Below are positions 1-58,323 of a stretch of 58,323 nucleotides of DNA, one piece after another. The translations under genes and the position numbers were made by a program. The DNA is from Cytophagales bacterium (lineage in GTDB: Bacteria > Bacteroidota > Bacteroidia > Cytophagales > Cyclobacteriaceae), in NCBI GenBank assembly GCA_020402945.1, contig JADBYQ010000090.1, positions 1 to 58,323 on the forward strand, given 5' to 3'. The notes below the pieces were generated by a model that was given only the letters and a program-made list of their open reading frames with translations, had not been told where the DNA came from and searched no databases. Numbering within the stretch: the first letter of the stretch is position 1; each line of letters starts with the position of its first letter.

Positions 1-137
1 AAATTTGAAACATCGAAAGCGGGCACAAACAAAAAACCGCTTTTTAAAAACTAAAAATACTATGGGGAGAAAACTTTGTAAGTTACCCGAAGGGGTTACT
101 ATCTCCACTCCGCAAAGCTCCTTAAGTTAACGACTAT

Positions 138-158
138 GGTCGGGAGACCAACAATAAC
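138..158 (+). repeat. GGTCGGAGACC-family palindrome, copy 1
   Basis: GGTCGGGAGACC followed by AACAATAAC. The same unit occurs near 33569 (with a second partial unit) and inverted near 34441. The core GGTC..GACC is self-complementary. Here it sits at the point where similarity to leucine dehydrogenase stops, suggesting that the repeat lies at a rearrangement junction. Confidence 0.55.
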
Positions 159-171
159 AAGGTTGTATTTC

Positions 172-302
172 ATCAGGCGCGTGCCGCCCGTAGCCGGCCC
201 GAATTTCGAAGAGTGAATCCCAATGATGATCACAGCCCCGGTCTGTGCATCGTGCCTGATCAGCACCGCCTCTCCATCCCACGCTGTTAGGATTTCTTTC
301 AC
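172..302 (-). pseudogene. Leucine dehydrogenase-like N-terminal fragment
   Basis: The minus-strand translation reads like residues about 10-50 of Glu/Leu/Phe/Val dehydrogenases, including the characteristic glycine-rich GPATGGTRL stretch that follows a hydrophobic strand. A stop codon lies directly upstream of the GTG at 302, so the true N-terminus is missing or frameshifted. After the TRLMKY stretch the frame runs into the GGTCGGAGACC palindrome and the rest of the roughly 350-residue enzyme is absent. I read it as a truncated, dead copy. The family match rests on one motif plus its context, so another member of the same dehydrogenase family is possible. Confidence 0.5.
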
Positions 303-480
303 TCACGCAATGTACAATTTAGTTGCTACTTTTTTCCATCCATTTTCCCTGCCCGGTCGGCTGTTATCGCCCACCGGCAATCACAGCGATAAAACAACGC
401 GACACATGTCGGTTGCAAGATTTTCTTATTGGCAGGGTGAGGCAGAGAGCACAGGCGGAACACGCTGGGGGCTTGCGAAA

Positions 481-566
481 TTTTTTTTGGGGCGGCTTTC
501 GGGCTATCCGCTTTACTCCTCGCCACCTGCGCGCAGGGCCCTGGCAGCTGCGGGGTGCCGCTCCTA
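481..566 (-). repeat. GC-rich structured repeat, copy 1
   Basis: This is a strongly GC-rich block in an AT-richer chromosome. Read on the minus strand it begins GGGATAGGAGCGGC and continues to GCGAGGAG, AAAGCGG and CCGAAAGCCGCC. A related arrangement (GGGATTGAGCGG, later GCGAGTAGCGAAAGCCCGG) is present on the plus strand at about 34547-34625. No coding function is evident. It resembles the GC-rich intergenic stem-loops common in Bacteroidota chromosomes, but I cannot assign a named family. Confidence 0.4.
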
Positions 567-1044
567 TCCCGGCCGCGCGTTGTACAGGTATGCTGCGCGT
601 ATCCGTTTTATCCTGAAGTCTTTATGGCAACACGCAGGCGAAAAGAAAAAGCATACGCTATAACCCGCACACATGGCCAAAGCCACAAACAAAAAATAGG
701 ATGAAAAAAATGCAAAGAGCTTTTGGCAACATCCACTCATTTTCATTTGTCCCAATCCCCATTTTGATTTCTTCACCAACGGGCAGAATGAAAGTAGCTA
801 ATAGACACGCTTGTGTTTTTGGTTTTGCAAAAGGCTTGCGCCCACAGCCAACGCGTGTGTGCAGCAAGTGCCGCGGAAATCATGGGCACGGGCAGTTTGT
901 GCCGCAAACTGATTTTTGCAAACCAGCAGAATTGTTTTATTCTGAGTTCTCACGCTGGCGAGGAGCGCAAGCATGAACGGGCCGGCAGTGCTCAACGGGT
1001 AATGTGGTTGGTGTGTGAGAGGGCGAGCGAGGGGAGTAGGGAAG

Positions 1045-1072
1045 CCGTAGAGTCTGAGGGGAGATTCTGCGG
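1045..1072. repeat. REP-like palindrome R1
   Basis: Imperfect hairpin CCGTAGAGTCT / AGATTCTGCGG with a loop of about six bases. It belongs to the CGCAGAGTC..GACTCTGCG family found on both sides of the transposase gene at 7868. Confidence 0.55.
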
Positions 1073-1183
1073 AGAATAAGAATTCTATTGCATAACCCGT
1101 AAAACAGGTAGTATTGTATTCATTTGCATAAAATGAACTGCAACCATTTCGGAAACTGCTTGTATTGAAACTATTTCTTTTCA

Positions 1184-1217
1184 CCGCAGGAGTCTCCCGC
1201 CTCGGGGACTCTGTCGG
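1184..1217. repeat. REP-like palindrome R2
   Basis: Hairpin CCGCAGGAGTCTCC / GGGGACTCTGTCGG with a short GC-rich loop. Same family as R1 and R3, which are spaced about 100 bp apart. Confidence 0.6.
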
Positions 1218-1289
1218 AAGCAGGAGATAAGTGAAAGAAAAAGTAAGGCAGGGCAAGTGAAGGAGAGAATGTAGTATAAAGGAAGTAAG

Positions 1290-1318
1290 CGCAGAGTCCC
1301 CGAAACGGGATCTCAGCG
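1290..1318. repeat. REP-like palindrome R3
   Basis: CGCAGAGTCCCCG / CGGGATCTCAGCG, an imperfect palindrome of the same family as R2. The R2-R3 pair with 72 bp between them resembles a bacterial interspersed mosaic element. Confidence 0.6.
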
Positions 1319-1472
1319 AGGAATAATCTTTGACCTGGGCCTGGTAGCAGGCATGTGGTTGCATCTGGCCTTTTCAATCATCCGTTTTCAAAGGCCTTTG
1401 CCAAAAGCAGAAGGTTGCAAATGAGTTGGATTTGTTGAATGACTGGAACTTATAGGCCAAACCCCAATAAGC

Positions 1473-1910
1473 CTATCCGGGCATTTGCTCGCCCAACCGG
1501 TGCAAAAGGCCTAACAACTTTTGCCGTTGTGCCTCATTGCACAAAAGAAACAACTGATGCAGGTGGTGGAGCATGGCACGGTCAATTTTATTTTGAATGG
1601 CGTTGATGGCAGCCTGCTTTTCAAGCAGCACTGACTCCGTCACGCTGGCCGATGAAATCTCATTAAAGAATTCCTGTTTGGCCAACTTCAATTCGTTCAG
1701 CATCGGGCCCATCACATTTTTGTTCGAATCCAGAAGGTATTTATACCGACTTATTTGGTCACTGTCCAGCTTCAATTCATAAATTAAAAATTCCGGCCCC
1801 ATTGGTGAGACTTGCCTATTGCGAACAAAGCCCAGCACAATAAAAATTACCAACAGCAGGTTGAGAAAAATGAGACCGGTAATAACGGTGCGATTTGAAA
1901 CAGTGGCCAT
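1473..1910 (-). CDS. Spy/CpxP-like periplasmic membrane-anchored protein
   Basis: 145 residues. An N-terminal membrane anchor (about residues 9-28) is followed by an all-helical, Q/L/K-rich region. The helices around residues 40-140, with a segment like LDSDQISRYKYLLDSNKN, are reminiscent of the Spy/CpxP/CnrX heavy-metal-resistance and periplasmic-chaperone superfamily, where the LTxxQ-type motif starts the first helix. The gene is the last of a minus-strand series behind an ECF sigma factor and a small membrane protein, with only 5 bp to the previous gene. The likely role is stress sensing or sigma-factor control at the cytoplasmic membrane, inferred from context. The family match is moderate. 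Confidence 0.6.
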   Translation of the reverse strand: MATVSNRTVITGLIFLNLLLVIFIVLGFVRNRQVSPMGPEFLIYELKLDSDQISRYKYLLDSNKNVMGPMLNELKLAKQEFFNEISSASVTESVLLEKQAAINAIQNKIDRAMLHHLHQLFLLCNEAQRQKLLGLLHRLGEQMPG

Positions 1911-1915
1911 ACGTG

Positions 1916-2191
1916 TTAAAAGTTTATCTGGTTTACCGACAAATAATTAGAAAGGTTGTAGTAAGGTTCACTTACAAAATTCTGCCTGTAAGAGAGGTAC
2001 CAAACGGCAACATTTACGGTAACAAGTGCAATGCCCGCTGCCATGCGCATCCAGTTTAACTCAACAGCCGTTTGCCTCTGAACTTTTAACTGCGGACGGA
2101 TATGCGTAAGAAAGTACGTATCGGGCAATTGCCCCACGGGCATTCTTCGGGCCACGTCAATAAGTTCATGTATACTTTCAATCTTTTTCAT
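1916..2191 (-). CDS. Small membrane protein, possible anti-sigma factor
   Basis: 91 residues, with a soluble N-terminal half (about 1-45) and one membrane helix (about residues 48-66, AAGIALVTVNVAVWYL). The N-terminal part carries no zinc-binding HxxxCxxC motif, so it is not a standard ZAS anti-sigma factor. Its place directly after an ECF sigma gene (36 bp) and before a CpxP-like gene is typical of the small membrane partner of Bacteroidota ECF modules. The function is inferred from this position only. Confidence 0.55.
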   Translation of the reverse strand: MKKIESIHELIDVARRMPVGQLPDTYFLTHIRPQLKVQRQTAVELNWMRMAAGIALVTVNVAVWYLSYRQNFVSEPYYNLSNYLSVNQINF

Positions 2192-2227
2192 AAATGAAGA
2201 TATTTATTTTTGCTTAAATCATCTAAA

Positions 2228-2806
2228 TCATCTGTATGTCTGTATAAATTTTTCCAGATTTCTTCTGGCTCTGAACAAAAGCGACTCCACTGATGAAACA
2301 GTGGTATCCATGGCCTTGGCCACTTCTTCATAGCTTAACTCCGAAAGATAAAACAGCGAAAAAGCAACCTTTTGCTTTTCAGGCAGACGATTGATTAAGG
2401 TGTTGGCCTGCTCTCTTTTCTCTTGCTCCTCCATCCCCACCTGGGCCGTATGATAATCAGGTGGCACGCGTTCCATTTCGTTGTATTCTTTCGCCCAGAA
2501 AAAACGGCTGCTTTTACTATTTTTCTTGCGGGCACGCTCCAGGGCTTTGTTTACCGCCACCCGGTAAAGCCATGTGTACGCCTTCGACTTTCCATCAAAG
2601 TGGGCACTACCTTTCCAGATGGCAATAAACACATCTTGCACCGCTTCCTCTGCCTCTTCCCTGTTGCGCACCACATCCATGGCTACCTTAAAGATGCGGT
2701 TGCCAAAGCGGTGATAGAGTTTCTCCAGCACAACTTCGTGTTTGCGCTCGCAGGCCAACCGCAACAACCCCTCGTCTGAAATGTCCCCCGGTGGAATCAC
2801 ATTCAT
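2228..2806 (-). CDS. ECF-type RNA polymerase sigma factor
   Basis: 192 residues from the ATG at 2806. The frame stays open further upstream, but a longer form would overlap the 3' end of the permease gene, and the start at 2806 gives the normal ECF length. Region 2 (about residues 22-90) shows the expected helix with EEAEEAVQDVFIAIWKG and the WLYRVAVN motif. Region 4 (about 130-185) has LPEKQKVAFSLFYLSELSYE and SVESLLFRARRNL, a standard helix-turn-helix for -35 recognition. It is probably controlled by the membrane protein encoded just downstream. It lies 91 bp after the MacB-like gene, so the export genes and the regulator may be co-transcribed. Confidence 0.9.
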   Translation of the reverse strand: MNVIPPGDISDEGLLRLACERKHEVVLEKLYHRFGNRIFKVAMDVVRNREEAEEAVQDVFIAIWKGSAHFDGKSKAYTWLYRVAVNKALERARKKNSKSSRFFWAKEYNEMERVPPDYHTAQVGMEEQEKREQANTLINRLPEKQKVAFSLFYLSELSYEEVAKAMDTTVSSVESLLFRARRNLEKFIQTYR

Positions 2807-2897
2807 TTGCAAAGAATCAAAATACGCATTTTTTGGACGAGTGTTTACTATTAGTTGTTTTACAAACCACTTGCCTTGCGCCCTGCACCTTATATTG

Positions 2898-4115
2898 TTA
2901 TTCATACCGCAACGACTCGATTGGATTAAGCCCGGCAGCTTTGGTAGCCGGATACCACCCAAAGAATATGCCCGTGCCCGCAGTGATAGAAAACGTAATC
3001 AAAATGGAGGACAGGCTGATGATAATCGACCAACCCAAAGTGTACTCAATTAAGTACCCTGCACCAACCCCGATGCTAACGCCAAACATACCTGCACTAA
3101 GCGTGATAACCACTGCCTCAACAAGCAGTTGCCTACGCACATCTGTGGTGGTGGCACCAATGGCCAAGCGAAGCCCAATTTCGCGGGTGCGCTCCCGCAC
3201 CGAAACCAGCATAATATTCATAATGCCAATCCCCCCAATCAGCATTGCTATGCCGGCCATAGTGCCCAAAAGGTAGCTTAAGGTACTGGTGATGGTTTTG
3301 GCTGTCGATGTGATTTCTGATTGAGTGTTGATGGTGAAATCTGATGCTTCGCTATTTGCCATTCCATGCTTACTGCGCAAAACGGTTTCTATTTCTGCAC
3401 GCGCCACGCTGATCGCCTCTTCGCTTTGGGCAGAGCAGAAGATCTGCTGCAGGTATTCTGATCCGGTGATTCGGCTTTGCATACAACTATAGGGAATCAG
3501 TATGATATCATCCTGATCGTGGCCAAAACCGGTCTGCCCTTTTTCGCCCAGTGTCCCTATAACCCTCAACGGCACTTTATCTGTACGGATAATTTTACCT
3601 AATGGATCAGAATTTTTGAACAAGGCCGCTTGTACTGTTTTTCCAATCAGGCATACTTTAGCAGAAGCGGCAATATGTTGCACTGTGAAATTGACTCCCT
3701 TCGTAAGGGTGATGTTGCGAATTGTCAGATAATCTTCAGAGACACCGAAGAGGCTCGTGTTCCAGTTCTCCTTTCCGTACTTTACCTGCGCGGGCACCGA
3801 AGTAAGGGGAGAACTTTTGGCAAGGTGCAGCGCATATTGTTGTAAGGCGCGCACATCCTTCATCTTTAAAGTAAGCCCCGTACCCGCCCCCTGGTTAAGG
3901 CCACCCTCACTCACAGCTGAGGGCGATACGATAATGATATTGGAACCAAGTTCTGAGATTTTACTTTTAATGTCGTTGCTGGTGCCGGCTCCAATGGCCT
4001 GCATCAGTATAATAGCTGAGGTACCAATGACAATTCCAAGCATGGTAAGGAATGTGCGGAACTTGTTTTTGGCAAGTGCTGCAAAAGCCGTACGGATCAA
4101 TAAGGTTAGTTTCAT
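2898..4115 (-). CDS. MacB-like ABC transporter permease (FtsX domain)
   Basis: 405 residues. The N-terminus has the MacB periplasmic-core layout: a first membrane helix (about 20-40, TFLTMLGIVIGTSAIILM), then a large periplasmic region to about residue 280. Three further helices at the C-terminus form the FtsX domain, with MNIMLVSVRERTREIGLRLA as the coupling segment before the second helix. It would pair with the ATPase encoded 3 bp upstream and the HlyD-like adaptor to form a tripartite efflux or export pump. The ATPase is a separate gene here, unlike enterobacterial MacB where it is fused. The substrate cannot be read from the sequence. Confidence 0.9.
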   Translation of the reverse strand: MKLTLLIRTAFAALAKNKFRTFLTMLGIVIGTSAIILMQAIGAGTSNDIKSKISELGSNIIIVSPSAVSEGGLNQGAGTGLTLKMKDVRALQQYALHLAKSSPLTSVPAQVKYGKENWNTSLFGVSEDYLTIRNITLTKGVNFTVQHIAASAKVCLIGKTVQAALFKNSDPLGKIIRTDKVPLRVIGTLGEKGQTGFGHDQDDIILIPYSCMQSRITGSEYLQQIFCSAQSEEAISVARAEIETVLRSKHGMANSEASDFTINTQSEITSTAKTITSTLSYLLGTMAGIAMLIGGIGIMNIMLVSVRERTREIGLRLAIGATTTDVRRQLLVEAVVITLSAGMFGVSIGVGAGYLIEYTLGWSIIISLSSILITFSITAGTGIFFGWYPATKAAGLNPIESLRYE

Positions 4116-4118
4116 AGA

Positions 4119-4859
4119 TCAAACACTGGAATGTAGTGATGGCGACTGATCGCTTACCATCAGTGATGCTGCCTGTGGCAGATGCCGGGTTTCTGAAACA
4201 ATGGCCCCGTCTTTAAAAACAACCGTGCGCTGTGCAAAAGCGGCAATGTCAGGTTCATGGGTAACCATGATTATAGTGGTGCCGTCAGCATGGAGGGCTT
4301 GAAACAAGGCGAGCACCTCGTAGCTGTTGTGTGTATCTAAGTTGCCCGTAGGTTCATCGGCAAACAGAACGGTAGGCTTGTTAACCAAGGCACGCGCAAT
4401 AGCTACCCGCTGCTGCTGCCCCCCGGACAACTCATTAGATTTATTGTTCAGCTTTTCGGTGAGCCCTACTTTTTCAACAGCCTCCAGCACCAGAGCTTTG
4501 CGCTGCCGTGAGTGGTACGAACGGTGGTATAATAGAGGAAGTTCTACATTATCGAACACTGTGGTGCGTGGCAGCAGGTTAAACGATTGAAATATAAACC
4601 CAAACTTGTCCCTGCGCAATTGGGCCAGTTGATTATTGGAGAAATGTACAAGGTCTATTCCCTCAAAAAAGTACGCCCCTGATGTGGGCCTGTCCAGGCA
4701 GCCCAGAATGTTCACAAAGGTGGACTTGCCGCTGCCACTGGCACCCATAATGGCGGTGAAATCACCGGCATGAGTAAAGAAATTAACATGCTTTAGTGCC
4801 TCGAACCGAACAGTTCCATTCTCAAACACTTTGCCCATATCTTTTACAGAAATCAACAT
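4119..4859 (-). CDS. ABC transporter ATP-binding protein (MacB/LolD type)
   Basis: 246 residues. Walker [10 protein letters not shown] (about residues 39-47), Q-loop in [12 protein letters not shown], signature [15 protein letters not shown], Walker [13 protein letters not shown] and the switch histidine in MVTHEP are all present, so it should be an active ATPase. The LNG-like spacing and GNLD motif place it in the LolD/MacB/FtsE group. It is separated by 2 bp from the adaptor gene and 3 bp from the permease gene, so translation is probably coupled. Confidence 0.93.
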
Positions 4860-4861
4860 AC

Positions 4862-6001
4862 CTATGGGCGGCTACCCGGATCGGGCAAAAGGCTTCGTTT
4901 ATTTTTCTTCCGTATTTCCTCCACCGTTCGCTCGCCAATGACTACTGTATCGCCCGCTTTCACTGCCCCTTTAATAGCGGCAAAAGTCCCATTATCGAAG
5001 TACTTTTCTATGGGCATTCTGGCCGGACGGCCGTGTTTCATTATCCAAATAGCTTCGCCTTCACTATCCTCTTCCTTTTTGTATCCCAATGCCGCAAGGG
5101 GCACCGACAACGCCTGCTCCTGCTGCTGCACCACCACAGAAATATCGCTGTTCATGCCGGGCAATAACTTCATTTGTTCGTTGGGTGCATCAATAATGAT
5201 GGTATAGGTTACCACATTTAGTTTAGAAGTGGGGTTTAGTCTGATTTCTTTTACAGTGCCTAGAAATTTTTCGTGCGGATATGCATCTACAGAAAAAGAA
5301 ACAAGCTGGCCTACTTTCACATAACTGATATCGGCTTCATCTATGCTGGCATGAAGCTCCATGTCCCGTAGCGTTTGAATGATGGTAAATAACACAGGGG
5401 CGGCAAAATTTGCTGCCACGGTTTGCCCAACTGACACATTGCGGGCCAACACCAACCCGCTTATGGGTGAAGTAATGATGGCATAGCCTAAACTTTTTTC
5501 TGCTTTCATAAATTGAACATGTGCTAAGTCCATGGCAGCCTTGGCCGACAGATAGTTGAATTTGGCTACTTCGAAGTCGCTTTCGCTGATGGTGCGGCCA
5601 TTAAACAAGGTGCGGTTGCGCAGGTAATTTAGCTCCATTTGGTCGAACTGCGCTTTGGCTTTGTCGTAGTTGGCTTTCATCTCCGCCACTTGCAAGGAGA
5701 GCAGCACCGTATCGAGCAAGGCTATTACCTGGCCTTTTTTCACCTCGTCATTAAAATCCGCGTAAAGTTTAGAGATGATGCCGGATACCTGCGTGCCTAC
5801 ATCTACGGTTTCCACCGCTTCTAAAGTGCCGGTGCTAATGATCTCCTGCTTCAGGTTACGCACCAATACAACCTCTGTAACATATAGGTCTTTTCCATCA
5901 TTCTTCGCACGCGTGAATAATGGCAGGGCGAGGAAAGATGTAGCCGCTAATACAAAAATTATCGCCACAATAAGGCCAGCCCTTCTTTTAAGCAAACTCA
6001 T
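4862..6001 (-). CDS. MacA-like periplasmic adaptor (HlyD family)
   Basis: 379 residues. One N-terminal membrane helix (about 9-28, GLIVAIIFVLAATSFLALPL) is followed by the biotinyl-lipoyl-like half-motif, a helical hairpin (about 100-165) and the second lipoyl half (YAIITSPISGLVLARNVSVG). Beta-barrel and membrane-proximal domains then run to the end. It is the first gene of the minus-strand efflux cluster. It would bridge the inner-membrane MacB-like permease and an outer-membrane factor; no TolC-like gene is present in the window, so that partner must be encoded elsewhere. Confidence 0.9.
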   Translation of the reverse strand: MSLLKRRAGLIVAIIFVLAATSFLALPLFTRAKNDGKDLYVTEVVLVRNLKQEIISTGTLEAVETVDVGTQVSGIISKLYADFNDEVKKGQVIALLDTVLLSLQVAEMKANYDKAKAQFDQMELNYLRNRTLFNGRTISESDFEVAKFNYLSAKAAMDLAHVQFMKAEKSLGYAIITSPISGLVLARNVSVGQTVAANFAAPVLFTIIQTLRDMELHASIDEADISYVKVGQLVSFSVDAYPHEKFLGTVKEIRLNPTSKLNVVTYTIIIDAPNEQMKLLPGMNSDISVVVQQQEQALSVPLAALGYKKEEDSEGEAIWIMKHGRPARMPIEKYFDNGTFAAIKGAVKAGDTVVIGERTVEEIRKKNKRSLLPDPGSRP

Positions 6002-6177
6002 AACACCTATTAGTAGATTATGACCACTAAAAACTTGCGGGGCTACGGAAAATAGAGTACTCTTTATTTAGCAGTCTTTATCTGGGGATAAGAGCCAGGA
6101 AAGGCATTTTTGAAAAAATCTTTCAGAGGCCGCAAGTATTCTTGCGTGGGTACCGACTAATGCACAAAACTTAGTTC

Positions 6178-6813
6178 GTGAAATCAAAATTGATTGTATT
6201 CCTTCTGCTTGCCAGTCCCCTTGTAGGCATGGCACATCAGCCTGCCTTTCAAATGGTCTCCCTAAAAAAAACAGGCACCGCGTGGCAGCTTGTTTACAGC
6301 GAAACCATGGCCCAATTGGAAGCAGCCCGTTTTGAACCTAACGATTTTATACCCTACCTCAGCATATTGGCAGATGGCAAACCACTAGCCTTGTCGGTCA
6401 ACAGTCAAGGGTTTTATCAGGACGGTATGCAATTACACCTTGCCTCGCTCAACAATGTTAAATCTATCACCATCAGGTTCGACCCGCGGGCAGGCAATGG
6501 GCAATCAACACGGATTTTTCGATTGGAAGGGACAAACAGACAAATGGCCGGAGCGAACAGAGATGATGTGTATGCTTCGTTTCTAAAGAAAAACGATCAA
6601 ACCATACGGCTTGTGTTTCGCCAAGGCCATTGGCAAATCGAAAATGAGAAAACCGATGCCGCCAGTAGCCATTGGCTTACAGTCCTTTATGCCTTCGTTT
6701 CAATAGTCTCTCTGGCCGTTTTTCTGAAAGTGGCCTGGAAGCACAGAGTTTTACCGCACAAAGCCATAGGGAATAATCCACCAGGTATTTTATCGTCATC
6801 AATTAATTACTAA
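6178..6813 (+). CDS. Secreted or membrane-anchored protein of unknown function
   Basis: 211 residues starting with GTG at 6178. An N-terminal signal peptide (about 1-19, ending near GMA-HQP) is followed by a beta-rich domain (about 20-150) and a C-terminal membrane helix (about 166-186). I do not recognise the family. The gene precedes a YHYH-domain lipoprotein by 27 bp in the same direction, so the two are probably co-expressed at the envelope. The start is uncertain because GTG is the only reasonable initiator before the signal sequence. Confidence 0.7.
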   Translation: MKSKLIVFLLLASPLVGMAHQPAFQMVSLKKTGTAWQLVYSETMAQLEAARFEPNDFIPYLSILADGKPLALSVNSQGFYQDGMQLHLASLNNVKSITIRFDPRAGNGQSTRIFRLEGTNRQMAGANRDDVYASFLKKNDQTIRLVFRQGHWQIENEKTDAASSHWLTVLYAFVSIVSLAVFLKVAWKHRVLPHKAIGNNPPGILSSSINY

Positions 6814-6840
6814 ACTATTACGTATCAAAAATTTTTTTCC

Positions 6841-7743
6841 ATGAAACTTTCCATTTGCATTTTTACCGGTATTGCTTCGCTTTTGCTCGCTGCATGCAGC
6901 TCAGACGAAACCAAAACAAATAAGATAACCATCAACGGCCTGGTGAACGAAGTGAAGATCACCGAAAAAGATGGTTTCAGGATCATCCAATCGAACGGAA
7001 TACCCGACCACGAAGTGGGAGTATTCCCCAATGCGTATAACCCAATCACAATCATAGAGGTTGACCACACGTTTAAGATGCTGTTAAACCCCGTGGCGCT
7101 CGCCACACCTGTCACAACCCTCTTTTATGAATTTGGGGTGGCCATTAACGGGGTGCCAATGGATCCCAACGGGCCATACTATATTCATGGTGATGAACGT
7201 AGGGCTATCCAGTTTCCGTTTGAAGGTTTAGCCAGCGGCTGGCAATACGAGGGGCTTTCTAAAAATGTGAAGTTGGGGATGGACCAAAACAATGCACACG
7301 TGCAGCCCCCTGGCGTGTATCACTACCACGGGGTGCTAACGCTGCTGGTTAAAAAACGTATAGAGGAAACCAAAGCTGGAGAAATGGTATTGCTGGGCTA
7401 TGCAGCCGATGGCTTTCCGATCTACAGCAACTTCGGCCATACCGATGCCAACAATGTTTCTTCTGCACTGGTGGAACTGAAAAGCAGTTACAAACTAAAG
7501 AGTGGTGTTCGCCCTACCAACGCAAGCGATAAACCCACAGGCCCATCAGGGGATTATGACGGCACCTTTGTGCAGGATTATGTGTATGAAAAGGGAGTTG
7601 GCGATTTGGACGAGTGTAACGGTAGGTTTGGCAAAACCAAAGAGTACCCTAATGGCACCTACTATTATGTAATTACCAGTGGCTGGCCCTATATACCTCG
7701 GTTTTTCAGGGGCACACCAAACGAAAGTTTTAAAATAGGCTGA
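6841..7743 (+). CDS. YHYH-domain lipoprotein
   Basis: 300 residues. A lipobox (LLLAACSS, Cys about residue 19) indicates an outer- or inner-membrane lipoprotein. The YHYH motif that names the domain is at residues 160-163 in GVYHYHG. Conserved surroundings of the family follow: GYAADGFPIY, then DLDECNGRFGKTKEYPNGTYYYV and GWPYIPRFFRG. YHYH proteins are secreted; their biochemical role is not settled, and metal binding by the His-rich core is a plausible but unproven idea. The length suits a single full YHYH domain. Confidence 0.85.
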   Translation: MKLSICIFTGIASLLLAACSSDETKTNKITINGLVNEVKITEKDGFRIIQSNGIPDHEVGVFPNAYNPITIIEVDHTFKMLLNPVALATPVTTLFYEFGVAINGVPMDPNGPYYIHGDERRAIQFPFEGLASGWQYEGLSKNVKLGMDQNNAHVQPPGVYHYHGVLTLLVKKRIEETKAGEMVLLGYAADGFPIYSNFGHTDANNVSSALVELKSSYKLKSGVRPTNASDKPTGPSGDYDGTFVQDYVYEKGVGDLDECNGRFGKTKEYPNGTYYYVITSGWPYIPRFFRGTPNESFKIG

Positions 7744-7802
7744 TAAAGTGTGAATGTTAGCTCACACGAACGGTTTTGTGCTTGTAGCCCTTCTTAATTC
7801 TT

Positions 7803-7829
7803 CGCAGAGTCTCCGTTTTCGACTCTGCG
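7803..7829 (+). repeat. REP palindrome R4, left flank of RAYT gene
   Basis: CGCAGAGTC followed by a short loop and GACTCTGCG, a nearly perfect hairpin. It lies 38 bp before the RAYT start codon and is inverted relative to R5 on the other side of the gene. Confidence 0.75.
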
Positions 7830-7867
7830 CAAAAACAAGCTGTGATGCAAAGCAAAAAAGATAAACG

Positions 7868-8458
7868 ATGAGCGTAAGAAGAGAGATACCAGCGTACGAT
7901 GGGCTGTATTTTATCACATTCACCTGCTGCCATTGGCTAAAGTTGTTTGAAATCACCAACGGATATGACATCGTGTACAACTGGTTTGACCACCTGAACA
8001 GTAAAGGTCACTTTATCAATGGGTACGTGATCATGCCCAACCACGTGCATGCACTCATTGCTTTTCGCAACACCCAAGGCCAATCCATCAATTCTATAAT
8101 CGGTACAGGAAAACGTTTTATGGCTTATGAACTAGTGAACCGTTTGGAAGAACAGGGCAATCAAGAATTGCTCAACCAATTGGCCTCGCTCGTAAATACC
8201 ACCGATAGGCGCAGGGGCAAACTACATGAAGTATTTGAGCCGTCATTTGATTGGAAAGAATGTATGGACAATAAATTCACGGAACAAAAGCTAAATTACA
8301 TCCACAATAATCCATGTCGAGGAGAATGGAACTTGGCTAAGAACCCTGAGGAGTATATGCATAGCTCGGCCAGGTACTACGCCACAGGAGAGCAGGGCAT
8401 TTACGAGGTAATGAGCTATGCTTTGCTGGCGGATATTGATTTGACAAAAGCACTATGA
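7868..8458 (+). CDS. REP-associated tyrosine transposase (RAYT, Y1 family)
   Basis: 196 residues. The single-stranded-DNA HUH nuclease motif is at residues 58-61 in MPNHVHALI. The early segment LYFITFTCCHWLKLF is typical of the IS200-like/RAYT fold, and LNYIHNNP near the C-terminal third probably carries the catalytic tyrosine helix. RAYTs cut and move REP hairpins; the gene is bounded by inverted REPs R4 and R5, the arrangement known as a REPtron. The frame is intact, so it may be active. A decayed second copy lies at 32744. Confidence 0.9.
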   Translation: MSVRREIPAYDGLYFITFTCCHWLKLFEITNGYDIVYNWFDHLNSKGHFINGYVIMPNHVHALIAFRNTQGQSINSIIGTGKRFMAYELVNRLEEQGNQELLNQLASLVNTTDRRRGKLHEVFEPSFDWKECMDNKFTEQKLNYIHNNPCRGEWNLAKNPEEYMHSSARYYATGEQGIYEVMSYALLADIDLTKAL

Positions 8459-8493
8459 GCAGTTTAGGGGAGAAAGTTTTTGAGTTGAGAGTG

Positions 8494-8523
8494 CGCAGGA
8501 GTCCCGAAAACGGAGACTCTGCG
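8494..8523 (-). repeat. REP palindrome R5, right flank of RAYT gene
   Basis: Reverse complement of R4 with small changes (CGCAGGAGTCCCG / CGGAGACTCTGCG). Together R4 and R5 form long inverted ends around the transposase gene. Confidence 0.75.
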
Positions 8524-8557
8524 AGTAATAAACGACAACCGGTCCAAAATGGCGTAC

Positions 8558-8814
8558 TCGCTCGGTACTGTCATCACCTAGGTTATAATAACGCTGAAGG
8601 ATGACGATCTCAAACATCAGTGCGTAATTGTAAGGTGGCCTGCCTCCTTTGTTCTCACCGTTCACTATATCTCCTTCTTGAAATAATCTTCCAACGGCTT
8701 ACGGAAAAACTAAAAATCTATATGAGCCCCCAGTTTTTCAATCGGATCGTTTTGCTTGCTTATCTTTTCTAACCGAAACTGCTCATCAAATAATCCGCGC
8801 GTTGTGTGACCCAT
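8558..8814 (-). pseudogene. IS5-family transposase remnant
   Basis: On the minus strand an ATG at 8814 begins MGHTTRGLFDEQFRLEKISK, which looks like the N-terminus of an IS5-type transposase. An in-frame TAG, then TAG/TGA near KKEI, interrupt it. In a shifted frame the characteristic GGRPPYNYALMFEIVILQRY and NLGDDSTE follow. Similarity ends near 8558, close to REP R5, and the catalytic DDE core is missing. It is a dead fragment with at least two nonsense changes and one frameshift. Confidence 0.7.
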
Positions 8815-9012
8815 TTCTTTCTCTTTTTCCAAACATAGAACCGTTAACCAATTATTGTAGATTTAGCATGGGCTTTTAGAGATGCCCTTAAAACATAACC
8901 CAATCAAGTGCAAATGATACATTTACATCGAATGCAGAGAGGCTATTTATTTTAGAAAATTCTCTCGGAGATGTGCAAATGCTAAGAACTGAATCTCTGA
9001 TTTTACTGAGGT

Positions 9013-9732
9013 TTAGTTCTTGATCTTATGGACATCAGCGCCCAGGAACGTAGACGTATGTTTCATAGATGGATTGCCTTTGTAGGTAATAGAACCTCCA
9101 AAGTCTGCAGATGCATTCAGTTCTTGCTCTGCGAATATGGAAACATCAGAGCCCATCGAGGAACTTACATTTACGTGCTGGCTTTTTAGAGAAGAAGCAT
9201 CTACATGACTTCCCATCTTTGATCGGATTTCTACTTTTTCAGCCATTCCCGTCAGGTTAACCTCGCTTCCCATCGAAGAGTCAAGCTCAAGTTTTTGAGT
9301 ATTAATGTCCAGTCTCATGTCTGCACCCATTTTGCTAACTAAGAAAATCTCTTTGGAGACGATGGTTTCTGAAGAACGGATACGAGCACCAGCTCTTGCT
9401 TCGATCGCTTCCAGATTAGTATAATAGATCGTCACTTGCGCATATCGGCTATTTTTGCTTTCCCATGAATTATTGTTAAAGTCAAAAAAACTGCGGTTCC
9501 TAAGTTTGATATGAAGGTCTTCATCTTTCGATTTGATGATTATTTCTTCTTTCTCAATTCCATTATAGTCAATCTCCATTCTACAAGTAGTTGACTTAAT
9601 AAAATTCACTTTAAAAGGTCCGTAAACGTAGACGACCTTAAAAGTACCGATAGCTACCTGTTCGGTCTGAGCCTTTAGATTAAAAGAAGCAACCAGCAGT
9701 AGTATGGAAGTGAATAAATGGCGCATAAACAA
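9013..9732 (-). CDS. Head-GIN-domain (DUF2807) secreted protein
   Basis: 239 residues with a signal peptide (about 1-21, ending NLKA-QTE). The rest is a right-handed beta-helix-like repeat: ARAGARIRSSE, SKMGADMRLD, SSMGSEVNLTG, SKMGSHVDAS, SSMGSDVSIF recur every about 20 residues. This is the hallmark of the putative auto-transporter-adhesin head GIN domain common in Bacteroidota. The cellular role is unknown; secretion or surface exposure is inferred from the signal peptide. An AACCTT..AAGGTT inverted repeat lies upstream near 9750 and could be an operator. Confidence 0.85.
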   Translation of the reverse strand: MFMRHLFTSILLLVASFNLKAQTEQVAIGTFKVVYVYGPFKVNFIKSTTCRMEIDYNGIEKEEIIIKSKDEDLHIKLRNRSFFDFNNNSWESKNSRYAQVTIYYTNLEAIEARAGARIRSSETIVSKEIFLVSKMGADMRLDINTQKLELDSSMGSEVNLTGMAEKVEIRSKMGSHVDASSLKSQHVNVSSSMGSDVSIFAEQELNASADFGGSITYKGNPSMKHTSTFLGADVHKIKN

Positions 9733-9957
9733 TGAGTTTTATTCATAGACGCATCAACCTTGCATAAGGTTGCATTTAGTAGACCCATTATGATTACCAG
9801 CAGGGTATGTAATTTTCCGTTTATTAAATAAAATCATCCGAAAATGATAAAGGCGGATACAGGATTTGATAGTAAGATTCAACTTTTTGCCATATCAACT
9901 AATCTTATTTCATGATTTGCTATGGGTTACCTTCAGTATTGTCAAATTAGTCAAAAG

Positions 9958-11586
9958 TTAAAGTTCCAAAAATGGATACCTATAATCCGTAGGCGTAACA
10001 AATGTTTCTTTGATGGTACGCATGGAAACCCAGCGCAGCAGATTTACCTTCGCTCCGGCTTTGTCATTCGTGCCGCTACCTCTGGCTCCCCCAAAGGGTT
10101 GTTGACCCACAACAGCACCCGTAGGTTTATCATTGATATAAAAGTTGCCGGCCGAGTTGCTGAGTTTTTTAGTGGCCATCTCTACGGCAAAGCGATCGCG
10201 TGCCATTATTGAGCCGGTCAATGCATAGGGTGATGTTTGATCAACCAACTCTAGTGTTTGTTCAAAATTTTCGGAGTGGTAAACGTAGATGGTGATCACT
10301 GGTCCAAAAATCTCTTCGCACATGGTGAGTGACGATGCGTCTTTTGTTAGCACAACTGTAGGTTCAATGAAATAGCCTTTACTCTTGTCGTATTTACCAC
10401 CCGCAATGATTTCGTTCATTGGGTTTTGGCGTGCTTTTTCAATATAACCAGTTATAGAGGTAAACGCTTTTTCATCGATCACCGCATTGACGAAGTTGCC
10501 AAAGTCTTCTGTTGGCCCCATCTTCATGCTCTTCAAATCTTCGAGCAGATATTTCTTCACATCGTCCCAAAGATTGGAAGGAACGTAGCAACGGGAAGCA
10601 GCTGAACACTTTTGCCCCTGGTATTCAAACGCACCACGAGCAATGGCCGTTGCTACTTGCTTGGCATCGGCACTCTTGTGCACCATGATAAAATCTTTTC
10701 CGCCCGTTTCACCTACAATGCGTGGATAGGATTTGTATTGATGAATATTTTGTCCAATCGTTTTCCAGATATTTTGAAATACGCCTGTGCTGCCCGTAAA
10801 GTGAATGCCACCAAAATCTTTGTGTTTAAAAATCACATCGCCAGCATCAGGGCCTGTAACATAAATCAAATTGATCACACCATCCGGCAAGCCAGCTTCT
10901 CTCAATACCTGCATGATCACGTTCGCAGCGTAGATCTGTGTGTTGGCTGGTTTCCATACCACCGAATTGCCCATTAATGCTGCACTGGTTGGTAAATTGC
11001 CAGCAATAGCCGTGAAGTTGAAAGGGGTCAATGCGAACACAAACCCTTCGAGCGGGCGGTATTCTAATCGGTTCCACACACCGGGTGATGATTGTGGTTG
11101 ATCATTGTAAATCTCGCCCATGAAGTGGACGTTGAAACGCAGGAAATCGATCAATTCGCAGGCAGCATCAATTTCTGCTTGGTAAGCATTCTTGGATTGC
11201 CCCAACATAGTAGCCGCATTGATTTTATATCGGTAAGGACCAGCTAGCAAATCAGCCGCTTTCAAAAATATGCTGGCTCTGTTTTCCCAACTCAGTCCTG
11301 CCCACAATTCTTTGGCGGCCATTGCTGCGTTAATCGCCTGCTCCACATGGCTTTTATCTCCTTCAGAGAAATGCCCGAGAATATGTTTGTGGTCGTGAGG
11401 AGGTGTAAGCGGCTTTTTATTTTCAGTACGTACTTCTTCGGCACCAATGTACATGGGCACGTCAATGACTTGAGCGCGTGCTTCTTCGAGCGCCTTTTTT
11501 AAGGCAGCGCGTTCTTTGCTTCCGGGTGCATACGATAATACAGGTTCGTTTTTTGGCGCGGGAATGTGAAAAAATCCAGTAGACAT
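9958..11586 (-). CDS. pruA: L-glutamate gamma-semialdehyde (P5C) dehydrogenase
   Basis: 542 residues, matching the single-domain PruA type. It oxidises glutamate-5-semialdehyde to glutamate with NAD+, the second step of proline degradation. Visible features are the NAD-fold segment GIHFTGSTGVF, the general-base glutamate in VGETGGKDF, the catalytic cysteine in YQGQKCSAASR, and the C-terminal PFGGARGSGTNDKAG. No proline dehydrogenase gene is next to it. A short spacer carrying AAGATTTGAGATG-type repeats separates it from the upstream region. Confidence 0.95.
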   Translation of the reverse strand: MSTGFFHIPAPKNEPVLSYAPGSKERAALKKALEEARAQVIDVPMYIGAEEVRTENKKPLTPPHDHKHILGHFSEGDKSHVEQAINAAMAAKELWAGLSWENRASIFLKAADLLAGPYRYKINAATMLGQSKNAYQAEIDAACELIDFLRFNVHFMGEIYNDQPQSSPGVWNRLEYRPLEGFVFALTPFNFTAIAGNLPTSAALMGNSVVWKPANTQIYAANVIMQVLREAGLPDGVINLIYVTGPDAGDVIFKHKDFGGIHFTGSTGVFQNIWKTIGQNIHQYKSYPRIVGETGGKDFIMVHKSADAKQVATAIARGAFEYQGQKCSAASRCYVPSNLWDDVKKYLLEDLKSMKMGPTEDFGNFVNAVIDEKAFTSITGYIEKARQNPMNEIIAGGKYDKSKGYFIEPTVVLTKDASSLTMCEEIFGPVITIYVYHSENFEQTLELVDQTSPYALTGSIMARDRFAVEMATKKLSNSAGNFYINDKPTGAVVGQQPFGGARGSGTNDKAGAKVNLLRWVSMRTIKETFVTPTDYRYPFLEL

Positions 11587-11652
11587 ATTGATCTAAGATT
11601 TGAGATGTACGAGTTAAGATTTAGCGTGTAAAGTTACTAAATTAGATAACGA

Positions 11653-12345
11653 TTATAGAATGTGCTTCAATTCAATCAGGCTCTCGATTTCATGAGTTAA
11701 TTGTTCTTCATGGGCAATTTTTTCCGGGTTAAAATAAATGGTGTCGATAGACGCATTTTTTGCCCCGCCCATGTCGGTAGCCAGGTTGTCGCCAATCATC
11801 ACCACTTCACTCGCCAGCAAGTTGTTAGAGCTGAGCGCATAGTCAAAAATTTCTTTGGAGGGTTTCTTATGCCCTGCTTTTTCAGAGGTGACCACGCTTT
11901 GAAAGTACTTTTCTATACCCGATGACGCCATTTTTGTGCCTTGTATTTCGCTAAATCCATTGGTGATGATATGCATCGGATAAGTGGGGTGCAAGTGATC
12001 CAACACTTCCTTCGCGTATGGCAATAAGTTGCCTTTCTTGGGCGATTGGCTCACATACTCAGAGGAAAACGTGAGAGATAGTTCGTACTCTTCTACATCA
12101 AACTCTTGAAAGATGCGGTGGAAGCGTTGCAAGCGAATGACATCTTGTTTGATTTTACCCGTATCATAAAGATGCCACAATCCTGTATTAACCTTTTTAA
12201 ATGCAACAAGAAAGGCCTTCAATTCGATACCTTTTCTGGCAAGTTGAAAGCTATGATGCAATTCTGTAAGTGCTTCGCGCGAATTCGTTTCAAAATCCCA
12301 AAGTGTGTGATCCAGGTCGAAGAAAATGCTTTTATATTTTTTCAT
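11653..12345 (-). CDS. YjjG-family HAD nucleotidase
   Basis: 230 residues. HAD motif I is FFDLDHTLWDF (nucleophile Asp in DLD), motif II is the T in HIITNG, motif III the Lys in KKPSKEIF, and motif IV GDNLATDMGGA. The DLDHTLWDF form and the length match the YjjG group, which dephosphorylates non-canonical pyrimidine nucleotides as house-cleaning enzymes. The precise substrate is inferred from the family. It is transcribed in the same direction as pruA, 66 bp upstream of it. Confidence 0.88.
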   Translation of the reverse strand: MKKYKSIFFDLDHTLWDFETNSREALTELHHSFQLARKGIELKAFLVAFKKVNTGLWHLYDTGKIKQDVIRLQRFHRIFQEFDVEEYELSLTFSSEYVSQSPKKGNLLPYAKEVLDHLHPTYPMHIITNGFSEIQGTKMASSGIEKYFQSVVTSEKAGHKKPSKEIFDYALSSNNLLASEVVMIGDNLATDMGGAKNASIDTIYFNPEKIAHEEQLTHEIESLIELKHIL

Positions 12346-12413
12346 TGGAAATTAGACGTGAGATGTAAGACGTTAGACTTGAGACCTTGAGACGCGACAT
12401 GGAACTGTTTGCT
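12346..12413. repeat. Purine-rich degenerate spacer repeat
   Basis: The spacer holds several copies of a short unit like AGACGTnAGA (for example TTAGACGTGAGATGTAAGAC, then GTTAGACTTGAGACC). A weaker relative occupies 11590-11640 in front of pruA. It is non-coding and low in complexity. Confidence 0.45.
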
Positions 12414-12797
12414 TCAAAAGGTAAGCGGTTTGATGCTTAGTTTGTTAAGGGAAAGTTCGCGGTTGCTATACATGGTTTTAAAGACGGATTGATCTTGTTG
12501 CATTACCGGATCGCGACTGACGAATTGCAAGATTTGCTTAACAAGATCAAAAACTTCGTCTTTGATTTGGTAAAAGGCCCATTGGTTTATTTTTCGTGAA
12601 GTGAGGATTCCGGAATTTTTTAGGTACAATAGGTGACGCGAGGTTTTTGTTTGGGTAAACTCAAGGATGCGTTCGAGATCGGTAATGCACATTTCTCCGT
12701 TGGTCAAAATAAGATTAAGAATGCGCAGACGTGATGTATCCGAGCTAGCCAAAAAAATTTGTGCGCCTAATTCGATGTTAAAGTGTTTTAACCTCAT
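12414..12797 (-). CDS. ArsR-like winged-helix transcriptional regulator
   Basis: 127 residues from the ATG at 12797; the frame is open further upstream, but that part is not family-like and would overlap the divergent promoter region. The winged helix is at about residues 15-85: LASSDTSRLRILNLILTNGE, then CITDLERILEFTQTKTSRHLLYLKNSGIL as the HTH with its recognition helix. ArsR regulators repress and release on ligand binding; no metal-binding CxC motif is evident, so the signal is unknown. It is divergent from the neighbour at 12968 and could control that gene. Confidence 0.85.
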   Translation of the reverse strand: MRLKHFNIELGAQIFLASSDTSRLRILNLILTNGEMCITDLERILEFTQTKTSRHLLYLKNSGILTSRKINQWAFYQIKDEVFDLVKQILQFVSRDPVMQQDQSVFKTMYSNRELSLNKLSIKPLTF

Positions 12798-12950
12798 CTC
12801 GCACAAAAATACAGACAATATTTTTGCGCGTACTAAAACTTTTAGTTGTTGCTTCGACTCTTTGAGTTGCAGCGATTTTATCAAAATACAATCAGTTCTA
12901 ACGGTTAGCAAGAAGCTATAAAAAGGTGTATACATTAACATTTGAAATGC

Positions 12951-12958
12951 TACCTTTG
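12951..12958 (+). promoter_or_regulatory. Possible Bacteroidota -7 box (TACCTTTG)
   Basis: TACCTTTG fits the TAnnTTTG -7 element of Bacteroidota promoters and lies 9 bp before the ATG at 12968, implying a very short leader. No clear -33 TTTG element is seen at the usual spacing. Confidence 0.35.
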
Positions 12959-12967
12959 CTTAATTAT

Positions 12968-13585
12968 ATGAGGGCTGTATTTACTGTTTTTATCGTATCA
13001 GCGTTGCTTTTCTCTGGCAGTAGAGCGTTTTCCCAGAGCAAGCGCAGAATTGTTCAATTGTCGGGTTTTGTAACCGACTCGGCCTCAGTTGGTTTGCCTG
13101 GTGTTCACGTGTACGTGCCCAAAGCCGGGCGGGGCACGCCTACCACGGCAGTGGGTTTTTTTACGTTACCCGTGCTGGTAGGGGATAGCATTGTGTTTAG
13201 CGCAGTTGGGTACAAAAGGGCGCATTATATCGTGCCTGACCAACCGAAGGATTCCTGGTCAATTTTTGTAGAACTGGCGACAGATATGACGTTTTTGAAG
13301 GGCGTTGTTATTACTGATCTTCCTACTGAAGAGCTATTTAAAGAAGCAGTTCTGGCCATGAATATTCCTATGGAGAATGGACTCGATGCACGTGCGTTAA
13401 ATTCAGAAATGATTGCCCTGATGGCTCGCACCACGCCCATGGACGGGTTGGGCAACTACCGAAATTATATCGACCAATGGGCAAGTTCACCGGGAAATCA
13501 ATTCAGGCCTCAGTTCAATCCTTTTCTAGACCCGTTAAAATGGGCCAGGTTTATCAGAGACCTAAAGAAAAAGAAGAACAAATAG
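12968..13585 (+). CDS. Carboxypeptidase-regulatory-like domain protein
   Basis: 205 residues from the ATG at 12968, chosen because it begins a good signal peptide (VFTVFIVSALLFSGSRAFSQ) and follows a -7-like box. Residues about 28-105 form a CarboxypepD_reg-like beta-sandwich: LSGFVTDSASVGLPGVHVYV, GTPTTAVGFFTL, DSIVFSAVGYK. In Bacteroidota this domain usually precedes a TonB-dependent plug, but here it stands alone with an about 100-residue tail of unknown fold ending in lysines. It is probably secreted to the periplasm. The function is not known. Confidence 0.75.
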   Translation: MRAVFTVFIVSALLFSGSRAFSQSKRRIVQLSGFVTDSASVGLPGVHVYVPKAGRGTPTTAVGFFTLPVLVGDSIVFSAVGYKRAHYIVPDQPKDSWSIFVELATDMTFLKGVVITDLPTEELFKEAVLAMNIPMENGLDARALNSEMIALMARTTPMDGLGNYRNYIDQWASSPGNQFRPQFNPFLDPLKWARFIRDLKKKKNK

Positions 13586-13587
13586 CC

Positions 13588-13648
13588 ACTAACTAATCTC
13601 TCTTTTTTACCCTGAATTTTATTATTATTGCGACTCTTTTCGAGGTGT
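13588..13648 (+). repeat. tRNA-Pro promoter and 5' end, copy 0
   Basis: The sequence CACTAACT, TTTACCCTGAATTTTATTAT and GCGACTCTTTT, ending with CGAGGTGT (first 8 bases of the tRNA at 14166), is present here without the tRNA body. Confidence 0.75.
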
Positions 13649-13749
13649 TTCCACGAACGCTTGAGAAAAATCATCCAAAGCCCGGAAGAAATAATGACTC
13701 ACTAACTTTACCCTGAATTTTACTATTATTGCGACTCTTTTCGAGGTGT
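13649..13749 (+). repeat. 101-bp direct repeat, copy 1 (tRNA 5' flank)
   Basis: This 101-bp unit starts TTCCACGAACG and ends CGAGGTGT. It is repeated at 14073-14173 with about five mismatches. Its first half is open in one frame on the plus strand (FHERLRKIIQSPEEIMTH then stop), suggesting the 3' end of a vanished gene; its second half is the tRNA-Pro promoter. Confidence 0.8.
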
Positions 13750-13786
13750 ACCCCGACTCCTGTCGGGGCCGGTTAGTGCCACCACA
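13742..13786 (+). pseudogene. tRNA-Pro remnant with inserted palindrome
   Basis: CGAGGTGTA matches the tRNA acceptor strand. It is followed by the hairpin CCCCGACTCCTGTCGGGG in place of the 5' D-stem, and then CCGGTTAGTGCCACCAC, which parallels CCGGTTAGCGCATCACG of the intact tRNA. After that the tRNA is lost and the GIY-YIG gene begins. Confidence 0.6.
13751..13768. repeat. CCCCGAC/GTCGGGG palindrome, copy 1
   Basis: Perfect 7-bp stem with a 4-base loop inside the tRNA remnant. A second copy with a 2-base loop is embedded in murC at 47124-47139. Confidence 0.7.
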
Positions 13787-13799
13787 AATGTTTAGGAAA

Positions 13800-14063
13800 A
13801 TGTATTTCGTGTACATAATCGAGTCGTCCTCCTCAGGAAAGTGGTACTATGGTTACACTCGCGATTTGATTCAGCGACTGGAATCGCACAACGCTGGAAA
13901 AAATATTTCTACGGCTGGTCGAGGTCCTTGGAGCTATATTTTTCAGCGTCCATTTGCTTCCGATAAAGAGGCTCTTTCATTTGAGAATTATTTGAAGAAA
14001 AGTAGAAATAAACATTATCTAAGAACCAAGTTTTCAGCATACTTTACGAAAGCGGGCTTGTGA
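13800..14063 (+). CDS. GIY-YIG nuclease family protein
   Basis: 87 residues from the ATG at 13800. The GIY-YIG core is VYIIESSSSGKWYYGYTRDL, followed by the conserved Arg in LIQRLESHNAG and the late Glu/Asn helix SFENYLKKSRNK. This matches the UPF0213/single-domain GIY-YIG family, whose cellular role is not established. It is framed by 101-bp direct repeats carrying the tRNA-Pro promoter, so it looks like a cassette that entered the 5' end of a tRNA gene. The active-site motif appears intact. Confidence 0.88.
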   Translation: MYFVYIIESSSSGKWYYGYTRDLIQRLESHNAGKNISTAGRGPWSYIFQRPFASDKEALSFENYLKKSRNKHYLRTKFSAYFTKAGL

Positions 14064-14072
14064 TTACCCAGA

Positions 14073-14173
14073 TTCCACGAACGTTCGAGAAAAATCATCC
14101 AAAGCCTGGAAGAAATAATTACTCACTAACTTTACCCTGAATTTTATTATTATTGCGACTCTTTTCGAGGTGT
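14073..14173 (+). repeat. 101-bp direct repeat, copy 2 (promoter of intact tRNA-Pro)
   Basis: Second copy of the unit at 13649, differing at about five positions. It provides the promoter and first eight bases of the functional tRNA. Confidence 0.8.
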
Positions 14174-14243
14174 AGCGCAGCCCGGTTAGCGCATCACGTT
14201 AGGGACGTGGAGGCCGGAGGTTCGAATCCTCTCACCTCGACCA
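14166..14243 (+). tRNA. tRNA-Pro (anticodon AGG)
   Basis: Full cloverleaf: acceptor CGAGGTG/CACCTCG, D-stem GCGC/GCGC with loop AGCCCGGTTA, anticodon stem TCACG/CGTGG, loop TTAGGGA, T-arm GGAGG-TTCGAAT-CCTCT, discriminator A and encoded CCA. The anticodon at 14201-14203 reads AGG, that is proline codon CCU. An A at position 34 is unusual for bacteria outside tRNA-Arg(ACG). Confidence 0.92.
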
Positions 14244-14251
14244 GAAGAGTA

Positions 14252-14281
14252 GGCAGCCACCTGGTTGCCTTTTTCTTTTTT
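14252..14281 (+). terminator. Rho-independent terminator after tRNA-Pro
   Basis: GGCAGCC-ACCT-GGTTGCC stem followed by TTTTTCTTTTTT, starting 9 bp after the tRNA CCA end. Confidence 0.8.
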
Positions 14282-14305
14282 CAAAATATCTTGGCCTATC
14301 AACCC

Positions 14306-16882
14306 ATGCGTTTCCTTTTTGTTTTTCTATCGCTCTTTTTAACAAGTCTGAGTTCAGCACAAACGGCACTCAAGAAGGCAGAAAACCATATGGAGAAAGG
14401 CAAGTGGTTTGAGGCAAAGGAGTTGTTAAAAAAAGTTGCGAAGAAAGACAGTGCCAGCGCAGAGCTATCTGTGGCATGGGCTCGTTGGTTTTTTAGTAAA
14501 ACCAATCCGAGCTATCAAATAGACTCCGCGTATCATTACTGTCAGCAGGCATTTCGACTATTGGTTCAACTTGAAGGACGATCTAAGTATCGCCTCGCGC
14601 GCCTTGGACTCGATAGCGCATCGCTTCTTTCTTTTAGTGAAAAGATCGACAGTACAGCCTTTGCTGACGTGAAGGAAGTGAACACAGAAAGAGGTTACGA
14701 ATCATTTGTTCAACGATTTCCTGGTTCCAAACTTCGCGCCACGGCAATTGAATTACGGGATGAAGTCGGCTTTTTAGAAGCACTAAAAGTAAATACCTAT
14801 CAAAGTTTTGAACGATATATCAGGCTATACCCGACATCGCAACGGGTCATTGAAGCCAGGAATAGATTTGACAAATTGCTTTTTGAATCGAAGACGAAAG
14901 ACCGAAAATTAAAAAGCTATGTTTCGTTCGTTCGCGAGTTTCCAACTAGCCCCTTTCGCGATTTGGCGGATCAACAAATCTTTGAAATTGCAACAGCTCG
15001 TGGAGACACTTCTTCGTTTATTCAATTCGTCCAGGAATTTCCGGCCAACAATTGGAAGCCAGCCGCCATCGATTGGCTTTTCCACTTTTATATTGATTAT
15101 GAAAGGAAAATCCCTCACCGATTCCTAAATGACTCGCTTCGAAAAGTTATCCTACTAAACGAAAGTTATTGGGCGCCAATTCTCGACAAAGGAAAATTTG
15201 GGTTTATAAATTCAAGTGGAGACATAGCATTTGCGCCTAGATTTGAAACTATTGAAGAACGTTACCTGTGCGGAAGTATTTTTGATGATGTGCTGTTTAC
15301 TAATGAGGGATTGATCAGTCGAAATGGAAGGTTGATTTTTGCGCACAGTTCTATTCAAAAATCATTGGGCTTTGGGTTTTATAAAGTTGGCGACAGCACT
15401 TGTATTAAAGTGATTCACAAATCAGGGCGGTGGGTGGTCAAAGATTGTGTGCAGGAAGTCAAATTGTTGGGTGCTCATTTCTTTGCAGTGAAACAAAACG
15501 GGCGATGGAAACTAGTAACATTAACAGGGCGGCAGCTTTTGGGGGAGAACACATGGGATGCGATTGATAGGGTAGAGGGTGTGTTTGTCTTTTCTAGATT
15601 GGGCAAAAAGATAGTCTTGGACCTCACATCAATCGAATCATCCGCAGACGGAAATCTCGTTTCGGAGGAATTGGTTTTTGATGAAGTAAGTAGGGTAGCG
15701 GTTGATCGATTGCTTGTTCGCAATGGGTCGCTGGAGGGATTGATCAATTCAAAGCTTGAGTTTGTCGTACCCTTCGGGCGCCAGACACTTAGCCTACGTC
15801 CTTTTGGATTAGTTAGAAAGGTGAACGATCAATATTCCATGGCGGATCTGGCCGAAGAGCTGGAAGGAAAATGGTGGGACAATATTTTTTTCTCTAAGCA
15901 GTGGTTGTTACTAAAACGGGGACTGTCACGCCAATTATTTGATTTGAATAGTAAAAGAATCGTTGAAAACTCAGACAGTTGCTGGTTTGCAGGAGGATTG
16001 GCCTTCGCCAAACAGAAGGATTCAGTTCGGGTTCATATCAACTCGCTTAGAACACTTACCTTTTCAAATGAGAATCGAGTACATTTTGTCAAATCACGAG
16101 ATTCAGTTCGGTACTTTTACACGGAATCGAAACTAAAAAAAACAGTATACGATATCGCTACAGGCCAGCGGCTGTTTACAAATGAGTTTGAAATCATAGA
16201 GTCGTTCGGTGAAGAGATTTTTTTGATTTCACGGAATGGAAAGCGAGGCCTTATTGCTAAAACTGGTACACTAGTGTTGCCAGTTGAGTATGAGGCGCTT
16301 GTTCAATTGAACGATGACTATTGGTCTATTTATAAAGACAAGAAATTTGGTTTGTTCGATTGGAAAAGAAGCAGACTTGTAAAACCTGTTTATAGTCGGA
16401 ATATTAGCATGCTAAATAGCGAAGTGCTAATCGTTTTTAAAGACGAGCACTTTGGATTGACCAGTTGGAATGGCAAGGCACTCACTGCATTTGAATTTGA
16501 CGAGATGCTGCCTTGGACGGGCGATTTGGTTTGGGTCAGAAAGAATGCACAATGGAGCTTGTTAGACGTTCGATCGGGCAAGGTAGAAATAGACCGCGTT
16601 AAGGATTTTGCCACAATTTCAGATACATCAACTGAGAAGTGCATGCTGATCCGAAGAGAAAACCTCTATGGGGTAATAAGTTCTGAAAGAGGGATTATCA
16701 TACCTACTGCGTTTAATGGAATCAATAATGTAGGAACGGACGAGAATCCTCTTTATTTTACGAGAAAGGATGTGAAGGAAGCGCAAATACAGGTTGTAAT
16801 TTATTACGACCAATTCGGTAAACTGATACGCAAACAGGTGTATGAAGAAACCGAATTTGAAAAAATTGTATGTGAAGATTAA
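14306..16882 (+). CDS. Secreted WG-repeat protein with TPR-like N-terminal half
   Basis: 858 residues from the ATG at 14306. The frame stays open upstream through the tRNA gene, but the start at 14306 begins a clean signal peptide (FLFVFLSLFLTSLSSAQ). Residues about 20-330 are helical with a recurring F..FPxSxxRxxA pattern (FVQRFPGSKLRATAIELRDE, FVREFPTSPFRDLADQ, FVQEFPANNW), like outer-membrane TPR proteins. From about 345 on, WG-type beta repeats follow: DKGKFGFINSSGDIAFAP, NGKRGLIAKTGTLVLPVEY, DKKFGLFDWKRSRLVKPVY. WG repeats probably form a beta-propeller or solenoid for binding; the ligand is unknown. There is no operon partner. Confidence 0.85.
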   Translation: MRFLFVFLSLFLTSLSSAQTALKKAENHMEKGKWFEAKELLKKVAKKDSASAELSVAWARWFFSKTNPSYQIDSAYHYCQQAFRLLVQLEGRSKYRLARLGLDSASLLSFSEKIDSTAFADVKEVNTERGYESFVQRFPGSKLRATAIELRDEVGFLEALKVNTYQSFERYIRLYPTSQRVIEARNRFDKLLFESKTKDRKLKSYVSFVREFPTSPFRDLADQQIFEIATARGDTSSFIQFVQEFPANNWKPAAIDWLFHFYIDYERKIPHRFLNDSLRKVILLNESYWAPILDKGKFGFINSSGDIAFAPRFETIEERYLCGSIFDDVLFTNEGLISRNGRLIFAHSSIQKSLGFGFYKVGDSTCIKVIHKSGRWVVKDCVQEVKLLGAHFFAVKQNGRWKLVTLTGRQLLGENTWDAIDRVEGVFVFSRLGKKIVLDLTSIESSADGNLVSEELVFDEVSRVAVDRLLVRNGSLEGLINSKLEFVVPFGRQTLSLRPFGLVRKVNDQYSMADLAEELEGKWWDNIFFSKQWLLLKRGLSRQLFDLNSKRIVENSDSCWFAGGLAFAKQKDSVRVHINSLRTLTFSNENRVHFVKSRDSVRYFYTESKLKKTVYDIATGQRLFTNEFEIIESFGEEIFLISRNGKRGLIAKTGTLVLPVEYEALVQLNDDYWSIYKDKKFGLFDWKRSRLVKPVYSRNISMLNSEVLIVFKDEHFGLTSWNGKALTAFEFDEMLPWTGDLVWVRKNAQWSLLDVRSGKVEIDRVKDFATISDTSTEKCMLIRRENLYGVISSERGIIIPTAFNGINNVGTDENPLYFTRKDVKEAQIQVVIYYDQFGKLIRKQVYEETEFEKIVCED

Positions 16883-16997
16883 CAAGCAATATTTTGATAA
16901 CACTGACCTGCAAACTTTTATGAAGTTTTGGATTAACTTGGCGCAGTTCGAGAGTTGAATTGACCGATTGATATTTCGTCAAATGGAATTAAACAGT

Positions 16998-18635
16998 ATG
17001 AAAAAAATTCTTTTGTTAATTTTTATTAGTCGCTCGCTATTAAGCTATTCGCAAGAGACAAAGCCCAAGTTAGTTGTTGGGATTGTGGTGGATCAAATGC
17101 GCCAGGAATATTTGTATCGCTTTGAAAGTAAGTTTGGTGAAGGTGGTTTTAAGCGTTTGGCGGGAAAGGGATTTATGCTTACCAACGCACACTACAATTA
17201 TGTTCCTACCTATACAGGGCCTGGGCATGCATCTGTATATTCCGGAACAACACCCTCTGTCCATGGCATTATTGGAAATGATTGGTGGGACAAGGGCCTA
17301 AAGAAACAAGTGAATTGTGTGGAGGACGATCGTCAAAAGCCGGTTGGAAACCCGGAAGGAAATGGCGATGTATCGCCATGGCGAATGTTATCATCGACTA
17401 TTACGGATGAATTGAAAATATCTTCTCAGAAAAGGTCGAAAGTCATTGGTATTTCGGTGAAAGATCGAGGAGCTGTGCTTCCGGCCGGCCATATGGCAGA
17501 TGGTGCTTACTGGTATGACGGCAAATCGGGCATGTTTATTACGAGTACCTATTACAAGAACACATTGCCACAGTGGGTCGAAACATTTAACGGATTAAAG
17601 TTGGCAGATTCCTATCTCAACCAAACATGGAATACCGTATTGCCGATCACGCAGTATACTGAAAGTAGTCAAGATGAATCACCTTATGAAAGAAAATTGC
17701 AAGGCAAGGAAAAGCCGGTGTTCCCTTACAACTTAAAGGAGCTGAGAAAGACAAATGGTGATTTCGACTTGCTCGCGGCTACTCCTTTTGGCGATGATTT
17801 GTTGACTGAGTTTGCAAAGTCAACGATAGCCGGTGAGCAAATGGGCAAAGATTCGGATGCCGATTTTCTGGCCATCTCTTATTCTTGCCCGGATCTAATT
17901 GGTCATGCAATGGGTCCTAATTCAATCGAGATACAAGACGCGTATATAAGACTGGATAAGAACATAGAAGACTTGTTGAAAACCCTTGATAAAGAAGTGG
18001 GTGAAAATAATTATGTGGTTTTCCTCACGGCAGATCATGCAGTGGCTGAGGTGCCGCAGTCCTTAAAAGATAATCGAATTCCCGCTGGAAATTTTGCGGT
18101 GTCATCGCTGGAAGTTAATCTGAATGATTTTTTACAAAAATATTTTCCCGGAAAGAAGATCATTGAAAAAATAAGCAATGATCAGATTTTTCTAAATCAG
18201 GATTTGTTTGCTGGCGACCCAAAAAGCGCTGGCATTGATTTGTTAATTGCCACCGAACTTATCACTAACTATCTTCAATCGGTTGAAGGTGTAGCCCAGG
18301 TTTTTTCAAAAGCAGTTCTGAAGCAAGGAGCCTACAATGAAACAGGAATTAAAGGGATGATGGTGCGCGGATACAATTTCAAACGAAGTGGAGACATTGC
18401 TTACCAACTCGAACCAAGTTGGATTAGTGGAGGTGACGCACAGGGTACTACACACGGCTCTGCTTACAGCTACGACACGCACGTGCCCATTTTATTTTAT
18501 GGCAAGGGAATTAAGCAAGGTGCTTCGTCTTCTTATCACGCAATTACTGATATCGCACCTACTTTATCAGTGCTGCTAAAGATCAAATTTCCAAGTGGTT
18601 GTGCTGGACAGCCTATTAGTGAAATACTGGATTAA
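16998..18635 (+). CDS. pafA: PafA-type alkaline phosphatase
   Basis: 545 residues from the ATG at 16998, which starts the signal peptide (LLLIFISRSLLSYSQ). It resembles the Chryseobacterium/Flavobacterium PafA periplasmic phosphomonoesterase. The zinc ligand Asp is in VGIVVDQMRQEY, the catalytic threonine lies in PTYTGPGHASVYSGTTPS (about residue 73), followed by Asn in GNDWWD. The Lys/Arg pair that marks PafA is in SVKDRGAVLPAGH, and later metal ligands are in TADHAVAEVP and GTTHGSAYSYD. It hydrolyses phosphate esters outside the cytoplasm and is calcium-independent in studied relatives. The neighbour at 18680 is convergent, 44 bp away. Confidence 0.9.
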   Translation: MKKILLLIFISRSLLSYSQETKPKLVVGIVVDQMRQEYLYRFESKFGEGGFKRLAGKGFMLTNAHYNYVPTYTGPGHASVYSGTTPSVHGIIGNDWWDKGLKKQVNCVEDDRQKPVGNPEGNGDVSPWRMLSSTITDELKISSQKRSKVIGISVKDRGAVLPAGHMADGAYWYDGKSGMFITSTYYKNTLPQWVETFNGLKLADSYLNQTWNTVLPITQYTESSQDESPYERKLQGKEKPVFPYNLKELRKTNGDFDLLAATPFGDDLLTEFAKSTIAGEQMGKDSDADFLAISYSCPDLIGHAMGPNSIEIQDAYIRLDKNIEDLLKTLDKEVGENNYVVFLTADHAVAEVPQSLKDNRIPAGNFAVSSLEVNLNDFLQKYFPGKKIIEKISNDQIFLNQDLFAGDPKSAGIDLLIATELITNYLQSVEGVAQVFSKAVLKQGAYNETGIKGMMVRGYNFKRSGDIAYQLEPSWISGGDAQGTTHGSAYSYDTHVPILFYGKGIKQGASSSYHAITDIAPTLSVLLKIKFPSGCAGQPISEILD

Positions 18636-18679
18636 GGAATTCAAAAATTGACGAGCGAAAGTTCTTGAAACTTGAATCT

Positions 18680-20053
18680 CTAACTTCCAAACACTCCGAA
18701 CATATTTAGAATAACGAGCCCAATGATAATTGGACAAATGAACCGCACCATAAAAAGCCAAATTTTATAGGGGGCTATTCCAAGAATACTTCCTGTCTTA
18801 AAAGAAGGCATACCTTGTTCTATTTCATCTACCAATAGTTCGGTTTTTATGAACCATCCGGTGAATAGGCACGTAGACATCACTACCACCATCATTAACA
18901 GACTTCCGAATAAATAATCGAAGATGTCCATAAAACTGGTCTTGATTACTCCAAGAAAATTCACTTGCATGATGGATAGACTCTCAACTGCACCTGTCGA
19001 AAGAGCTGAGGGAATTCCAAAAATAAATGCAGCGATAGCAACCGTCCAGGCGGCTTTTTTTCGACTCCATTTTTTCTGATCCATGTAATAAGCAGAGGGA
19101 GCCTCCAACATTGAAATGGTGGACGTAATGGCCGCAAAGAAAAGCAACAGAAAAAACAATGCCCCGGCAATATTACCAAGTGGCATCTGTTGGAATACAT
19201 TTGACAAAACAGTAAACACAAGCGTTGGACCCTCTGCAGGTGATTGATTGAAAGCAAAAACGGCAGGGAAAACCATAAAGCCTGCCAACAATGCTACGGA
19301 AGTATCCATCGCTCCTACCCACAGACTGGAGGTCACAATGTTTTGTGTTTTGGGCAGATAAGATCCATACGTAATCATCATCCCCCAACCCACACCTAAC
19401 GAAAAGAATGCTTGCGTTAACGCAGCCAGTACAATGTGTCCGTTGATTTTCGAGAAGTCAGGCACAAGGTAATATTCAATTCCTTTGCCCGCCCCTGGCA
19501 ACGTTACACTTCGAATGATCACAACGATCAACAAAACGAAAAGCAGGGGCATCATTATTTTTGTCGCTTTCTCAATACCACCAGACACCCCACCCAACAC
19601 AATAAACGCAGTCATTAGAATAACAGCTGCACCTAGTGGCACTACGATGGCAGGGTTGGCAATGAATTCTGAGAAAGTTGTTTTTATTGAAAAAAGCGAT
19701 GTGAAAATATAACCGACTGTCCAACCTGCGATAGTACTGTAATAGCTGAGCACTACGAACGTAACGATTAGGGGAAGCACTCCAACAAGAAGTACCCAAA
19801 CCTTATTACCACTTAATTTTTGAACTGCCCCAACCGGATTTTTGCCGGTGAACCTGCCGAGCGCTATTTCATTGATCAGCATAGGTGCCCCCACCAACAC
19901 CACGCAGAATATATAAATCAAAACAAATGCTGCTCCTCCGTGTTCACCCGTTAGGTATGGGAACCTCCAGATATTTCCAAGACCTACAGCCGAGCCGGCT
20001 GCTGCCATAATAAACCCAAACTTAGAACCCCACTGGGCGCGATTTTCTGTCAT
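18680..20053 (-). CDS. Sodium-dependent transporter (NSS/SNF family)
   Basis: 457 residues and about 11-12 membrane helices. The N-terminal signature of LeuT-like neurotransmitter:sodium symporters is clear: SKFGFIMAAAGSAVGLGNIW then RFPYLTGEHGGAAFVLIY. The unwound helix-6 type region (AFFSLGVGWGMMITYGSYL) and the STISMLEAP segment fit the bacterial 11/12-TM branch. It should import an amino acid or related substrate with Na+; the substrate cannot be read from sequence. Confidence 0.92.
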   Translation of the reverse strand: MTENRAQWGSKFGFIMAAAGSAVGLGNIWRFPYLTGEHGGAAFVLIYIFCVVLVGAPMLINEIALGRFTGKNPVGAVQKLSGNKVWVLLVGVLPLIVTFVVLSYYSTIAGWTVGYIFTSLFSIKTTFSEFIANPAIVVPLGAAVILMTAFIVLGGVSGGIEKATKIMMPLLFVLLIVVIIRSVTLPGAGKGIEYYLVPDFSKINGHIVLAALTQAFFSLGVGWGMMITYGSYLPKTQNIVTSSLWVGAMDTSVALLAGFMVFPAVFAFNQSPAEGPTLVFTVLSNVFQQMPLGNIAGALFFLLLFFAAITSTISMLEAPSAYYMDQKKWSRKKAAWTVAIAAFIFGIPSALSTGAVESLSIMQVNFLGVIKTSFMDIFDYLFGSLLMMVVVMSTCLFTGWFIKTELLVDEIEQGMPSFKTGSILGIAPYKIWLFMVRFICPIIIGLVILNMFGVFGS

Positions 20054-20160
20054 ACTAATTGATTAAAGTGCGTGAAGATTAGAAGAATTACAGGAAGTAG
20101 CAAACACAATTCCATGGTCAATGATCTAGGTCGATAGTCCATATACCAAGGACTGTATCG

Positions 20161-21057
20161 TTATAGTCGACTGAGCTGGGCATTTAAGACTTCCAGACCG
20201 TCTATGAAACGATGTGGCTGATAGCCCAATTCTCTTTTTGCCTTGTCAATGATGAAACCAGTTTTAGGTGGCCGGGCTGCAGGTTGCTTGAATTGGGTTG
20301 AATCAGTTTGTTTAATCAATGACTTATCCAGTCCAAAAAAATCGGCCGTTTTAATAGCGATATCATAAGGCGTCATCATCTCATCGCCCGAGATGTTATA
20401 AATGCCTTTCATTTTCTTAGTGGCCGCGAGGTAGCAACCCTGTGCTAAATCTTCTGCCAATGTAGGGGTACGCCATTGGTCGTTTACGACATTAATTGTT
20501 TTTCCCTCTTCCAAGCTTTTCTTCACCCACAGCACGATGTTCGATCGGCTCATGTCGTTGGTGACGCCATAGACCAACACCGTTCGTAAAATGGCCCAGT
20601 CAGTATTGCTTTTTTGAATGGCCACTTCTGCGGCTAATTTGCTTTTGCCGTAAAAAGAAATCGGGTTTGGCTTTGCGGTTTCATCCAGTGGGCCATTTGT
20701 GCCATCAAAAATAAAATCGGTAGATACTTGAACGAGGTGTGTTTTCGTTTGCTCGCAGGCGTGCACAAGATTTTCTACGGCTGTAACATTGTTCAGCCAG
20801 CACTTGTCTTGTTCAGTTTCACATTGATCCACTTGCGTCATCGCAGCCGTGTTGATAACCACATCCGGCTTCGCTTCTTGTATGACCTTGGCTACCTCGC
20901 TACGGTTAGTAATGTCGAGCGGATGAAATTCTCCACGCGGAAGATCAATCACCAGCTTTGACTTTGCAGTTGCGATGAGATGTTCGTTGCGAGTTGAGAT
21001 TAATTCAACCAATTTTTGCCCTAGCAGTCCATTCGAGCCAGTAACAAGAATTCTCAT
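20161..21057 (-). CDS. dTDP-4-dehydrorhamnose reductase-like SDR protein
   Basis: 298 residues. Rossmann start RILVTGSNGLLGQKLVEL, NTAAMTQVDQCE, and a catalytic YxxxK in SFYGKSKLAAE indicate an active extended SDR of the RmlD type (NAD(P)H-dependent reduction of dTDP-4-keto-rhamnose). No other rml genes lie nearby, so it may act on another nucleotide sugar. The start codon overlaps the stop of the peptidylprolyl isomerase gene by 4 bp, so the two are translationally coupled. Confidence 0.85.
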   Translation of the reverse strand: MRILVTGSNGLLGQKLVELISTRNEHLIATAKSKLVIDLPRGEFHPLDITNRSEVAKVIQEAKPDVVINTAAMTQVDQCETEQDKCWLNNVTAVENLVHACEQTKTHLVQVSTDFIFDGTNGPLDETAKPNPISFYGKSKLAAEVAIQKSNTDWAILRTVLVYGVTNDMSRSNIVLWVKKSLEEGKTINVVNDQWRTPTLAEDLAQGCYLAATKKMKGIYNISGDEMMTPYDIAIKTADFFGLDKSLIKQTDSTQFKQPAARPPKTGFIIDKAKRELGYQPHRFIDGLEVLNAQLSRL

Positions 21058-21923
21058 TTTTTTACTTCGGGATAAACGTAACCGTAAAGTTTGGTGATCT
21101 TTTTCTTGGACATTTCTTCCACCGTAACAAACATCCGAATGTCTTCTACCGGCCTTTCACTACTTGTTTGAACCGCAGCTATTTTATCGATCACGTCTAA
21201 CCCTTTGATTACTTTTCCGAATACAGTATAGTCACCATCGAGATGCGCAGCACCGCCCACCGTGGTGTATGCTTTGATCTTCTCAGGAGAGACGTCTTTC
21301 GTTATTTTCATCACTGTTTCTTTTTCAATGCGCGGCACCAATGCAAATACTTTTCTTTTGTAGCCTTCCATATCTCCAGCCATGTACACTTGATTCAACG
21401 AATCAATAAGCGGTTTGTTAGCAGGATTTTGCATCAGCTGGCGAAAGCCCATGTTTAGTTTCATCTGATCGATTCGTAAATCGTCCATGTTTGATTCTGG
21501 TATGATGGTGCCTTGCACAATATAAAATTGACTGCCGCTGGATGCCTTGGTAGGATTTTGTCCATCGCCCAAACGTGCTGCTGACAATGCTCCTTTCTCG
21601 TGAAAGAATTTTGGATTAAATTCTGCGTCAACTGTATATCCTGGTCCGCCATTGCCTAACTGTTCTCCGGGTTTAGCCTTTTTAGAGTTGGGATCTCCAC
21701 CTTGGATCATGAACCCAGCAATTACCCTATGAAACAACAAGCTATCGAAGTAATGTTCTTTTGCTAGTTTGATAAAGTTGGCCTTATGCTTGGGTGTTTC
21801 GTCATATAGCAAAGCGATCATCTCACCCTGATTGGTTTTGATCGTTACTACATAGTCTGATTTTTGTGCGCAACTGGTGGCTAATGTGAAAGCTAGAAAT
21901 AAGAATATGACGGATTTGTTCAT
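21054..21923 (-). CDS. Cyclophilin-type peptidylprolyl isomerase, lipoprotein
   Basis: 289 residues. A lipobox (TLATSCAQ, Cys about residue 18) makes it a lipoprotein. The cyclophilin core shows YDETPKHKANFIKLA, LLFHRVIAGFMIQGGDP, GQNPTKASSGSQFYIVQG and DGDYTVFGKVIKGLDVID. An insert of about 70 residues (about 150-225, rich in Met and Asp/Asn) separates the FYIVQG strand from the VFGKV strand, longer than in E. coli PpiA. It probably assists folding in the periplasm. It is followed by the RmlD-like gene and preceded by holB on the same strand. Confidence 0.9.
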   Translation of the reverse strand: MNKSVIFLFLAFTLATSCAQKSDYVVTIKTNQGEMIALLYDETPKHKANFIKLAKEHYFDSLLFHRVIAGFMIQGGDPNSKKAKPGEQLGNGGPGYTVDAEFNPKFFHEKGALSAARLGDGQNPTKASSGSQFYIVQGTIIPESNMDDLRIDQMKLNMGFRQLMQNPANKPLIDSLNQVYMAGDMEGYKRKVFALVPRIEKETVMKITKDVSPEKIKAYTTVGGAAHLDGDYTVFGKVIKGLDVIDKIAAVQTSSERPVEDIRMFVTVEEMSKKKITKLYGYVYPEVKK

Positions 21924-21995
21924 AGGATTTACCTTGGGTGTTTATTTTTTGCAGCGACAAAAATAGAAAATGCCGCGTTGCTGTCAAACCGTGAT

Positions 21996-23117
21996 TTAAG
22001 GATTGAGTATTTTTGAAATCTGGAGTGATAGGTCAAGAAAAATCATTTTGGCACTTCCATTTCTTTCTAGGTGATAAGAAGCATCTGAGATGAGTTGATT
22101 GGCTTTCTCCACTTTGCTCACGTTCATTACTTTGCCAAAGTCTTGCACAAATTTTACTTCGCTTCCTTTTACACGACTGATTTTAGAAGCGCCCGATAAA
22201 TGAATGAGTGTTTCCCGCATCATCGTGAGACTATACTGTAGGAAATTTCGTTGGCCTAACTTATCGCGTTCATTAAACTCCTCCATTTGTTCTACCATCT
22301 TGCCATAGTCTCGCTTAAAGCAAGATCTCATCCATTCCGAAAATTTCTCTTGAAAGTGATCCTGCTCAAAGTCGATCAGTTTTATTGCCAGATTCAAATC
22401 CCCCTCAGCCAAAGCCACGATTTCTTGTTGACGATTACCGGCTACGCCTTTGGTGGCCAAGTGGTTTTCAATCTCCACGTCATCCAATAGTGGTATTTGT
22501 ACAATTTGTGTGCGTGAAAGAATCGTGGGCAATAATCTTTCGATGGCATTTGTAACGAGAATGAAAAACGTGTCTTTAGGTGGCTCCTCTAAAATTTTGA
22601 GAATGCCGTTGGCAGCAGACGGGTGCATGAATTCGGGCTGCCAGATAATCATGATCTTATACGTACTCTCAAACGGCTTCAGCGTCAACATCTTTACAAT
22701 CTCCCTGCTTTCTTCTCTGGAAATTAGCACTTGCTTATCTTCTCCTCCATAGGCGCCAATCCAATCACCCAAATCACCAAAAGGTTGTTCAATGAGAAAG
22801 CTCCGCCATGTTTTTAAAATCTCTGCTTTGAATCGATCTTCGTCTTTATCTCCTTTTACATTGCCAAGCGGAAAAACGAAATTTGTATCAGGGTGAATAA
22901 ATTTCAGACTCTTTGAGCATGCCGCACAAGTTCCGCACGCATCGGTGAGTCCTTTGTTTTGGCAATGTAAGTATGTTGCATAGGCAAGAGCTAACGTTAA
23001 ATTGAGAGAACCAGGTTTGCCGGCAAATAGTTGAGCGTGTGCTACGTGATTAGCTTGCACTGCATCAATCAGTTTCTTTTTAATCTCAGTAAGTCCTGGT
23101 ATGGCAGAGAAGGTCAT
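21996..23117 (-). CDS. holB: DNA polymerase III delta' subunit
   Basis: 373 residues. AAA+ clamp-loader fold with the zinc-binding four-cysteine module in HCQNKGLTDACGTCAACSKS (about residues 50-70), the sensor-like EEPPKDTFFILVTN and SRTQIVQIP segments, and a C-terminal collar domain. The Walker A is degenerate, as expected for delta', which does not hydrolyse ATP. It lies 12 bp after the upstream nucleotidyltransferase gene. Confidence 0.88.
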   Translation of the reverse strand: MTFSAIPGLTEIKKKLIDAVQANHVAHAQLFAGKPGSLNLTLALAYATYLHCQNKGLTDACGTCAACSKSLKFIHPDTNFVFPLGNVKGDKDEDRFKAEILKTWRSFLIEQPFGDLGDWIGAYGGEDKQVLISREESREIVKMLTLKPFESTYKIMIIWQPEFMHPSAANGILKILEEPPKDTFFILVTNAIERLLPTILSRTQIVQIPLLDDVEIENHLATKGVAGNRQQEIVALAEGDLNLAIKLIDFEQDHFQEKFSEWMRSCFKRDYGKMVEQMEEFNERDKLGQRNFLQYSLTMMRETLIHLSGASKISRVKGSEVKFVQDFGKVMNVSKVEKANQLISDASYHLERNGSAKMIFLDLSLQISKILNP

Positions 23118-23129
23118 GAGTACATCTGA

Positions 23130-24320
23130 TCATTTCGTTTTTTCCCATACCCGCTCCGAAGCACCGGTTTCGAATACGGTTTTGTAAATCTCTCTATCAA
23201 TCTCAGATAACTGGAGTCCTCTGCGCTCCATCGCTTTGGCTGCGGTGAGCATGGCTTTTTCAAATTGATAGGTGCTAAATCCGGAGGCACCGCCCCATGC
23301 ATAGGAGGGTATGAAGTTTCGGGGGAAGCCATCGCCAAAAATATTCGCGCTGACGCCCGTCACCGTGCCTGTATTGAACATAGTATTGATTCCACACTTG
23401 GTGTGATCGGCCATCATCAACCCGCAAAACATTAAGCCGGTATCTACAAATCCACCCTTAGGGTAATTCCAGATTTTCACATTCTCATAATTGTTCTTCA
23501 GGTTAGAAGTGTTGCTATCTGCACCGAAGTTGCACCACTCACCAATCACGGAACATCCCAGGAAGCCATCGTGGGCTTTACTACTATATCCAAAGAAAAC
23601 GCAGGCACTCACTTCACCTCCCACTTTGCACCCGGGGCCGATTGACACATTGCCACGCATCTTTCCGCCCATGTTGACCACTGAACCTTCAGCCAATGCA
23701 AATGGCCCGCGAATCATAGCACCTTCTTGTACTTGTGCATTTTTGCCGATGTAAATTGGGCCATTCTCTGCATTTAAAATGGCCGAGTGAATAACCGCAC
23801 CATGTTCTATGAAAATGTTTTCCTCTGCGTATGTATGGGTATGTTTGTCCTTTATTCCAATCGACTTTCTGCCTGTTGTGATCAATTCAAAATCAGCGCG
23901 GAGTTGAGCCCCGTTGTGCTGAAATATTTTCCAAACCTGATCGATCAATGTAATCGCTGAGGGATATTCTGTTACTTTTCCAACTATCACTTCCGGCACT
24001 TCATCGTCTGGGGTGCGCACCGCTAGAATCATTGCTTCTTTTACGATGGCATCGCCCAATGCCAATTGATTAATGGCTGCCACCAAACCTGCATCGGGGC
24101 AAAGGGCTCCGTTGATCCACAAATTGTCACTTGTGTGGGTGAGTAAAAACTTCTTCGATAAGTAGACTTCTGTAGAAAACGAGACCTTGGTAGCAAAATA
24201 CTTCTCCCATTTCTCTGCAATTGTAAGGATACCTGTACGAATGGCAGCTACTGGTCGGGTAAAAGTAAAGGGCAGTAAATTTTGACGAATGGTAGGATTG
24301 TCAAAAAGAATCAGGTTCAT
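23130..24320 (-). CDS. GlmU-like sugar nucleotidyltransferase (Bacteroidota alternative type)
   Basis: 396 residues. The N-terminal nucleotidyltransferase-like part begins NLILFDNPTIRQNLLPFTFT and RPVAAIRTGI, typical of the alternative bacterial GlmU group. The C-terminal half (about 165-370) is a left-handed beta-helix of hexapeptide repeats (IYIGKNAQVQEGAMIRGPFA, NMGGKMRGNVSIGPGCKVGG). It would make UDP-GlcNAc or a related nucleotide sugar for peptidoglycan and LPS precursors. First gene of the minus-strand run glmU-like, holB, ppi, rmlD-like. Confidence 0.85.
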   Translation of the reverse strand: MNLILFDNPTIRQNLLPFTFTRPVAAIRTGILTIAEKWEKYFATKVSFSTEVYLSKKFLLTHTSDNLWINGALCPDAGLVAAINQLALGDAIVKEAMILAVRTPDDEVPEVIVGKVTEYPSAITLIDQVWKIFQHNGAQLRADFELITTGRKSIGIKDKHTHTYAEENIFIEHGAVIHSAILNAENGPIYIGKNAQVQEGAMIRGPFALAEGSVVNMGGKMRGNVSIGPGCKVGGEVSACVFFGYSSKAHDGFLGCSVIGEWCNFGADSNTSNLKNNYENVKIWNYPKGGFVDTGLMFCGLMMADHTKCGINTMFNTGTVTGVSANIFGDGFPRNFIPSYAWGGASGFSTYQFEKAMLTAAKAMERRGLQLSEIDREIYKTVFETGASERVWEKTK

Positions 24321-24378
24321 CGTGCGAAGTTAAAAGAAAAAAGAAGTTTTGCTGTGCTGGAGTAAGCGCATTAAATCG

Positions 24379-24999
24379 CTACTCAAAAATACTTCGCACG
24401 TCCAAGGCAAACCCCTTAACGGTTTCAGTTTTTAGAGTCCCATCGGTAAAAGTATGCGCCAACTGAAATTCATTGTCTGTGTTAAGGTACTGTTCCAACG
24501 AATTTTTATCGGGATCAATGATCCAGTATTCTTTTACACCGTGTGAGGCATAGTCTCTGAACTTGATGTTTCGGTCATTTTTTTCTGTGGAATCAGAAAG
24601 TATTTCGACTGCCAAATCGGGTGCAGGGAAATGCATTTGCTGTTTAGTGAACAAGCTTGCTTTCTCCTTTGCGAAGAATACAATGTCCGGCTCATAGTCG
24701 TTTCGAGTGAGTGAGATCATTACTTTTTCTACGCCTACTTCGCCCAGATCATTATCATCAACATGGGTTGCTAGAAATTTAGACACCTTCATAGAAACTT
24801 TCCAATGCCTTCTCATCACAGGTGAATGATAGATGATAGTTCCATTGATGAATTCTGCCTTTACATTTTCATGCACTAGCTCATAGAATTCGTTTCTTCG
24901 CTCAGCTTCTTGGATCATCTCCTTTTCCAGGCGTTCCAGGATAATGGCCAACTCTGGCAACTGTTTCAACTCAGCTATCTTTTCAGAGACATGATTCAT
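24379..24999 (-). CDS. Uma2-family (PD-(D/E)XK fold) protein
   Basis: 206 residues. The Uma2 pattern is visible: VGVEKVMISLTRNDYEPDIV with the active-site Asp, then FPAPDLAVEILSDST with the second acidic residue, and RDYASHGVKEYWIIDPD with Lys/Glu. The family has a restriction-endonuclease-like fold and is expanded in cyanobacteria and Bacteroidota; its biological role is unclear. An N-terminal helical extension of about 45 residues is present. No partner gene is adjacent. Confidence 0.85.
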   Translation of the reverse strand: MNHVSEKIAELKQLPELAIILERLEKEMIQEAERRNEFYELVHENVKAEFINGTIIYHSPVMRRHWKVSMKVSKFLATHVDDNDLGEVGVEKVMISLTRNDYEPDIVFFAKEKASLFTKQQMHFPAPDLAVEILSDSTEKNDRNIKFRDYASHGVKEYWIIDPDKNSLEQYLNTDNEFQLAHTFTDGTLKTETVKGFALDVRSIFE

Positions 25000-25091
25000 A
25001 TTGACAGCAATTTAGTATTTTTTTCTCGCGATTGAATCTGGTTTGAGAATCCTGTTGTATTGGGCGTTTAGAAATACCCATTACCAGAAAG

Positions 25092-25116
25092 CAAAAAAGC
25101 CTCACGAGGAGGCTTT
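25092..25116 (-). terminator. Terminator of rpmE2
   Basis: On the minus strand AAAGCCTC-loop-GAGGCTTT is followed by a run of six T, 20 bp after the L31 stop codon. Confidence 0.85.
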
Positions 25117-25137
25117 CTTTCTTAGTTCGATAGAATC

Positions 25138-25395
25138 TTATTGAGCGGCTTCTTTCTTTCCGTATTTCTTTTGGAATTTCTCCACACGACCGGCTGTATC
25201 CACAAACATTTTCTTTCCTGTGAAGAATGGATGGGAAGCTGAGCTCACCTCGACTTTTATTACGGGATATTCTTTGCCATCCTCCCACTTCATTGTTTCC
25301 TTTGGAACGGAGGTTGATCTAGACAAAAACTTGGTGTCGCTGGATGTATCCCAGAAAATCACATCTTTATACTCAGGGTGAATTGATTTTTTCAT
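25138..25395 (-). CDS. rpmE2: 50S ribosomal protein L31 type B
   Basis: 85 residues from the ATG at 25395; the open frame extends further upstream but the family begins [36 protein letters not shown] is the conserved C-terminal signature. The zinc-binding cysteines of the A-type protein are absent, as expected for the zinc-independent type B. It is a single-gene unit with its own terminator and a leader hairpin at 25418. Confidence 0.96.
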
Positions 25396-25417
25396 AATTG
25401 TTGTTTTTAACGAGTTT

Positions 25418-25437
25418 GTCACGCTTTTTGGCGTGAC
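25418..25437 (-). promoter_or_regulatory. Leader hairpin of rpmE2
   Basis: GTCACGC / GCGTGAC, a perfect 7-bp stem with a 6-base loop, 22 bp before the rpmE2 start codon. No T-run follows on the minus strand, so it is not a simple terminator. It could be an autoregulatory ribosomal-protein leader. Confidence 0.5.
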
Positions 25438-25556
25438 GCTTTTATTAAAGGACTGCAAAAATAGGTATCTGGAGTCGATTTGCAAGGATGTGGTTTAGAA
25501 TTTGTTTAAAACAGGTATTTTGCCATAAAATTGGGTGCTAAAACCTGATTTACTGA

Positions 25557-27233
25557 ATGAAAAGAGCAATTTTCGGGTTTTTGCTTTTCTTTTTGCCGGG
25601 TATTCTCGTTGCACAGAGCGCCAATGCTACGTTGAATGAAGACTATTATCATTGGCTAACCAGATATGAGATTAAAGCTGGACGGATCGCGCCAGAATGG
25701 TTTACTGCCGTTAAGCCAGTAAAGCGAGATGTGCTGGTAGCATTTGTAGACTCCCTGAAGAAAAAGGATAACGTTTTCACCAGCCGTGCTGATCAATTCA
25801 ACTACGACTATTTTCAGAATGACAATTGGGAGTGGAACAGAGCCTCATCGGGTGACAGTAAAAAGCCTATTCTTAAAAAACTGTATCAGAAGAAATCGGA
25901 TTTTGTGTTTGTTGATCTTCCTGAATTTGATTTGCATGTCAGCCCGGTCCTATATGTCGGTTTCGGTACTGACTCCCGCACCGACCAACTGGCAAGTATT
26001 AACACGAGAGGGGTCGAGATCAGAGGAATGATTGATAGGAAAATCGGGTTCTATACGTTTTTGACGGATAACCAAATGATTTTGCCTTCCTATGTCGGAG
26101 ATGTAACCAGTGGCGTTCCGCACGAAGGGTTCTTCAAGCCGTTTAAGGCTACCGGAGTAGATTTTTTTCAGGCGAGAGCTTACATTGATTTTAATATTAC
26201 CAAGCATATTTATTTTCAATTTGGTCACGACAGGACGTTTATCGGAAACGGCTATCGCTCTCTTATTTTTTCTGACTATTCGCCACCGAACCTTTTTTTA
26301 CGTGCCAATGCAAAAATCTGGAAGATCAATTATCTCTTCCAGCTAAACAGGCTAACCGCTAACGATCCAGTGGCACGCGCAGGCAGTTTTCCGGGGCAAC
26401 GTTTCCCGGATCGGTTTATGGCCTTTCATCATGCAAGCATAAACATTGGAAAGAAATTCAATCTTGGTTTTTTTGAATCCGTAGTTTTTACTCCAAGAGA
26501 TTCAGTGAATGGGAATACGTTTGACTTGAGTTATCTGAATCCAGTTATTTTTTACAGAGCCATTGAACAACAGAATGGTAGTAGCGACAACGCGTTACTA
26601 GGTTTGGATTTCAAATGGAATGCCATCAAAGGGATTTCTTTTTATGGACAAGCAGTGCTAGATGAATTTGTTTTGTCGGAGATAACATCAGATAGAGGAT
26701 GGTGGGCGAACAAGTATGCATTGCAGGCTGGAGTGAAATACATTGATGTTGCTGGAATCTCCAATCTGGATTTACAGTTGGAATACAACATGGCTAGGCC
26801 GTACACCTATTCGCACAATACATCGAGCAGTTATAGCAATTATAGCCAATCATTAGCGCATCCTTTTGGCGCCAACTTTAATGAGTGGGTGGCCATTGTT
26901 CGCTATCAGCCCCTACCAAAGCTTCAGCTAACAGCAAAAACATTTTTGATAAAGACGGGGCGTGATGCGACAGGCCAAAATTGGGGTGGCGATATTCTTA
27001 AGAGTTACGTTACCAGACAAAATGATTATGGAAATACCATTGGGCAGGGTAATAGAAATGAGGTGTTGTTTTTTGATCTAACAGCTTCCTACATGCTAAA
27101 GCACAACTTGTTTATTGAAGGCAAGCAAATCATTCGTAAGAGCGATAGCGATTTGGCATCGTACAATAATAATACCTCTCTCACGTCACTGACTGTGCGG
27201 TGGAATATTCCTGCCAGAACGTTTGAATTTTAA
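25557..27233 (+). CDS. Outer-membrane beta-barrel protein, Wzi/RemB-like
   Basis: 558 residues. Signal peptide (FGFLLFFLPGILVAQ), then an N-terminal periplasmic segment (about 20-115) and a long stretch of alternating aromatic strands ending in the aromatic-terminal strand VRWNIPARTFEF, typical of an outer-membrane barrel. FQFGHDRTFIGNGYRSLIFSDYSP and SYLNPVIFYRA are features of capsule-assembly Wzi-family proteins; the gliding-motility protein RemB belongs here. The gene is 5 bp upstream of an MsbA-like exporter, consistent with surface polysaccharide or lipid export, but that link is inference. Confidence 0.65.
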   Translation: MKRAIFGFLLFFLPGILVAQSANATLNEDYYHWLTRYEIKAGRIAPEWFTAVKPVKRDVLVAFVDSLKKKDNVFTSRADQFNYDYFQNDNWEWNRASSGDSKKPILKKLYQKKSDFVFVDLPEFDLHVSPVLYVGFGTDSRTDQLASINTRGVEIRGMIDRKIGFYTFLTDNQMILPSYVGDVTSGVPHEGFFKPFKATGVDFFQARAYIDFNITKHIYFQFGHDRTFIGNGYRSLIFSDYSPPNLFLRANAKIWKINYLFQLNRLTANDPVARAGSFPGQRFPDRFMAFHHASINIGKKFNLGFFESVVFTPRDSVNGNTFDLSYLNPVIFYRAIEQQNGSSDNALLGLDFKWNAIKGISFYGQAVLDEFVLSEITSDRGWWANKYALQAGVKYIDVAGISNLDLQLEYNMARPYTYSHNTSSSYSNYSQSLAHPFGANFNEWVAIVRYQPLPKLQLTAKTFLIKTGRDATGQNWGGDILKSYVTRQNDYGNTIGQGNRNEVLFFDLTASYMLKHNLFIEGKQIIRKSDSDLASYNNNTSLTSLTVRWNIPARTFEF

Positions 27234-27238
27234 GTTAC

Positions 27239-29068
27239 ATGAAGATTTTCTTGCGAATCCTTTCTTATGCCAACAGACTACCCCGTAGGCTGGCGTTCTT
27301 TTTTTTATATTCCATACTGGGAATCATTTTTGGGGCATTTAATATAGTATTGGTAAAGCCGATGCTCGACATTTTGTTCAAACAAAAAGAAAAGATTACC
27401 GTCATTCCTGATTTGCCTTCTTTCGAATTGTCTGTCGATTATATCACAAGCGTTTTCAACCACTACTTTATCAAAATAGTAATCACTAGGGGGGCGGTGG
27501 ATTCGCTGTTGTTTGTTTGCGGGCTGATTGTTGCCTGCGTGATTTTGGCCAACCTCTTTCGTTACCTGGAGCGTGTGATGGCCACAAAAATCCGCGTTGA
27601 CTTAGTGAAGAACATTCGCATGGACATATTTGGTAAAGTAACTCAATTGCACATTGGCTATTTTAACAACGAACGAAAGGGTGATTTGATCTCCCGGTTT
27701 ACAAATGATGTAAACGAAGTCGAGGGAGCCGTTATGAATAGTTTGAAAGCCGTGCTAAAGGAGCCTATTACTATCGTAGTTTACTTCTATATGTTGTTCA
27801 CCATTTCACCACAGCTTACATTGTTCACATTGCTCGTTTTGCCTCTTACAGGTGGAGTATTGGCTGAGATTATAAAGAGATTAAAAAAACAGGCTACTCA
27901 AAGTCAGGAATCGCTGGGGCGTATTCTCACCATCCTGGATGAGACATTTAGTGGGATGCGCGTGATCAAAGCGTTTAATGCACGCAAGTTTGTGATCGAC
28001 CGAATTGAGAGGGAAAGTGGCTTCTACCGGGCGACCAGCAAATCGATGGCCTATAAAAATGAATTGGCTTCACCCGTCTCAGAAATTTTAGGAGTACTGA
28101 TTATTTCTGGTATCATTTTCTTCGGAGGCAACATGGTACTCAGCAATGATGCTACTTTGGAGTCTTCTGCATTTATGACTTTTTTGGCAGTGTTTACCAT
28201 GATCATTCAGCCGGCCAAGAGTTTTTCAAACGGAATTACCTCCCTTCAGCGAGGAACTGCCTCGGCCGCGCGAATCTTTTCGATCATTGATTTACAACCC
28301 ATCATTCGAAGCAAGCCAAATGCAATCGAACTAAAATCTTTTGAGAAGTCGATTGAGTTTAAGAACATAAGTTTTGCCTACGACACGGAGCACGTCTTGC
28401 AAAACATTAATCTGACCATTGAAAAGGGAAAGACAATCGCTTTGGTGGGGCCGTCTGGGGGCGGAAAGTCCACGCTGGCTGATTTGGTGCCGCGATTTTA
28501 TGATCCCACTCAGGGTGAATTGCTATTGGATGGAAGGACGTTGATGGACTATGAATTAGAATCCCTTCGAAAACAGATTGGGGTGGTCACCCAAGAGTCA
28601 ATCCTGTTCAACGATACCATTTTTAACAACATCGCGTTTGGCATGCCCAACGTCAATGAAGAGAAAGTCATTCAGGCGGCAAAAATTGCCAACGCCCACG
28701 ATTTTATCATGCAAACAGAGAATGGATACCAGACGTTTATTGGAGAACGTGGCTCTAAACTTTCCGGTGGCCAGCGCCAGCGATTGAGCATTGCCAGAGC
28801 CGTGTTGAAAAACCCACCTATTTTGATTTTAGATGAAGCGACATCCGCCCTGGATTCAGAATCAGAGAAGCTAGTACAAGAAGCGCTATTTAACCTCATG
28901 AAAAATCGTACGTCTATTGTGATTGCCCATCGACTCAGCACGATCCAGCATGCCGATGAAATTGTTGTGATTCAGGAGGGTAAGGTGGCCGAACGGGGCA
29001 CACACGAGCAACTCAGCATCAAAAACGGACTTTATAAGAAGTTAGTCGATATTCAGAAAACGGTGTGA
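27239..29068 (+). CDS. MsbA-like ABC exporter (fused permease and ATPase)
   Basis: 609 residues. Six membrane helices (about 20-340) with the exporter coupling region, then the nucleotide-binding domain: Walker A VGPSGGGKST (about residue 400), Q-loop in VTQESILFND, signature KLSGGQRQRLSIARAV, Walker B ILILDEATSALD and the His switch in IAHRLSTIQ. Half-transporter, active as a homodimer; in this group it usually flips lipid A or other lipids. It begins 5 bp after the barrel gene. Confidence 0.92.
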   Translation: MKIFLRILSYANRLPRRLAFFFLYSILGIIFGAFNIVLVKPMLDILFKQKEKITVIPDLPSFELSVDYITSVFNHYFIKIVITRGAVDSLLFVCGLIVACVILANLFRYLERVMATKIRVDLVKNIRMDIFGKVTQLHIGYFNNERKGDLISRFTNDVNEVEGAVMNSLKAVLKEPITIVVYFYMLFTISPQLTLFTLLVLPLTGGVLAEIIKRLKKQATQSQESLGRILTILDETFSGMRVIKAFNARKFVIDRIERESGFYRATSKSMAYKNELASPVSEILGVLIISGIIFFGGNMVLSNDATLESSAFMTFLAVFTMIIQPAKSFSNGITSLQRGTASAARIFSIIDLQPIIRSKPNAIELKSFEKSIEFKNISFAYDTEHVLQNINLTIEKGKTIALVGPSGGGKSTLADLVPRFYDPTQGELLLDGRTLMDYELESLRKQIGVVTQESILFNDTIFNNIAFGMPNVNEEKVIQAAKIANAHDFIMQTENGYQTFIGERGSKLSGGQRQRLSIARAVLKNPPILILDEATSALDSESEKLVQEALFNLMKNRTSIVIAHRLSTIQHADEIVVIQEGKVAERGTHEQLSIKNGLYKKLVDIQKTV

Positions 29069-29094
29069 ATGGGTTAACATATCAGTTACTTTTT

Positions 29095-29170
29095 TCCTGA
29101 CTAATTCACCAATAGGCACAAATAAGGCTAATAGATTTGTGAAAATTCGTGAATTCGTGGCTAACCTAAG
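29095..29170. repeat. Possible dispersed spacer repeat (ATTCGTG motif)
   Basis: The spacer between the ABC exporter and the next gene contains ATTCGTGAATTCGTGGC and TTTGTGAAAATTCGTG. The tandem ATTCGTG unit is of a kind common between Bacteroidota genes. No gene is present. Confidence 0.3.
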
Positions 29171-29287
29171 TTGGCTGTAGTCAGTGGGTAATTCTGACCT
29201 GAGCAAAAAAACAAGTAAGGTTTTCTTACTTATTCAACTTCTGCAACAATTGAAAAAGGCTAGTTTTGTATACTTAAGCTACCAACA

Positions 29288-29593
29288 ATGAACAAACGAA
29301 GATTGATTTTCCTTTCCGTATTTGGAGGCTACCATTTGATGACGCTTTTTTTTACGGTTTTTATGGAAACGAAAAAGAATGACCTGTCATTATTATACAG
29401 TTTGTTTGGAAAAATTTCCCTGTTCAAATACGGTGCTTTTTTTGGACTAGTGCTATTTGCAGTGGAAGCTTTCTGGATCTGGCGCGATGCCAAGAATGCA
29501 GAAAAAGAAAAAGAGGCGATGCGCCATGAAAACAATGTGCTGAAAGCTAAAGTATATGACCTCAGCAATGGAAGTTCAACCCCTTCCAAATAA
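29288..29593 (+). CDS. Small two-helix membrane protein with coiled coil
   Basis: 101 residues. Two membrane segments (about 8-26 and about 46-64) and a charged C-terminal helix with KNAEKEKEAMRHENNVLKAK that should form a coiled coil facing the cytoplasm. I do not recognise the family. It lies 12 bp upstream of gmhA in the same direction and is probably co-transcribed. The start fits an A-rich leader CTACCAACAATG. Confidence 0.7.
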   Translation: MNKRRLIFLSVFGGYHLMTLFFTVFMETKKNDLSLLYSLFGKISLFKYGAFFGLVLFAVEAFWIWRDAKNAEKEKEAMRHENNVLKAKVYDLSNGSSTPSK

Positions 29594-29605
29594 GATACCA
29601 ACCCT

Positions 29606-30187
29606 ATGTCAAGTTTTCAAACTATTATTGCCACTGAATTAAATGAGGCGGCAACTTTGCTAGCCAAGTTCTTGTCCGAGCCTGCTCATCTGCAAAAGAT
29701 AGAAGAAGCTTCGAAAGCAATTGTTGAATCAGTTAAAGGTGGGGGAAAAGTTATTTCTTGTGGCAACGGAGGTTCGCATTGCGATGCTATGCATTTTGCT
29801 GAAGAACTAACAGGAAAGTACAGAGAGCCTCGAAAGGCAATTCCTGCGATTTGTATTTCTGATCCCAGTCATATCTCATGCGTGAGCAATGACTATGGTT
29901 ATGAATTTGTTTTCTCTCGCTATTTAGAAGCATTAGGTAATAAAGGAGATGTGCTGCTGGGCATCAGCACCAGCGGAAATTCCGCCAACATTATTCGCGC
30001 TGCGCAAACAGCAAAGGAGAAAGGAATGAAAGTGATCATACTTTCGGGAAAGGATGGTGGCAAGCTTGCGCCATTGGCAGATATTGAATTACGCGTTCCT
30101 CATTTTGGATATGCAGATCGCATCCAGGAGATACACATCAAGATCATTCATATTTTGATGTTGCTGATTGAAAAGCAACTAGCATAG
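29606..30187 (+). CDS. gmhA: D-sedoheptulose-7-phosphate isomerase
   Basis: 193 residues. SIS-domain sugar isomerase: [20 protein letters not shown] for the phosphate-binding loop, [17 protein letters not shown], then [20 protein letters not shown] and the C-terminal [18 protein letters not shown] helix. It makes D-glycero-D-manno-heptose-7-phosphate for LPS core heptose. Other heptose genes are not in the window. GGSHCDA differs slightly from the usual GNGGSA motif but keeps the glycines. Confidence 0.93.
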
Positions 30188-30283
30188 TTTTTCTCACGTT
30201 TTTAGTGGAATGGCTATGTCTTCTATTGAAGTATTTTGTTTCCATTTTCAGTTTTCCAATCTTTAGTATCAAATTCCGTTTGA

Positions 30284-31822
30284 ATGGTCTCAAAAACCTT
30301 TGGCAGTGCAGTGCATGGTGTAGACGCAAGAACGATCACCGTTGAGGTGAACGTAACGCAAGGCAAGCAATTTCACATGAGTGGTTTGCCTGATACGGCT
30401 GTGAAGGAAAGTGAACATCGTGTAGAGAGTTCGATGAAAAGCCTCGGCTATTTTATGCCTCGTAACAAGGTAGTAGTAAATCTCGCGCCTGCCGACATTC
30501 GCAAGGAAGGCTCTGCCTACGATTTGCCAATTGCACTTTGTATTCTTTCTGCCTCTGGCCAGATCACTACCGATCAACTGGAAAAATATGTGATCATGGG
30601 TGAGCTTTCGCTTGATGGAGACTTGCGCCCCATCAAAGGGGTGTTGCCCATTGCCATTCAATCGAGAAAAGAAAATTTTAAAGGATTTATTTTACCAAAA
30701 ACCAATGCGCGAGAAGCGGCTATTGTCAATAATTTGGAAGTGATAGGCGTAGAGACGCTACAAGAAGCCATTGATTTTATCATTGGCAAAAAAGTAATAG
30801 AGCCGCTCGTGGTAGACACGCGTGATGTCTTTCAAAGCAGCCTCAATAGCTACGATTCAGATTTTAAAGATGTACAAGGTCAGGAGAACATTAAACGAGC
30901 GCTGGAGATTGCAGCTGCTGGCGGACACAATGCGATTATGATTGGCCCACCGGGTGCGGGTAAAACCATGCTGGCCAAACGCCTTCCTACAATTCTGCCT
31001 CCTCTCACACTCAATGAAGCATTAGAAACTACAAAAATCCATTCAGTTGCTGGACGAATAGGTGCTGATTCTACTTTACTCACTACTCGTCCTTTCCGTT
31101 CACCTCATCACACTATTTCCGATGTTGCCTTAGTTGGCGGTGGCGGCAATCCACAGCCGGGAGAAATTTCTTTGTCTCACAATGGGGTTTTGTTTTTAGA
31201 TGAGTTGCCGGAATTTAAGCGCACGGTATTGGAGGTAATGCGGCAACCCATGGAAGACCGAAAGGTTACCATCTCACGCGCAAAAGTTTCCATTGAGTAT
31301 CCGGCCAATTTTATGTTGGTGGCCAGTATGAATCCTTGTCCCTGTGGGTATTACAATCACCCCGAGAAGGAATGCGTATGTGGGCCGGGTGTAGTGCAAC
31401 GCTATTTGAGTAAAGTGAGCGGGCCGCTGCTCGATCGAATTGATTTGCACGTGGAAGTTGTGCCTGTAAGCTTCGATCAGATGACCACCCAACGCAAAAA
31501 TGAAACGAGCGAAGAAATCCGTGTGCGCGTGGTGAAGGCGCGGGAGATACAAACCGAACGCTTTAAGGGCCAAAAAGAAATTTATTGCAACGCCATGATG
31601 CCTTCTAACATGGTGAAAGAAATTTGTGTGATTACCGATGCCGGACGCACCTTGCTGAAAACAGCGATGGAACGCTTGGGGCTTTCTGCCCGCGCTTATG
31701 ATCGAATTCTCAAAGTCTCTCGCACCATTGCCGACTTAGCAGGAACAGATGACATAAAGATTGAACATTTGGCTGAGGCAATTCAATACCGGAGTTTGGA
31801 TAGGGAAGGGTGGGCGGGGTGA
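30284..31822 (+). CDS. YifB/ComM-family Mg-chelatase-like AAA ATPase
   Basis: 512 residues. N-terminal Lon-like ChlI domain (about 20-140), then the AAA module: Walker A IGPPGAGKTMLAKRLPTILP (about 215-225), NGVLFLDELPEF as Walker B, and a zinc-type CPCGYYNHPEKECVCG loop typical of the family. ComM in Vibrio is a helicase that promotes branch migration in natural transformation; whether this organism is competent cannot be told here. It stands alone. Confidence 0.92.
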   Translation: MVSKTFGSAVHGVDARTITVEVNVTQGKQFHMSGLPDTAVKESEHRVESSMKSLGYFMPRNKVVVNLAPADIRKEGSAYDLPIALCILSASGQITTDQLEKYVIMGELSLDGDLRPIKGVLPIAIQSRKENFKGFILPKTNAREAAIVNNLEVIGVETLQEAIDFIIGKKVIEPLVVDTRDVFQSSLNSYDSDFKDVQGQENIKRALEIAAAGGHNAIMIGPPGAGKTMLAKRLPTILPPLTLNEALETTKIHSVAGRIGADSTLLTTRPFRSPHHTISDVALVGGGGNPQPGEISLSHNGVLFLDELPEFKRTVLEVMRQPMEDRKVTISRAKVSIEYPANFMLVASMNPCPCGYYNHPEKECVCGPGVVQRYLSKVSGPLLDRIDLHVEVVPVSFDQMTTQRKNETSEEIRVRVVKAREIQTERFKGQKEIYCNAMMPSNMVKEICVITDAGRTLLKTAMERLGLSARAYDRILKVSRTIADLAGTDDIKIEHLAEAIQYRSLDREGWAG

Positions 31823-32008
31823 TTTATTGTTCAATGTGTTGGTTTGAAACTTTGAAAATGGGTGTTCAGAATTGTTGACTTGGTTGGTTTTATGAAAACA
31901 ATGGTGGGACGATTGCGCTAGATGGGACTAGATGTTGATGGGATAATTTGAAGATCAGTTGATTTAAAAATAAGTGAGAGTCGTTAGATTTTTATCAAAT
32001 TTGAATAC

Positions 32009-32242
32009 ATGAACATTCAAGAATTAAAACCCGGGTTCAGTAACTTACAATTAGAGTTGCTAAAACGCTATGCCAATGGTATTTCAGATCAACAATTGAT
32101 TGAAATAAAGTGGCTGCTGGGCAAGTACTTTGCAGAGAAAGCAACTACCGACATGGATCAGATTATTAAAGAAAAGGGTTTGTCAGAAAGCGACATAGTA
32201 GAAAAATCAAAAGAACATCATCGCAGTGCAAATCGTAGTTGA
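32009..32242 (+). CDS. Antitoxin-like protein (partner of PIN-toxin remnant)
   Basis: 77 residues, soluble and helical, with a mid-protein segment SDQQLIEIKWLLGKYFAEKA and a charged tail. The gene overlaps by 17 bp the GTG start of a frame-disrupted PIN-domain toxin, the standard antitoxin-toxin order. I recognise no specific DNA-binding family. Since the toxin is broken, this looks like an orphaned antitoxin. Confidence 0.65.
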   Translation: MNIQELKPGFSNLQLELLKRYANGISDQQLIEIKWLLGKYFAEKATTDMDQIIKEKGLSESDIVEKSKEHHRSANRS

Positions 32243-32632
32243 TACTAATGTATTCATCAATATAATTGGCGCAAAATCTCCGTACCGCTGGATATTCGAC
32301 AAGATCATTTCAGGAGAGTTCATATTTGCATTAGCAATGACATTTTCTTTGAATACTGGGAGGTATTAGAAACTCAAACAAATTCCAAGATTGCTGAAAA
32401 TATTGTAAATTTTTTGGCCATTATTCCATCCGTTAAATTGATCACACCATTATTAGTGGGAATTTGATGAGGCGAAAGCAGACGATAATAAATTGGATTG
32501 CCCATTAGTGCTGGAGTCGAGTGCGTCATTACCCACGATGCGCATTTTGATGTTCTGAGAAAGACAACTTTCCCCTTGGTAAGAATTCTTTCTCCCGAAG
32601 AGTTCAAAGAGATTTATGTGCTTACTTTTTCT
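32226..32632 (+). pseudogene. Frameshifted PIN-domain toxin
   Basis: Starts GTG at 32226 with IVVDTNVFINIIG, the first conserved Asp strand of PIN nucleases. Near 32326 the frame shifts and continues CISNDIFFEYWEVLET. Near 32460 it shifts again (DEAKADDNKLDC, the acidic pair typical of this toxin group), and near 32497 once more (AGVECVITHDAHFDVLRK). The C-terminus then runs into REP palindrome R6. Three frameshifts mean no functional toxin is made. Confidence 0.8.
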
Positions 32633-32664
32633 CGCCCGAGTCACCCGTTTCGGGGACTCGGGCG
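32633..32664 (-). repeat. REP palindrome R6, left end of decayed RAYT element
   Basis: CGCCCGAGTCACCCG / CGGGGACTCGGGCG hairpin. It is the inverted counterpart of R7 and truncates the PIN-toxin remnant. Confidence 0.7.
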
Positions 32665-32743
32665 CAAGCATAATCAAATATGATTGTAAAATATTTCCTC
32701 CACGGGTATTCTGTGAATGGAACTAAACTGTCAACTTTAGATT

Positions 32744-32896
32744 ATGGGTGTTCGGAGAGAGATAACCGAATATGATTGAGTCTATTTTATCACGATTACT
32801 TGTAGCCGTTGGCTTCCTCTGTTTAAGATTGCCAACCGATATGAAGAAGGGTACAGTTGGTTTGATTACCTCAAAGCCAAAGGGCACTTTATCTGA
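32744..32896 (+). pseudogene. Decayed RAYT transposase fragment
   Basis: From the ATG at 32744 the frame reads MGVRREITEYD, a TGA, then VYFITITCSRWLPLFKIANR and SWFDYLKAKGHFI, closely matching residues 1-50 of the intact RAYT at 7868 (MSVRREIPAYDG, LYFITFTC, WFDHLNSKGHFI). The TGA replaces the glycine codon. Just before the HUH motif the gene stops and REP R7 begins, so the catalytic part is deleted. Confidence 0.88.
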
Positions 32897-32901
32897 AAGG
32901 A

Positions 32902-32934
32902 CGCAGAGTCCCCGAGGCGGGTGACTCTGCTGCG
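32902..32934 (+). repeat. REP palindrome R7, right end of decayed RAYT element
   Basis: CGCAGAGTCCCCG / CGGGTGACTCTGCTGCG, inverted relative to R6. Confidence 0.7.
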
Positions 32935-33302
32935 AAGGATATGTTCCGGTGGCCATGATCGGTTTTAGTATCACAGATTTTTTCATCGTGCATATTTTCA
33001 CGTTGGTGACCGGGCAATTGGGTCATGCCAACTTGAAGATCAACCTGGGGCCGCTCAAGTATTTGCTCAACGGACCGCAGATGCACTTGTGGCACCGCGC
33101 CAAAGAGATGCCGGCTACTCATCCCAATGGTTTTAACTATGGAATTACGCTTAGCATCTGGGACTTTATCTTCGGGACCAATTGCTGGCCGAGTGACGAT
33201 GAAAATCTGCCCGTTGGCCTTCCCGCAGGTGAGAATTTTCCAACCGATTTTCTCGGGCAAATGGCGAGACCTTTTCAGCGGGTTTTTGGAAAGAAGGAAT
33301 GA
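32935..33302 (+). pseudogene. Sterol desaturase/fatty acid hydroxylase, C-terminal remnant
   Basis: About 120 codons encode AMIGFSITDFFIVHIFTLVT, GQLGHANLKINLGPLKYLLN, MHLWHRAK and NYGITLSIWDFIFGTNCWP, the last third of a fatty-acid-hydroxylase-superfamily enzyme with part of its di-iron histidine set. The N-terminal transmembrane and first HxxxH part is missing; the frame opens immediately after REP R7, with a GTG at 32949 as the only possible start. Insertion or deletion by the REP element is the likely cause. Confidence 0.8.
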
Positions 33303-33341
33303 CATTACTTTTTGCTAAATTTCGCTTATAAAACAGATACT

Positions 33342-33518
33342 ATGGCAAATAAACTGGTTAAAGGCGAGAAGAAGATTTTTGGTGTATGTAGTGGGCTGGC
33401 CAACTATTTTGATACTGATCCCACCATTATGAGAATACTTTTCGTAGTGGCATTCTTTGGTTTTGGTATGGGACTGCTTGCCTACATTGTAATGGCGCTG
33501 ATCATGCCCAGCAAATAG
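33342..33518 (+). CDS. PspC-domain small membrane protein
   Basis: 58 residues from the ATG at 33342. LVKGEKKIFGVCSGLANYFD then DPTIMRILFVVAFFGFGMG is the PspC signature with one long membrane helix. PspC-domain proteins act in envelope stress responses in Proteobacteria; stand-alone versions are common in Bacteroidota with unknown function. A longer upstream frame exists but lacks the family start. Confidence 0.9.
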   Translation: MANKLVKGEKKIFGVCSGLANYFDTDPTIMRILFVVAFFGFGMGLLAYIVMALIMPSK

Positions 33519-33564
33519 CTTATTTTGATAAGGCACGGGTGAGACGGCTATGCTTTAGGAAAGA

Positions 33565-33613
33565 TTTTGGTCGGAGACCAACAATAACCAGTAGGAGACC
33601 AACAATAAATAAC
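33565..33613 (+). repeat. GGTCGGAGACC-family repeat, copy 2 (double unit)
   Basis: GGTCGGAGACCAACAATAAC, then AGGAGACCAACAATAAATAA as a partial second unit. Together with the inverted copy near 34441 it brackets the gene at 33628. Confidence 0.65.
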
Positions 33614-33627
33614 TAGGGGCGCTGGAG

Positions 33628-34353
33628 CTATTTGCAGATATTATTATAGTCTTGAATAACAGCAAGCCTCATATCTTCACGGAACAAAGTATTATTGAGG
33701 AATTTATTTTTATTGTTCAATGCACTGTTAGACGACTTATACTCGCCCTTCGCATATTTTTCTATGACAGCCGGACAATCTGCCAACTCTTTATTAATAT
33801 TTAGATTATTTACAAGCTTTAATTTCCCCTCTTTCCCTACTTGATAAACCATTTTTGGAATCGCGGCTTCGGTGTAGGCTTGTTGGTAGCTTGATCCGTC
33901 AACCAAGGCGGGAGGTGAGTTATAATAAATGAATAGAGATATCTTGGCTGCAAGAACCTTTTGCATAAACACTTTTTTAGCGATCATATTCATTCCTACT
34001 GCAGACATATCTGCGTATTTAACACTTTCATAGTATGTGGTGTCATACTTATATCCCTCAATTTCCTTGGCGCTATAGCTTTGAAACATTTTATTTTTTA
34101 TTTTTTCTGTTTTCTCAAATTCGTCTTTACCAATAAAAAGTACTTCTGATTGGAATTGCCAAGGAGCATCAAAAGGTTTGTCAAAAACTTCTGTCTTTCC
34201 CATCTTTTTTATATATCCTGGTATCTCTTTCCCATCAAGAAAAATAACTCCTGATATAACATTTTCGCTTTTTATCTTTTCTTCAAGCTGCGCCCAAACA
34301 ACTACGTGAGCAAACAAAAACGCTGATAGCACTAAGAATTTGATTCCTTTCAT
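33628..34353 (-). CDS. Secreted protein of unknown function
   Basis: 241 residues from the ATG at 34353, which starts a signal peptide (FLVLSAFLFAHVVVWAQ). The mature part is a mixed alpha/beta domain, with a strand-rich first half (SGVIFLDGKEIPGYIKKMGK) and a helical C-terminus. It resembles in outline secreted Bacteroidota proteins of unknown function but I cannot name a family. The region is AT-rich and the gene is bracketed by inverted copies of the GGTCGGAGACC repeat, which suggests acquisition as a unit. Confidence 0.7.
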   Translation of the reverse strand: MKGIKFLVLSAFLFAHVVVWAQLEEKIKSENVISGVIFLDGKEIPGYIKKMGKTEVFDKPFDAPWQFQSEVLFIGKDEFEKTEKIKNKMFQSYSAKEIEGYKYDTTYYESVKYADMSAVGMNMIAKKVFMQKVLAAKISLFIYYNSPPALVDGSSYQQAYTEAAIPKMVYQVGKEGKLKLVNNLNINKELADCPAVIEKYAKGEYKSSNSALNNKNKFLNNTLFREDMRLAVIQDYNNICK

Positions 34354-34440
34354 TTTTTCACTTTTTTCAAATTTAATAAAAAGTCGTAAGGAAAAAATGC
34401 GTTTTAAGGTTTGATACAACTTTTTTCCCGAAAAGCCTTA

Positions 34441-34466
34441 GTTATCGTTGGTCTCCGACCAAAAAC
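34441..34466 (-). repeat. GGTCGGAGACC-family repeat, copy 3 (inverted)
   Basis: GTTATCGTTGGTCTCCGACC, the reverse complement of the unit at 33569 with one change in the spacer (AACGATAAC). Confidence 0.65.
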
Positions 34467-34546
34467 CCCTTCTCTTTTTCTTGTACAAAACTTTTCACAA
34501 ATCTTTTTGGTAGGATCAGTTGGTTGTTTCCATCCACTGCGGCAGG

Positions 34547-34640
34547 GATTGAGCGGTCTGTTTGAGCCCAGCCTTCGCTGCGCTGTGGCTGGCGGGCCGA
34601 AGGCTGGCGAGTAGCGAAAGCCCGGTGCTCGGCCTGCCTT
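34547..34640 (+). repeat. GC-rich structured repeat, copy 2
   Basis: GGGATTGAGCGG ... AGCCTTCGCTGCGCTGTGGC ... GCCGAAGGCTGGCGAG ... GCGAAAGCCCGG, with internal complementarity (AGCCTTCG/CGAAGGCT). It has the same layout as the minus-strand block at 481-566. Confidence 0.45.
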
Positions 34641-34802
34641 TCCGGAGCATGTGCTCCCATTTTAACCCACTTTTTTTCTAAATCATAGTTGCCTCATAGC
34701 TCTAAATGGCAGGCCGGGCAGCCGCCCAAATCCCGCTTTTTGATGACTTTTCTATATCGAAAAGGTGCTATTCAGTCATTTTTAAACAATAAATGTAAAA
34801 AA

Positions 34803-34832
34803 GTGGGGTAAAGTGGTTGAAAGTGGTGGAAA
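34803..34832 (+). promoter_or_regulatory. MraZ-type operator: three 10-bp repeats
   Basis: GTGGGGTAAA, GTGGTTGAAA and GTGGTGGAAA lie head to tail with exact 10-bp periodicity, 44 bp before the mraZ start. MraZ binds tandem TGGG-like direct repeats one helical turn apart in its own promoter, so this is the expected autoregulatory site of the dcw cluster. Confidence 0.8.
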
Positions 34833-34876
34833 AATACTTACGTTTGTTTAGGAGAAAAAGGCAACCACTACAGTCT

Positions 34877-35326
34877 ATGACTTTCTTCACTAGCGAATAC
34901 GAAAGTAAACTTGATGCCAAAGGCAGGCTTGTACTGCCTGCTCGGATCAAAGCCCAGCTACCCGCCACAGGCGAGGACAGCCAGGAGCTTGTCATCCGCA
35001 GAGGCTTTGAGCCATGCTTAATCGTATATCCGATGGTGGAGTTCAAGAAAGTCTTCTCAAAAATTTCAGGTCTCAGCGAGTTCAACGAAGAGTACCGCAA
35101 ACTCCAGCGGAACTTTTTGTCGGGGGTAGTAACAGTCGAGTTAGACGGCAACGGCCGCTTTCTCATCCCCAAGAACATGCTCACCTACGCGCAGATTGAA
35201 AAAGATGCGATGTTGGTAGGCACAGGAAGCAAAGTTGAGATTTGGAATCCATCAGTCTATGAGAAGCAATTGATCCAAGACCCAAGTGAGTTGTCGAAGT
35301 TGGCAGAAAAGTATTTGAACGAGTAG
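34877..35326 (+). CDS. mraZ: Transcriptional regulator MraZ
   Basis: 149 residues from the ATG at 34877; the frame is open to 34817 but that would overlap the operator. Two SpoVT-AbrB-like halves are visible: SEYESKLDAKGRLVLPARIK (N-terminal DxKGR) and VELDGNGRFLIPKNM (second half, with DGNGR). MraZ forms a ring and represses the dcw operon through repeats such as those at 34803. First gene of the cluster. Confidence 0.96.
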   Translation: MTFFTSEYESKLDAKGRLVLPARIKAQLPATGEDSQELVIRRGFEPCLIVYPMVEFKKVFSKISGLSEFNEEYRKLQRNFLSGVVTVELDGNGRFLIPKNMLTYAQIEKDAMLVGTGSKVEIWNPSVYEKQLIQDPSELSKLAEKYLNE

Positions 35327-35484
35327 CCTGAAGCTTTTGGCTGCAAGCCGCAGGCCACATGCTACACGCTGCTAGTGCAAATTAAGTAATGCGAATGAAG
35401 TATTAGCTCGTTTATTGAAAACCTGAAAACAAATTGTAACTGATTATAGCCTGCGGCTTGAAGCATTAAGCTTGTGGCCACTAA
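35326..35484. repeat. Inverted repeat pair A1 (mraZ / S23 spacer)
   Basis: Left arm CAAGCCGCAGGC (in 35333-35358) pairs perfectly with GCCTGCGGCTTG in the right arm (35448-35473), with weaker flanking pairing (AGCTT..). The about 90-base loop contains no gene. The right arm ends just before the S23 start. Confidence 0.7.
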
Positions 35485-35498
35485 GAGAAGGTAGCACA

Positions 35499-35858
35499 AT
35501 GAAAGATTTTAAAAAGCTTTTGATTTGGCAATTGGGAATGGAGATAGTTGATAGAGTATATGATATAGTGCCAATGCTTCCGCAAGAGGAGAGATACGGA
35601 TTGCGCTCTCAGATTGCCCGAAGCGCTGTATCAATACCTAGTAACATTGCCGAAGGAAGTGCTAAACGTAGCACAAAGGAGAAAATAAAGTATGTAGAAA
35701 TAAGCCAAGGTTCTGCTTTTGAATTGGAAACTCAATTGTTGGCAGTGCAAAAGAGGAAATGGGTGACCGAAACCACTATCGATGAGACAATTGGAATGGT
35801 AAGAAAGGAGCAGAGTATGATTTCAAAGTTCATTGAAAAACTTGAAAGTGAATTGTAA
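35499..35858 (+). CDS. Four-helix-bundle protein, S23/IVS family, copy 1
   Basis: 119 residues from the ATG at 35499. Family marks are KKLLIWQLGMEIVDRVYDI, GLRSQIARSAVSIPSNIAEG, STKEKIKYVEISQGSAFELE and a C-terminal helix pair. This family was first found as ORFs within 23S rRNA intervening sequences; a relative (Avd) works in diversity-generating retroelements. Here it sits between mraZ and rsmH in the same direction, with family-A repeats on both sides. It is basic and probably binds nucleic acid, but its role is unknown. Confidence 0.88.
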   Translation: MKDFKKLLIWQLGMEIVDRVYDIVPMLPQEERYGLRSQIARSAVSIPSNIAEGSAKRSTKEKIKYVEISQGSAFELETQLLAVQKRKWVTETTIDETIGMVRKEQSMISKFIEKLESEL

Positions 35859-35864
35859 CGGCAA

Positions 35865-35900
35865 CAGCATGTGGCTTGTGGCCTGCAGCGTGTGGCCTAA
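35865..35900 (+). repeat. Family-A repeat arm (S23 / rsmH spacer)
   Basis: AGCATGTGGCTTGTGGCC followed by TGCAGCGTGTGGCC. Its complement shares GCAGGCCACA with the left arm at 35351, so it could close a larger hairpin around the S23 gene. Confidence 0.6.
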
Positions 35901-35912
35901 ATCAAAGCAATA

Positions 35913-36815
35913 ATGTTGTACCACAAGCCCGTCATGCTCAGCGAATGTATTGATGCACTAAACATTAAGCCAAATGGCATCTACGTAGATGTAACTTTTG
36001 GTGGAGGTGGGCACAGTTTAAAGATACTAGAGCAGTTAACGGAAGGCAGGTTGATTGCTTTTGATCAGGATGAAGATGCCAAGAGGCAGGCGGATAATAT
36101 TCAGAGTCGTTCTTTTACATTTTGTCAGGCGAACTTCAGGTACATGAAGCAGTATTTGAAGTTGAATGGAGTAACTAAAGTCAATGGCATTCTTGCTGAT
36201 TTAGGAATTTCATCACACCAAATTGATTCGGCCGAGCGAGGTTTCTCTACCCGATTTGATGGCCCCTTGGATATGCGGATGGATAAAAAAGGATCGGTGA
36301 GTGCTGCTAAAATATTGAATGAGTACTCAGAGGCAGAGTTGCATAAGATGTTGGGCATTTATGGTGAGGTAAAAAATGCAAAGACCTTGGCAGGTTTGAT
36401 TGTCAAGCAAAGAGCTATAAAAAAGTTTGATCGCATAAATGATCTGATCGGCTTATTGAAAACAGTTGCTCCACGAGGAAAGGAGTTTAAGTATTTCGCC
36501 CAGGTGTTTCAGGCGTTGCGCATCGTAGTGAATGAAGAGATGCAGGCGCTTGAATATTTTTTGCACCAATGTGGCGAGGTGATGGAAAAGGGTGGAAGGC
36601 TGGTGGTAATGAGTTATCACTCGCTGGAAGACAGGTTGGTGAAGAACTACATCAACAGTGGTAAAATGTATGGTGAAGTGGAGAAAGATTTTTACGGAAA
36701 TAAAGTAAGGCCTTTTGAGGCGATCAATCGAAAACCGATTGAAGCATCCGAAGAAGAAGTAAATGAGAATAACAGAGCAAGGAGTGCGAAGTTGAGGGTA
36801 GCAGAAAGAGTTTGA
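35913..36815 (+). CDS. rsmH: 16S rRNA (cytosine-1402-N4)-methyltransferase
   Basis: 300 residues. SAM-binding start DVTFGGGGHSLKILEQL, then ILADLGISSHQIDSAERGFS, and the late VVMSYHSLEDRLVKNYI are all standard for RsmH (MraW). It methylates C1402 of 16S rRNA. Second conserved gene of the dcw cluster, displaced from mraZ by the S23 gene. Confidence 0.96.
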   Translation: MLYHKPVMLSECIDALNIKPNGIYVDVTFGGGGHSLKILEQLTEGRLIAFDQDEDAKRQADNIQSRSFTFCQANFRYMKQYLKLNGVTKVNGILADLGISSHQIDSAERGFSTRFDGPLDMRMDKKGSVSAAKILNEYSEAELHKMLGIYGEVKNAKTLAGLIVKQRAIKKFDRINDLIGLLKTVAPRGKEFKYFAQVFQALRIVVNEEMQALEYFLHQCGEVMEKGGRLVVMSYHSLEDRLVKNYINSGKMYGEVEKDFYGNKVRPFEAINRKPIEASEEEVNENNRARSAKLRVAERV

Positions 36816-36821
36816 TTGGAT

Positions 36822-36948
36822 TTTGGCTGCAGGCTGCATGCCACAGGCTGCAAGCTGAGTCACCCAATTTTAACCCTTAGAAAATTTGTAGGTAGTAAGT
36901 TTTAGAGTAGACCTAACAGCTTGAAGCATGTGGCTTGAGGCTCGTAAC
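36822..36948. repeat. Inverted repeat pair A2 (rsmH / ftsL spacer)
   Basis: GCCACAGGCTGCAAGCTG (left) matches the complement of the right arm (CAGCTTGAAGCATGTGGC) at 16 of 18 positions; loop about 55 bases. No gene lies inside. Confidence 0.75.
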
Positions 36949-36962
36949 AATATATGGGAGTT

Positions 36963-37370
36963 ATGTCAGAAAACAAATTCAGAATAGAGCCACCACAAAA
37001 AGCAAACGAACCACGCGTGAAGCCTGCTGCCAAGGCAAGCGGAAATGGCAAAAGTGTTTTTTCGGGGCTAGAGAAGCGGCTGAAGTTAGAGAGCTATTTT
37101 GAAGACGGATTTCCGGTGCAATACCTGCCCAAAATATTGTTTGTCGTGTTGTTGAGTTTGATCTACATCAGTAACACGCACTATGCTGAGAAAACGACTC
37201 GTCAAATAGATCGTGCCCAAACCGAGGTGCAGGATTTGCGAGCCGATTATACCACTCTCAAATCGGACGTCATGTTTGCGAGTAAACAAAGTGAAGTCGC
37301 AAGACGAGTGAAGCCATTAGGGTTAAAGGAAAGTTTAAACCCACCTTTTAAAATAGTAGTGAAAAACTAA
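36963..37370 (+). CDS. ftsL: FtsL-like cell division protein
   Basis: 135 residues from the ATG at 36963 (an in-frame ATG at 36954 would add three residues). Basic, disordered N-terminus, one membrane helix (about residues 58-75, PKILFVVLLSLIYISNTHYA) and a periplasmic leucine-zipper-like coiled coil (TTRQIDRAQTEVQDLRADYT). This is the usual Bacteroidota FtsL-like protein, located between rsmH and ftsI; it would scaffold FtsB/FtsQ at the divisome. Its stop overlaps the ftsI start by one base. Confidence 0.85.
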   Translation: MSENKFRIEPPQKANEPRVKPAAKASGNGKSVFSGLEKRLKLESYFEDGFPVQYLPKILFVVLLSLIYISNTHYAEKTTRQIDRAQTEVQDLRADYTTLKSDVMFASKQSEVARRVKPLGLKESLNPPFKIVVKN

Positions 37371-39460
37371 TGAACATAAAGCAATCCATATTAGTAAGAG
37401 TAAGAGTCGCATTTTTATGCGTTCTCATTTTTGCTATTTGTGTGGGCGCTAAAATAGGACACATTCAAATTGTTGAGGGCGAGAAGTGGGCCAAGATGAG
37501 TGAAGAAATCAACTTTGACTATAAAAAGGTAAAGGCCACACGTGGCAATATTTATTCGGACAACGGAAGTTTACTCGCTACCAGTCTTCCCTTCTATAAA
37601 GTAGCTATTGACCCTACCTTAGCAAAAGAAGAAATTTTTAAACAAGGAGTTGATTCACTTTCTTGGTTTTTGTCCAGGTACTACAAAGATCGATCAGCAA
37701 AGGAGTACAAAGAAATGCTGAAGGATGCGCGGGCCACGGGTAAACAATATGTTACCATTAATCGAAAGCGGATCAATTACCAAACAAAAAAAGAAATGAT
37801 GAGTTGGCCCATCTTCCGCGATGGCCGCTACAAAGGTGGGGTGATTTTTGAAAAAATGGATGTGCGCTATCGGCCCTTCTCGAATTTGAGTCGAAGGACT
37901 GTTGGATTTGTAAACGAAGATGGAAAAGGTGCAGGGCTAGAATATAGTTTTGACGAGGCGTTAGGCGGACAAGATGGAGAGGCTTTGTTTCAAAAAATTG
38001 CAGGCGGTACATGGAAGCCTGTATTTGATGCAAATAACATTAAAGCCATTGATGGTATGGATATTCAAACAACTATTGATATCAATCTTCAGGATGTAGC
38101 CGAGACTTCACTTCACAACGCGATGCAAGCACACAATGCAGATGAAGGTACGGTTGTAGTGATGGAAGTAAAAACGGGACACATCAAGGCCATATCAAAT
38201 TTAACGGCCGATGGGCGAGGTGGATTTCAGGAAGAATTTAATCACGCAGTAGGCGGCTCCATCGAGCCGGGTTCTACTTTCAAGTTAATGACGATGATGG
38301 CTTTGTTGGAAGAAACGAACATTGAATTAACTGACACGATCAACACGGGTAATGGTGAGTACAAGTTTTACAACCGACTCGTACGCGACCATGACGAGGG
38401 AGGATACGGGAAAATTACAATTCAACGTGCGTTTGAGCTTTCTTCAAATATTGCCATGGCCAAATTAATGGACAAACATTTTGGCACGAAGCCTTCAAAG
38501 TTCTTAGAGTATCTCGACAAATTGAAATTGTCTACACCACTTGGATTGCAGATCACCGGAGAGTCGCACCCGAAAATCACGCGCCCCAAAGATAAAAACT
38601 GGAGCGGCATAACTCTTCCCTGGATGGCTTACGGCTATGGGTTTGAAATTTCTCCACTACACACCTTGACTTTGTATAATGCAGTAGCCAACGATGGCAA
38701 AATGATTAAACCGGTTTTTGTCACTTCGGTCAGTGAGGCAGATCGTATCAAGCAAGAGTATGAAACGGAAAAAATAGATTCTAAAGTTTGTTCGTCAAAG
38801 ACCCTGAATCAACTAAAGCTTTTGTTAGAAGGTGTTGTAGATAATGGAACCGCCAAGAATTTAAAAAATAGTTACTACCGGATTGCTGGGAAAACTGGAA
38901 CAGCGCAAATTCTTAGAGACGGTAAATACGAGAAGAGATATGCGACATCCTTTGTCGGTTATTTCCCGGCTCATGCACCCAAGTATTCAGCGATTGTATT
39001 GGTAAAAAACCCGAGAGGCATCTATCAATATGGTAATAGTGTGGCAGGCCCTGTTTTTAAAGATATCGCTGATAATATTTACGCGAGAGATATAAATCTT
39101 CACACGGCTATGGAGAAAGCAAAAATGCCAGAGCCGGGTGTGTTTCCCACTATCCGTGCAGGTAAACAAGATGAGCTAACGATGCTCGCCAATGAATTGG
39201 GTGTCTCCAACCACACAGCTACTGAAGAAGAATGGATCAAAACTTCTAAAAACGGAAACGCTATTGTGTGGAAGAAGAATGCTATTGTTAAAGATCATGT
39301 TCCGGATGTGACGGGGATGACATTTAGAGATGCTATTTTCTTGTTAGAGAAAACAGGGCTTCGCGTATCATATGAGGGAAAAGGCAGAGTATCGGGTCAG
39401 TCTATATCACCGGGAACAAAAATAAGCAAGGGCGCTAGAATTTACCTGAGACTAAGTTAA
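37370..39460 (+). CDS. ftsI: Penicillin-binding protein 3 (septal transpeptidase) with PASTA domain
   Basis: 696 residues. Membrane anchor (about 8-28), dimerisation domain with ATRGNIYSDNGSLLATSLP, and the transpeptidase with SxxK catalytic Ser302 (EPGSTFK), SxN in ELSSNIAMAK and KTG in AGKTGTAQ. A C-terminal PASTA domain (VPDVTGMTFRDAIFLLEKTG) follows. It cross-links septal peptidoglycan. It starts at the last base of ftsL and ends at the first base of murE, so the genes are tightly coupled. Confidence 0.95.
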   Translation: MNIKQSILVRVRVAFLCVLIFAICVGAKIGHIQIVEGEKWAKMSEEINFDYKKVKATRGNIYSDNGSLLATSLPFYKVAIDPTLAKEEIFKQGVDSLSWFLSRYYKDRSAKEYKEMLKDARATGKQYVTINRKRINYQTKKEMMSWPIFRDGRYKGGVIFEKMDVRYRPFSNLSRRTVGFVNEDGKGAGLEYSFDEALGGQDGEALFQKIAGGTWKPVFDANNIKAIDGMDIQTTIDINLQDVAETSLHNAMQAHNADEGTVVVMEVKTGHIKAISNLTADGRGGFQEEFNHAVGGSIEPGSTFKLMTMMALLEETNIELTDTINTGNGEYKFYNRLVRDHDEGGYGKITIQRAFELSSNIAMAKLMDKHFGTKPSKFLEYLDKLKLSTPLGLQITGESHPKITRPKDKNWSGITLPWMAYGYGFEISPLHTLTLYNAVANDGKMIKPVFVTSVSEADRIKQEYETEKIDSKVCSSKTLNQLKLLLEGVVDNGTAKNLKNSYYRIAGKTGTAQILRDGKYEKRYATSFVGYFPAHAPKYSAIVLVKNPRGIYQYGNSVAGPVFKDIADNIYARDINLHTAMEKAKMPEPGVFPTIRAGKQDELTMLANELGVSNHTATEEEWIKTSKNGNAIVWKKNAIVKDHVPDVTGMTFRDAIFLLEKTGLRVSYEGKGRVSGQSISPGTKISKGARIYLRLS

Positions 39461-40923
39461 TGGCTATTCTAAAAGATATATTGTACAAAGTGCCGATCAC
39501 CTCTGCTTCAGGAGGCACGGATGTAGATATCAATGCGATCTGTTTTGATTCAAGAAAAGTCAAAGAAGGTTCGTTGTTTATTGCGATCAAGGGCACACAA
39601 TCAGATGGGCACGGCTTTATTGATAAGGCCATTTCATTGGGTGCTGTCGCCATTGTCGCGGAAAAACTTCCCGAGGTAATCTCCGACAAGGCAACCTATG
39701 TAACCGTCAAAGATAGTGCTCAAGCGCTGGGAATTATTGCGTCTAATTTTTACGGAAACCCTTCCGGAAAATTAAAATTAGTAGGAGTAACAGGAACCAA
39801 TGGAAAGACCACTGTTGCAACTTTACTTTATAAGTTATTTTCTTCACTAGGATATCGCTGCGGAATGTTGTCCACAGTTGTGAATAAGATTGTGGACAAA
39901 GATTTTGTTTCTACGCATACAACTCCTGACCCCATTCGAATAAACGAACTTCTGGTAAGTATGCTCGAAGCGGGCTGTACACATTGTTTTATGGAAGTTA
40001 GTTCTCACGCAGTTGCACAAGGTCGTATTTCGGGGCTTCATTTTATAGGCGCACTCTTTACCAACATTACTCATGATCACCTGGATTACCACCGTACGTT
40101 CGAGAGTTATATCCGAGCTAAGAAAGGATTTTTTGATGGTTTGTCATCTGATGCTTTTGCGTTAGTCAATATTGACGACAAGCGCGGCATGGTGATGCTT
40201 CAAAATACCAAAGCGCAAAAGAGAACTTTTGCGTTGAAGAAAATGGCAGATTACAAAGCCAAAATCATTACCAATTCTATCGAAGGACTGGAGTTGGAGA
40301 TCGGTGAACGCAATGTTTGGTTTAAGTTAATTGGTGACTTTAACGCGTACAATCTTCTTACGGTGTACGGTGCTGCGTGCTTGATGGGTGAAGACTCAGA
40401 TACAGTCCTTCTCAAACTTTCCGCATTGACTACGGCTCCCGGAAGATTTGAATTGATATTACCTGGTTCTAAGTTCACAGCTATCGTTGACTACGCACAT
40501 ACCCCAGATGCGTTAAAGAATGTGTTGGAAACAATAGAACATTTTAGAACTGGTCAAGAGCAAGTAATTGCAGTAGTTGGTTGTGGGGGCGATCGTGACA
40601 AAACGAAGAGACCGCTCATGGCTGCCGTGGCATGTAAGTATTCCAACAAAATAATCTTCACTTCTGACAATCCAAGGAGCGAAGATCCTTTGGAAATCAT
40701 CAAGGAGATGCAAACTGGTGTTGGACCAACCGATGCCAAAAAAACACTGGTGATGGTAGACCGAGAAGAAGCGATCAAAACCGCTTGCATGTTGGCAAAA
40801 GAGAAGGACATTATTATCGTGGCCGGCAAAGGGCATGAAAATTATCAGGAAATAAAAGGGGTCAAGCATCCATTTGATGATAAAGAAGTATTAACACGAA
40901 TGTTAAAAATGTTTGCGAATTAA
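39460..40923 (+). CDS. murE: UDP-MurNAc-tripeptide ligase
   Basis: 487 residues. ATP loop GTNGKTT at residues 112-118, the carbamylated-Lys region in [12 protein letters not shown], and the substrate motif DNPR in [13 protein letters not shown], which indicates meso-diaminopimelate as the added amino acid. It acts in the cytoplasm in peptidoglycan precursor synthesis. The stop codon shares its last base with the mraY start. Confidence 0.96.
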
Positions 40924-42146
40924 TGCTGTACTATTTATTTGACTATATCGAAAAAAACTTTGATTTCCCGGGAGCCGGGTTGTTTCAATACATTTCGTTC
41001 CGAGCAGGAATGGCCGCTGTTCTTTCCTTATTGATTACGATCACATTCGGAAAAAAATTGATCAACTTCTTGCGTAAAAAGCAAGTGGGCGAAGACATTC
41101 GTGACTTAGGATTAGAAGGTCAATTGCAGAAAAAGGGCACACCTACGATGGGAGGTATTATTATCATCGCTGCGATCTTGATTCCAACGTTGCTAATGGC
41201 AAAGCTCGACAACGTGTATATCATTTTGTTGGTAGCCACCACCATTTGGCTCGGGCTAATCGGATTTTTAGATGACTACATAAAAGTATTTAAAAAAAAT
41301 AAAGAAGGATTGGCTGGTCGATTTAAAATTGTCGGTCAGGTTTCCATTGGTTTGATTGTTGGGCTTACACTCTTTTTCAATGACAATGTCGTTATCCGTG
41401 AGAAGTCAGCTCGATCAGTCGCTAGTGTTGAAATAGCTGCAATTCCCGCTGACGTAAAATCAGAGTATGATGTAAAATCCACCAAGACAACGGTACCCTT
41501 TTTGAAAGACAATGAGTTTGATTATAGCAGCTTGATATCCTGGTGGAATGCTGATTATACATGGATAGTATACACACTCTTTGTCATATTCATCATCACG
41601 GCAGTTTCAAATGGAGCGAATATTACAGATGGCATTGATGGACTTGCAGCTGGAACTTCTGCGATTATCGGACTCACGCTCGCCATATTTGCTTACCTGT
41701 CAGGTCGTGTTGACTTTAGTACGTACCTGAATATTATGTACATCCCTAACTTGGGAGAGCTGGTAATTTTCTGTACTGCTTTTGTGGGTGCGTGCCTTGG
41801 ATTTTTATGGTACAACTCATTCCCTGCACAAGTATTTATGGGAGACACCGGAAGTTTATCGATGGGAGGAATCATTGCGGTTTTAGCTCTAGCTGTAAGA
41901 AAGGAATTGATGATCCCGCTTTTGTGTGGGATCTTCTTAGTGGAGTTGGTTTCGGTAATGATGCAGGTGACCTACTTTAAATACACCAAAAAGAAATATG
42001 GTGAAGGCAGAAGAATATTACTGATGTCTCCCCTCCACCATCATTATCAGAAAAAGCAAATTCATGAATCTAAGATTGTAACGCGATTTTGGATTGTGGG
42101 AATACTATTGGCTATTGTTAGTCTGGCAACGTTAAAGTTAAGATGA
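40923..42146 (+). CDS. mraY: Phospho-MurNAc-pentapeptide translocase
   Basis: 407 residues, about 10 membrane helices. Family motifs: [33 protein letters not shown] with the catalytic Asp pair, [17 protein letters not shown], and [12 protein letters not shown]. It transfers phospho-MurNAc-pentapeptide to undecaprenyl phosphate (lipid I). A periplasmic loop (about 160-210, with acidic residues) is longer than in E. coli, as seen in other Bacteroidota. The stop overlaps the murD ATG (ATGA). Confidence 0.95.
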
Positions 42147-43528
42147 GCAAAAGAGTAGTCATATTAGGATCAGGCGAAAGCGGAACAGGCGCAGCTATTT
42201 TAGCGAAAGCGAAGGGCTATGAGGTTTTTGTTTCTGATCAGGGAACTATCAAAGATCAATATAAGAATGAGTTGACCAAAAATGGTATTTCATTTGAAGA
42301 GGGACAACATACATTGGAAAAAATTACCAACGCATCATTAATAATAAAAAGCCCGGGGATTCCCGATAAAGCAGAGGTTATTAAAAAGGTGAAAGCTGCA
42401 GGGATTGAAATCATTGATGAGATTGAATTTGCATTTCGCTATTTGAAGGGAAAAGTAATTGCTATTACCGGCACGAATGGAAAGACTACAACCACCTTAT
42501 TAACGTATCACCTATTGAAGTCGGCTGGAGTCAACGTTGCGTTGGCAGGTAATGTGGGAGAGAGTCTTGCTCGGAAAGTAGCAACGGCTCATCATGATTG
42601 GTACGTGATTGAGATTAGTAGTTTTCAACTGGACGGAACGAAAACATTTCGACCAGATATTGGAATTCTGTTAAATATTACTCCTGATCATTTGGATCGC
42701 TATGAGTACCAAATGCAGAATTATATCAATTCAAAGTTTCGGTTAGTTCAATCCATGAGCTCTTCCGGATCTTTTATTTATTACTCAGACGATGCGGTAA
42801 TAGAAAAAGAGATGGCTAGTAAATCAATTTCACCTGTTAAAGTCAGGGTGTCATTAAAATCAAATCCGAGTGTACCGGTTTATTTTAATGGAAATGAAAT
42901 GACATTTTCTTTGAATGGAAAATCTTTCTCTTTTACACAGGCGCAAACCACGTTGAAGGGGCCGCATAATTTGATCAATACGATGTCTGCCGTTTCTGCC
43001 GCTGTGTTAGCTGGGGTTTCGATAGAGAATATTGGAATGGCTTTAAAGACATTTGTTAATGCGCCACATCGACTCGAATCAGTTGCAACGATCAATGGTG
43101 TTGAGTTTGTGAATGATTCCAAAGCTACCAATGTTGATTCAGTGGTTTATGGACTAGGAAGTTACAAGGGGCCTCTCGTTTGGATTGCCGGAGGCATTGA
43201 CAAGGGAAATGATTACACGTTAATTGAGAATCAGGTAAAAGAAAAAGTGCGTGTGTTGATTTGTTTGGGTAAGGACAACGAGAAACTAAAAAAGGCTTTT
43301 AGTGGCAAGGTGAAAGAAATTTACGAAACGCAAAACGTAAAGGAATTGGCACAACTAGCACTACGCGTTTCAGAGACAGGAGACGTTGTTTTGTTATCAC
43401 CGGCTTGTGCAAGTTTTGACCTTTTTAAGAATTATGAAGATCGTGGCGCACAATTTAGGAATGCAGTACTTGAGTTGAAAAATAGTATTGAAGATAAAAG
43501 AAGTCAGAATTTAGAAGTCAGAATATAG
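42143..43528 (+). CDS. murD: UDP-MurNAc-Ala:D-Glu ligase
   Basis: 461 residues. Rossmann start [23 protein letters not shown] loop GTNGKTT at 110-116, [30 protein letters not shown] and [19 protein letters not shown]. Adds D-glutamate to UDP-MurNAc-L-Ala. Odd: the last about 11 codons (after NSIEDK) are supplied by the family-B repeat arm, so the C-terminal tail RSQNLEVRI is repeat-derived. Confidence 0.95.
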
Positions 43529-43529
43529 A
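43499..43529 (+). repeat. Family-B repeat, left arm (B1)
   Basis: Two tandem AGAAGTCAGAAT-type units overlapping the murD stop. AGAATTTAGAAGTCAGAAT (43506-43524) is a perfect 19-bp inverted match of 43906-43924. Confidence 0.85.
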
Positions 43530-43892
43530 ATGGCCAAAAGAGAACCCGCAAAGTCGTTTAGAGATTTGATCGTGTGGCAAAAAGCACATCAGCTTGCTCT
43601 TGGCGTATATAAAATGACAAAGTCGTTTCCAAAGGAAGAGTTGTATGGTTCAACGTCACAAGTGAAAAGATCATCAGTGTCTGTGGCAGCAAACATTGCT
43701 GAGGGCTTTAAGAAAAAAGGGAAGGCTGATAAACTTAGATTCTTTAACATCGCTCAAGGTTCTTTGTCTGAAACAGAATACTATCTGATTTTAGCTAACG
43801 ACTTAGAATATTTTAATACTGACTTATTGATTGAAGACGTGATTGAAGTAGGTAGGCTTTTAGAATCATATATGAGTGCGTTTGAAAACTAA
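43530..43892 (+). CDS. Four-helix-bundle protein, S23/IVS family, copy 2
   Basis: 120 residues. FRDLIVWQKAHQLALGVYKM, GSTSQVKRSSVSVAANIAEG, ADKLRFFNIAQGSLSETEYY and ESYM near the end match the family closely. It differs enough from copy 1 at 35499 (about one third identical by eye) that it is not a recent duplicate. The start codon is 1 bp after the murD stop, and the whole gene lies in the loop of a 19-bp perfect inverted repeat (B1 arms). Likely a selfish or regulatory cassette; function unknown. Confidence 0.9.
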   Translation: MAKREPAKSFRDLIVWQKAHQLALGVYKMTKSFPKEELYGSTSQVKRSSVSVAANIAEGFKKKGKADKLRFFNIAQGSLSETEYYLILANDLEYFNTDLLIEDVIEVGRLLESYMSAFEN

Positions 43893-43924
43893 TTCTAACT
43901 TCTGAATTCTGACTTCTAAATTCT
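43891..43924 (-). repeat. Family-B repeat, right arm (B1)
   Basis: ATTCTGACTTCTAAATTCT (43906-43924), the perfect complement of the left arm, plus further ATTCTAACTTCTGA units. It ends 9 bp before ftsW. Confidence 0.85.
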
Positions 43925-43933
43925 TTTGATAAA

Positions 43934-45121
43934 ATGAAATTGAGTAAAATAAAAGAATGGGCTGATAAAAACCTGCAAGGCGACAGGGTTATTTGGGCTG
44001 TTGTTTTTGCTCTATCGCTTATTAGCATTTTGGTTGTGTACAGTTCTATTGGAACGTTGGCATACAAAAGAACGGCCAGTACCGAGTCGTATTTACTGAA
44101 GCACACGTTCATGGTGTTCTTAGGTTTAGGCGCTATGTGGGTTGCTCATAAAATAGACTATCGCTATTATTCTAAAATATCCCGATTGGCGTTGTGGGTA
44201 AGTGTTCCCCTATTAATCTATACGTTCACCAATGGAACCACCATCAACGAAGCAGCTAGGTGGATTACATTGCCAATCATTAACACTTCATTTCAGCCAT
44301 CTGATTTTGCGAGTTTGGCATTGATTATCAACCTCGCTAGTATGCTTTCCAAAAAGCAACAAAACATTGATGATGTAAAAGAAGCCCTCATCCCAATGCT
44401 AATATGGTGTGGCGTGATATGCGGGTTGATTGCTCTCACCAATCTATCGACCGCCATGTTGCTTTTCGCAACGTGTATGTTAGTAATGTTTATCGGTCGT
44501 GTACCGGTTAAGTATTTGGCGATGCTGGTTTTAGTTGGCTTACTCGCTGGCGCTGTTGCATTGAAGTTCGGAACACGTGGCGCTACAGCGCTAAGTCGTA
44601 TTACTGCTTTTGTCAATGGTACTGAACTTCCGTTTCAGGCAAAACACGGGCGCATAGCAGTGGCCACGGGTGGTGTCTTTGGGAAGGGGCCGGGTAATAG
44701 TGACCAACGGAATATTTTGCCGCATCCTTATTCTGATTTTGTCTATGCAATTGTGATTGAAGAATATGGAATGATTGGAGGAGTGATCGTTCTTGTATTG
44801 TACTTGGTTTTACTCCATCGAGGAATGAAAGCTGCTTATAATAGTGAGCGTGCGTTCGGAGGCCTGTTGTCGGCAGGTCTAAGTTTTGATTTGGTCTGTC
44901 AGGCTATGGTTAACATGGGAGTAGTAGTTGGGTTGGGCCCGATTACAGGTCAGCCACTTCCTTTAATCAGTATGGGCGGCACCGCTATGGTTTTCACCGG
45001 TTTATCTGTTGGAATCATTTTGAGCGTGAGCCGTGGGGAACAAGAAGAAAACTGGGGACACACAGAGGTGAGTGAAGAAGTAATGAAAGAAAACAAAGAT
45101 CTGGAGGCAAAAGCAGCGTAG
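43934..45121 (+). CDS. ftsW: Lipid II polymerase FtsW
   Basis: 395 residues, SEDS family, about 10 membrane helices. AARWITLPIINTSFQPSDFA, KHGRIAVATGGVFGKGPGNS, LPHPYSDFVYAIVIEEYGMI and GLGPITGQPLPLISMGG are the standard SEDS motifs, with the catalytic Asp in the large loop YSDF. The partner FtsI is encoded in the same cluster. The cytoplasmic C-terminus is acidic (EEVMKENKDLE). Confidence 0.95.
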   Translation: MKLSKIKEWADKNLQGDRVIWAVVFALSLISILVVYSSIGTLAYKRTASTESYLLKHTFMVFLGLGAMWVAHKIDYRYYSKISRLALWVSVPLLIYTFTNGTTINEAARWITLPIINTSFQPSDFASLALIINLASMLSKKQQNIDDVKEALIPMLIWCGVICGLIALTNLSTAMLLFATCMLVMFIGRVPVKYLAMLVLVGLLAGAVALKFGTRGATALSRITAFVNGTELPFQAKHGRIAVATGGVFGKGPGNSDQRNILPHPYSDFVYAIVIEEYGMIGGVIVLVLYLVLLHRGMKAAYNSERAFGGLLSAGLSFDLVCQAMVNMGVVVGLGPITGQPLPLISMGGTAMVFTGLSVGIILSVSRGEQEENWGHTEVSEEVMKENKDLEAKAA

Positions 45122-45122
45122 T

Positions 45123-45208
45123 AATTTGAAGATGGAACAATTTGAAAATTTGAAAATTAAAGTACGGATAAACGGCCTGCGGCTTGCAGCATGTAGCGTG
45201 CAGCCTTT
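45123..45208. repeat. Spacer repeats between ftsW and murG
   Basis: An AT-rich part (CAATTTGAAAATTTGAAAAT, 45138-45157) is followed by a family-A arm GGCTTGCAGCATGTAGCG with TGCAGCC (45181-45204). The A arm has no clear partner arm here. Confidence 0.6.
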
Positions 45209-45246
45209 TATAATGGGAGAAGAAATATTTATTAAGTGATAGCTAG

Positions 45247-46383
45247 TTGACAACAAGAAAACCATATCGCATCATTATTAGTGGAGGAGGAACAGGTGGT
45301 CATATTTTCCCTGCGTTGGCCATTGCTAATGAGTTGAAAAGACGATATGCTGACTCAGAAATTTTATTTGTGGGCGCTAAAGGAAAGATGGAGATAACCA
45401 AAGTGCCTGAGGCTGGATACAAAATAATTGGATTGTGGATTAGTGGGCTGCAACGAAAAATTGCACTTTCTAACCTCTCGTTTCCTTTTAAATTAATTGC
45501 GAGCTATTTGAAAGCCGGAAACATTATTAAAAGTTTTAATCCGGATGTAGTGATTGGTACTGGCGGCTACGCGAGCGGCCCTATCATGCTGGCGGCTTCG
45601 AAAGCACGAGTAACTTCTGTGATTCAAGAGCAAAACTCTTATGCGGGTTTAACCAATAAACAATTGGCACACAAAGCAGCTAAGATTTGTGTGGCGTATG
45701 AAGGCATGGAGAAATATTTTCCGGCTTCGAAAATAGTATTCACTGGAAATCCAGTGAGAAAGGACATTATCGATTTGGATTCAAAACGTGAAAGGGCGTT
45801 GAATCATTTTGCCTTTACTAGCTCCGATCGTACGCTCCTCATTTTAGGTGGAAGCCTTGGGGCACGAACCATTAATGAAAGCATTTTGGCTGGAATAGAC
45901 AAATTGATTGATTCTCAGATTCAAGTCATTTGGCAGACTGGTAAGCTATACTATGAAGGCATTAAAGCACAAGTCGAAAACAAAGATCTTAGAAGGATTC
46001 GAGTGGTTGACTTCCTGAAACAAATGGATTTGGCTTATGCAGCTTCTGACGTTGTCATTTCGCGCGCTGGTGCGTTGGCGATATCGGAGTTGTGTATTGC
46101 CAAAAAGCCCTGCCTACTGGTTCCTTCACCCAATGTTGCGGAAGATCATCAGACAAAAAACGCGATGGCGTTGGCTAATGAAGGCGCTGCATTGATGGTA
46201 AAAGATTCAGAAGCAAAAGAGTCTCTCGTTAGCGAGGTGTTAAAATTGATTTATGATGAACAGTTGAGTGAGAAGCTGAGCGTCAATATTGGCAAGTGGG
46301 CAAAGCCACATGCTACTGAAGAGATTGTAAATGAAATTGAAAAACTGATTGGAGTAAAGCATGAAGTTAGAGCAATACGATAG
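45247..46383 (+). CDS. murG: UDP-GlcNAc:lipid I transferase
   Basis: 378 residues starting with TTG at 45247, because no ATG or GTG precedes the family start RIIISGGGTGGHIFPALAIA. Later motifs VIGTGGYASGPIMLAASKAR, IQEQNSYAGLTNK, LGGSLGARTINE and ISRAGALAISELC fit MurG. It completes lipid II on the inner face of the membrane. A TTG start would lower translation, which may suit an enzyme needed in small amounts. It overlaps murC by 23 bp. Confidence 0.94.
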   Translation: MTTRKPYRIIISGGGTGGHIFPALAIANELKRRYADSEILFVGAKGKMEITKVPEAGYKIIGLWISGLQRKIALSNLSFPFKLIASYLKAGNIIKSFNPDVVIGTGGYASGPIMLAASKARVTSVIQEQNSYAGLTNKQLAHKAAKICVAYEGMEKYFPASKIVFTGNPVRKDIIDLDSKRERALNHFAFTSSDRTLLILGGSLGARTINESILAGIDKLIDSQIQVIWQTGKLYYEGIKAQVENKDLRRIRVVDFLKQMDLAYAASDVVISRAGALAISELCIAKKPCLLVPSPNVAEDHQTKNAMALANEGAALMVKDSEAKESLVSEVLKLIYDEQLSEKLSVNIGKWAKPHATEEIVNEIEKLIGVKHEVRAIR

Positions 46384-47746
46384 CGTTTACTTCCTGGGCA
46401 TAGGGGGCATTGGCATGAGTGCCATTGCTCGTTGGTTCAAGCATAAAGGCTTGCGAGTGGCTGGCTATGATCGTACACCTACTCCACTTACGCACGAACT
46501 ATTGGAAGAAGGAATGGAAATTCATTTTGAAGATAAGATTGAATTTATTCCAGGATATATTAGTAAGGAAAAAACGTTGGTGGTTTTTACACCTGCTATC
46601 CCAAAGAACCATGTAGAACATGCTTATTTAAAAGATCTGGGATTCACGATTCTAAAACGCTCAGAAGTGTTGGGTCTGTTAACTAAGAGTTATAAAACCA
46701 TTGCTGTTGCAGGAACACATGGAAAAACGACTACCTCTTCGTTGATCGCGCATATTCTAAAATCGGCTGGCGTAAATATGGTTGGATTTCTGGGAGGCAT
46801 TACCACCAACTACGATTCAAATTTGGTCATGGAGGGCGAGGTGAATGATAAGACCATCGTAGTAGTTGAAGCGGATGAATTCGACCGTTCTTTTCTGCGC
46901 TTATTTCCAGAGATAGCCGTGGTTACATCTGCGGATGCCGATCACTTGGATATTTACGGAGATCATTCAAGCATGTTAAAGTCATTTCGGGATTTCATCA
47001 AACAGATCAATGCAAACGGAAGTCTGATTATACATGAATCCATCGAGTCACTAACAGAAGGAATTTCAGTTTCGAAAGAAACATATGGCATGAGCCGGGG
47101 ACATTTTTTTGCCGGCAATATTACCCCGACTGGTCGGGGCGGATTTTTTGAATTTGATCTTCACGGCTTTGGAAAGAAGGTTGAGAAAATTCAGCTCGGT
47201 GTCCCTGGTTTTCATAACATGGAAAATGCAATCGCTGCTACGCTCGTTGCATTAAAATTGGGAATTAGCGAAACACACATTCGCCAAGCGCTTCAGTCTT
47301 TTAAAGGTGTGAAGCGGAGATTTGAGTTTATCATCAAACGCGATGATCTGGTTTACATTGATGATTATGCACATCACCCAACGGAGATTGAAGCATTTCT
47401 CACTTCACTTAAGTCGATGTACGCAGGAAAAAAATTGACAGTAATTTTTCAGCCACATCTTTTTACTCGCACACGAGATTTTGCAGAAGGATTTTCAAAG
47501 AGTCTGAGTATTGCCGATGAAGTTTTGCTGATGGACATCTATCCGGCTCGCGAGGAACCTATACCGGGTGTCACTTCTGATATGCTGTTCAAAAATATCT
47601 CCAGCTCGGTGAAGATTCGCTGTAACAAGGGGGATGTGTTACAAAAGCTGGAAGATTTGGAGGTAGAAGTATTAGCAACAGTAGGAGCGGGTGACATCGA
47701 TACGTTTGTGAAACCGATCAAGGATATGTTGTTGAGACGGAGTTAA
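46361..47746 (+). CDS. murC: UDP-MurNAc:L-alanine ligase
   Basis: 461 residues. YFLGIGGIGMSAIARWF, ATP loop GTHGKTT at 118-124, VVEADEFDRSFL, DDYAHHPTEIEAFL and TRTRDFAEGF are typical. First amino-acid-adding ligase of the pathway. Residues 255-261 (TPTGRGG) are encoded by a CCCCGAC/GTCGGGG palindrome, which seems to have been inserted in frame into a variable loop. The gene overlaps murG. Confidence 0.95.
   Translation: MKLEQYDSVYFLGIGGIGMSAIARWFKHKGLRVAGYDRTPTPLTHELLEEGMEIHFEDKIEFIPGYISKEKTLVVFTPAIPKNHVEHAYLKDLGFTILKRSEVLGLLTKSYKTIAVAGTHGKTTTSSLIAHILKSAGVNMVGFLGGITTNYDSNLVMEGEVNDKTIVVVEADEFDRSFLRLFPEIAVVTSADADHLDIYGDHSSMLKSFRDFIKQINANGSLIIHESIESLTEGISVSKETYGMSRGHFFAGNITPTGRGGFFEFDLHGFGKKVEKIQLGVPGFHNMENAIAATLVALKLGISETHIRQALQSFKGVKRRFEFIIKRDDLVYIDDYAHHPTEIEAFLTSLKSMYAGKKLTVIFQPHLFTRTRDFAEGFSKSLSIADEVLLMDIYPAREEPIPGVTSDMLFKNISSSVKIRCNKGDVLQKLEDLEVEVLATVGAGDIDTFVKPIKDMLLRRS
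47124..47139. repeat. CCCCGAC/GTCGGGG palindrome inside murC
   Basis: Perfect 7-bp stem with a 2-base loop, same family as at 13751. The reading frame is kept. Confidence 0.7.
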
Positions 47747-47747
47747 G

Positions 47748-47917
47748 GGCATCAAGCTACATGCCGCAAGCCACATGCAGCTTGATGTTTAGTAAGGAGT
47801 TGAGTATTTGATGAAAAAATTGAATTGTAAATTGTAATAAAGAGAGACCGATAAAAACCATAAAATAGTAAGTTTTGATAAGCAGCTTGCAGCATGAAGC
47901 ATGAGGCTTGAAGCCAA
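47748..47917. repeat. Family-A repeat pair A4 (murC / ftsQ spacer)
   Basis: The left part (47750-47787) is itself a hairpin, CATCAAGCT..AGCTTGATG, enclosing ACATGCCGCAAGCCACATGC. The right part (47882-47916) is an inverted relative, GCAGCTTGCAGCATGAAGC then ATGAGGCTTGAAGCC. About 95 bases between them hold no gene. Confidence 0.65.
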
Positions 47918-47937
47918 GTAAACACTGTGAAAGAACA

Positions 47938-48699
47938 ATGAAGCCAAAGTTCACCATACGAAAAGAGATAAAAATTGCACTAGTGCTGCTCGCGCTTTCC
48001 TTTTTGATCGCCTTTAGCGAACGAAAACGCGGGGGGTCGGTGTGCAAAGATATTGTGATTGAATTGGACAACTTGAATGAAAATCATTTTTTAGATGAGG
48101 CCGATGTATTGCAACTGGTGGAGGGAAGTGGCGAGCCTATTAAGGGTGTTGGTATTAGTCGAATTAAACTGAAGGAGATAGAAAAGAAACTGAAGTACGA
48201 CAAACATATTTTAGACGCTGAGCTTTTTGGTGATCTCAAAGGAAACTTAATCGTCAATGTTGAATTGAGAAGACCGATTGCTCGCATCGTGCAAAATGAT
48301 GCGCCTGACGCCTACATAGCAGAGGATGGTGTCGTTATGCCCGTTTCGGAAAAATATACTTCTCGAGTGGTATTGATAAGTGGAGCCGTTAAACAATTGC
48401 TGGAAAGCGAAGACTTAAATAAATCTGAAGAGGGAAAACAACTTCTTGAAATGATTGAATATATCAACAAAGAAAAATTCTGGAAAGCGCAAGTGGCACA
48501 GTTAGATATTGCAAAGAACGGGAAGATTTCAATTTACCCACAGGTAACAGGGCAGTTGGTTGAATTCGGAAAGCCAGAAAACATCGAAGTGAAATTCAAA
48601 AAGCTCATGGTATTCTACAAGGAAATTTTACCGACTCGTGGCTGGACGAGGTATGAACGTGTGAATTTGGAGTATGAGGGTCAAGTGATTGCTGAATGA
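47938..48699 (+). CDS. ftsQ: Cell division protein FtsQ
   Basis: 253 residues from the ATG at 47938; an in-frame ATG at 47908 lies in the repeat arm and is unlikely. One membrane helix (about 10-28), then a POTRA-like domain (about 40-105, DIVIELDNLNENHFLDEADV, KEIEKKLKYDKHILDAEL) and the beta domain. It bridges cytoplasmic and periplasmic divisome parts with FtsL. Low sequence conservation is normal; its position between murC and ftsA supports the call. Confidence 0.9.
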   Translation: MKPKFTIRKEIKIALVLLALSFLIAFSERKRGGSVCKDIVIELDNLNENHFLDEADVLQLVEGSGEPIKGVGISRIKLKEIEKKLKYDKHILDAELFGDLKGNLIVNVELRRPIARIVQNDAPDAYIAEDGVVMPVSEKYTSRVVLISGAVKQLLESEDLNKSEEGKQLLEMIEYINKEKFWKAQVAQLDIAKNGKISIYPQVTGQLVEFGKPENIEVKFKKLMVFYKEILPTRGWTRYERVNLEYEGQVIAE

Positions 48700-48701
48700 A
48701 A

Positions 48702-48844
48702 GGAATATAGAAGTCAGAATTTAGAATATAGAATTTGGAATAGATAATGAGTAAATATAAAATGTTAAAGGCAAGTTATAACGAGTTTGAACGAGTTCTT
48801 AAAAGCGTGATTCTGACTTCTAACTTCTATATTCTAAATTCTTT
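48702..48844. repeat. Family-B inverted repeat pair B2 (ftsQ / ftsA spacer)
   Basis: AGAATTTAGAATATAGAA (48716-48733) is a perfect 18-bp inverted match of 48825-48842, with further AGAAGTCAGAA units on each side. The about 90-base loop has no gene. It is the same repeat that brackets the S23 gene at 43530. Confidence 0.85.
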
Positions 48845-48864
48845 AAATCAGAGAGAAAATATAA

Positions 48865-48878
48865 ACAACCACTAAACA
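48865..48878 (+). promoter_or_regulatory. Shared leader motif before ftsA
   Basis: ACAACCACTAAACA, identical to 50316-50329 before ftsZ, 11 bp before the start codon. It may aid translation initiation. Confidence 0.4.
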
Positions 48879-48889
48879 TACAGAACATC

Positions 48890-50206
48890 ATGGAACACGA
48901 AAAAATAGTAGTAGGGCTTGACATCGGTACAACAAAAATTGTTGCGATTGTAGGTCGCCAGAATGAGTTCGGCAAGCTCGAAGTATTAGGCATGGGCAAA
49001 GCTGAGTCAGAAGGCGTAATAAAGGGAATTGTAACCAACATTGATAAAACTGTTTTTGCCATTGAGAAGGCTGTTAAAGAAGCCAGCGATATGTCGGGAA
49101 TAGATATTGGTGTGGTGAATGTAGGTATTGCGGGACAACACATTCGCAGTTCCATACACCATGGCAGTATCACCCGCAGTTCGAAAGAAGACGAGGTAAG
49201 CATCGAAGATGTGAATCGCCTGACGGAAGACATGTATCGAATTGTCATCCCACCGGGCAGTGAGATCATTCATGTGATGCCACAAGACTATACGGTTGAT
49301 TATGAGGAGGGCATCAAAGATCCGGTCGGCATGAGTGGGGTTAAGCTAGAAGCAGACTTCCATATCATCACGGCACAGACCAGTGCGATAAACAATATAA
49401 ATAAGTGTGTACGCAGAGCAGGTCTTGAAATACAAGACTTGATTTTGGAACCATTGGCATCAAGTATCGCAGTGCTCAGCGAAGATGAAAAAGAAGCAGG
49501 TGTTTGTTTGATTGACATTGGTGGAGGCACTACAGACATCGCTATTTTCCACGATAGTATTATCAGGCATACGGCTGTGATTCCATTCGGAGGAAATATT
49601 TTGACTACTGACATTCAGCATGGTCTGATGGTAATGGCAAAGCAAGCAGAACAATTGAAGACTCGATTTGGCAAGGCGATTGCCGAAGAGGCAAGCCCCA
49701 ACGAAATTGTTTCTATTCCCGGAATTCGAAATCGTACGGCCAAAGAAATTTCGGTAAAGAACCTTTCCAACATCATTCAAGCCAGAATGGAGGAGGTGAT
49801 CGAAATGGCGCATGGAGAAATCATCAGCTCAGGTTACGAGAAGAGATTAGCTGGAGGTATTGTAATCACAGGTGGCGGTTCTCAGTTGAACTCGTTGAAG
49901 CAGTTGGTAGAGTACATGACAGGCATGGATGCACGCATTGGCTATCCTAATGAACATCTTGGCAAAAGCAAACTGGAAGTGGTGAAGAGCCCGATGTATG
50001 CAACTGCGGTTGGCCTTGTGCTATCTGGATTCCGTTCGTTGGATGAACGTGAAGAACGGTACAAGGAAGCGAAAGAAAATCAGAACCAAAAGACGGTGAA
50101 AGTGAAAAAGGAAAAGCAAAATCTAGCATCTGATTTCTTTTCGAACATACTTAACAAAACGAAAGGATTGTTAATTGATGATCTGAGTGACAAGAATGAA
50201 TACTAA
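48890..50206 (+). CDS. ftsA: Cell division protein FtsA
   Basis: 438 residues, actin-like. Phosphate-1 loop VVGLDIGTTKIVAIVGRQ, the 1C domain with VVNVGIAGQHIRS, phosphate-2 CLIDIGGGTTDIAIF and adenosine motif IVITGGGSQLNSLKQL. The C-terminus (about 395-438) is lysine-rich and ends FFSNILNKTKGLLID, a likely amphipathic membrane-targeting helix. It tethers FtsZ to the membrane. Confidence 0.96.
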   Translation: MEHEKIVVGLDIGTTKIVAIVGRQNEFGKLEVLGMGKAESEGVIKGIVTNIDKTVFAIEKAVKEASDMSGIDIGVVNVGIAGQHIRSSIHHGSITRSSKEDEVSIEDVNRLTEDMYRIVIPPGSEIIHVMPQDYTVDYEEGIKDPVGMSGVKLEADFHIITAQTSAINNINKCVRRAGLEIQDLILEPLASSIAVLSEDEKEAGVCLIDIGGGTTDIAIFHDSIIRHTAVIPFGGNILTTDIQHGLMVMAKQAEQLKTRFGKAIAEEASPNEIVSIPGIRNRTAKEISVKNLSNIIQARMEEVIEMAHGEIISSGYEKRLAGGIVITGGGSQLNSLKQLVEYMTGMDARIGYPNEHLGKSKLEVVKSPMYATAVGLVLSGFRSLDEREERYKEAKENQNQKTVKVKKEKQNLASDFFSNILNKTKGLLIDDLSDKNEY

Positions 50207-50210
50207 AACT

Positions 50211-50294
50211 CTGGGCTACATGCCGCATGCTTCAAGCCACAAACTGTTCGGAACTACCGCGCTGCTTGCAGCATGTGGCCTGCAGCTTGAGGCC
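50211..50294. repeat. Family-A repeat pair A5 (ftsA / ftsZ spacer)
   Basis: Left arm GGCTACATGCCGCATGCTTC then AAGCCACA (50213-50241); right arm GCTTGCAGCATGTGGCCTGC then AGCTTGAGGCC (50262-50294), inverted and related. Short loop of about 20 bases. Confidence 0.65.
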
Positions 50295-50315
50295 AATAAT
50301 AAAAACTAAAAAAAT

Positions 50316-50329
50316 ACAACCACTAAACA
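50316..50329 (+). promoter_or_regulatory. Shared leader motif before ftsZ
   Basis: ACAACCACTAAACA, identical to the motif before ftsA, 8 bp before the ftsZ start codon. Confidence 0.4.
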
Positions 50330-50337
50330 CCATAGTC

Positions 50338-51993
50338 ATGTTTGAACCAGTAACAGGATACAAATTTGATCTCCCCAAACATCACAAGTCAATCATTAAG
50401 GTGATTGGTGTGGGTGGCGGAGGTAGCAACGCAGTCAATCATATGTTTCGACAAGGAATTAAAGATGTCGAATTTGTGGTGGCAAACACCGATTTGCAAG
50501 CGCTGAATAGTAGCCCAGTTCCCTACAAATTGCAGCTCGGTGTCAACCTAACCGAGGGCCTTGGATGTGGAGCTAATCCAGAGGTAGGGCGCGCAGCCGC
50601 CTTAGAAAGCAAAGACCAAATCCGCGAAATGCTGGCAGGAACGAAAATGGTTTTTGTGACGGCTGGAATGGGTGGTGGCACTGGAACCGGAGCCGCACCT
50701 GTCATCGCAAAAATTGCAAAGGACATGGATATCCTGACAGTTGGTATCGTCACCGTTCCTTTCTCTTTTGAGGGAAAGAAAAAATTAGGCCAGGCAGAGT
50801 TGGGTATTGAATCGTTCCGCAGTAGCTGCGATACGGTACTCGTTATATTAAACGACAAGCTTCGTGAGATCTATGGCAATTTGTCCATTGGGCAAGCATT
50901 TGGTGAAGCAGACAATGTTCTAACCACAGCTGCGAAAGGAATTGCAGAGATAATTACGCTGGCAGGGTATGTGAATGTGGACTTTCAAGATGTTCGCACA
51001 GTAATGTTGAACGCAGGTGCTGCAGTGATGGGAACCGCGGAAACAAGAGGCGATACCAGGGCAATCAAAGCAGCACAGCAGGCACTGGCTTCTCCGTTGT
51101 TGGATAGCCATAACATCATGGGTTCAAAGAAAATTCTGCTTTCCATTATTTCAGGAGAGCAAGCAGAGTTGCAAATGGACGAGCTCACCACAATAACGGA
51201 ATACATTCAGCAACAGACTGGTGATGAAGCGGAAGTTATTTTTGGTCACGGTGTCGACAGTGCGTTGGGTGATCGAATTCGGGTGACAGTTATTGCCACT
51301 GGCTTTGATACCGTTCAAAAAACAGTCAAGAAGGAAGATAAAAAAGTACATGACCTCGACAAATCTCAAATCCCTCTTTTTGGAGCGGTCGATAATTCTG
51401 TCAATCAACGAGGAGCTGACTTGGAACTAAAATTCAAGGATAACAGTGGCTCACAAAACGCGGAAACGATTAATACAACGCCTCCCGCTGAAGTTCCTGT
51501 GGAAATTCCAAACGTTCAAAAGCCGTTTGACAGACCTATCCTGAAGACAGAAGAAAAGGTAGAGAAAGAATTCCCGAAGCAGGAAGAACGTGCCTATACA
51601 TTTACCCTTTTTGATAAGACCGAAGCAACCGATTCGCAACAGGAAGACGAGGGTGAAGAAAGCTTGTTTGCCGAAGATGATGAGTTTCAGATTGGAAGAG
51701 AGATTTCTGCAGATCAGGTGATCAATAATGATGGCTTGATGGAGGTGCGTAAAACAAGAGCACGACTAGAGCAACAAGCCAAAGAGCGAAGAGAGAAGTT
51801 GAAATCCAATCGCAAGCAAGAAATGACAAAAGAAGAATTCAACGAAAAGTGGACATTGCCAGCTTATTTACGCAGAGGCGTTAAGATGGATAATGTGCCC
51901 CATTCTTCTGAACAGTTTATTTCACGATATAATCTAAATGATGATAATAATTTGTTGGGCAATAATAAGTTTTTGCATGACAATGTGGATTAG
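50338..51993 (+). CDS. ftsZ: Cell division protein FtsZ
   Basis: 551 residues from the ATG at 50338; the longer open frame runs back through the repeat. Tubulin signature GMGGGTGTGAAPVIAKIA, KVIGVGGGGSNAVNHMFRQG, T7 loop region NVDFQDVRTVMLNAGAAVMG. The GTPase core ends about residue 335; a long acidic linker (about 200 residues with many E/K) and a C-terminal segment (about 505-551) follow, longer than in E. coli and typical of Bacteroidota. It forms the Z ring. Confidence 0.97.
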   Translation: MFEPVTGYKFDLPKHHKSIIKVIGVGGGGSNAVNHMFRQGIKDVEFVVANTDLQALNSSPVPYKLQLGVNLTEGLGCGANPEVGRAAALESKDQIREMLAGTKMVFVTAGMGGGTGTGAAPVIAKIAKDMDILTVGIVTVPFSFEGKKKLGQAELGIESFRSSCDTVLVILNDKLREIYGNLSIGQAFGEADNVLTTAAKGIAEIITLAGYVNVDFQDVRTVMLNAGAAVMGTAETRGDTRAIKAAQQALASPLLDSHNIMGSKKILLSIISGEQAELQMDELTTITEYIQQQTGDEAEVIFGHGVDSALGDRIRVTVIATGFDTVQKTVKKEDKKVHDLDKSQIPLFGAVDNSVNQRGADLELKFKDNSGSQNAETINTTPPAEVPVEIPNVQKPFDRPILKTEEKVEKEFPKQEERAYTFTLFDKTEATDSQQEDEGEESLFAEDDEFQIGREISADQVINNDGLMEVRKTRARLEQQAKERREKLKSNRKQEMTKEEFNEKWTLPAYLRRGVKMDNVPHSSEQFISRYNLNDDNNLLGNNKFLHDNVD

Positions 51994-52085
51994 AACAGAA
52001 GTTAGAATGGAGAAGTCAGAATATAGAATTGGCTATTTTGTAGCGAATGCTTCTGACTTCTATATCCTGAATTCTAACGTCTAAC
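51994..52085. repeat. Family-B repeat pair B3 (after ftsZ)
   Basis: Left arm GAAGTTAGAATGGAGAAGTC then AGAATATAGAATTGG; right arm TTCTGACTTCTATATCCTGA then ATTCTAACG. AGAAGTCAGAA pairs with TTCTGACTTCT. Loop about 20 bases. Confidence 0.75.
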
Positions 52086-52246
52086 TAAAGGCATGGCATT
52101 TCCGGTATGACTGGTTTTACTCCATTCGTAGTGGTTGTTGGTGGTAAATATTTTTTGCCGATACCGGAGTGCCTTCTTAAGACCAGACTTTTAGAATAGC
52201 TGTCGTAGATTTTTTGCAGCGTTCTGGTCTGTTGATTTTTTACAGT
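52086..52246. other. Spacer after ftsZ
   Basis: About 160 bp with no gene seen. It contains two direct relatives, GTAGTGGTTGTTGGTGG and GTCGTAGATTTTTTGCAGCG, but no coding potential. Confidence 0.5.
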
Positions 52247-52282
52247 GAAAAGCCCCCCGCCCACTGGCGAGGGGCTTTTTTG
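52247..52282 (+). terminator. Terminator closing the dcw cluster
   Basis: AAAAGCCCC..GGGGCTTTTTTG, 9-bp stem with a GC-rich loop and a T-run. The A-run on the other side means it could also act on the minus strand. Confidence 0.88.
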
Positions 52283-52289
52283 TTTAGTT

Positions 52290-52317
52290 TTTGCGAGAGC
52301 ATTAATTCTTATCTTTA
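52290..52317 (+). promoter_or_regulatory. Possible promoter of the hydrolase-dipeptidase gene
   Basis: TTTG at 52290 and TATCTTTA at 52310 resemble the Bacteroidota -33/-7 boxes, with a 16-base spacer that is slightly short. It lies just after the terminator and 14 bp before the ATG at 52332. Confidence 0.4.
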
Positions 52318-52331
52318 TCAAAATATTTTTT

Positions 52332-53951
52332 ATGAACAAAAGAGTCGTCTACTTCACATTCCCAATTATACTATTGGCCGTCATTTACCTTCTCGGCCCC
52401 GCACCATCAAAACCTAAGTGGGATTTAGCGATGCCAACCGTTCCGCAAGAACCCATGGCTTTAGAGAATTATGTGGCGGATCAAGAGAGCAAACACAAAC
52501 TTAAACCTGACAATGAAGCGCGTATCGTTTGGGCGGATAGCTCAAGGAAAAAGACCGAGTATAGTGTTATTTATCTTCATGGCTTTTCAGCAAGTCAAGA
52601 AGAGGGTGATCCGGTGCATGTCAATTTCGCAAAAAAGTTTAATTGCAATCTTTACCTCGCTCGACTGGCAGACCATGGTGTTGACACCACTGAACAACTT
52701 TTATTGTTTACACCTGACCGGTGGTGGAAAAGCAGCAAAGAGGCACTAGCTATCGGCAAGGCGCTTGGTGATAAAGTTATCATTATGAGCACATCTACGG
52801 GGGGAACAATGGCACTGCTATTGGCTGCTGAGTATCCACAGGATGTACATGCGCTGATCAATTTGTCACCCAATATCCAAATCTTTCATCCGTTGGCCTC
52901 TTTATCCAACAATCCTTGGGGTTTACAACTGGCGCGGAAAGTGATAGGCGGCAATTATAATGTATCGAAACCAATTTACGGTGTGGATATGAAACTGCAA
53001 AATCAGTATTGGAATGACAAATACCGCCTTGAGGCCGTTGGTCAGATGCAGGAAATGTTGGAAGATAAAATGACGGAGCAAACTTTTAAAAGAATAAAGG
53101 CACCTTCATTATCGCTGTACTATTACAAAAATGAGGCAGAACAAGATTCAACGGTGCGGGTGAGTGCTATCCTTAAGATGAATGAGCTATTGGGTACTCC
53201 TGATTCAATGAAAGTCGCGCTGGCCATTCCTTACGCAGGCACGCATGTTATAGGATCGTACATACGCTCAAAAGACGTTTTCTCTGTGGAGCGTGCTGCT
53301 GAAAATTTTGCAGTCGAAAAATTGGGGATGAAGATTAATTATGGGTTGAATCCAACAAAACTAGATGCTTACAAAAATAGTTTGAAGGCCAATCCCGATA
53401 ACGAGCTGATTGACTTAGAGAAATTCATACCGAATATTGTGCTGGATGTTCGCTATGCCACCACCAACAATTTTACCAAAGAAAAAATCTACAATTTGCC
53501 AAAGGCTTATTCGCGCAAGCCTGTCGCCATAGCTTTAAAAAATGCACAAGATGAGTTTAAGAAACTGGGCTACGGCATAAAAGTATACGATGGGTATCGA
53601 CCGTATTCTGCAACTGTAAAATTTTATGAAGTGATGAAAGGGGATACGATGTATGTAGCCAGTCCCTACAAAGGATCCAAGCACAATCGGGGTTGCGCTC
53701 TTGACATCACTTTAGTTGATTTAAAAACGAGAGAAGAATTAAAAATGCCAACCGAATGGGATACTGCTTCGAAGGAAAGCTGGGCAGACGCACCTGTAAG
53801 TGATCCTATGATTGCCAAAAACAGAGAGACCCTAATTTCTGTCATGGAAAAAAGTGGATTTAAAGTTTATTCAGCCGAGTGGTGGCACTTTGATTTTGTC
53901 GGTTGGCAGATGTATGATGTGATGGATATTGAGTTTGGAGAGTTACCCTAA
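52332..53951 (+). CDS. Alpha/beta-hydrolase fused to VanX-type D-Ala-D-Ala dipeptidase
   Basis: 539 residues from the ATG at 52332; the open frame upstream crosses the terminator and is not used. A membrane/signal helix (about 5-23) is followed by an alpha/beta-hydrolase domain (about 75-340): oxyanion region VIYLHGFSASQEEGDP, nucleophile Ser155 in STSTGG (a non-standard GxSxG with Ser at the first position), late His in AGTHVIGSYI. Residues about 355-535 are a DdpX/VanX-like dipeptidase: LDVRYATTNNF, DGYRPYSA, zinc ligands His451 and Asp458 in SKHNRGCALDI, and Glu516/His519 in AEWWHF. Both active sites look complete. It probably acts in the periplasm on cell-wall peptides and an ester or acyl substrate. 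The fusion is unusual. Confidence 0.85.
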   Translation: MNKRVVYFTFPIILLAVIYLLGPAPSKPKWDLAMPTVPQEPMALENYVADQESKHKLKPDNEARIVWADSSRKKTEYSVIYLHGFSASQEEGDPVHVNFAKKFNCNLYLARLADHGVDTTEQLLLFTPDRWWKSSKEALAIGKALGDKVIIMSTSTGGTMALLLAAEYPQDVHALINLSPNIQIFHPLASLSNNPWGLQLARKVIGGNYNVSKPIYGVDMKLQNQYWNDKYRLEAVGQMQEMLEDKMTEQTFKRIKAPSLSLYYYKNEAEQDSTVRVSAILKMNELLGTPDSMKVALAIPYAGTHVIGSYIRSKDVFSVERAAENFAVEKLGMKINYGLNPTKLDAYKNSLKANPDNELIDLEKFIPNIVLDVRYATTNNFTKEKIYNLPKAYSRKPVAIALKNAQDEFKKLGYGIKVYDGYRPYSATVKFYEVMKGDTMYVASPYKGSKHNRGCALDITLVDLKTREELKMPTEWDTASKESWADAPVSDPMIAKNRETLISVMEKSGFKVYSAEWWHFDFVGWQMYDVMDIEFGELP

Positions 53952-54108
53952 ACTGCCTATTCTTTGTTTTTAATGAGAAGATAGTTCGAGTAAAAAGTAA
54001 AAACTTATTCAAAAAAATAAATCAACCTTCTGTAAATTTGTGTAAAAATCATTTAGTTTAGCTTTTAGATATAAAAAGCGTTATTTCGTTAAACAAATCG
54101 CACACTAC

Positions 54109-54609
54109 ATGCCAAGACAACTAATTGTTTTTCTGCTTTTTGCTCATAGCTATGCCAGTGCGCAAGAGAAAACCCAAAAAGAGGTTTATGCCGCCATGGT
54201 TTACAATATCGTCAAGTATGTGCAATGGCCGAATGAAGGGCAGTTGACAGAGTTTACAATAGGCGTGCTGGGCGATGATCAGGTGTATGACCTGATGAGC
54301 AAAGTATATGGTTCAAAAACAAAAGGTGCGGCCAAAATTGTAATTAAAAAACTTGCAGGCACAGACGATATAGCCACCTGTCAAGCGGTTTTTATTTCAG
54401 AATCAAAGTCTTCTGCAGTCGCGTCCATCACCAAGGATAAGCCTATTCTTATCATTTCAAATGGGAAGGACTTGACAAAAAAGGGAGGCCATGTCAATTT
54501 TATCGTGGTAGATGGAAAACTGCGTTTCGAATTGAACCCGGCAAACTTTGAAACAGCGGGTCTCAAGTCGTCAAGTGCGTTGTCAAGTATTGCCATTATT
54601 GTTAAATAG
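54109..54609 (+). CDS. YfiR-family (DUF4154) periplasmic protein
   Basis: 166 residues. Signal peptide (IVFLLFAHSYASA), then VYAAMVYNIVKYVQWPNEGQ, FTIGVLGDDQVYDLM, CQAVFISESK, ILIISNGKDLTKKGGHVNFI and a hydrophobic C-terminal strand typical of YfiR/DUF4154. In Pseudomonas YfiR restrains a membrane diguanylate cyclase; elsewhere it precedes TonB receptors and sensor proteins. It lies 49 bp before the TonB-dependent receptor gene, so they are probably co-expressed. Confidence 0.88.
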   Translation: MPRQLIVFLLFAHSYASAQEKTQKEVYAAMVYNIVKYVQWPNEGQLTEFTIGVLGDDQVYDLMSKVYGSKTKGAAKIVIKKLAGTDDIATCQAVFISESKSSAVASITKDKPILIISNGKDLTKKGGHVNFIVVDGKLRFELNPANFETAGLKSSSALSSIAIIVK

Positions 54610-54658
54610 ATTAGGCCAATTTAGAACTCTGTTTGTTGTTCACTTAAACCTTACTACC

Positions 54659-56770
54659 ATGTTAAATTTTACAAAATGTTGTGTGTTGTTTATGTCGATT
54701 TTTTTAATTCAAAACGTGCAGGCACAAGACGCAGACTCGCTTATGAACTTGTCGTTGGAGGAATTGATGAATATTCCCATCCAATCGGCTTCAAAAAAGA
54801 AAGAAACCCTATTCGATGCGCCACTATCGAGCTACACCATTTCGGCAGCAGAAATTGAGCGGTCGGGTGCGAATAGCATTCCCGAGGCGCTGCGCCTGGC
54901 ACCGGGTGTAATCGTGCGCGAACAAACCAATGGAGTCTATGATGTTTCCATCCGTGGATTGGACAACTTAACACGGGGAGATGTTAGTTATTCTAGCAGT
55001 AGTTTGAGTTTACTCGTTATGATTGATAACCGCCCGATTTTCAACAACAATCTGGGGGGCACGTTTTGGGAAACACTACCCGTGGAGGTCAGCGATGTTG
55101 AACGAATTGAAGTAGTTAGAGGCCCATCGGCACCACTATTTGGTCCGAACGCAGTTACAGGTGTAATTAACATAATCACTAAGCGAACCACTGCGGTTCG
55201 CAGCCAGGCGGTTGTGCGTGCGGTGGCCGGTTCGCCAAGTTCCCCTATTGCCTCAGCCTTTTTTGGAACGAAACTTAGCGACAAGTTGGACTTCAATGTT
55301 TCAGCCAACTACCAAACGCGTCAGCGAGGTAGCGACTCAGACAATTTGTTAAATCCAGGATCTCTGCCATTACAGTTTGGTCCCACTTCTTCTCTACCAG
55401 CTCCTGTAAAAGGGCTTTTCCCCGATGTCAATCAATCGGTGAGAAGATTTGGAGTTAATACTTTCATCGGCTACAACCCGTCTGAAAAAGTGCAATTAGA
55501 TTTTAGCGCGGGCTACCAAAACAGTGGCTCGCAGAAATCATTTTTAGCTAATTCTGCTTCTAATTTGGGCTGGAATGAGGCGTACTCGGGGTACGCCAAT
55601 TTTGCCGCGAGGATCCATGGGCTGTCGGTACGCACGTCCCTCTGGAGCGGTTATGAAGATCTTAGCTATAAAGCGCCTCCCGGCCGTTATGATTTTAAGG
55701 TGTTTGATTTTATGGCTGAATATGAAATCAAAATTGGTAAATTAGGTTCAATTGTTCCAGGGGTAAGTTACATGTCTGCCAACTTTGATGATAGTAAATA
55801 CCAATCGCCAACCGAAACGACATTCTTTGCTGGGAAGAGCCAGGATATTAGAACATTATCTGGTTTTGTTCGCACCGACTGGAATTTTACAGAAAAATGG
55901 CGAGTGATTGCAGCAGCGCGTTTGGATAAATTCAGTGTGCCGGATGCAAGTTACATCGCGTATGAATTCGCTTCCACTTATTCCCTCAACGAGGCCAACT
56001 TGGTGCGTGCTGCAGTCACACGAAGTAATAGTGGATCATTTGTGGGAAACAACTATGTCGATTTTACAGGTGTGGTGGCGATTCTGGGCAATCAGAATAC
56101 GAAGCTGTTTGTAGTCAATATGATAGAAGTGGGCTACCGAACAAAGTTATCAGATCGTTTTCAAATTGACTTGGACGTCTTCCAACAAAAGGGCAGCAAT
56201 GTTGTAGCATACATGGTTAGTGGTTTTCAATCACCGGCACCCGGAGTTGTTGTTCCTTCATTGATTCAGTTGCAAGGCACCCCTATCGAAAGCACTCAAC
56301 AAGGCTTCACGCTTTCATTCAATTATATACTAAACCAACGAGTACAGTTTAAGCCCTTCATCACCTACCAATCCACAGAGACAAAAAATTTCCCCGATCA
56401 ATATGTGTTACCATCCTTGGCGCCCGTTACTTACAGCACTATTTCCCACAAGGCAGCTCCTGCTTTTTTTGGTGGGTGGTATTTCAACTACAACCAAGAA
56501 AAATGGAATGTTAATATAAGTGGATATTATATGGGCGAACAGGAGAAATATGCGGGCAATCTTAGTTTTCCAGCACCGCCAGTGCCAGTCGATACTAATC
56601 CATCGAAATTTCTTTTGAATGCACAGGTGGGTTATAATTTCACCAAGTCGCTCTCGGCTTTTGCAACTGGGCGGAACCTCCTGAATCAGACGGGCAGAGA
56701 GTTTGGCTATACTGATAAGATTGGGTCATTCTACGGATTCGGCTTAAACTTGAATTTTTCTAAGAATTGA
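54659..56770 (+). CDS. TonB-dependent receptor
   Basis: 703 residues from the ATG at 54659. Signal peptide (VLFMSIFLIQNVQAQ), then LMNLSLEELMNIPIQSASKK, a TonB-box-like start, plug domain (about 45-165: IPEALRLAPGVIVREQT, VERIEVVRGPSAPLFGPNAV, GVINIITKRT) and a 22-strand type barrel ending in the terminal strand FYGFGLNLNFSKN. There is no carboxypeptidase-like N-terminal domain, unlike SusC proteins. The ligand is unknown; the YfiR and 7TM neighbours suggest a signalling link. Confidence 0.9.
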   Translation: MLNFTKCCVLFMSIFLIQNVQAQDADSLMNLSLEELMNIPIQSASKKKETLFDAPLSSYTISAAEIERSGANSIPEALRLAPGVIVREQTNGVYDVSIRGLDNLTRGDVSYSSSSLSLLVMIDNRPIFNNNLGGTFWETLPVEVSDVERIEVVRGPSAPLFGPNAVTGVINIITKRTTAVRSQAVVRAVAGSPSSPIASAFFGTKLSDKLDFNVSANYQTRQRGSDSDNLLNPGSLPLQFGPTSSLPAPVKGLFPDVNQSVRRFGVNTFIGYNPSEKVQLDFSAGYQNSGSQKSFLANSASNLGWNEAYSGYANFAARIHGLSVRTSLWSGYEDLSYKAPPGRYDFKVFDFMAEYEIKIGKLGSIVPGVSYMSANFDDSKYQSPTETTFFAGKSQDIRTLSGFVRTDWNFTEKWRVIAAARLDKFSVPDASYIAYEFASTYSLNEANLVRAAVTRSNSGSFVGNNYVDFTGVVAILGNQNTKLFVVNMIEVGYRTKLSDRFQIDLDVFQQKGSNVVAYMVSGFQSPAPGVVVPSLIQLQGTPIESTQQGFTLSFNYILNQRVQFKPFITYQSTETKNFPDQYVLPSLAPVTYSTISHKAAPAFFGGWYFNYNQEKWNVNISGYYMGEQEKYAGNLSFPAPPVPVDTNPSKFLLNAQVGYNFTKSLSAFATGRNLLNQTGREFGYTDKIGSFYGFGLNLNFSKN

Positions 56771-56781
56771 TCTTTTTTAGA

Positions 56782-56812
56782 AACCTGCATCGGTGAACGA
56801 TGCGGGTTTTAT
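56782..56812 (+). terminator. Terminator after TonB-dependent receptor
   Basis: AACCTGCATCG-GTGAA-CGATGCGGGTT, 11-bp stem with one wobble, followed by TTTATT, 11 bp after the receptor stop codon. Confidence 0.82.
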
Positions 56813-56879
56813 TCTCCGTATTTGAGGTTAGGCTTTGAGGTAAGCACAAGACTTCTGTAAATTGCCTTCACCAAAACAA

Positions 56880-58323
56880 ATGGCTACAGTAAAAACCCAA
56901 ATCAGATGTAGGTTTTATGTCTATGTCTTTGTCTCTTGCTTTTTATTTTTTTTTGAATGCCTGCCCCTGCAGTTGGCTGCCCAGAATGATACGGTAATAT
57001 TAGACAAGGCGGATACAATCATCGAGTTAGGTTATTATGCGAAATACTTTATCGACAAGAATGCGACACTGGGTATAGATGAGATCTCCAGTCCATCCAT
57101 GAAGTCTGCTTTTCAGACAGCAAAAGAGGAGGTTCCTAATTTTATTTATGAAAAGGGAAGGATATGGTGCAGAATTTCGGTTAGGAACGACATGAAAGAA
57201 GACGCCTACCTTCAAATATCTTACCCTTTTTTGCGGTATGTCGATGTCTATCTTCCCAAAGGCAATGGGCAGTATTCTATCGAATCAACTGGTTTTATGA
57301 GGCCGTTTAATACGCGCGGTTTTCCCAACAATAATTTCTTAGTAAAAATTCGGGTTGAAACTTCCCAAACAATTACTTTCTTTACCAGCTTCCAATCTGT
57401 AGGATCTGTATTTGTGCCATTAAAAATTGGTAGCCTTCGATCCTTGACGGAATACAATCGAGCCTCTGAATTCATTTCTTTGGCAGTGATTGGTTTGATG
57501 TTGGTCATGTTTTTCTACAACCTCTCTTTGTTCGTCTTCTTAAACGATCGGGTTTACATCTACTATCTCTGTTACCTTGCATCCGCCATATTTTACACAC
57601 TGTTTGTTGCGGGGTACTTTTTCGAATGGTTTTGGCCTGATTTCCCAAAAGCAAATGTCGGCTGGTGGCAGGTTGGCCTGCTAGGTTGGTCGCTCACCCT
57701 TTTTGCTAACAAACTGCTGGAGGTAAAAGAAAATCTACCCAAAATTTATAATTTCTCCTACCTGATTTATGCCATCTCGTTGTTTATCTGTCTTAGCACA
57801 TTTTCAATTTTCAAGTTTGACCCCTTTGTCGACTATGCGGTGAAAGTGTTGAACGTGATAGCCCCTGTTTATTTCTTAGTCTGCCTAGCGTCACGAAAGA
57901 CAAAAATTACATTATTTCTTCTGATCGGATGGATTCCGTTTTTAATTTCTTTGTTCCTCGTAGCTTTGATTTTTGATGGTATTTTTTATAATGAGTTTTT
58001 GAGAGTTCACGCAATTGAACTGGGTATGGCGTGGGAAGTCACCGCCTTTTCGCTCGTTCTGGGCTATCGTTTTAATCTTGTAAGGAAGGAGAAGATGAAA
58101 ATGCAAGCAGAGAACCTACGCTTGGTATCTGAGCAAAACCAACTATTAGAAAAAAAAGTGGCTGAGCGCACGCACGAAGTAGAAGAACAGAAGCAGGAAT
58201 TGCAAGCTCAAAATGAAGAGTTGGTGACCCAGCACGAGAAACTGGCCGAGCAAAATGCCACCATCGAAAACCAAAAGCATGAAGTGCAAGCGCAAAATGA
58301 AGAACTGGTGGCGCAGCAAGATA
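56880..58323 (+). CDS. 7TM-DISM membrane sensor protein (3' end outside window)
   Basis: 481 codons are visible from the ATG at 56880; the gene runs off the window. Signal peptide or first helix (about 11-34), a periplasmic 7TMR-DISMED2-like beta domain (about 40-190, IWCRISVRNDMKEDAYLQIS, FLRYVDVYLPKG), seven membrane helices (about 200-405), then a coiled coil that repeats QKQELQAQNEELV and QKHEVQAQNEELV. In this family the missing C-terminus is usually a histidine kinase, cyclase or phosphatase; which one cannot be seen. It follows the receptor terminator by 67 bp. Confidence 0.88.
   Translation, partial: MATVKTQIRCRFYVYVFVSCFLFFFECLPLQLAAQNDTVILDKADTIIELGYYAKYFIDKNATLGIDEISSPSMKSAFQTAKEEVPNFIYEKGRIWCRISVRNDMKEDAYLQISYPFLRYVDVYLPKGNGQYSIESTGFMRPFNTRGFPNNNFLVKIRVETSQTITFFTSFQSVGSVFVPLKIGSLRSLTEYNRASEFISLAVIGLMLVMFFYNLSLFVFLNDRVYIYYLCYLASAIFYTLFVAGYFFEWFWPDFPKANVGWWQVGLLGWSLTLFANKLLEVKENLPKIYNFSYLIYAISLFICLSTFSIFKFDPFVDYAVKVLNVIAPVYFLVCLASRKTKITLFLLIGWIPFLISLFLVALIFDGIFYNEFLRVHAIELGMAWEVTAFSLVLGYRFNLVRKEKMKMQAENLRLVSEQNQLLEKKVAERTHEVEEQKQELQAQNEELVTQHEKLAEQNATIENQKHEVQAQNEELVAQQD

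Follow-up and report, generated by a model that had tools for sequence, protein, structure and literature searches.

Between murD and ftsW in the window, by which we mean the whole 58,323-nt stretch of Cytophagales bacterium DNA that was analyzed, lies an S23-family gene enclosed by two inverted arrays of 7-nt repeats. We read this feature, with a probability of roughly 0.7, as a mobile S23 module of about 430 nt, similar to the intervening sequences (IVSs) of 23S rRNA, that was inserted as one unit, carries heptads of its own type read by the S23 protein, spreads with host enzymes, and has arms that pair in the mRNA. The anatomy of the module, its orientation, its recurrence across phyla, its presence or absence with empty sites, and its mostly co-directional placement in operons were observed directly.

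In the mechanism we propose, a left tandem array, the S23 gene, and an inverted array of the same kind would have entered the murD-ftsW junction together and then been kept or lost among related species. The S23 protein is homologous to the pentameric 2GSC protein and to Avd. It would recognize, in DNA or RNA form, the heptads that match its type, and together with host enzymes would spread both the module and gene-less arrays to new gene junctions. Once transcribed, the arms would pair into a helix that could be cut by RNase III or another double-strand RNase, as in the 23S IVS. The findings suggest that tiny inserting elements akin to those found inside ribosomal RNA form a class that is still little known.

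The module between murD and ftsW

The host gene murD occupies positions 42143-43528 and ftsW follows at 43934-45121, both on the forward strand. Between them, on the same strand, an ORF of 120 amino acids (43530-43892) begins 1 nt past the murD stop. It matched PF05635 (23S_rRNA_IVP / S23) at 123.8 bits against a cut-off of 33.8, in agreement with the original prediction of an S23-family gene 1 bp after murD, and belongs to a subfamily associated with heptads of the class AGRANWY. A 19-bp perfect inverted repeat had also been predicted around this gene. The arm, AGAATTTAGAAGTCAGAAT, was indeed found at 43506-43524 (+) with a perfect match again at 43906-43924 (-), and when up to three mismatches were allowed it had nine matches in the window versus 0.06 expected. 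It is, however, only a single register of two inverted arrays of five heptads each, with the pattern (AGAANNN)5.

The left array (43499-43533, +) reads AGAAGTC, AGAATTT, AGAAGTC, AGAATAT, and AGAAT over 43499-43531, and contains the final murD codons and stop. The C-terminal MurD residues RSQNLEVRI are encoded by the arm, as had been proposed, and the S23 module is thus able to alter the end of a host protein. The right array (43890-43924, -, or 43892-43924 when delimited like the left sequence) abuts the S23 stop codon. With an S23 ORF between inverted terminal repeats and tandem heptamers ahead of it, the module has the anatomy of an IVS, here located outside any 23S rRNA gene. A scan of the collected loci for six 23S strings, run without a positive control, found none, and an Rfam search of 43300-52700 returned one match only, below threshold.

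AlphaFold predicts a four-helix bundle (pLDDT 95) for the S23 protein, and the model resembles 2GSC (TM 0.89), Avd (4DWL, TM 0.76), and 2RLD. A solved relative has five chains, and X. campestris S23p is described as a homopentamer in the available sections of PMC4990558. At E 0.001, the Pfam matches were PF05635 and a bAvd match below its cut-off. No nuclease, transposase, or polymerase is encoded by the module, which we count against its being mobile; since it encodes no enzyme, a host enzyme would have to move it. Dependence on a genomic reverse transcriptase (RT) was rejected because RT was not associated with S23, which likewise counts against the mobile reading. The two RT matches of the genome are on contigs C94 and C117, and the window's contig, C127, carries none. 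Among genomes of the phylum, an RT match was present in 10/29 with the subfamily gene versus 75/169 others, and in 71/157 with any S23 gene versus 14/41 without; 24 of the 44 genomes with at least eight S23 genes had no RT match.

Heptad arrays around other S23 genes

The S23 loci closest to the window gene, the best 80 of 535 confirmed loci, came from Bacteroidota, Cyanobacteria, Desulfobacterota, Verrucomicrobia, Planctomycetes, and others, and 79 of these 80 were scorable for heptads. With a threshold of 16 of 18 positions, AGRANWY heptads were found upstream (+) or downstream (-) in 72 of the 79, versus 7 of 280 control ORFs from the same loci, and on both sides in 40/79 versus 0/280. The opposite orientations were seen in 3 and 3 of the 79 S23 loci and in 8 and 10 of the 280 controls. 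A threshold of 15 positions gave 77/79 versus 22/280, and one of 17 positions gave 63/79 versus 7/280. These best 80 loci include near relatives, and dereplication at 85% identity left 62, in which at least three units were present on the left in 53 and on the right in 39; 40 left and 33 right arrays had three to five units.

A second sample, chosen by Pfam alone, comprised 80 Bacteroidota loci with 82 scored hits. Subfamily profile scores in this sample fell on either side of a gap from 134 to 177 bits, and AGRANWY heptads accompanied all six members above the gap versus 1/76 of the other S23 hits. The subfamily gene was present in 29/198 genomes of the phylum. At least 20 array hits were found in 11 of these 29 versus 2 of the 169 without it (Fisher p ~6e-9), and at least one hit in 24/29 versus 28/169, a less informative count because the arrays adjoining the gene themselves add hits. 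The reversed control of the array-count pattern gave 18 hits in the genome studied here. Two results were counted against a mobile module, namely that the gene is single-copy in 25 of the 29 genomes and that the array pattern is unmatched in 5 of them. Viral contigs yielded just one S23 relative, at 41% identity.

We rejected the idea that the arm marks every S23 gene in this genome, as it accompanies one of the seven and the other six each have a different array. We describe these flanks by a generic test, in which the upstream flank is aligned with the reverse complement of the downstream flank and a score of at least 12 is a pass, using S23 genes chosen without regard to repeats. Other S23 genes of the phylum passed in 61/78 cases versus 5% of mismatched pairs, and those from 15 genomes of other phyla in 41/50 versus 3%. 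The latter sample had 68 usable loci of 70, 18 of them subfamily members, of which 10 passed. All seven S23 genes of this genome passed, six of them being among the 78, with repeats that differ by eye. Control ORFs from other loci passed in 18 of 557 cases. The AGRANWY subfamily itself passed in 43/72, and its own mismatched pairs in 32% because the repeats are common to them. Flank matches in direct orientation (13/78 and 13/50) were also above mismatched pairs, which counts against the mobile reading.

A strict tandem-period test on 82 other S23 genes found 12 upstream and 15 downstream flanks with period 7, 4 and 3 with period 8, and one with period 12; periods 5, 6, and 9-11 were found in none of these flanks. 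Background windows showed period 7 in 19 of 577 and period 8 in 2. Arrays of the six S23 genes in one Nostoc genome were mutually unlike (scores 7.0-10.8). Protein likeness was correlated with array likeness between families of the phylum (r = 0.218, p ~0.0005) and across phyla (r = 0.181, p ~0.001). The latter correlation is due to the AGRANWY subfamily alone, and matching of protein to repeat across phyla was not seen beyond this subfamily (r = -0.016 without it, with only 19 pairs at a protein similarity of at least 0.5), which counts against the mobile reading. Inverted heptad arrays are the usual setting of S23 genes, and their sequence varies by type. In the open-licence PMC literature, including the available portions of PMC4679880, PMC4990558, PMC4692102, PMC8700078, and PMC10053308, we found no published account that connects S23 genes in general to heptads at their flanks.

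The window holds a second S23 gene of another type (PF05635; 35499-35858, +, ends read from the sequence), which scored 83 bits with the subfamily profile and is followed, by our own reading, by an apparent rsmH. Its left array (35335-35371, +) consists of GCTGCAAGCCGCAGGCC-like repeats and its right array is at 35865-35901 (-); a piece of the same array type, a perfect match to the 17-nt motif, lies in the ftsW-murG gap at 45174-45190 (-). Another short tandem repeat, AATTTGAAAATTTGAAAATT, is found in that gap at 45130-45160. The motif TAGAAGTCAGAAT has 15 copies in the 4.38-Mb genome and its reversed control none, the broader pattern AGAANNNAGAANNNAGAA has 86 hits versus 32 for its control, and the repeat of a third S23 gene of the genome, GAGATTTGAGAT (one mismatch), has 73 copies versus 15. 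One S23 gene of this genome, L022 (G000:C136:12609-12869), is flanked on the same strand by tRNA-Gly and tRNA-Leu; its surroundings, like those of the rRNA IVS, are stable RNA.

Heptad inverted pairs with no S23 gene between them are present in the ftsQ-ftsA gap (48702-48743, +, and 48808-48842, -) and just after ftsZ (51997-52031, +, and 52048-52082, -). At the latter position, the relatives L288 and L292 have inverted pairs of quite different units, one of which by eye resembles the GTTGNTG arrays found at a different S23 gene (L189). In several relatives the adjacent stretch at 52080-52170 is conserved as ATG...TGGTGGTAA, after which come a GC-rich hairpin and a T run. We read it as a possible leader peptide plus attenuator; the one Rfam match near it did not reach threshold.

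Within the heptad units the core AG[AG]A is constant and positions 5-7 are variable. Agreement of unit order from arm to arm in 46 loci was 2.42 versus 2.36 for shuffled order, with two loci at p 0.05, and the idea that a hairpin is kept by compensatory unit order was rejected. The constant core and unmatched unit order favor protein recognition of the units over pairing alone. RNA folding of 43470-43960 paired the arms in both the minimum-energy and the centroid structure, in line with the potential hairpin first suggested. It might be that the arms chiefly form a transcript helix cut by RNase III, which would split the polycistronic mRNA much as the IVS does in 23S rRNA. Consistent with this, the Coxiella 23S rRNA IVS is cut by RNase III in vitro (available text of PMC4990558), and S23 genes were co-directional with both neighbors in 68 of 92 loci, counted on mechanically called ORFs and not dereplicated. 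The folding z-score, however, was only -1.84, the heptad order between the arms is not compensatory, and a good inverted match was absent in 17 of the 78 S23 genes of the phylum. We consider such processing unlikely to be the chief role of the arms.

Occupied and empty junctions

A search of 40 genomes of the genus provided 30 murD loci. S23 was present between murD and ftsW in eight of these, with arrays or degenerate arrays, and absent from 22. The comparison with relatives lacking the gene, which had been suggested earlier, showed no array in 21 of the 22, the exception being locus L070, which keeps a heptad-like remnant. In the 21 S23-less junctions that could be measured, the murD stop was 14-48 nt from the conserved N-terminal motif of FtsW. 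A subfamily-profile search of 62 genus genomes gave 15 genes in 13 genomes. Eleven genes, in 11 of the 62 genomes, were at murD-ftsW with arrays, and four were at a second junction, which by its flanking peptides we read as thiolase-truA; there the units are looser, some being 8 nt. Both junctions were occupied in two genomes.

On a MurD tree of 33 rows, S23 presence requires at least four changes. The S23 proteins of the murD site form one group, which encloses two Cyclobacteriaceae sequences from elsewhere, L097, whose gene is at murD-ftsW, and L087, whose gene is one gap on, at ftsW-murG. Because of this tree, this grouping, and these positions, we conclude that the module is old at murD-ftsW and was probably lost several times, with neighboring gaps occupied in different lineages. 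At this site S23 looks inherited with losses and not recently mobile, which we count against a mobile module.

The claim that S23 and its arms constitute an insertion was borne out by this presence and absence within the genus and by near-identical empty sites on plasmids. In T. variabilis ATCC 29413 plasmid C, near a TrbI/VirB10 gene, and in Scytonema NIES-4073, a module stands between two genes. On plasmids of Microchaete and Aulosira, whose matched parts are 97.9 and 97.7% identical, the same genes are 13 nt apart with nothing between them. These empty sites, at ~98% identity, are without any array and show that gene and arrays entered as one unit. The sequence GTAAT, which contains the stop codon, is found on both sides of the plasmid module and once in the empty site; target duplications of at least 5 nt were found in 7/39 loci versus 4.6 expected and are not general, a point against the mobile reading. 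At the same site, a Nostoc C052 plasmid has an S23 gene remnant and Brasilonema an array pair without S23.

A module also lies between cas10 and cmr3 in Picosynechococcus PCC 7003, and PCC 7002 is empty there. Of three related operons in Nostoc ATCC 53789, one carries S23 in its first gap, another carries it in the second, with GGGAAAA arrays, and the third has it in neither. A second, broken GGGAAAA-type S23 copy elsewhere in the same strain has similarity extending from array to array. Copies on a Calothrix NIES-22 plasmid were rejected as evidence of insertion because their context is common to the copies. Among ten plasmid loci that were read, upstream AGRANWY heptads passed the same threshold in six, which was likewise counted against the mobile reading. 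L315 passes downstream but its upstream array runs the opposite way, the unit of L312 is a related one, L314 has direct arrays of another unit, and L313 has none. CRISPR-Cas operons of cyanobacterial plasmids with S23 (L312, L314, L361) are arranged cas10-S23-cmr3 once and cas6-S23-cas4 twice. Essential-gene operons, CRISPR modules, and conjugation modules thus accept the S23 module at stop-start junctions.

We also weighed whether the heptad arrays could be older, unrelated simple repeats into which S23 genes merely land. S23-less arrays are common in this genome, and heptad traces persist at S23 sites without the gene in L070 and L327. The seven S23 genes of the genome, however, have visibly different arrays, one S23 subfamily has the same heptads in several phyla, and the ~98% identical empty sites have no array. 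We judge it very unlikely that S23 is a passenger of this kind.

Another explanation is regulatory. An S23 oligomer would bind the heptads in RNA, controlling its own operon as well as a regulon that the dispersed arrays would mark, and mobility would be incidental. TRAP, a ring protein that binds repeated triplets in RNA, provides a model. Recognition of single units fits the constant core, the variable positions, and the unmatched unit order, and three to five units are present in many arrays of a family in which a solved relative has five chains. The arrays, however, form inverted pairs around the gene, all but one of the 22 S23-less genus junctions are devoid of them, and gene and arrays insert together into operons as unrelated as cas10-cmr3 and conjugation genes. 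A purely regulatory role accordingly seems rather unlikely to us, and we prefer the inserting module.

Relation to known repeats and elements

The Coxiella 23S rRNA IVS, as described in the available sections of PMC4990558, is 428 nt long and has an S23 ORF between inverted repeats on the sense strand of the host transcript, tandem GACAGAT heptamers upstream of this ORF, and a 28-bp terminal stem. The murD-ftsW module has the same S23 ORF, enclosing inverted repeats, and upstream tandem heptamers, but lies in a protein-coding operon, and the IVS is likened to it by anatomy, not by S23 protein sequence. The IVS analogy of the original prediction holds for anatomy and is widened here to S23 genes generally. 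GACAGAT is one mismatch from the AGRANWY class, a nearness that is weak alone because 398 of 2344 heptamer classes come as near.

The RAYT/REP system pairs a tyrosine transposase with dispersed palindromic repeats, many of them gene-less. The S23 case is alike in having inverted repeats around a gene that is mostly single-copy, as well as dispersed gene-less repeats. The S23 protein, however, forms a four-helix bundle and matched no transposase family, HUH/Y1 included, and its repeats are tandem 7-8-mers rather than palindromes. The fold is shared with Avd of diversity-generating retroelements (4DWL), but no RT lies on the window's contig, let alone beside the gene, and the bAvd score is below the Pfam cut-off.

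Closest to the arrays themselves are the dispersed heptamers GGGAATC and TAACTGA, which are likewise tandem and mostly intergenic. The available text of PMC4692102 gives the Xanthomonas GGGAATC heptads the grammar GGGANTN, reports 70 and 75 inverted pairs, and finds them generally not associated with mobile elements. In that of PMC4679880, TAACTGA heptads are described from Beggiatoaceae, cyanobacteria, and Bacteroidetes, with the suggestion that a repeat-binding protein could be a mobile element. The terms S23 and four helix are absent from the main texts of both papers. TAACTGA is two mismatches from the AGRANWY class and would therefore have to belong to another S23 type. Cyanobacterial STRRs are heptanucleotide repeats and may belong with the S23-type repeats.

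With the flanking tandem repeat as its partner, the S23 family acquires a testable role, and the heptamer repeats, left without an origin in the available text of PMC4692102 and PMC4679880, acquire a possible one. In the broadest form of this proposal, which we regard as evenly balanced between right and wrong, the whole S23/IVP family would be minimal mobile elements of about 430 nt with one non-enzymatic oligomeric protein, each type reading its own 7-8-nt address repeat in inverted tandem arrays. The 23S rRNA IVS would then be one special case, and the orphan heptamers of Xanthomonas, cyanobacteria, Beggiatoaceae, and Bacteroidota would be gene-less offspring of such elements.
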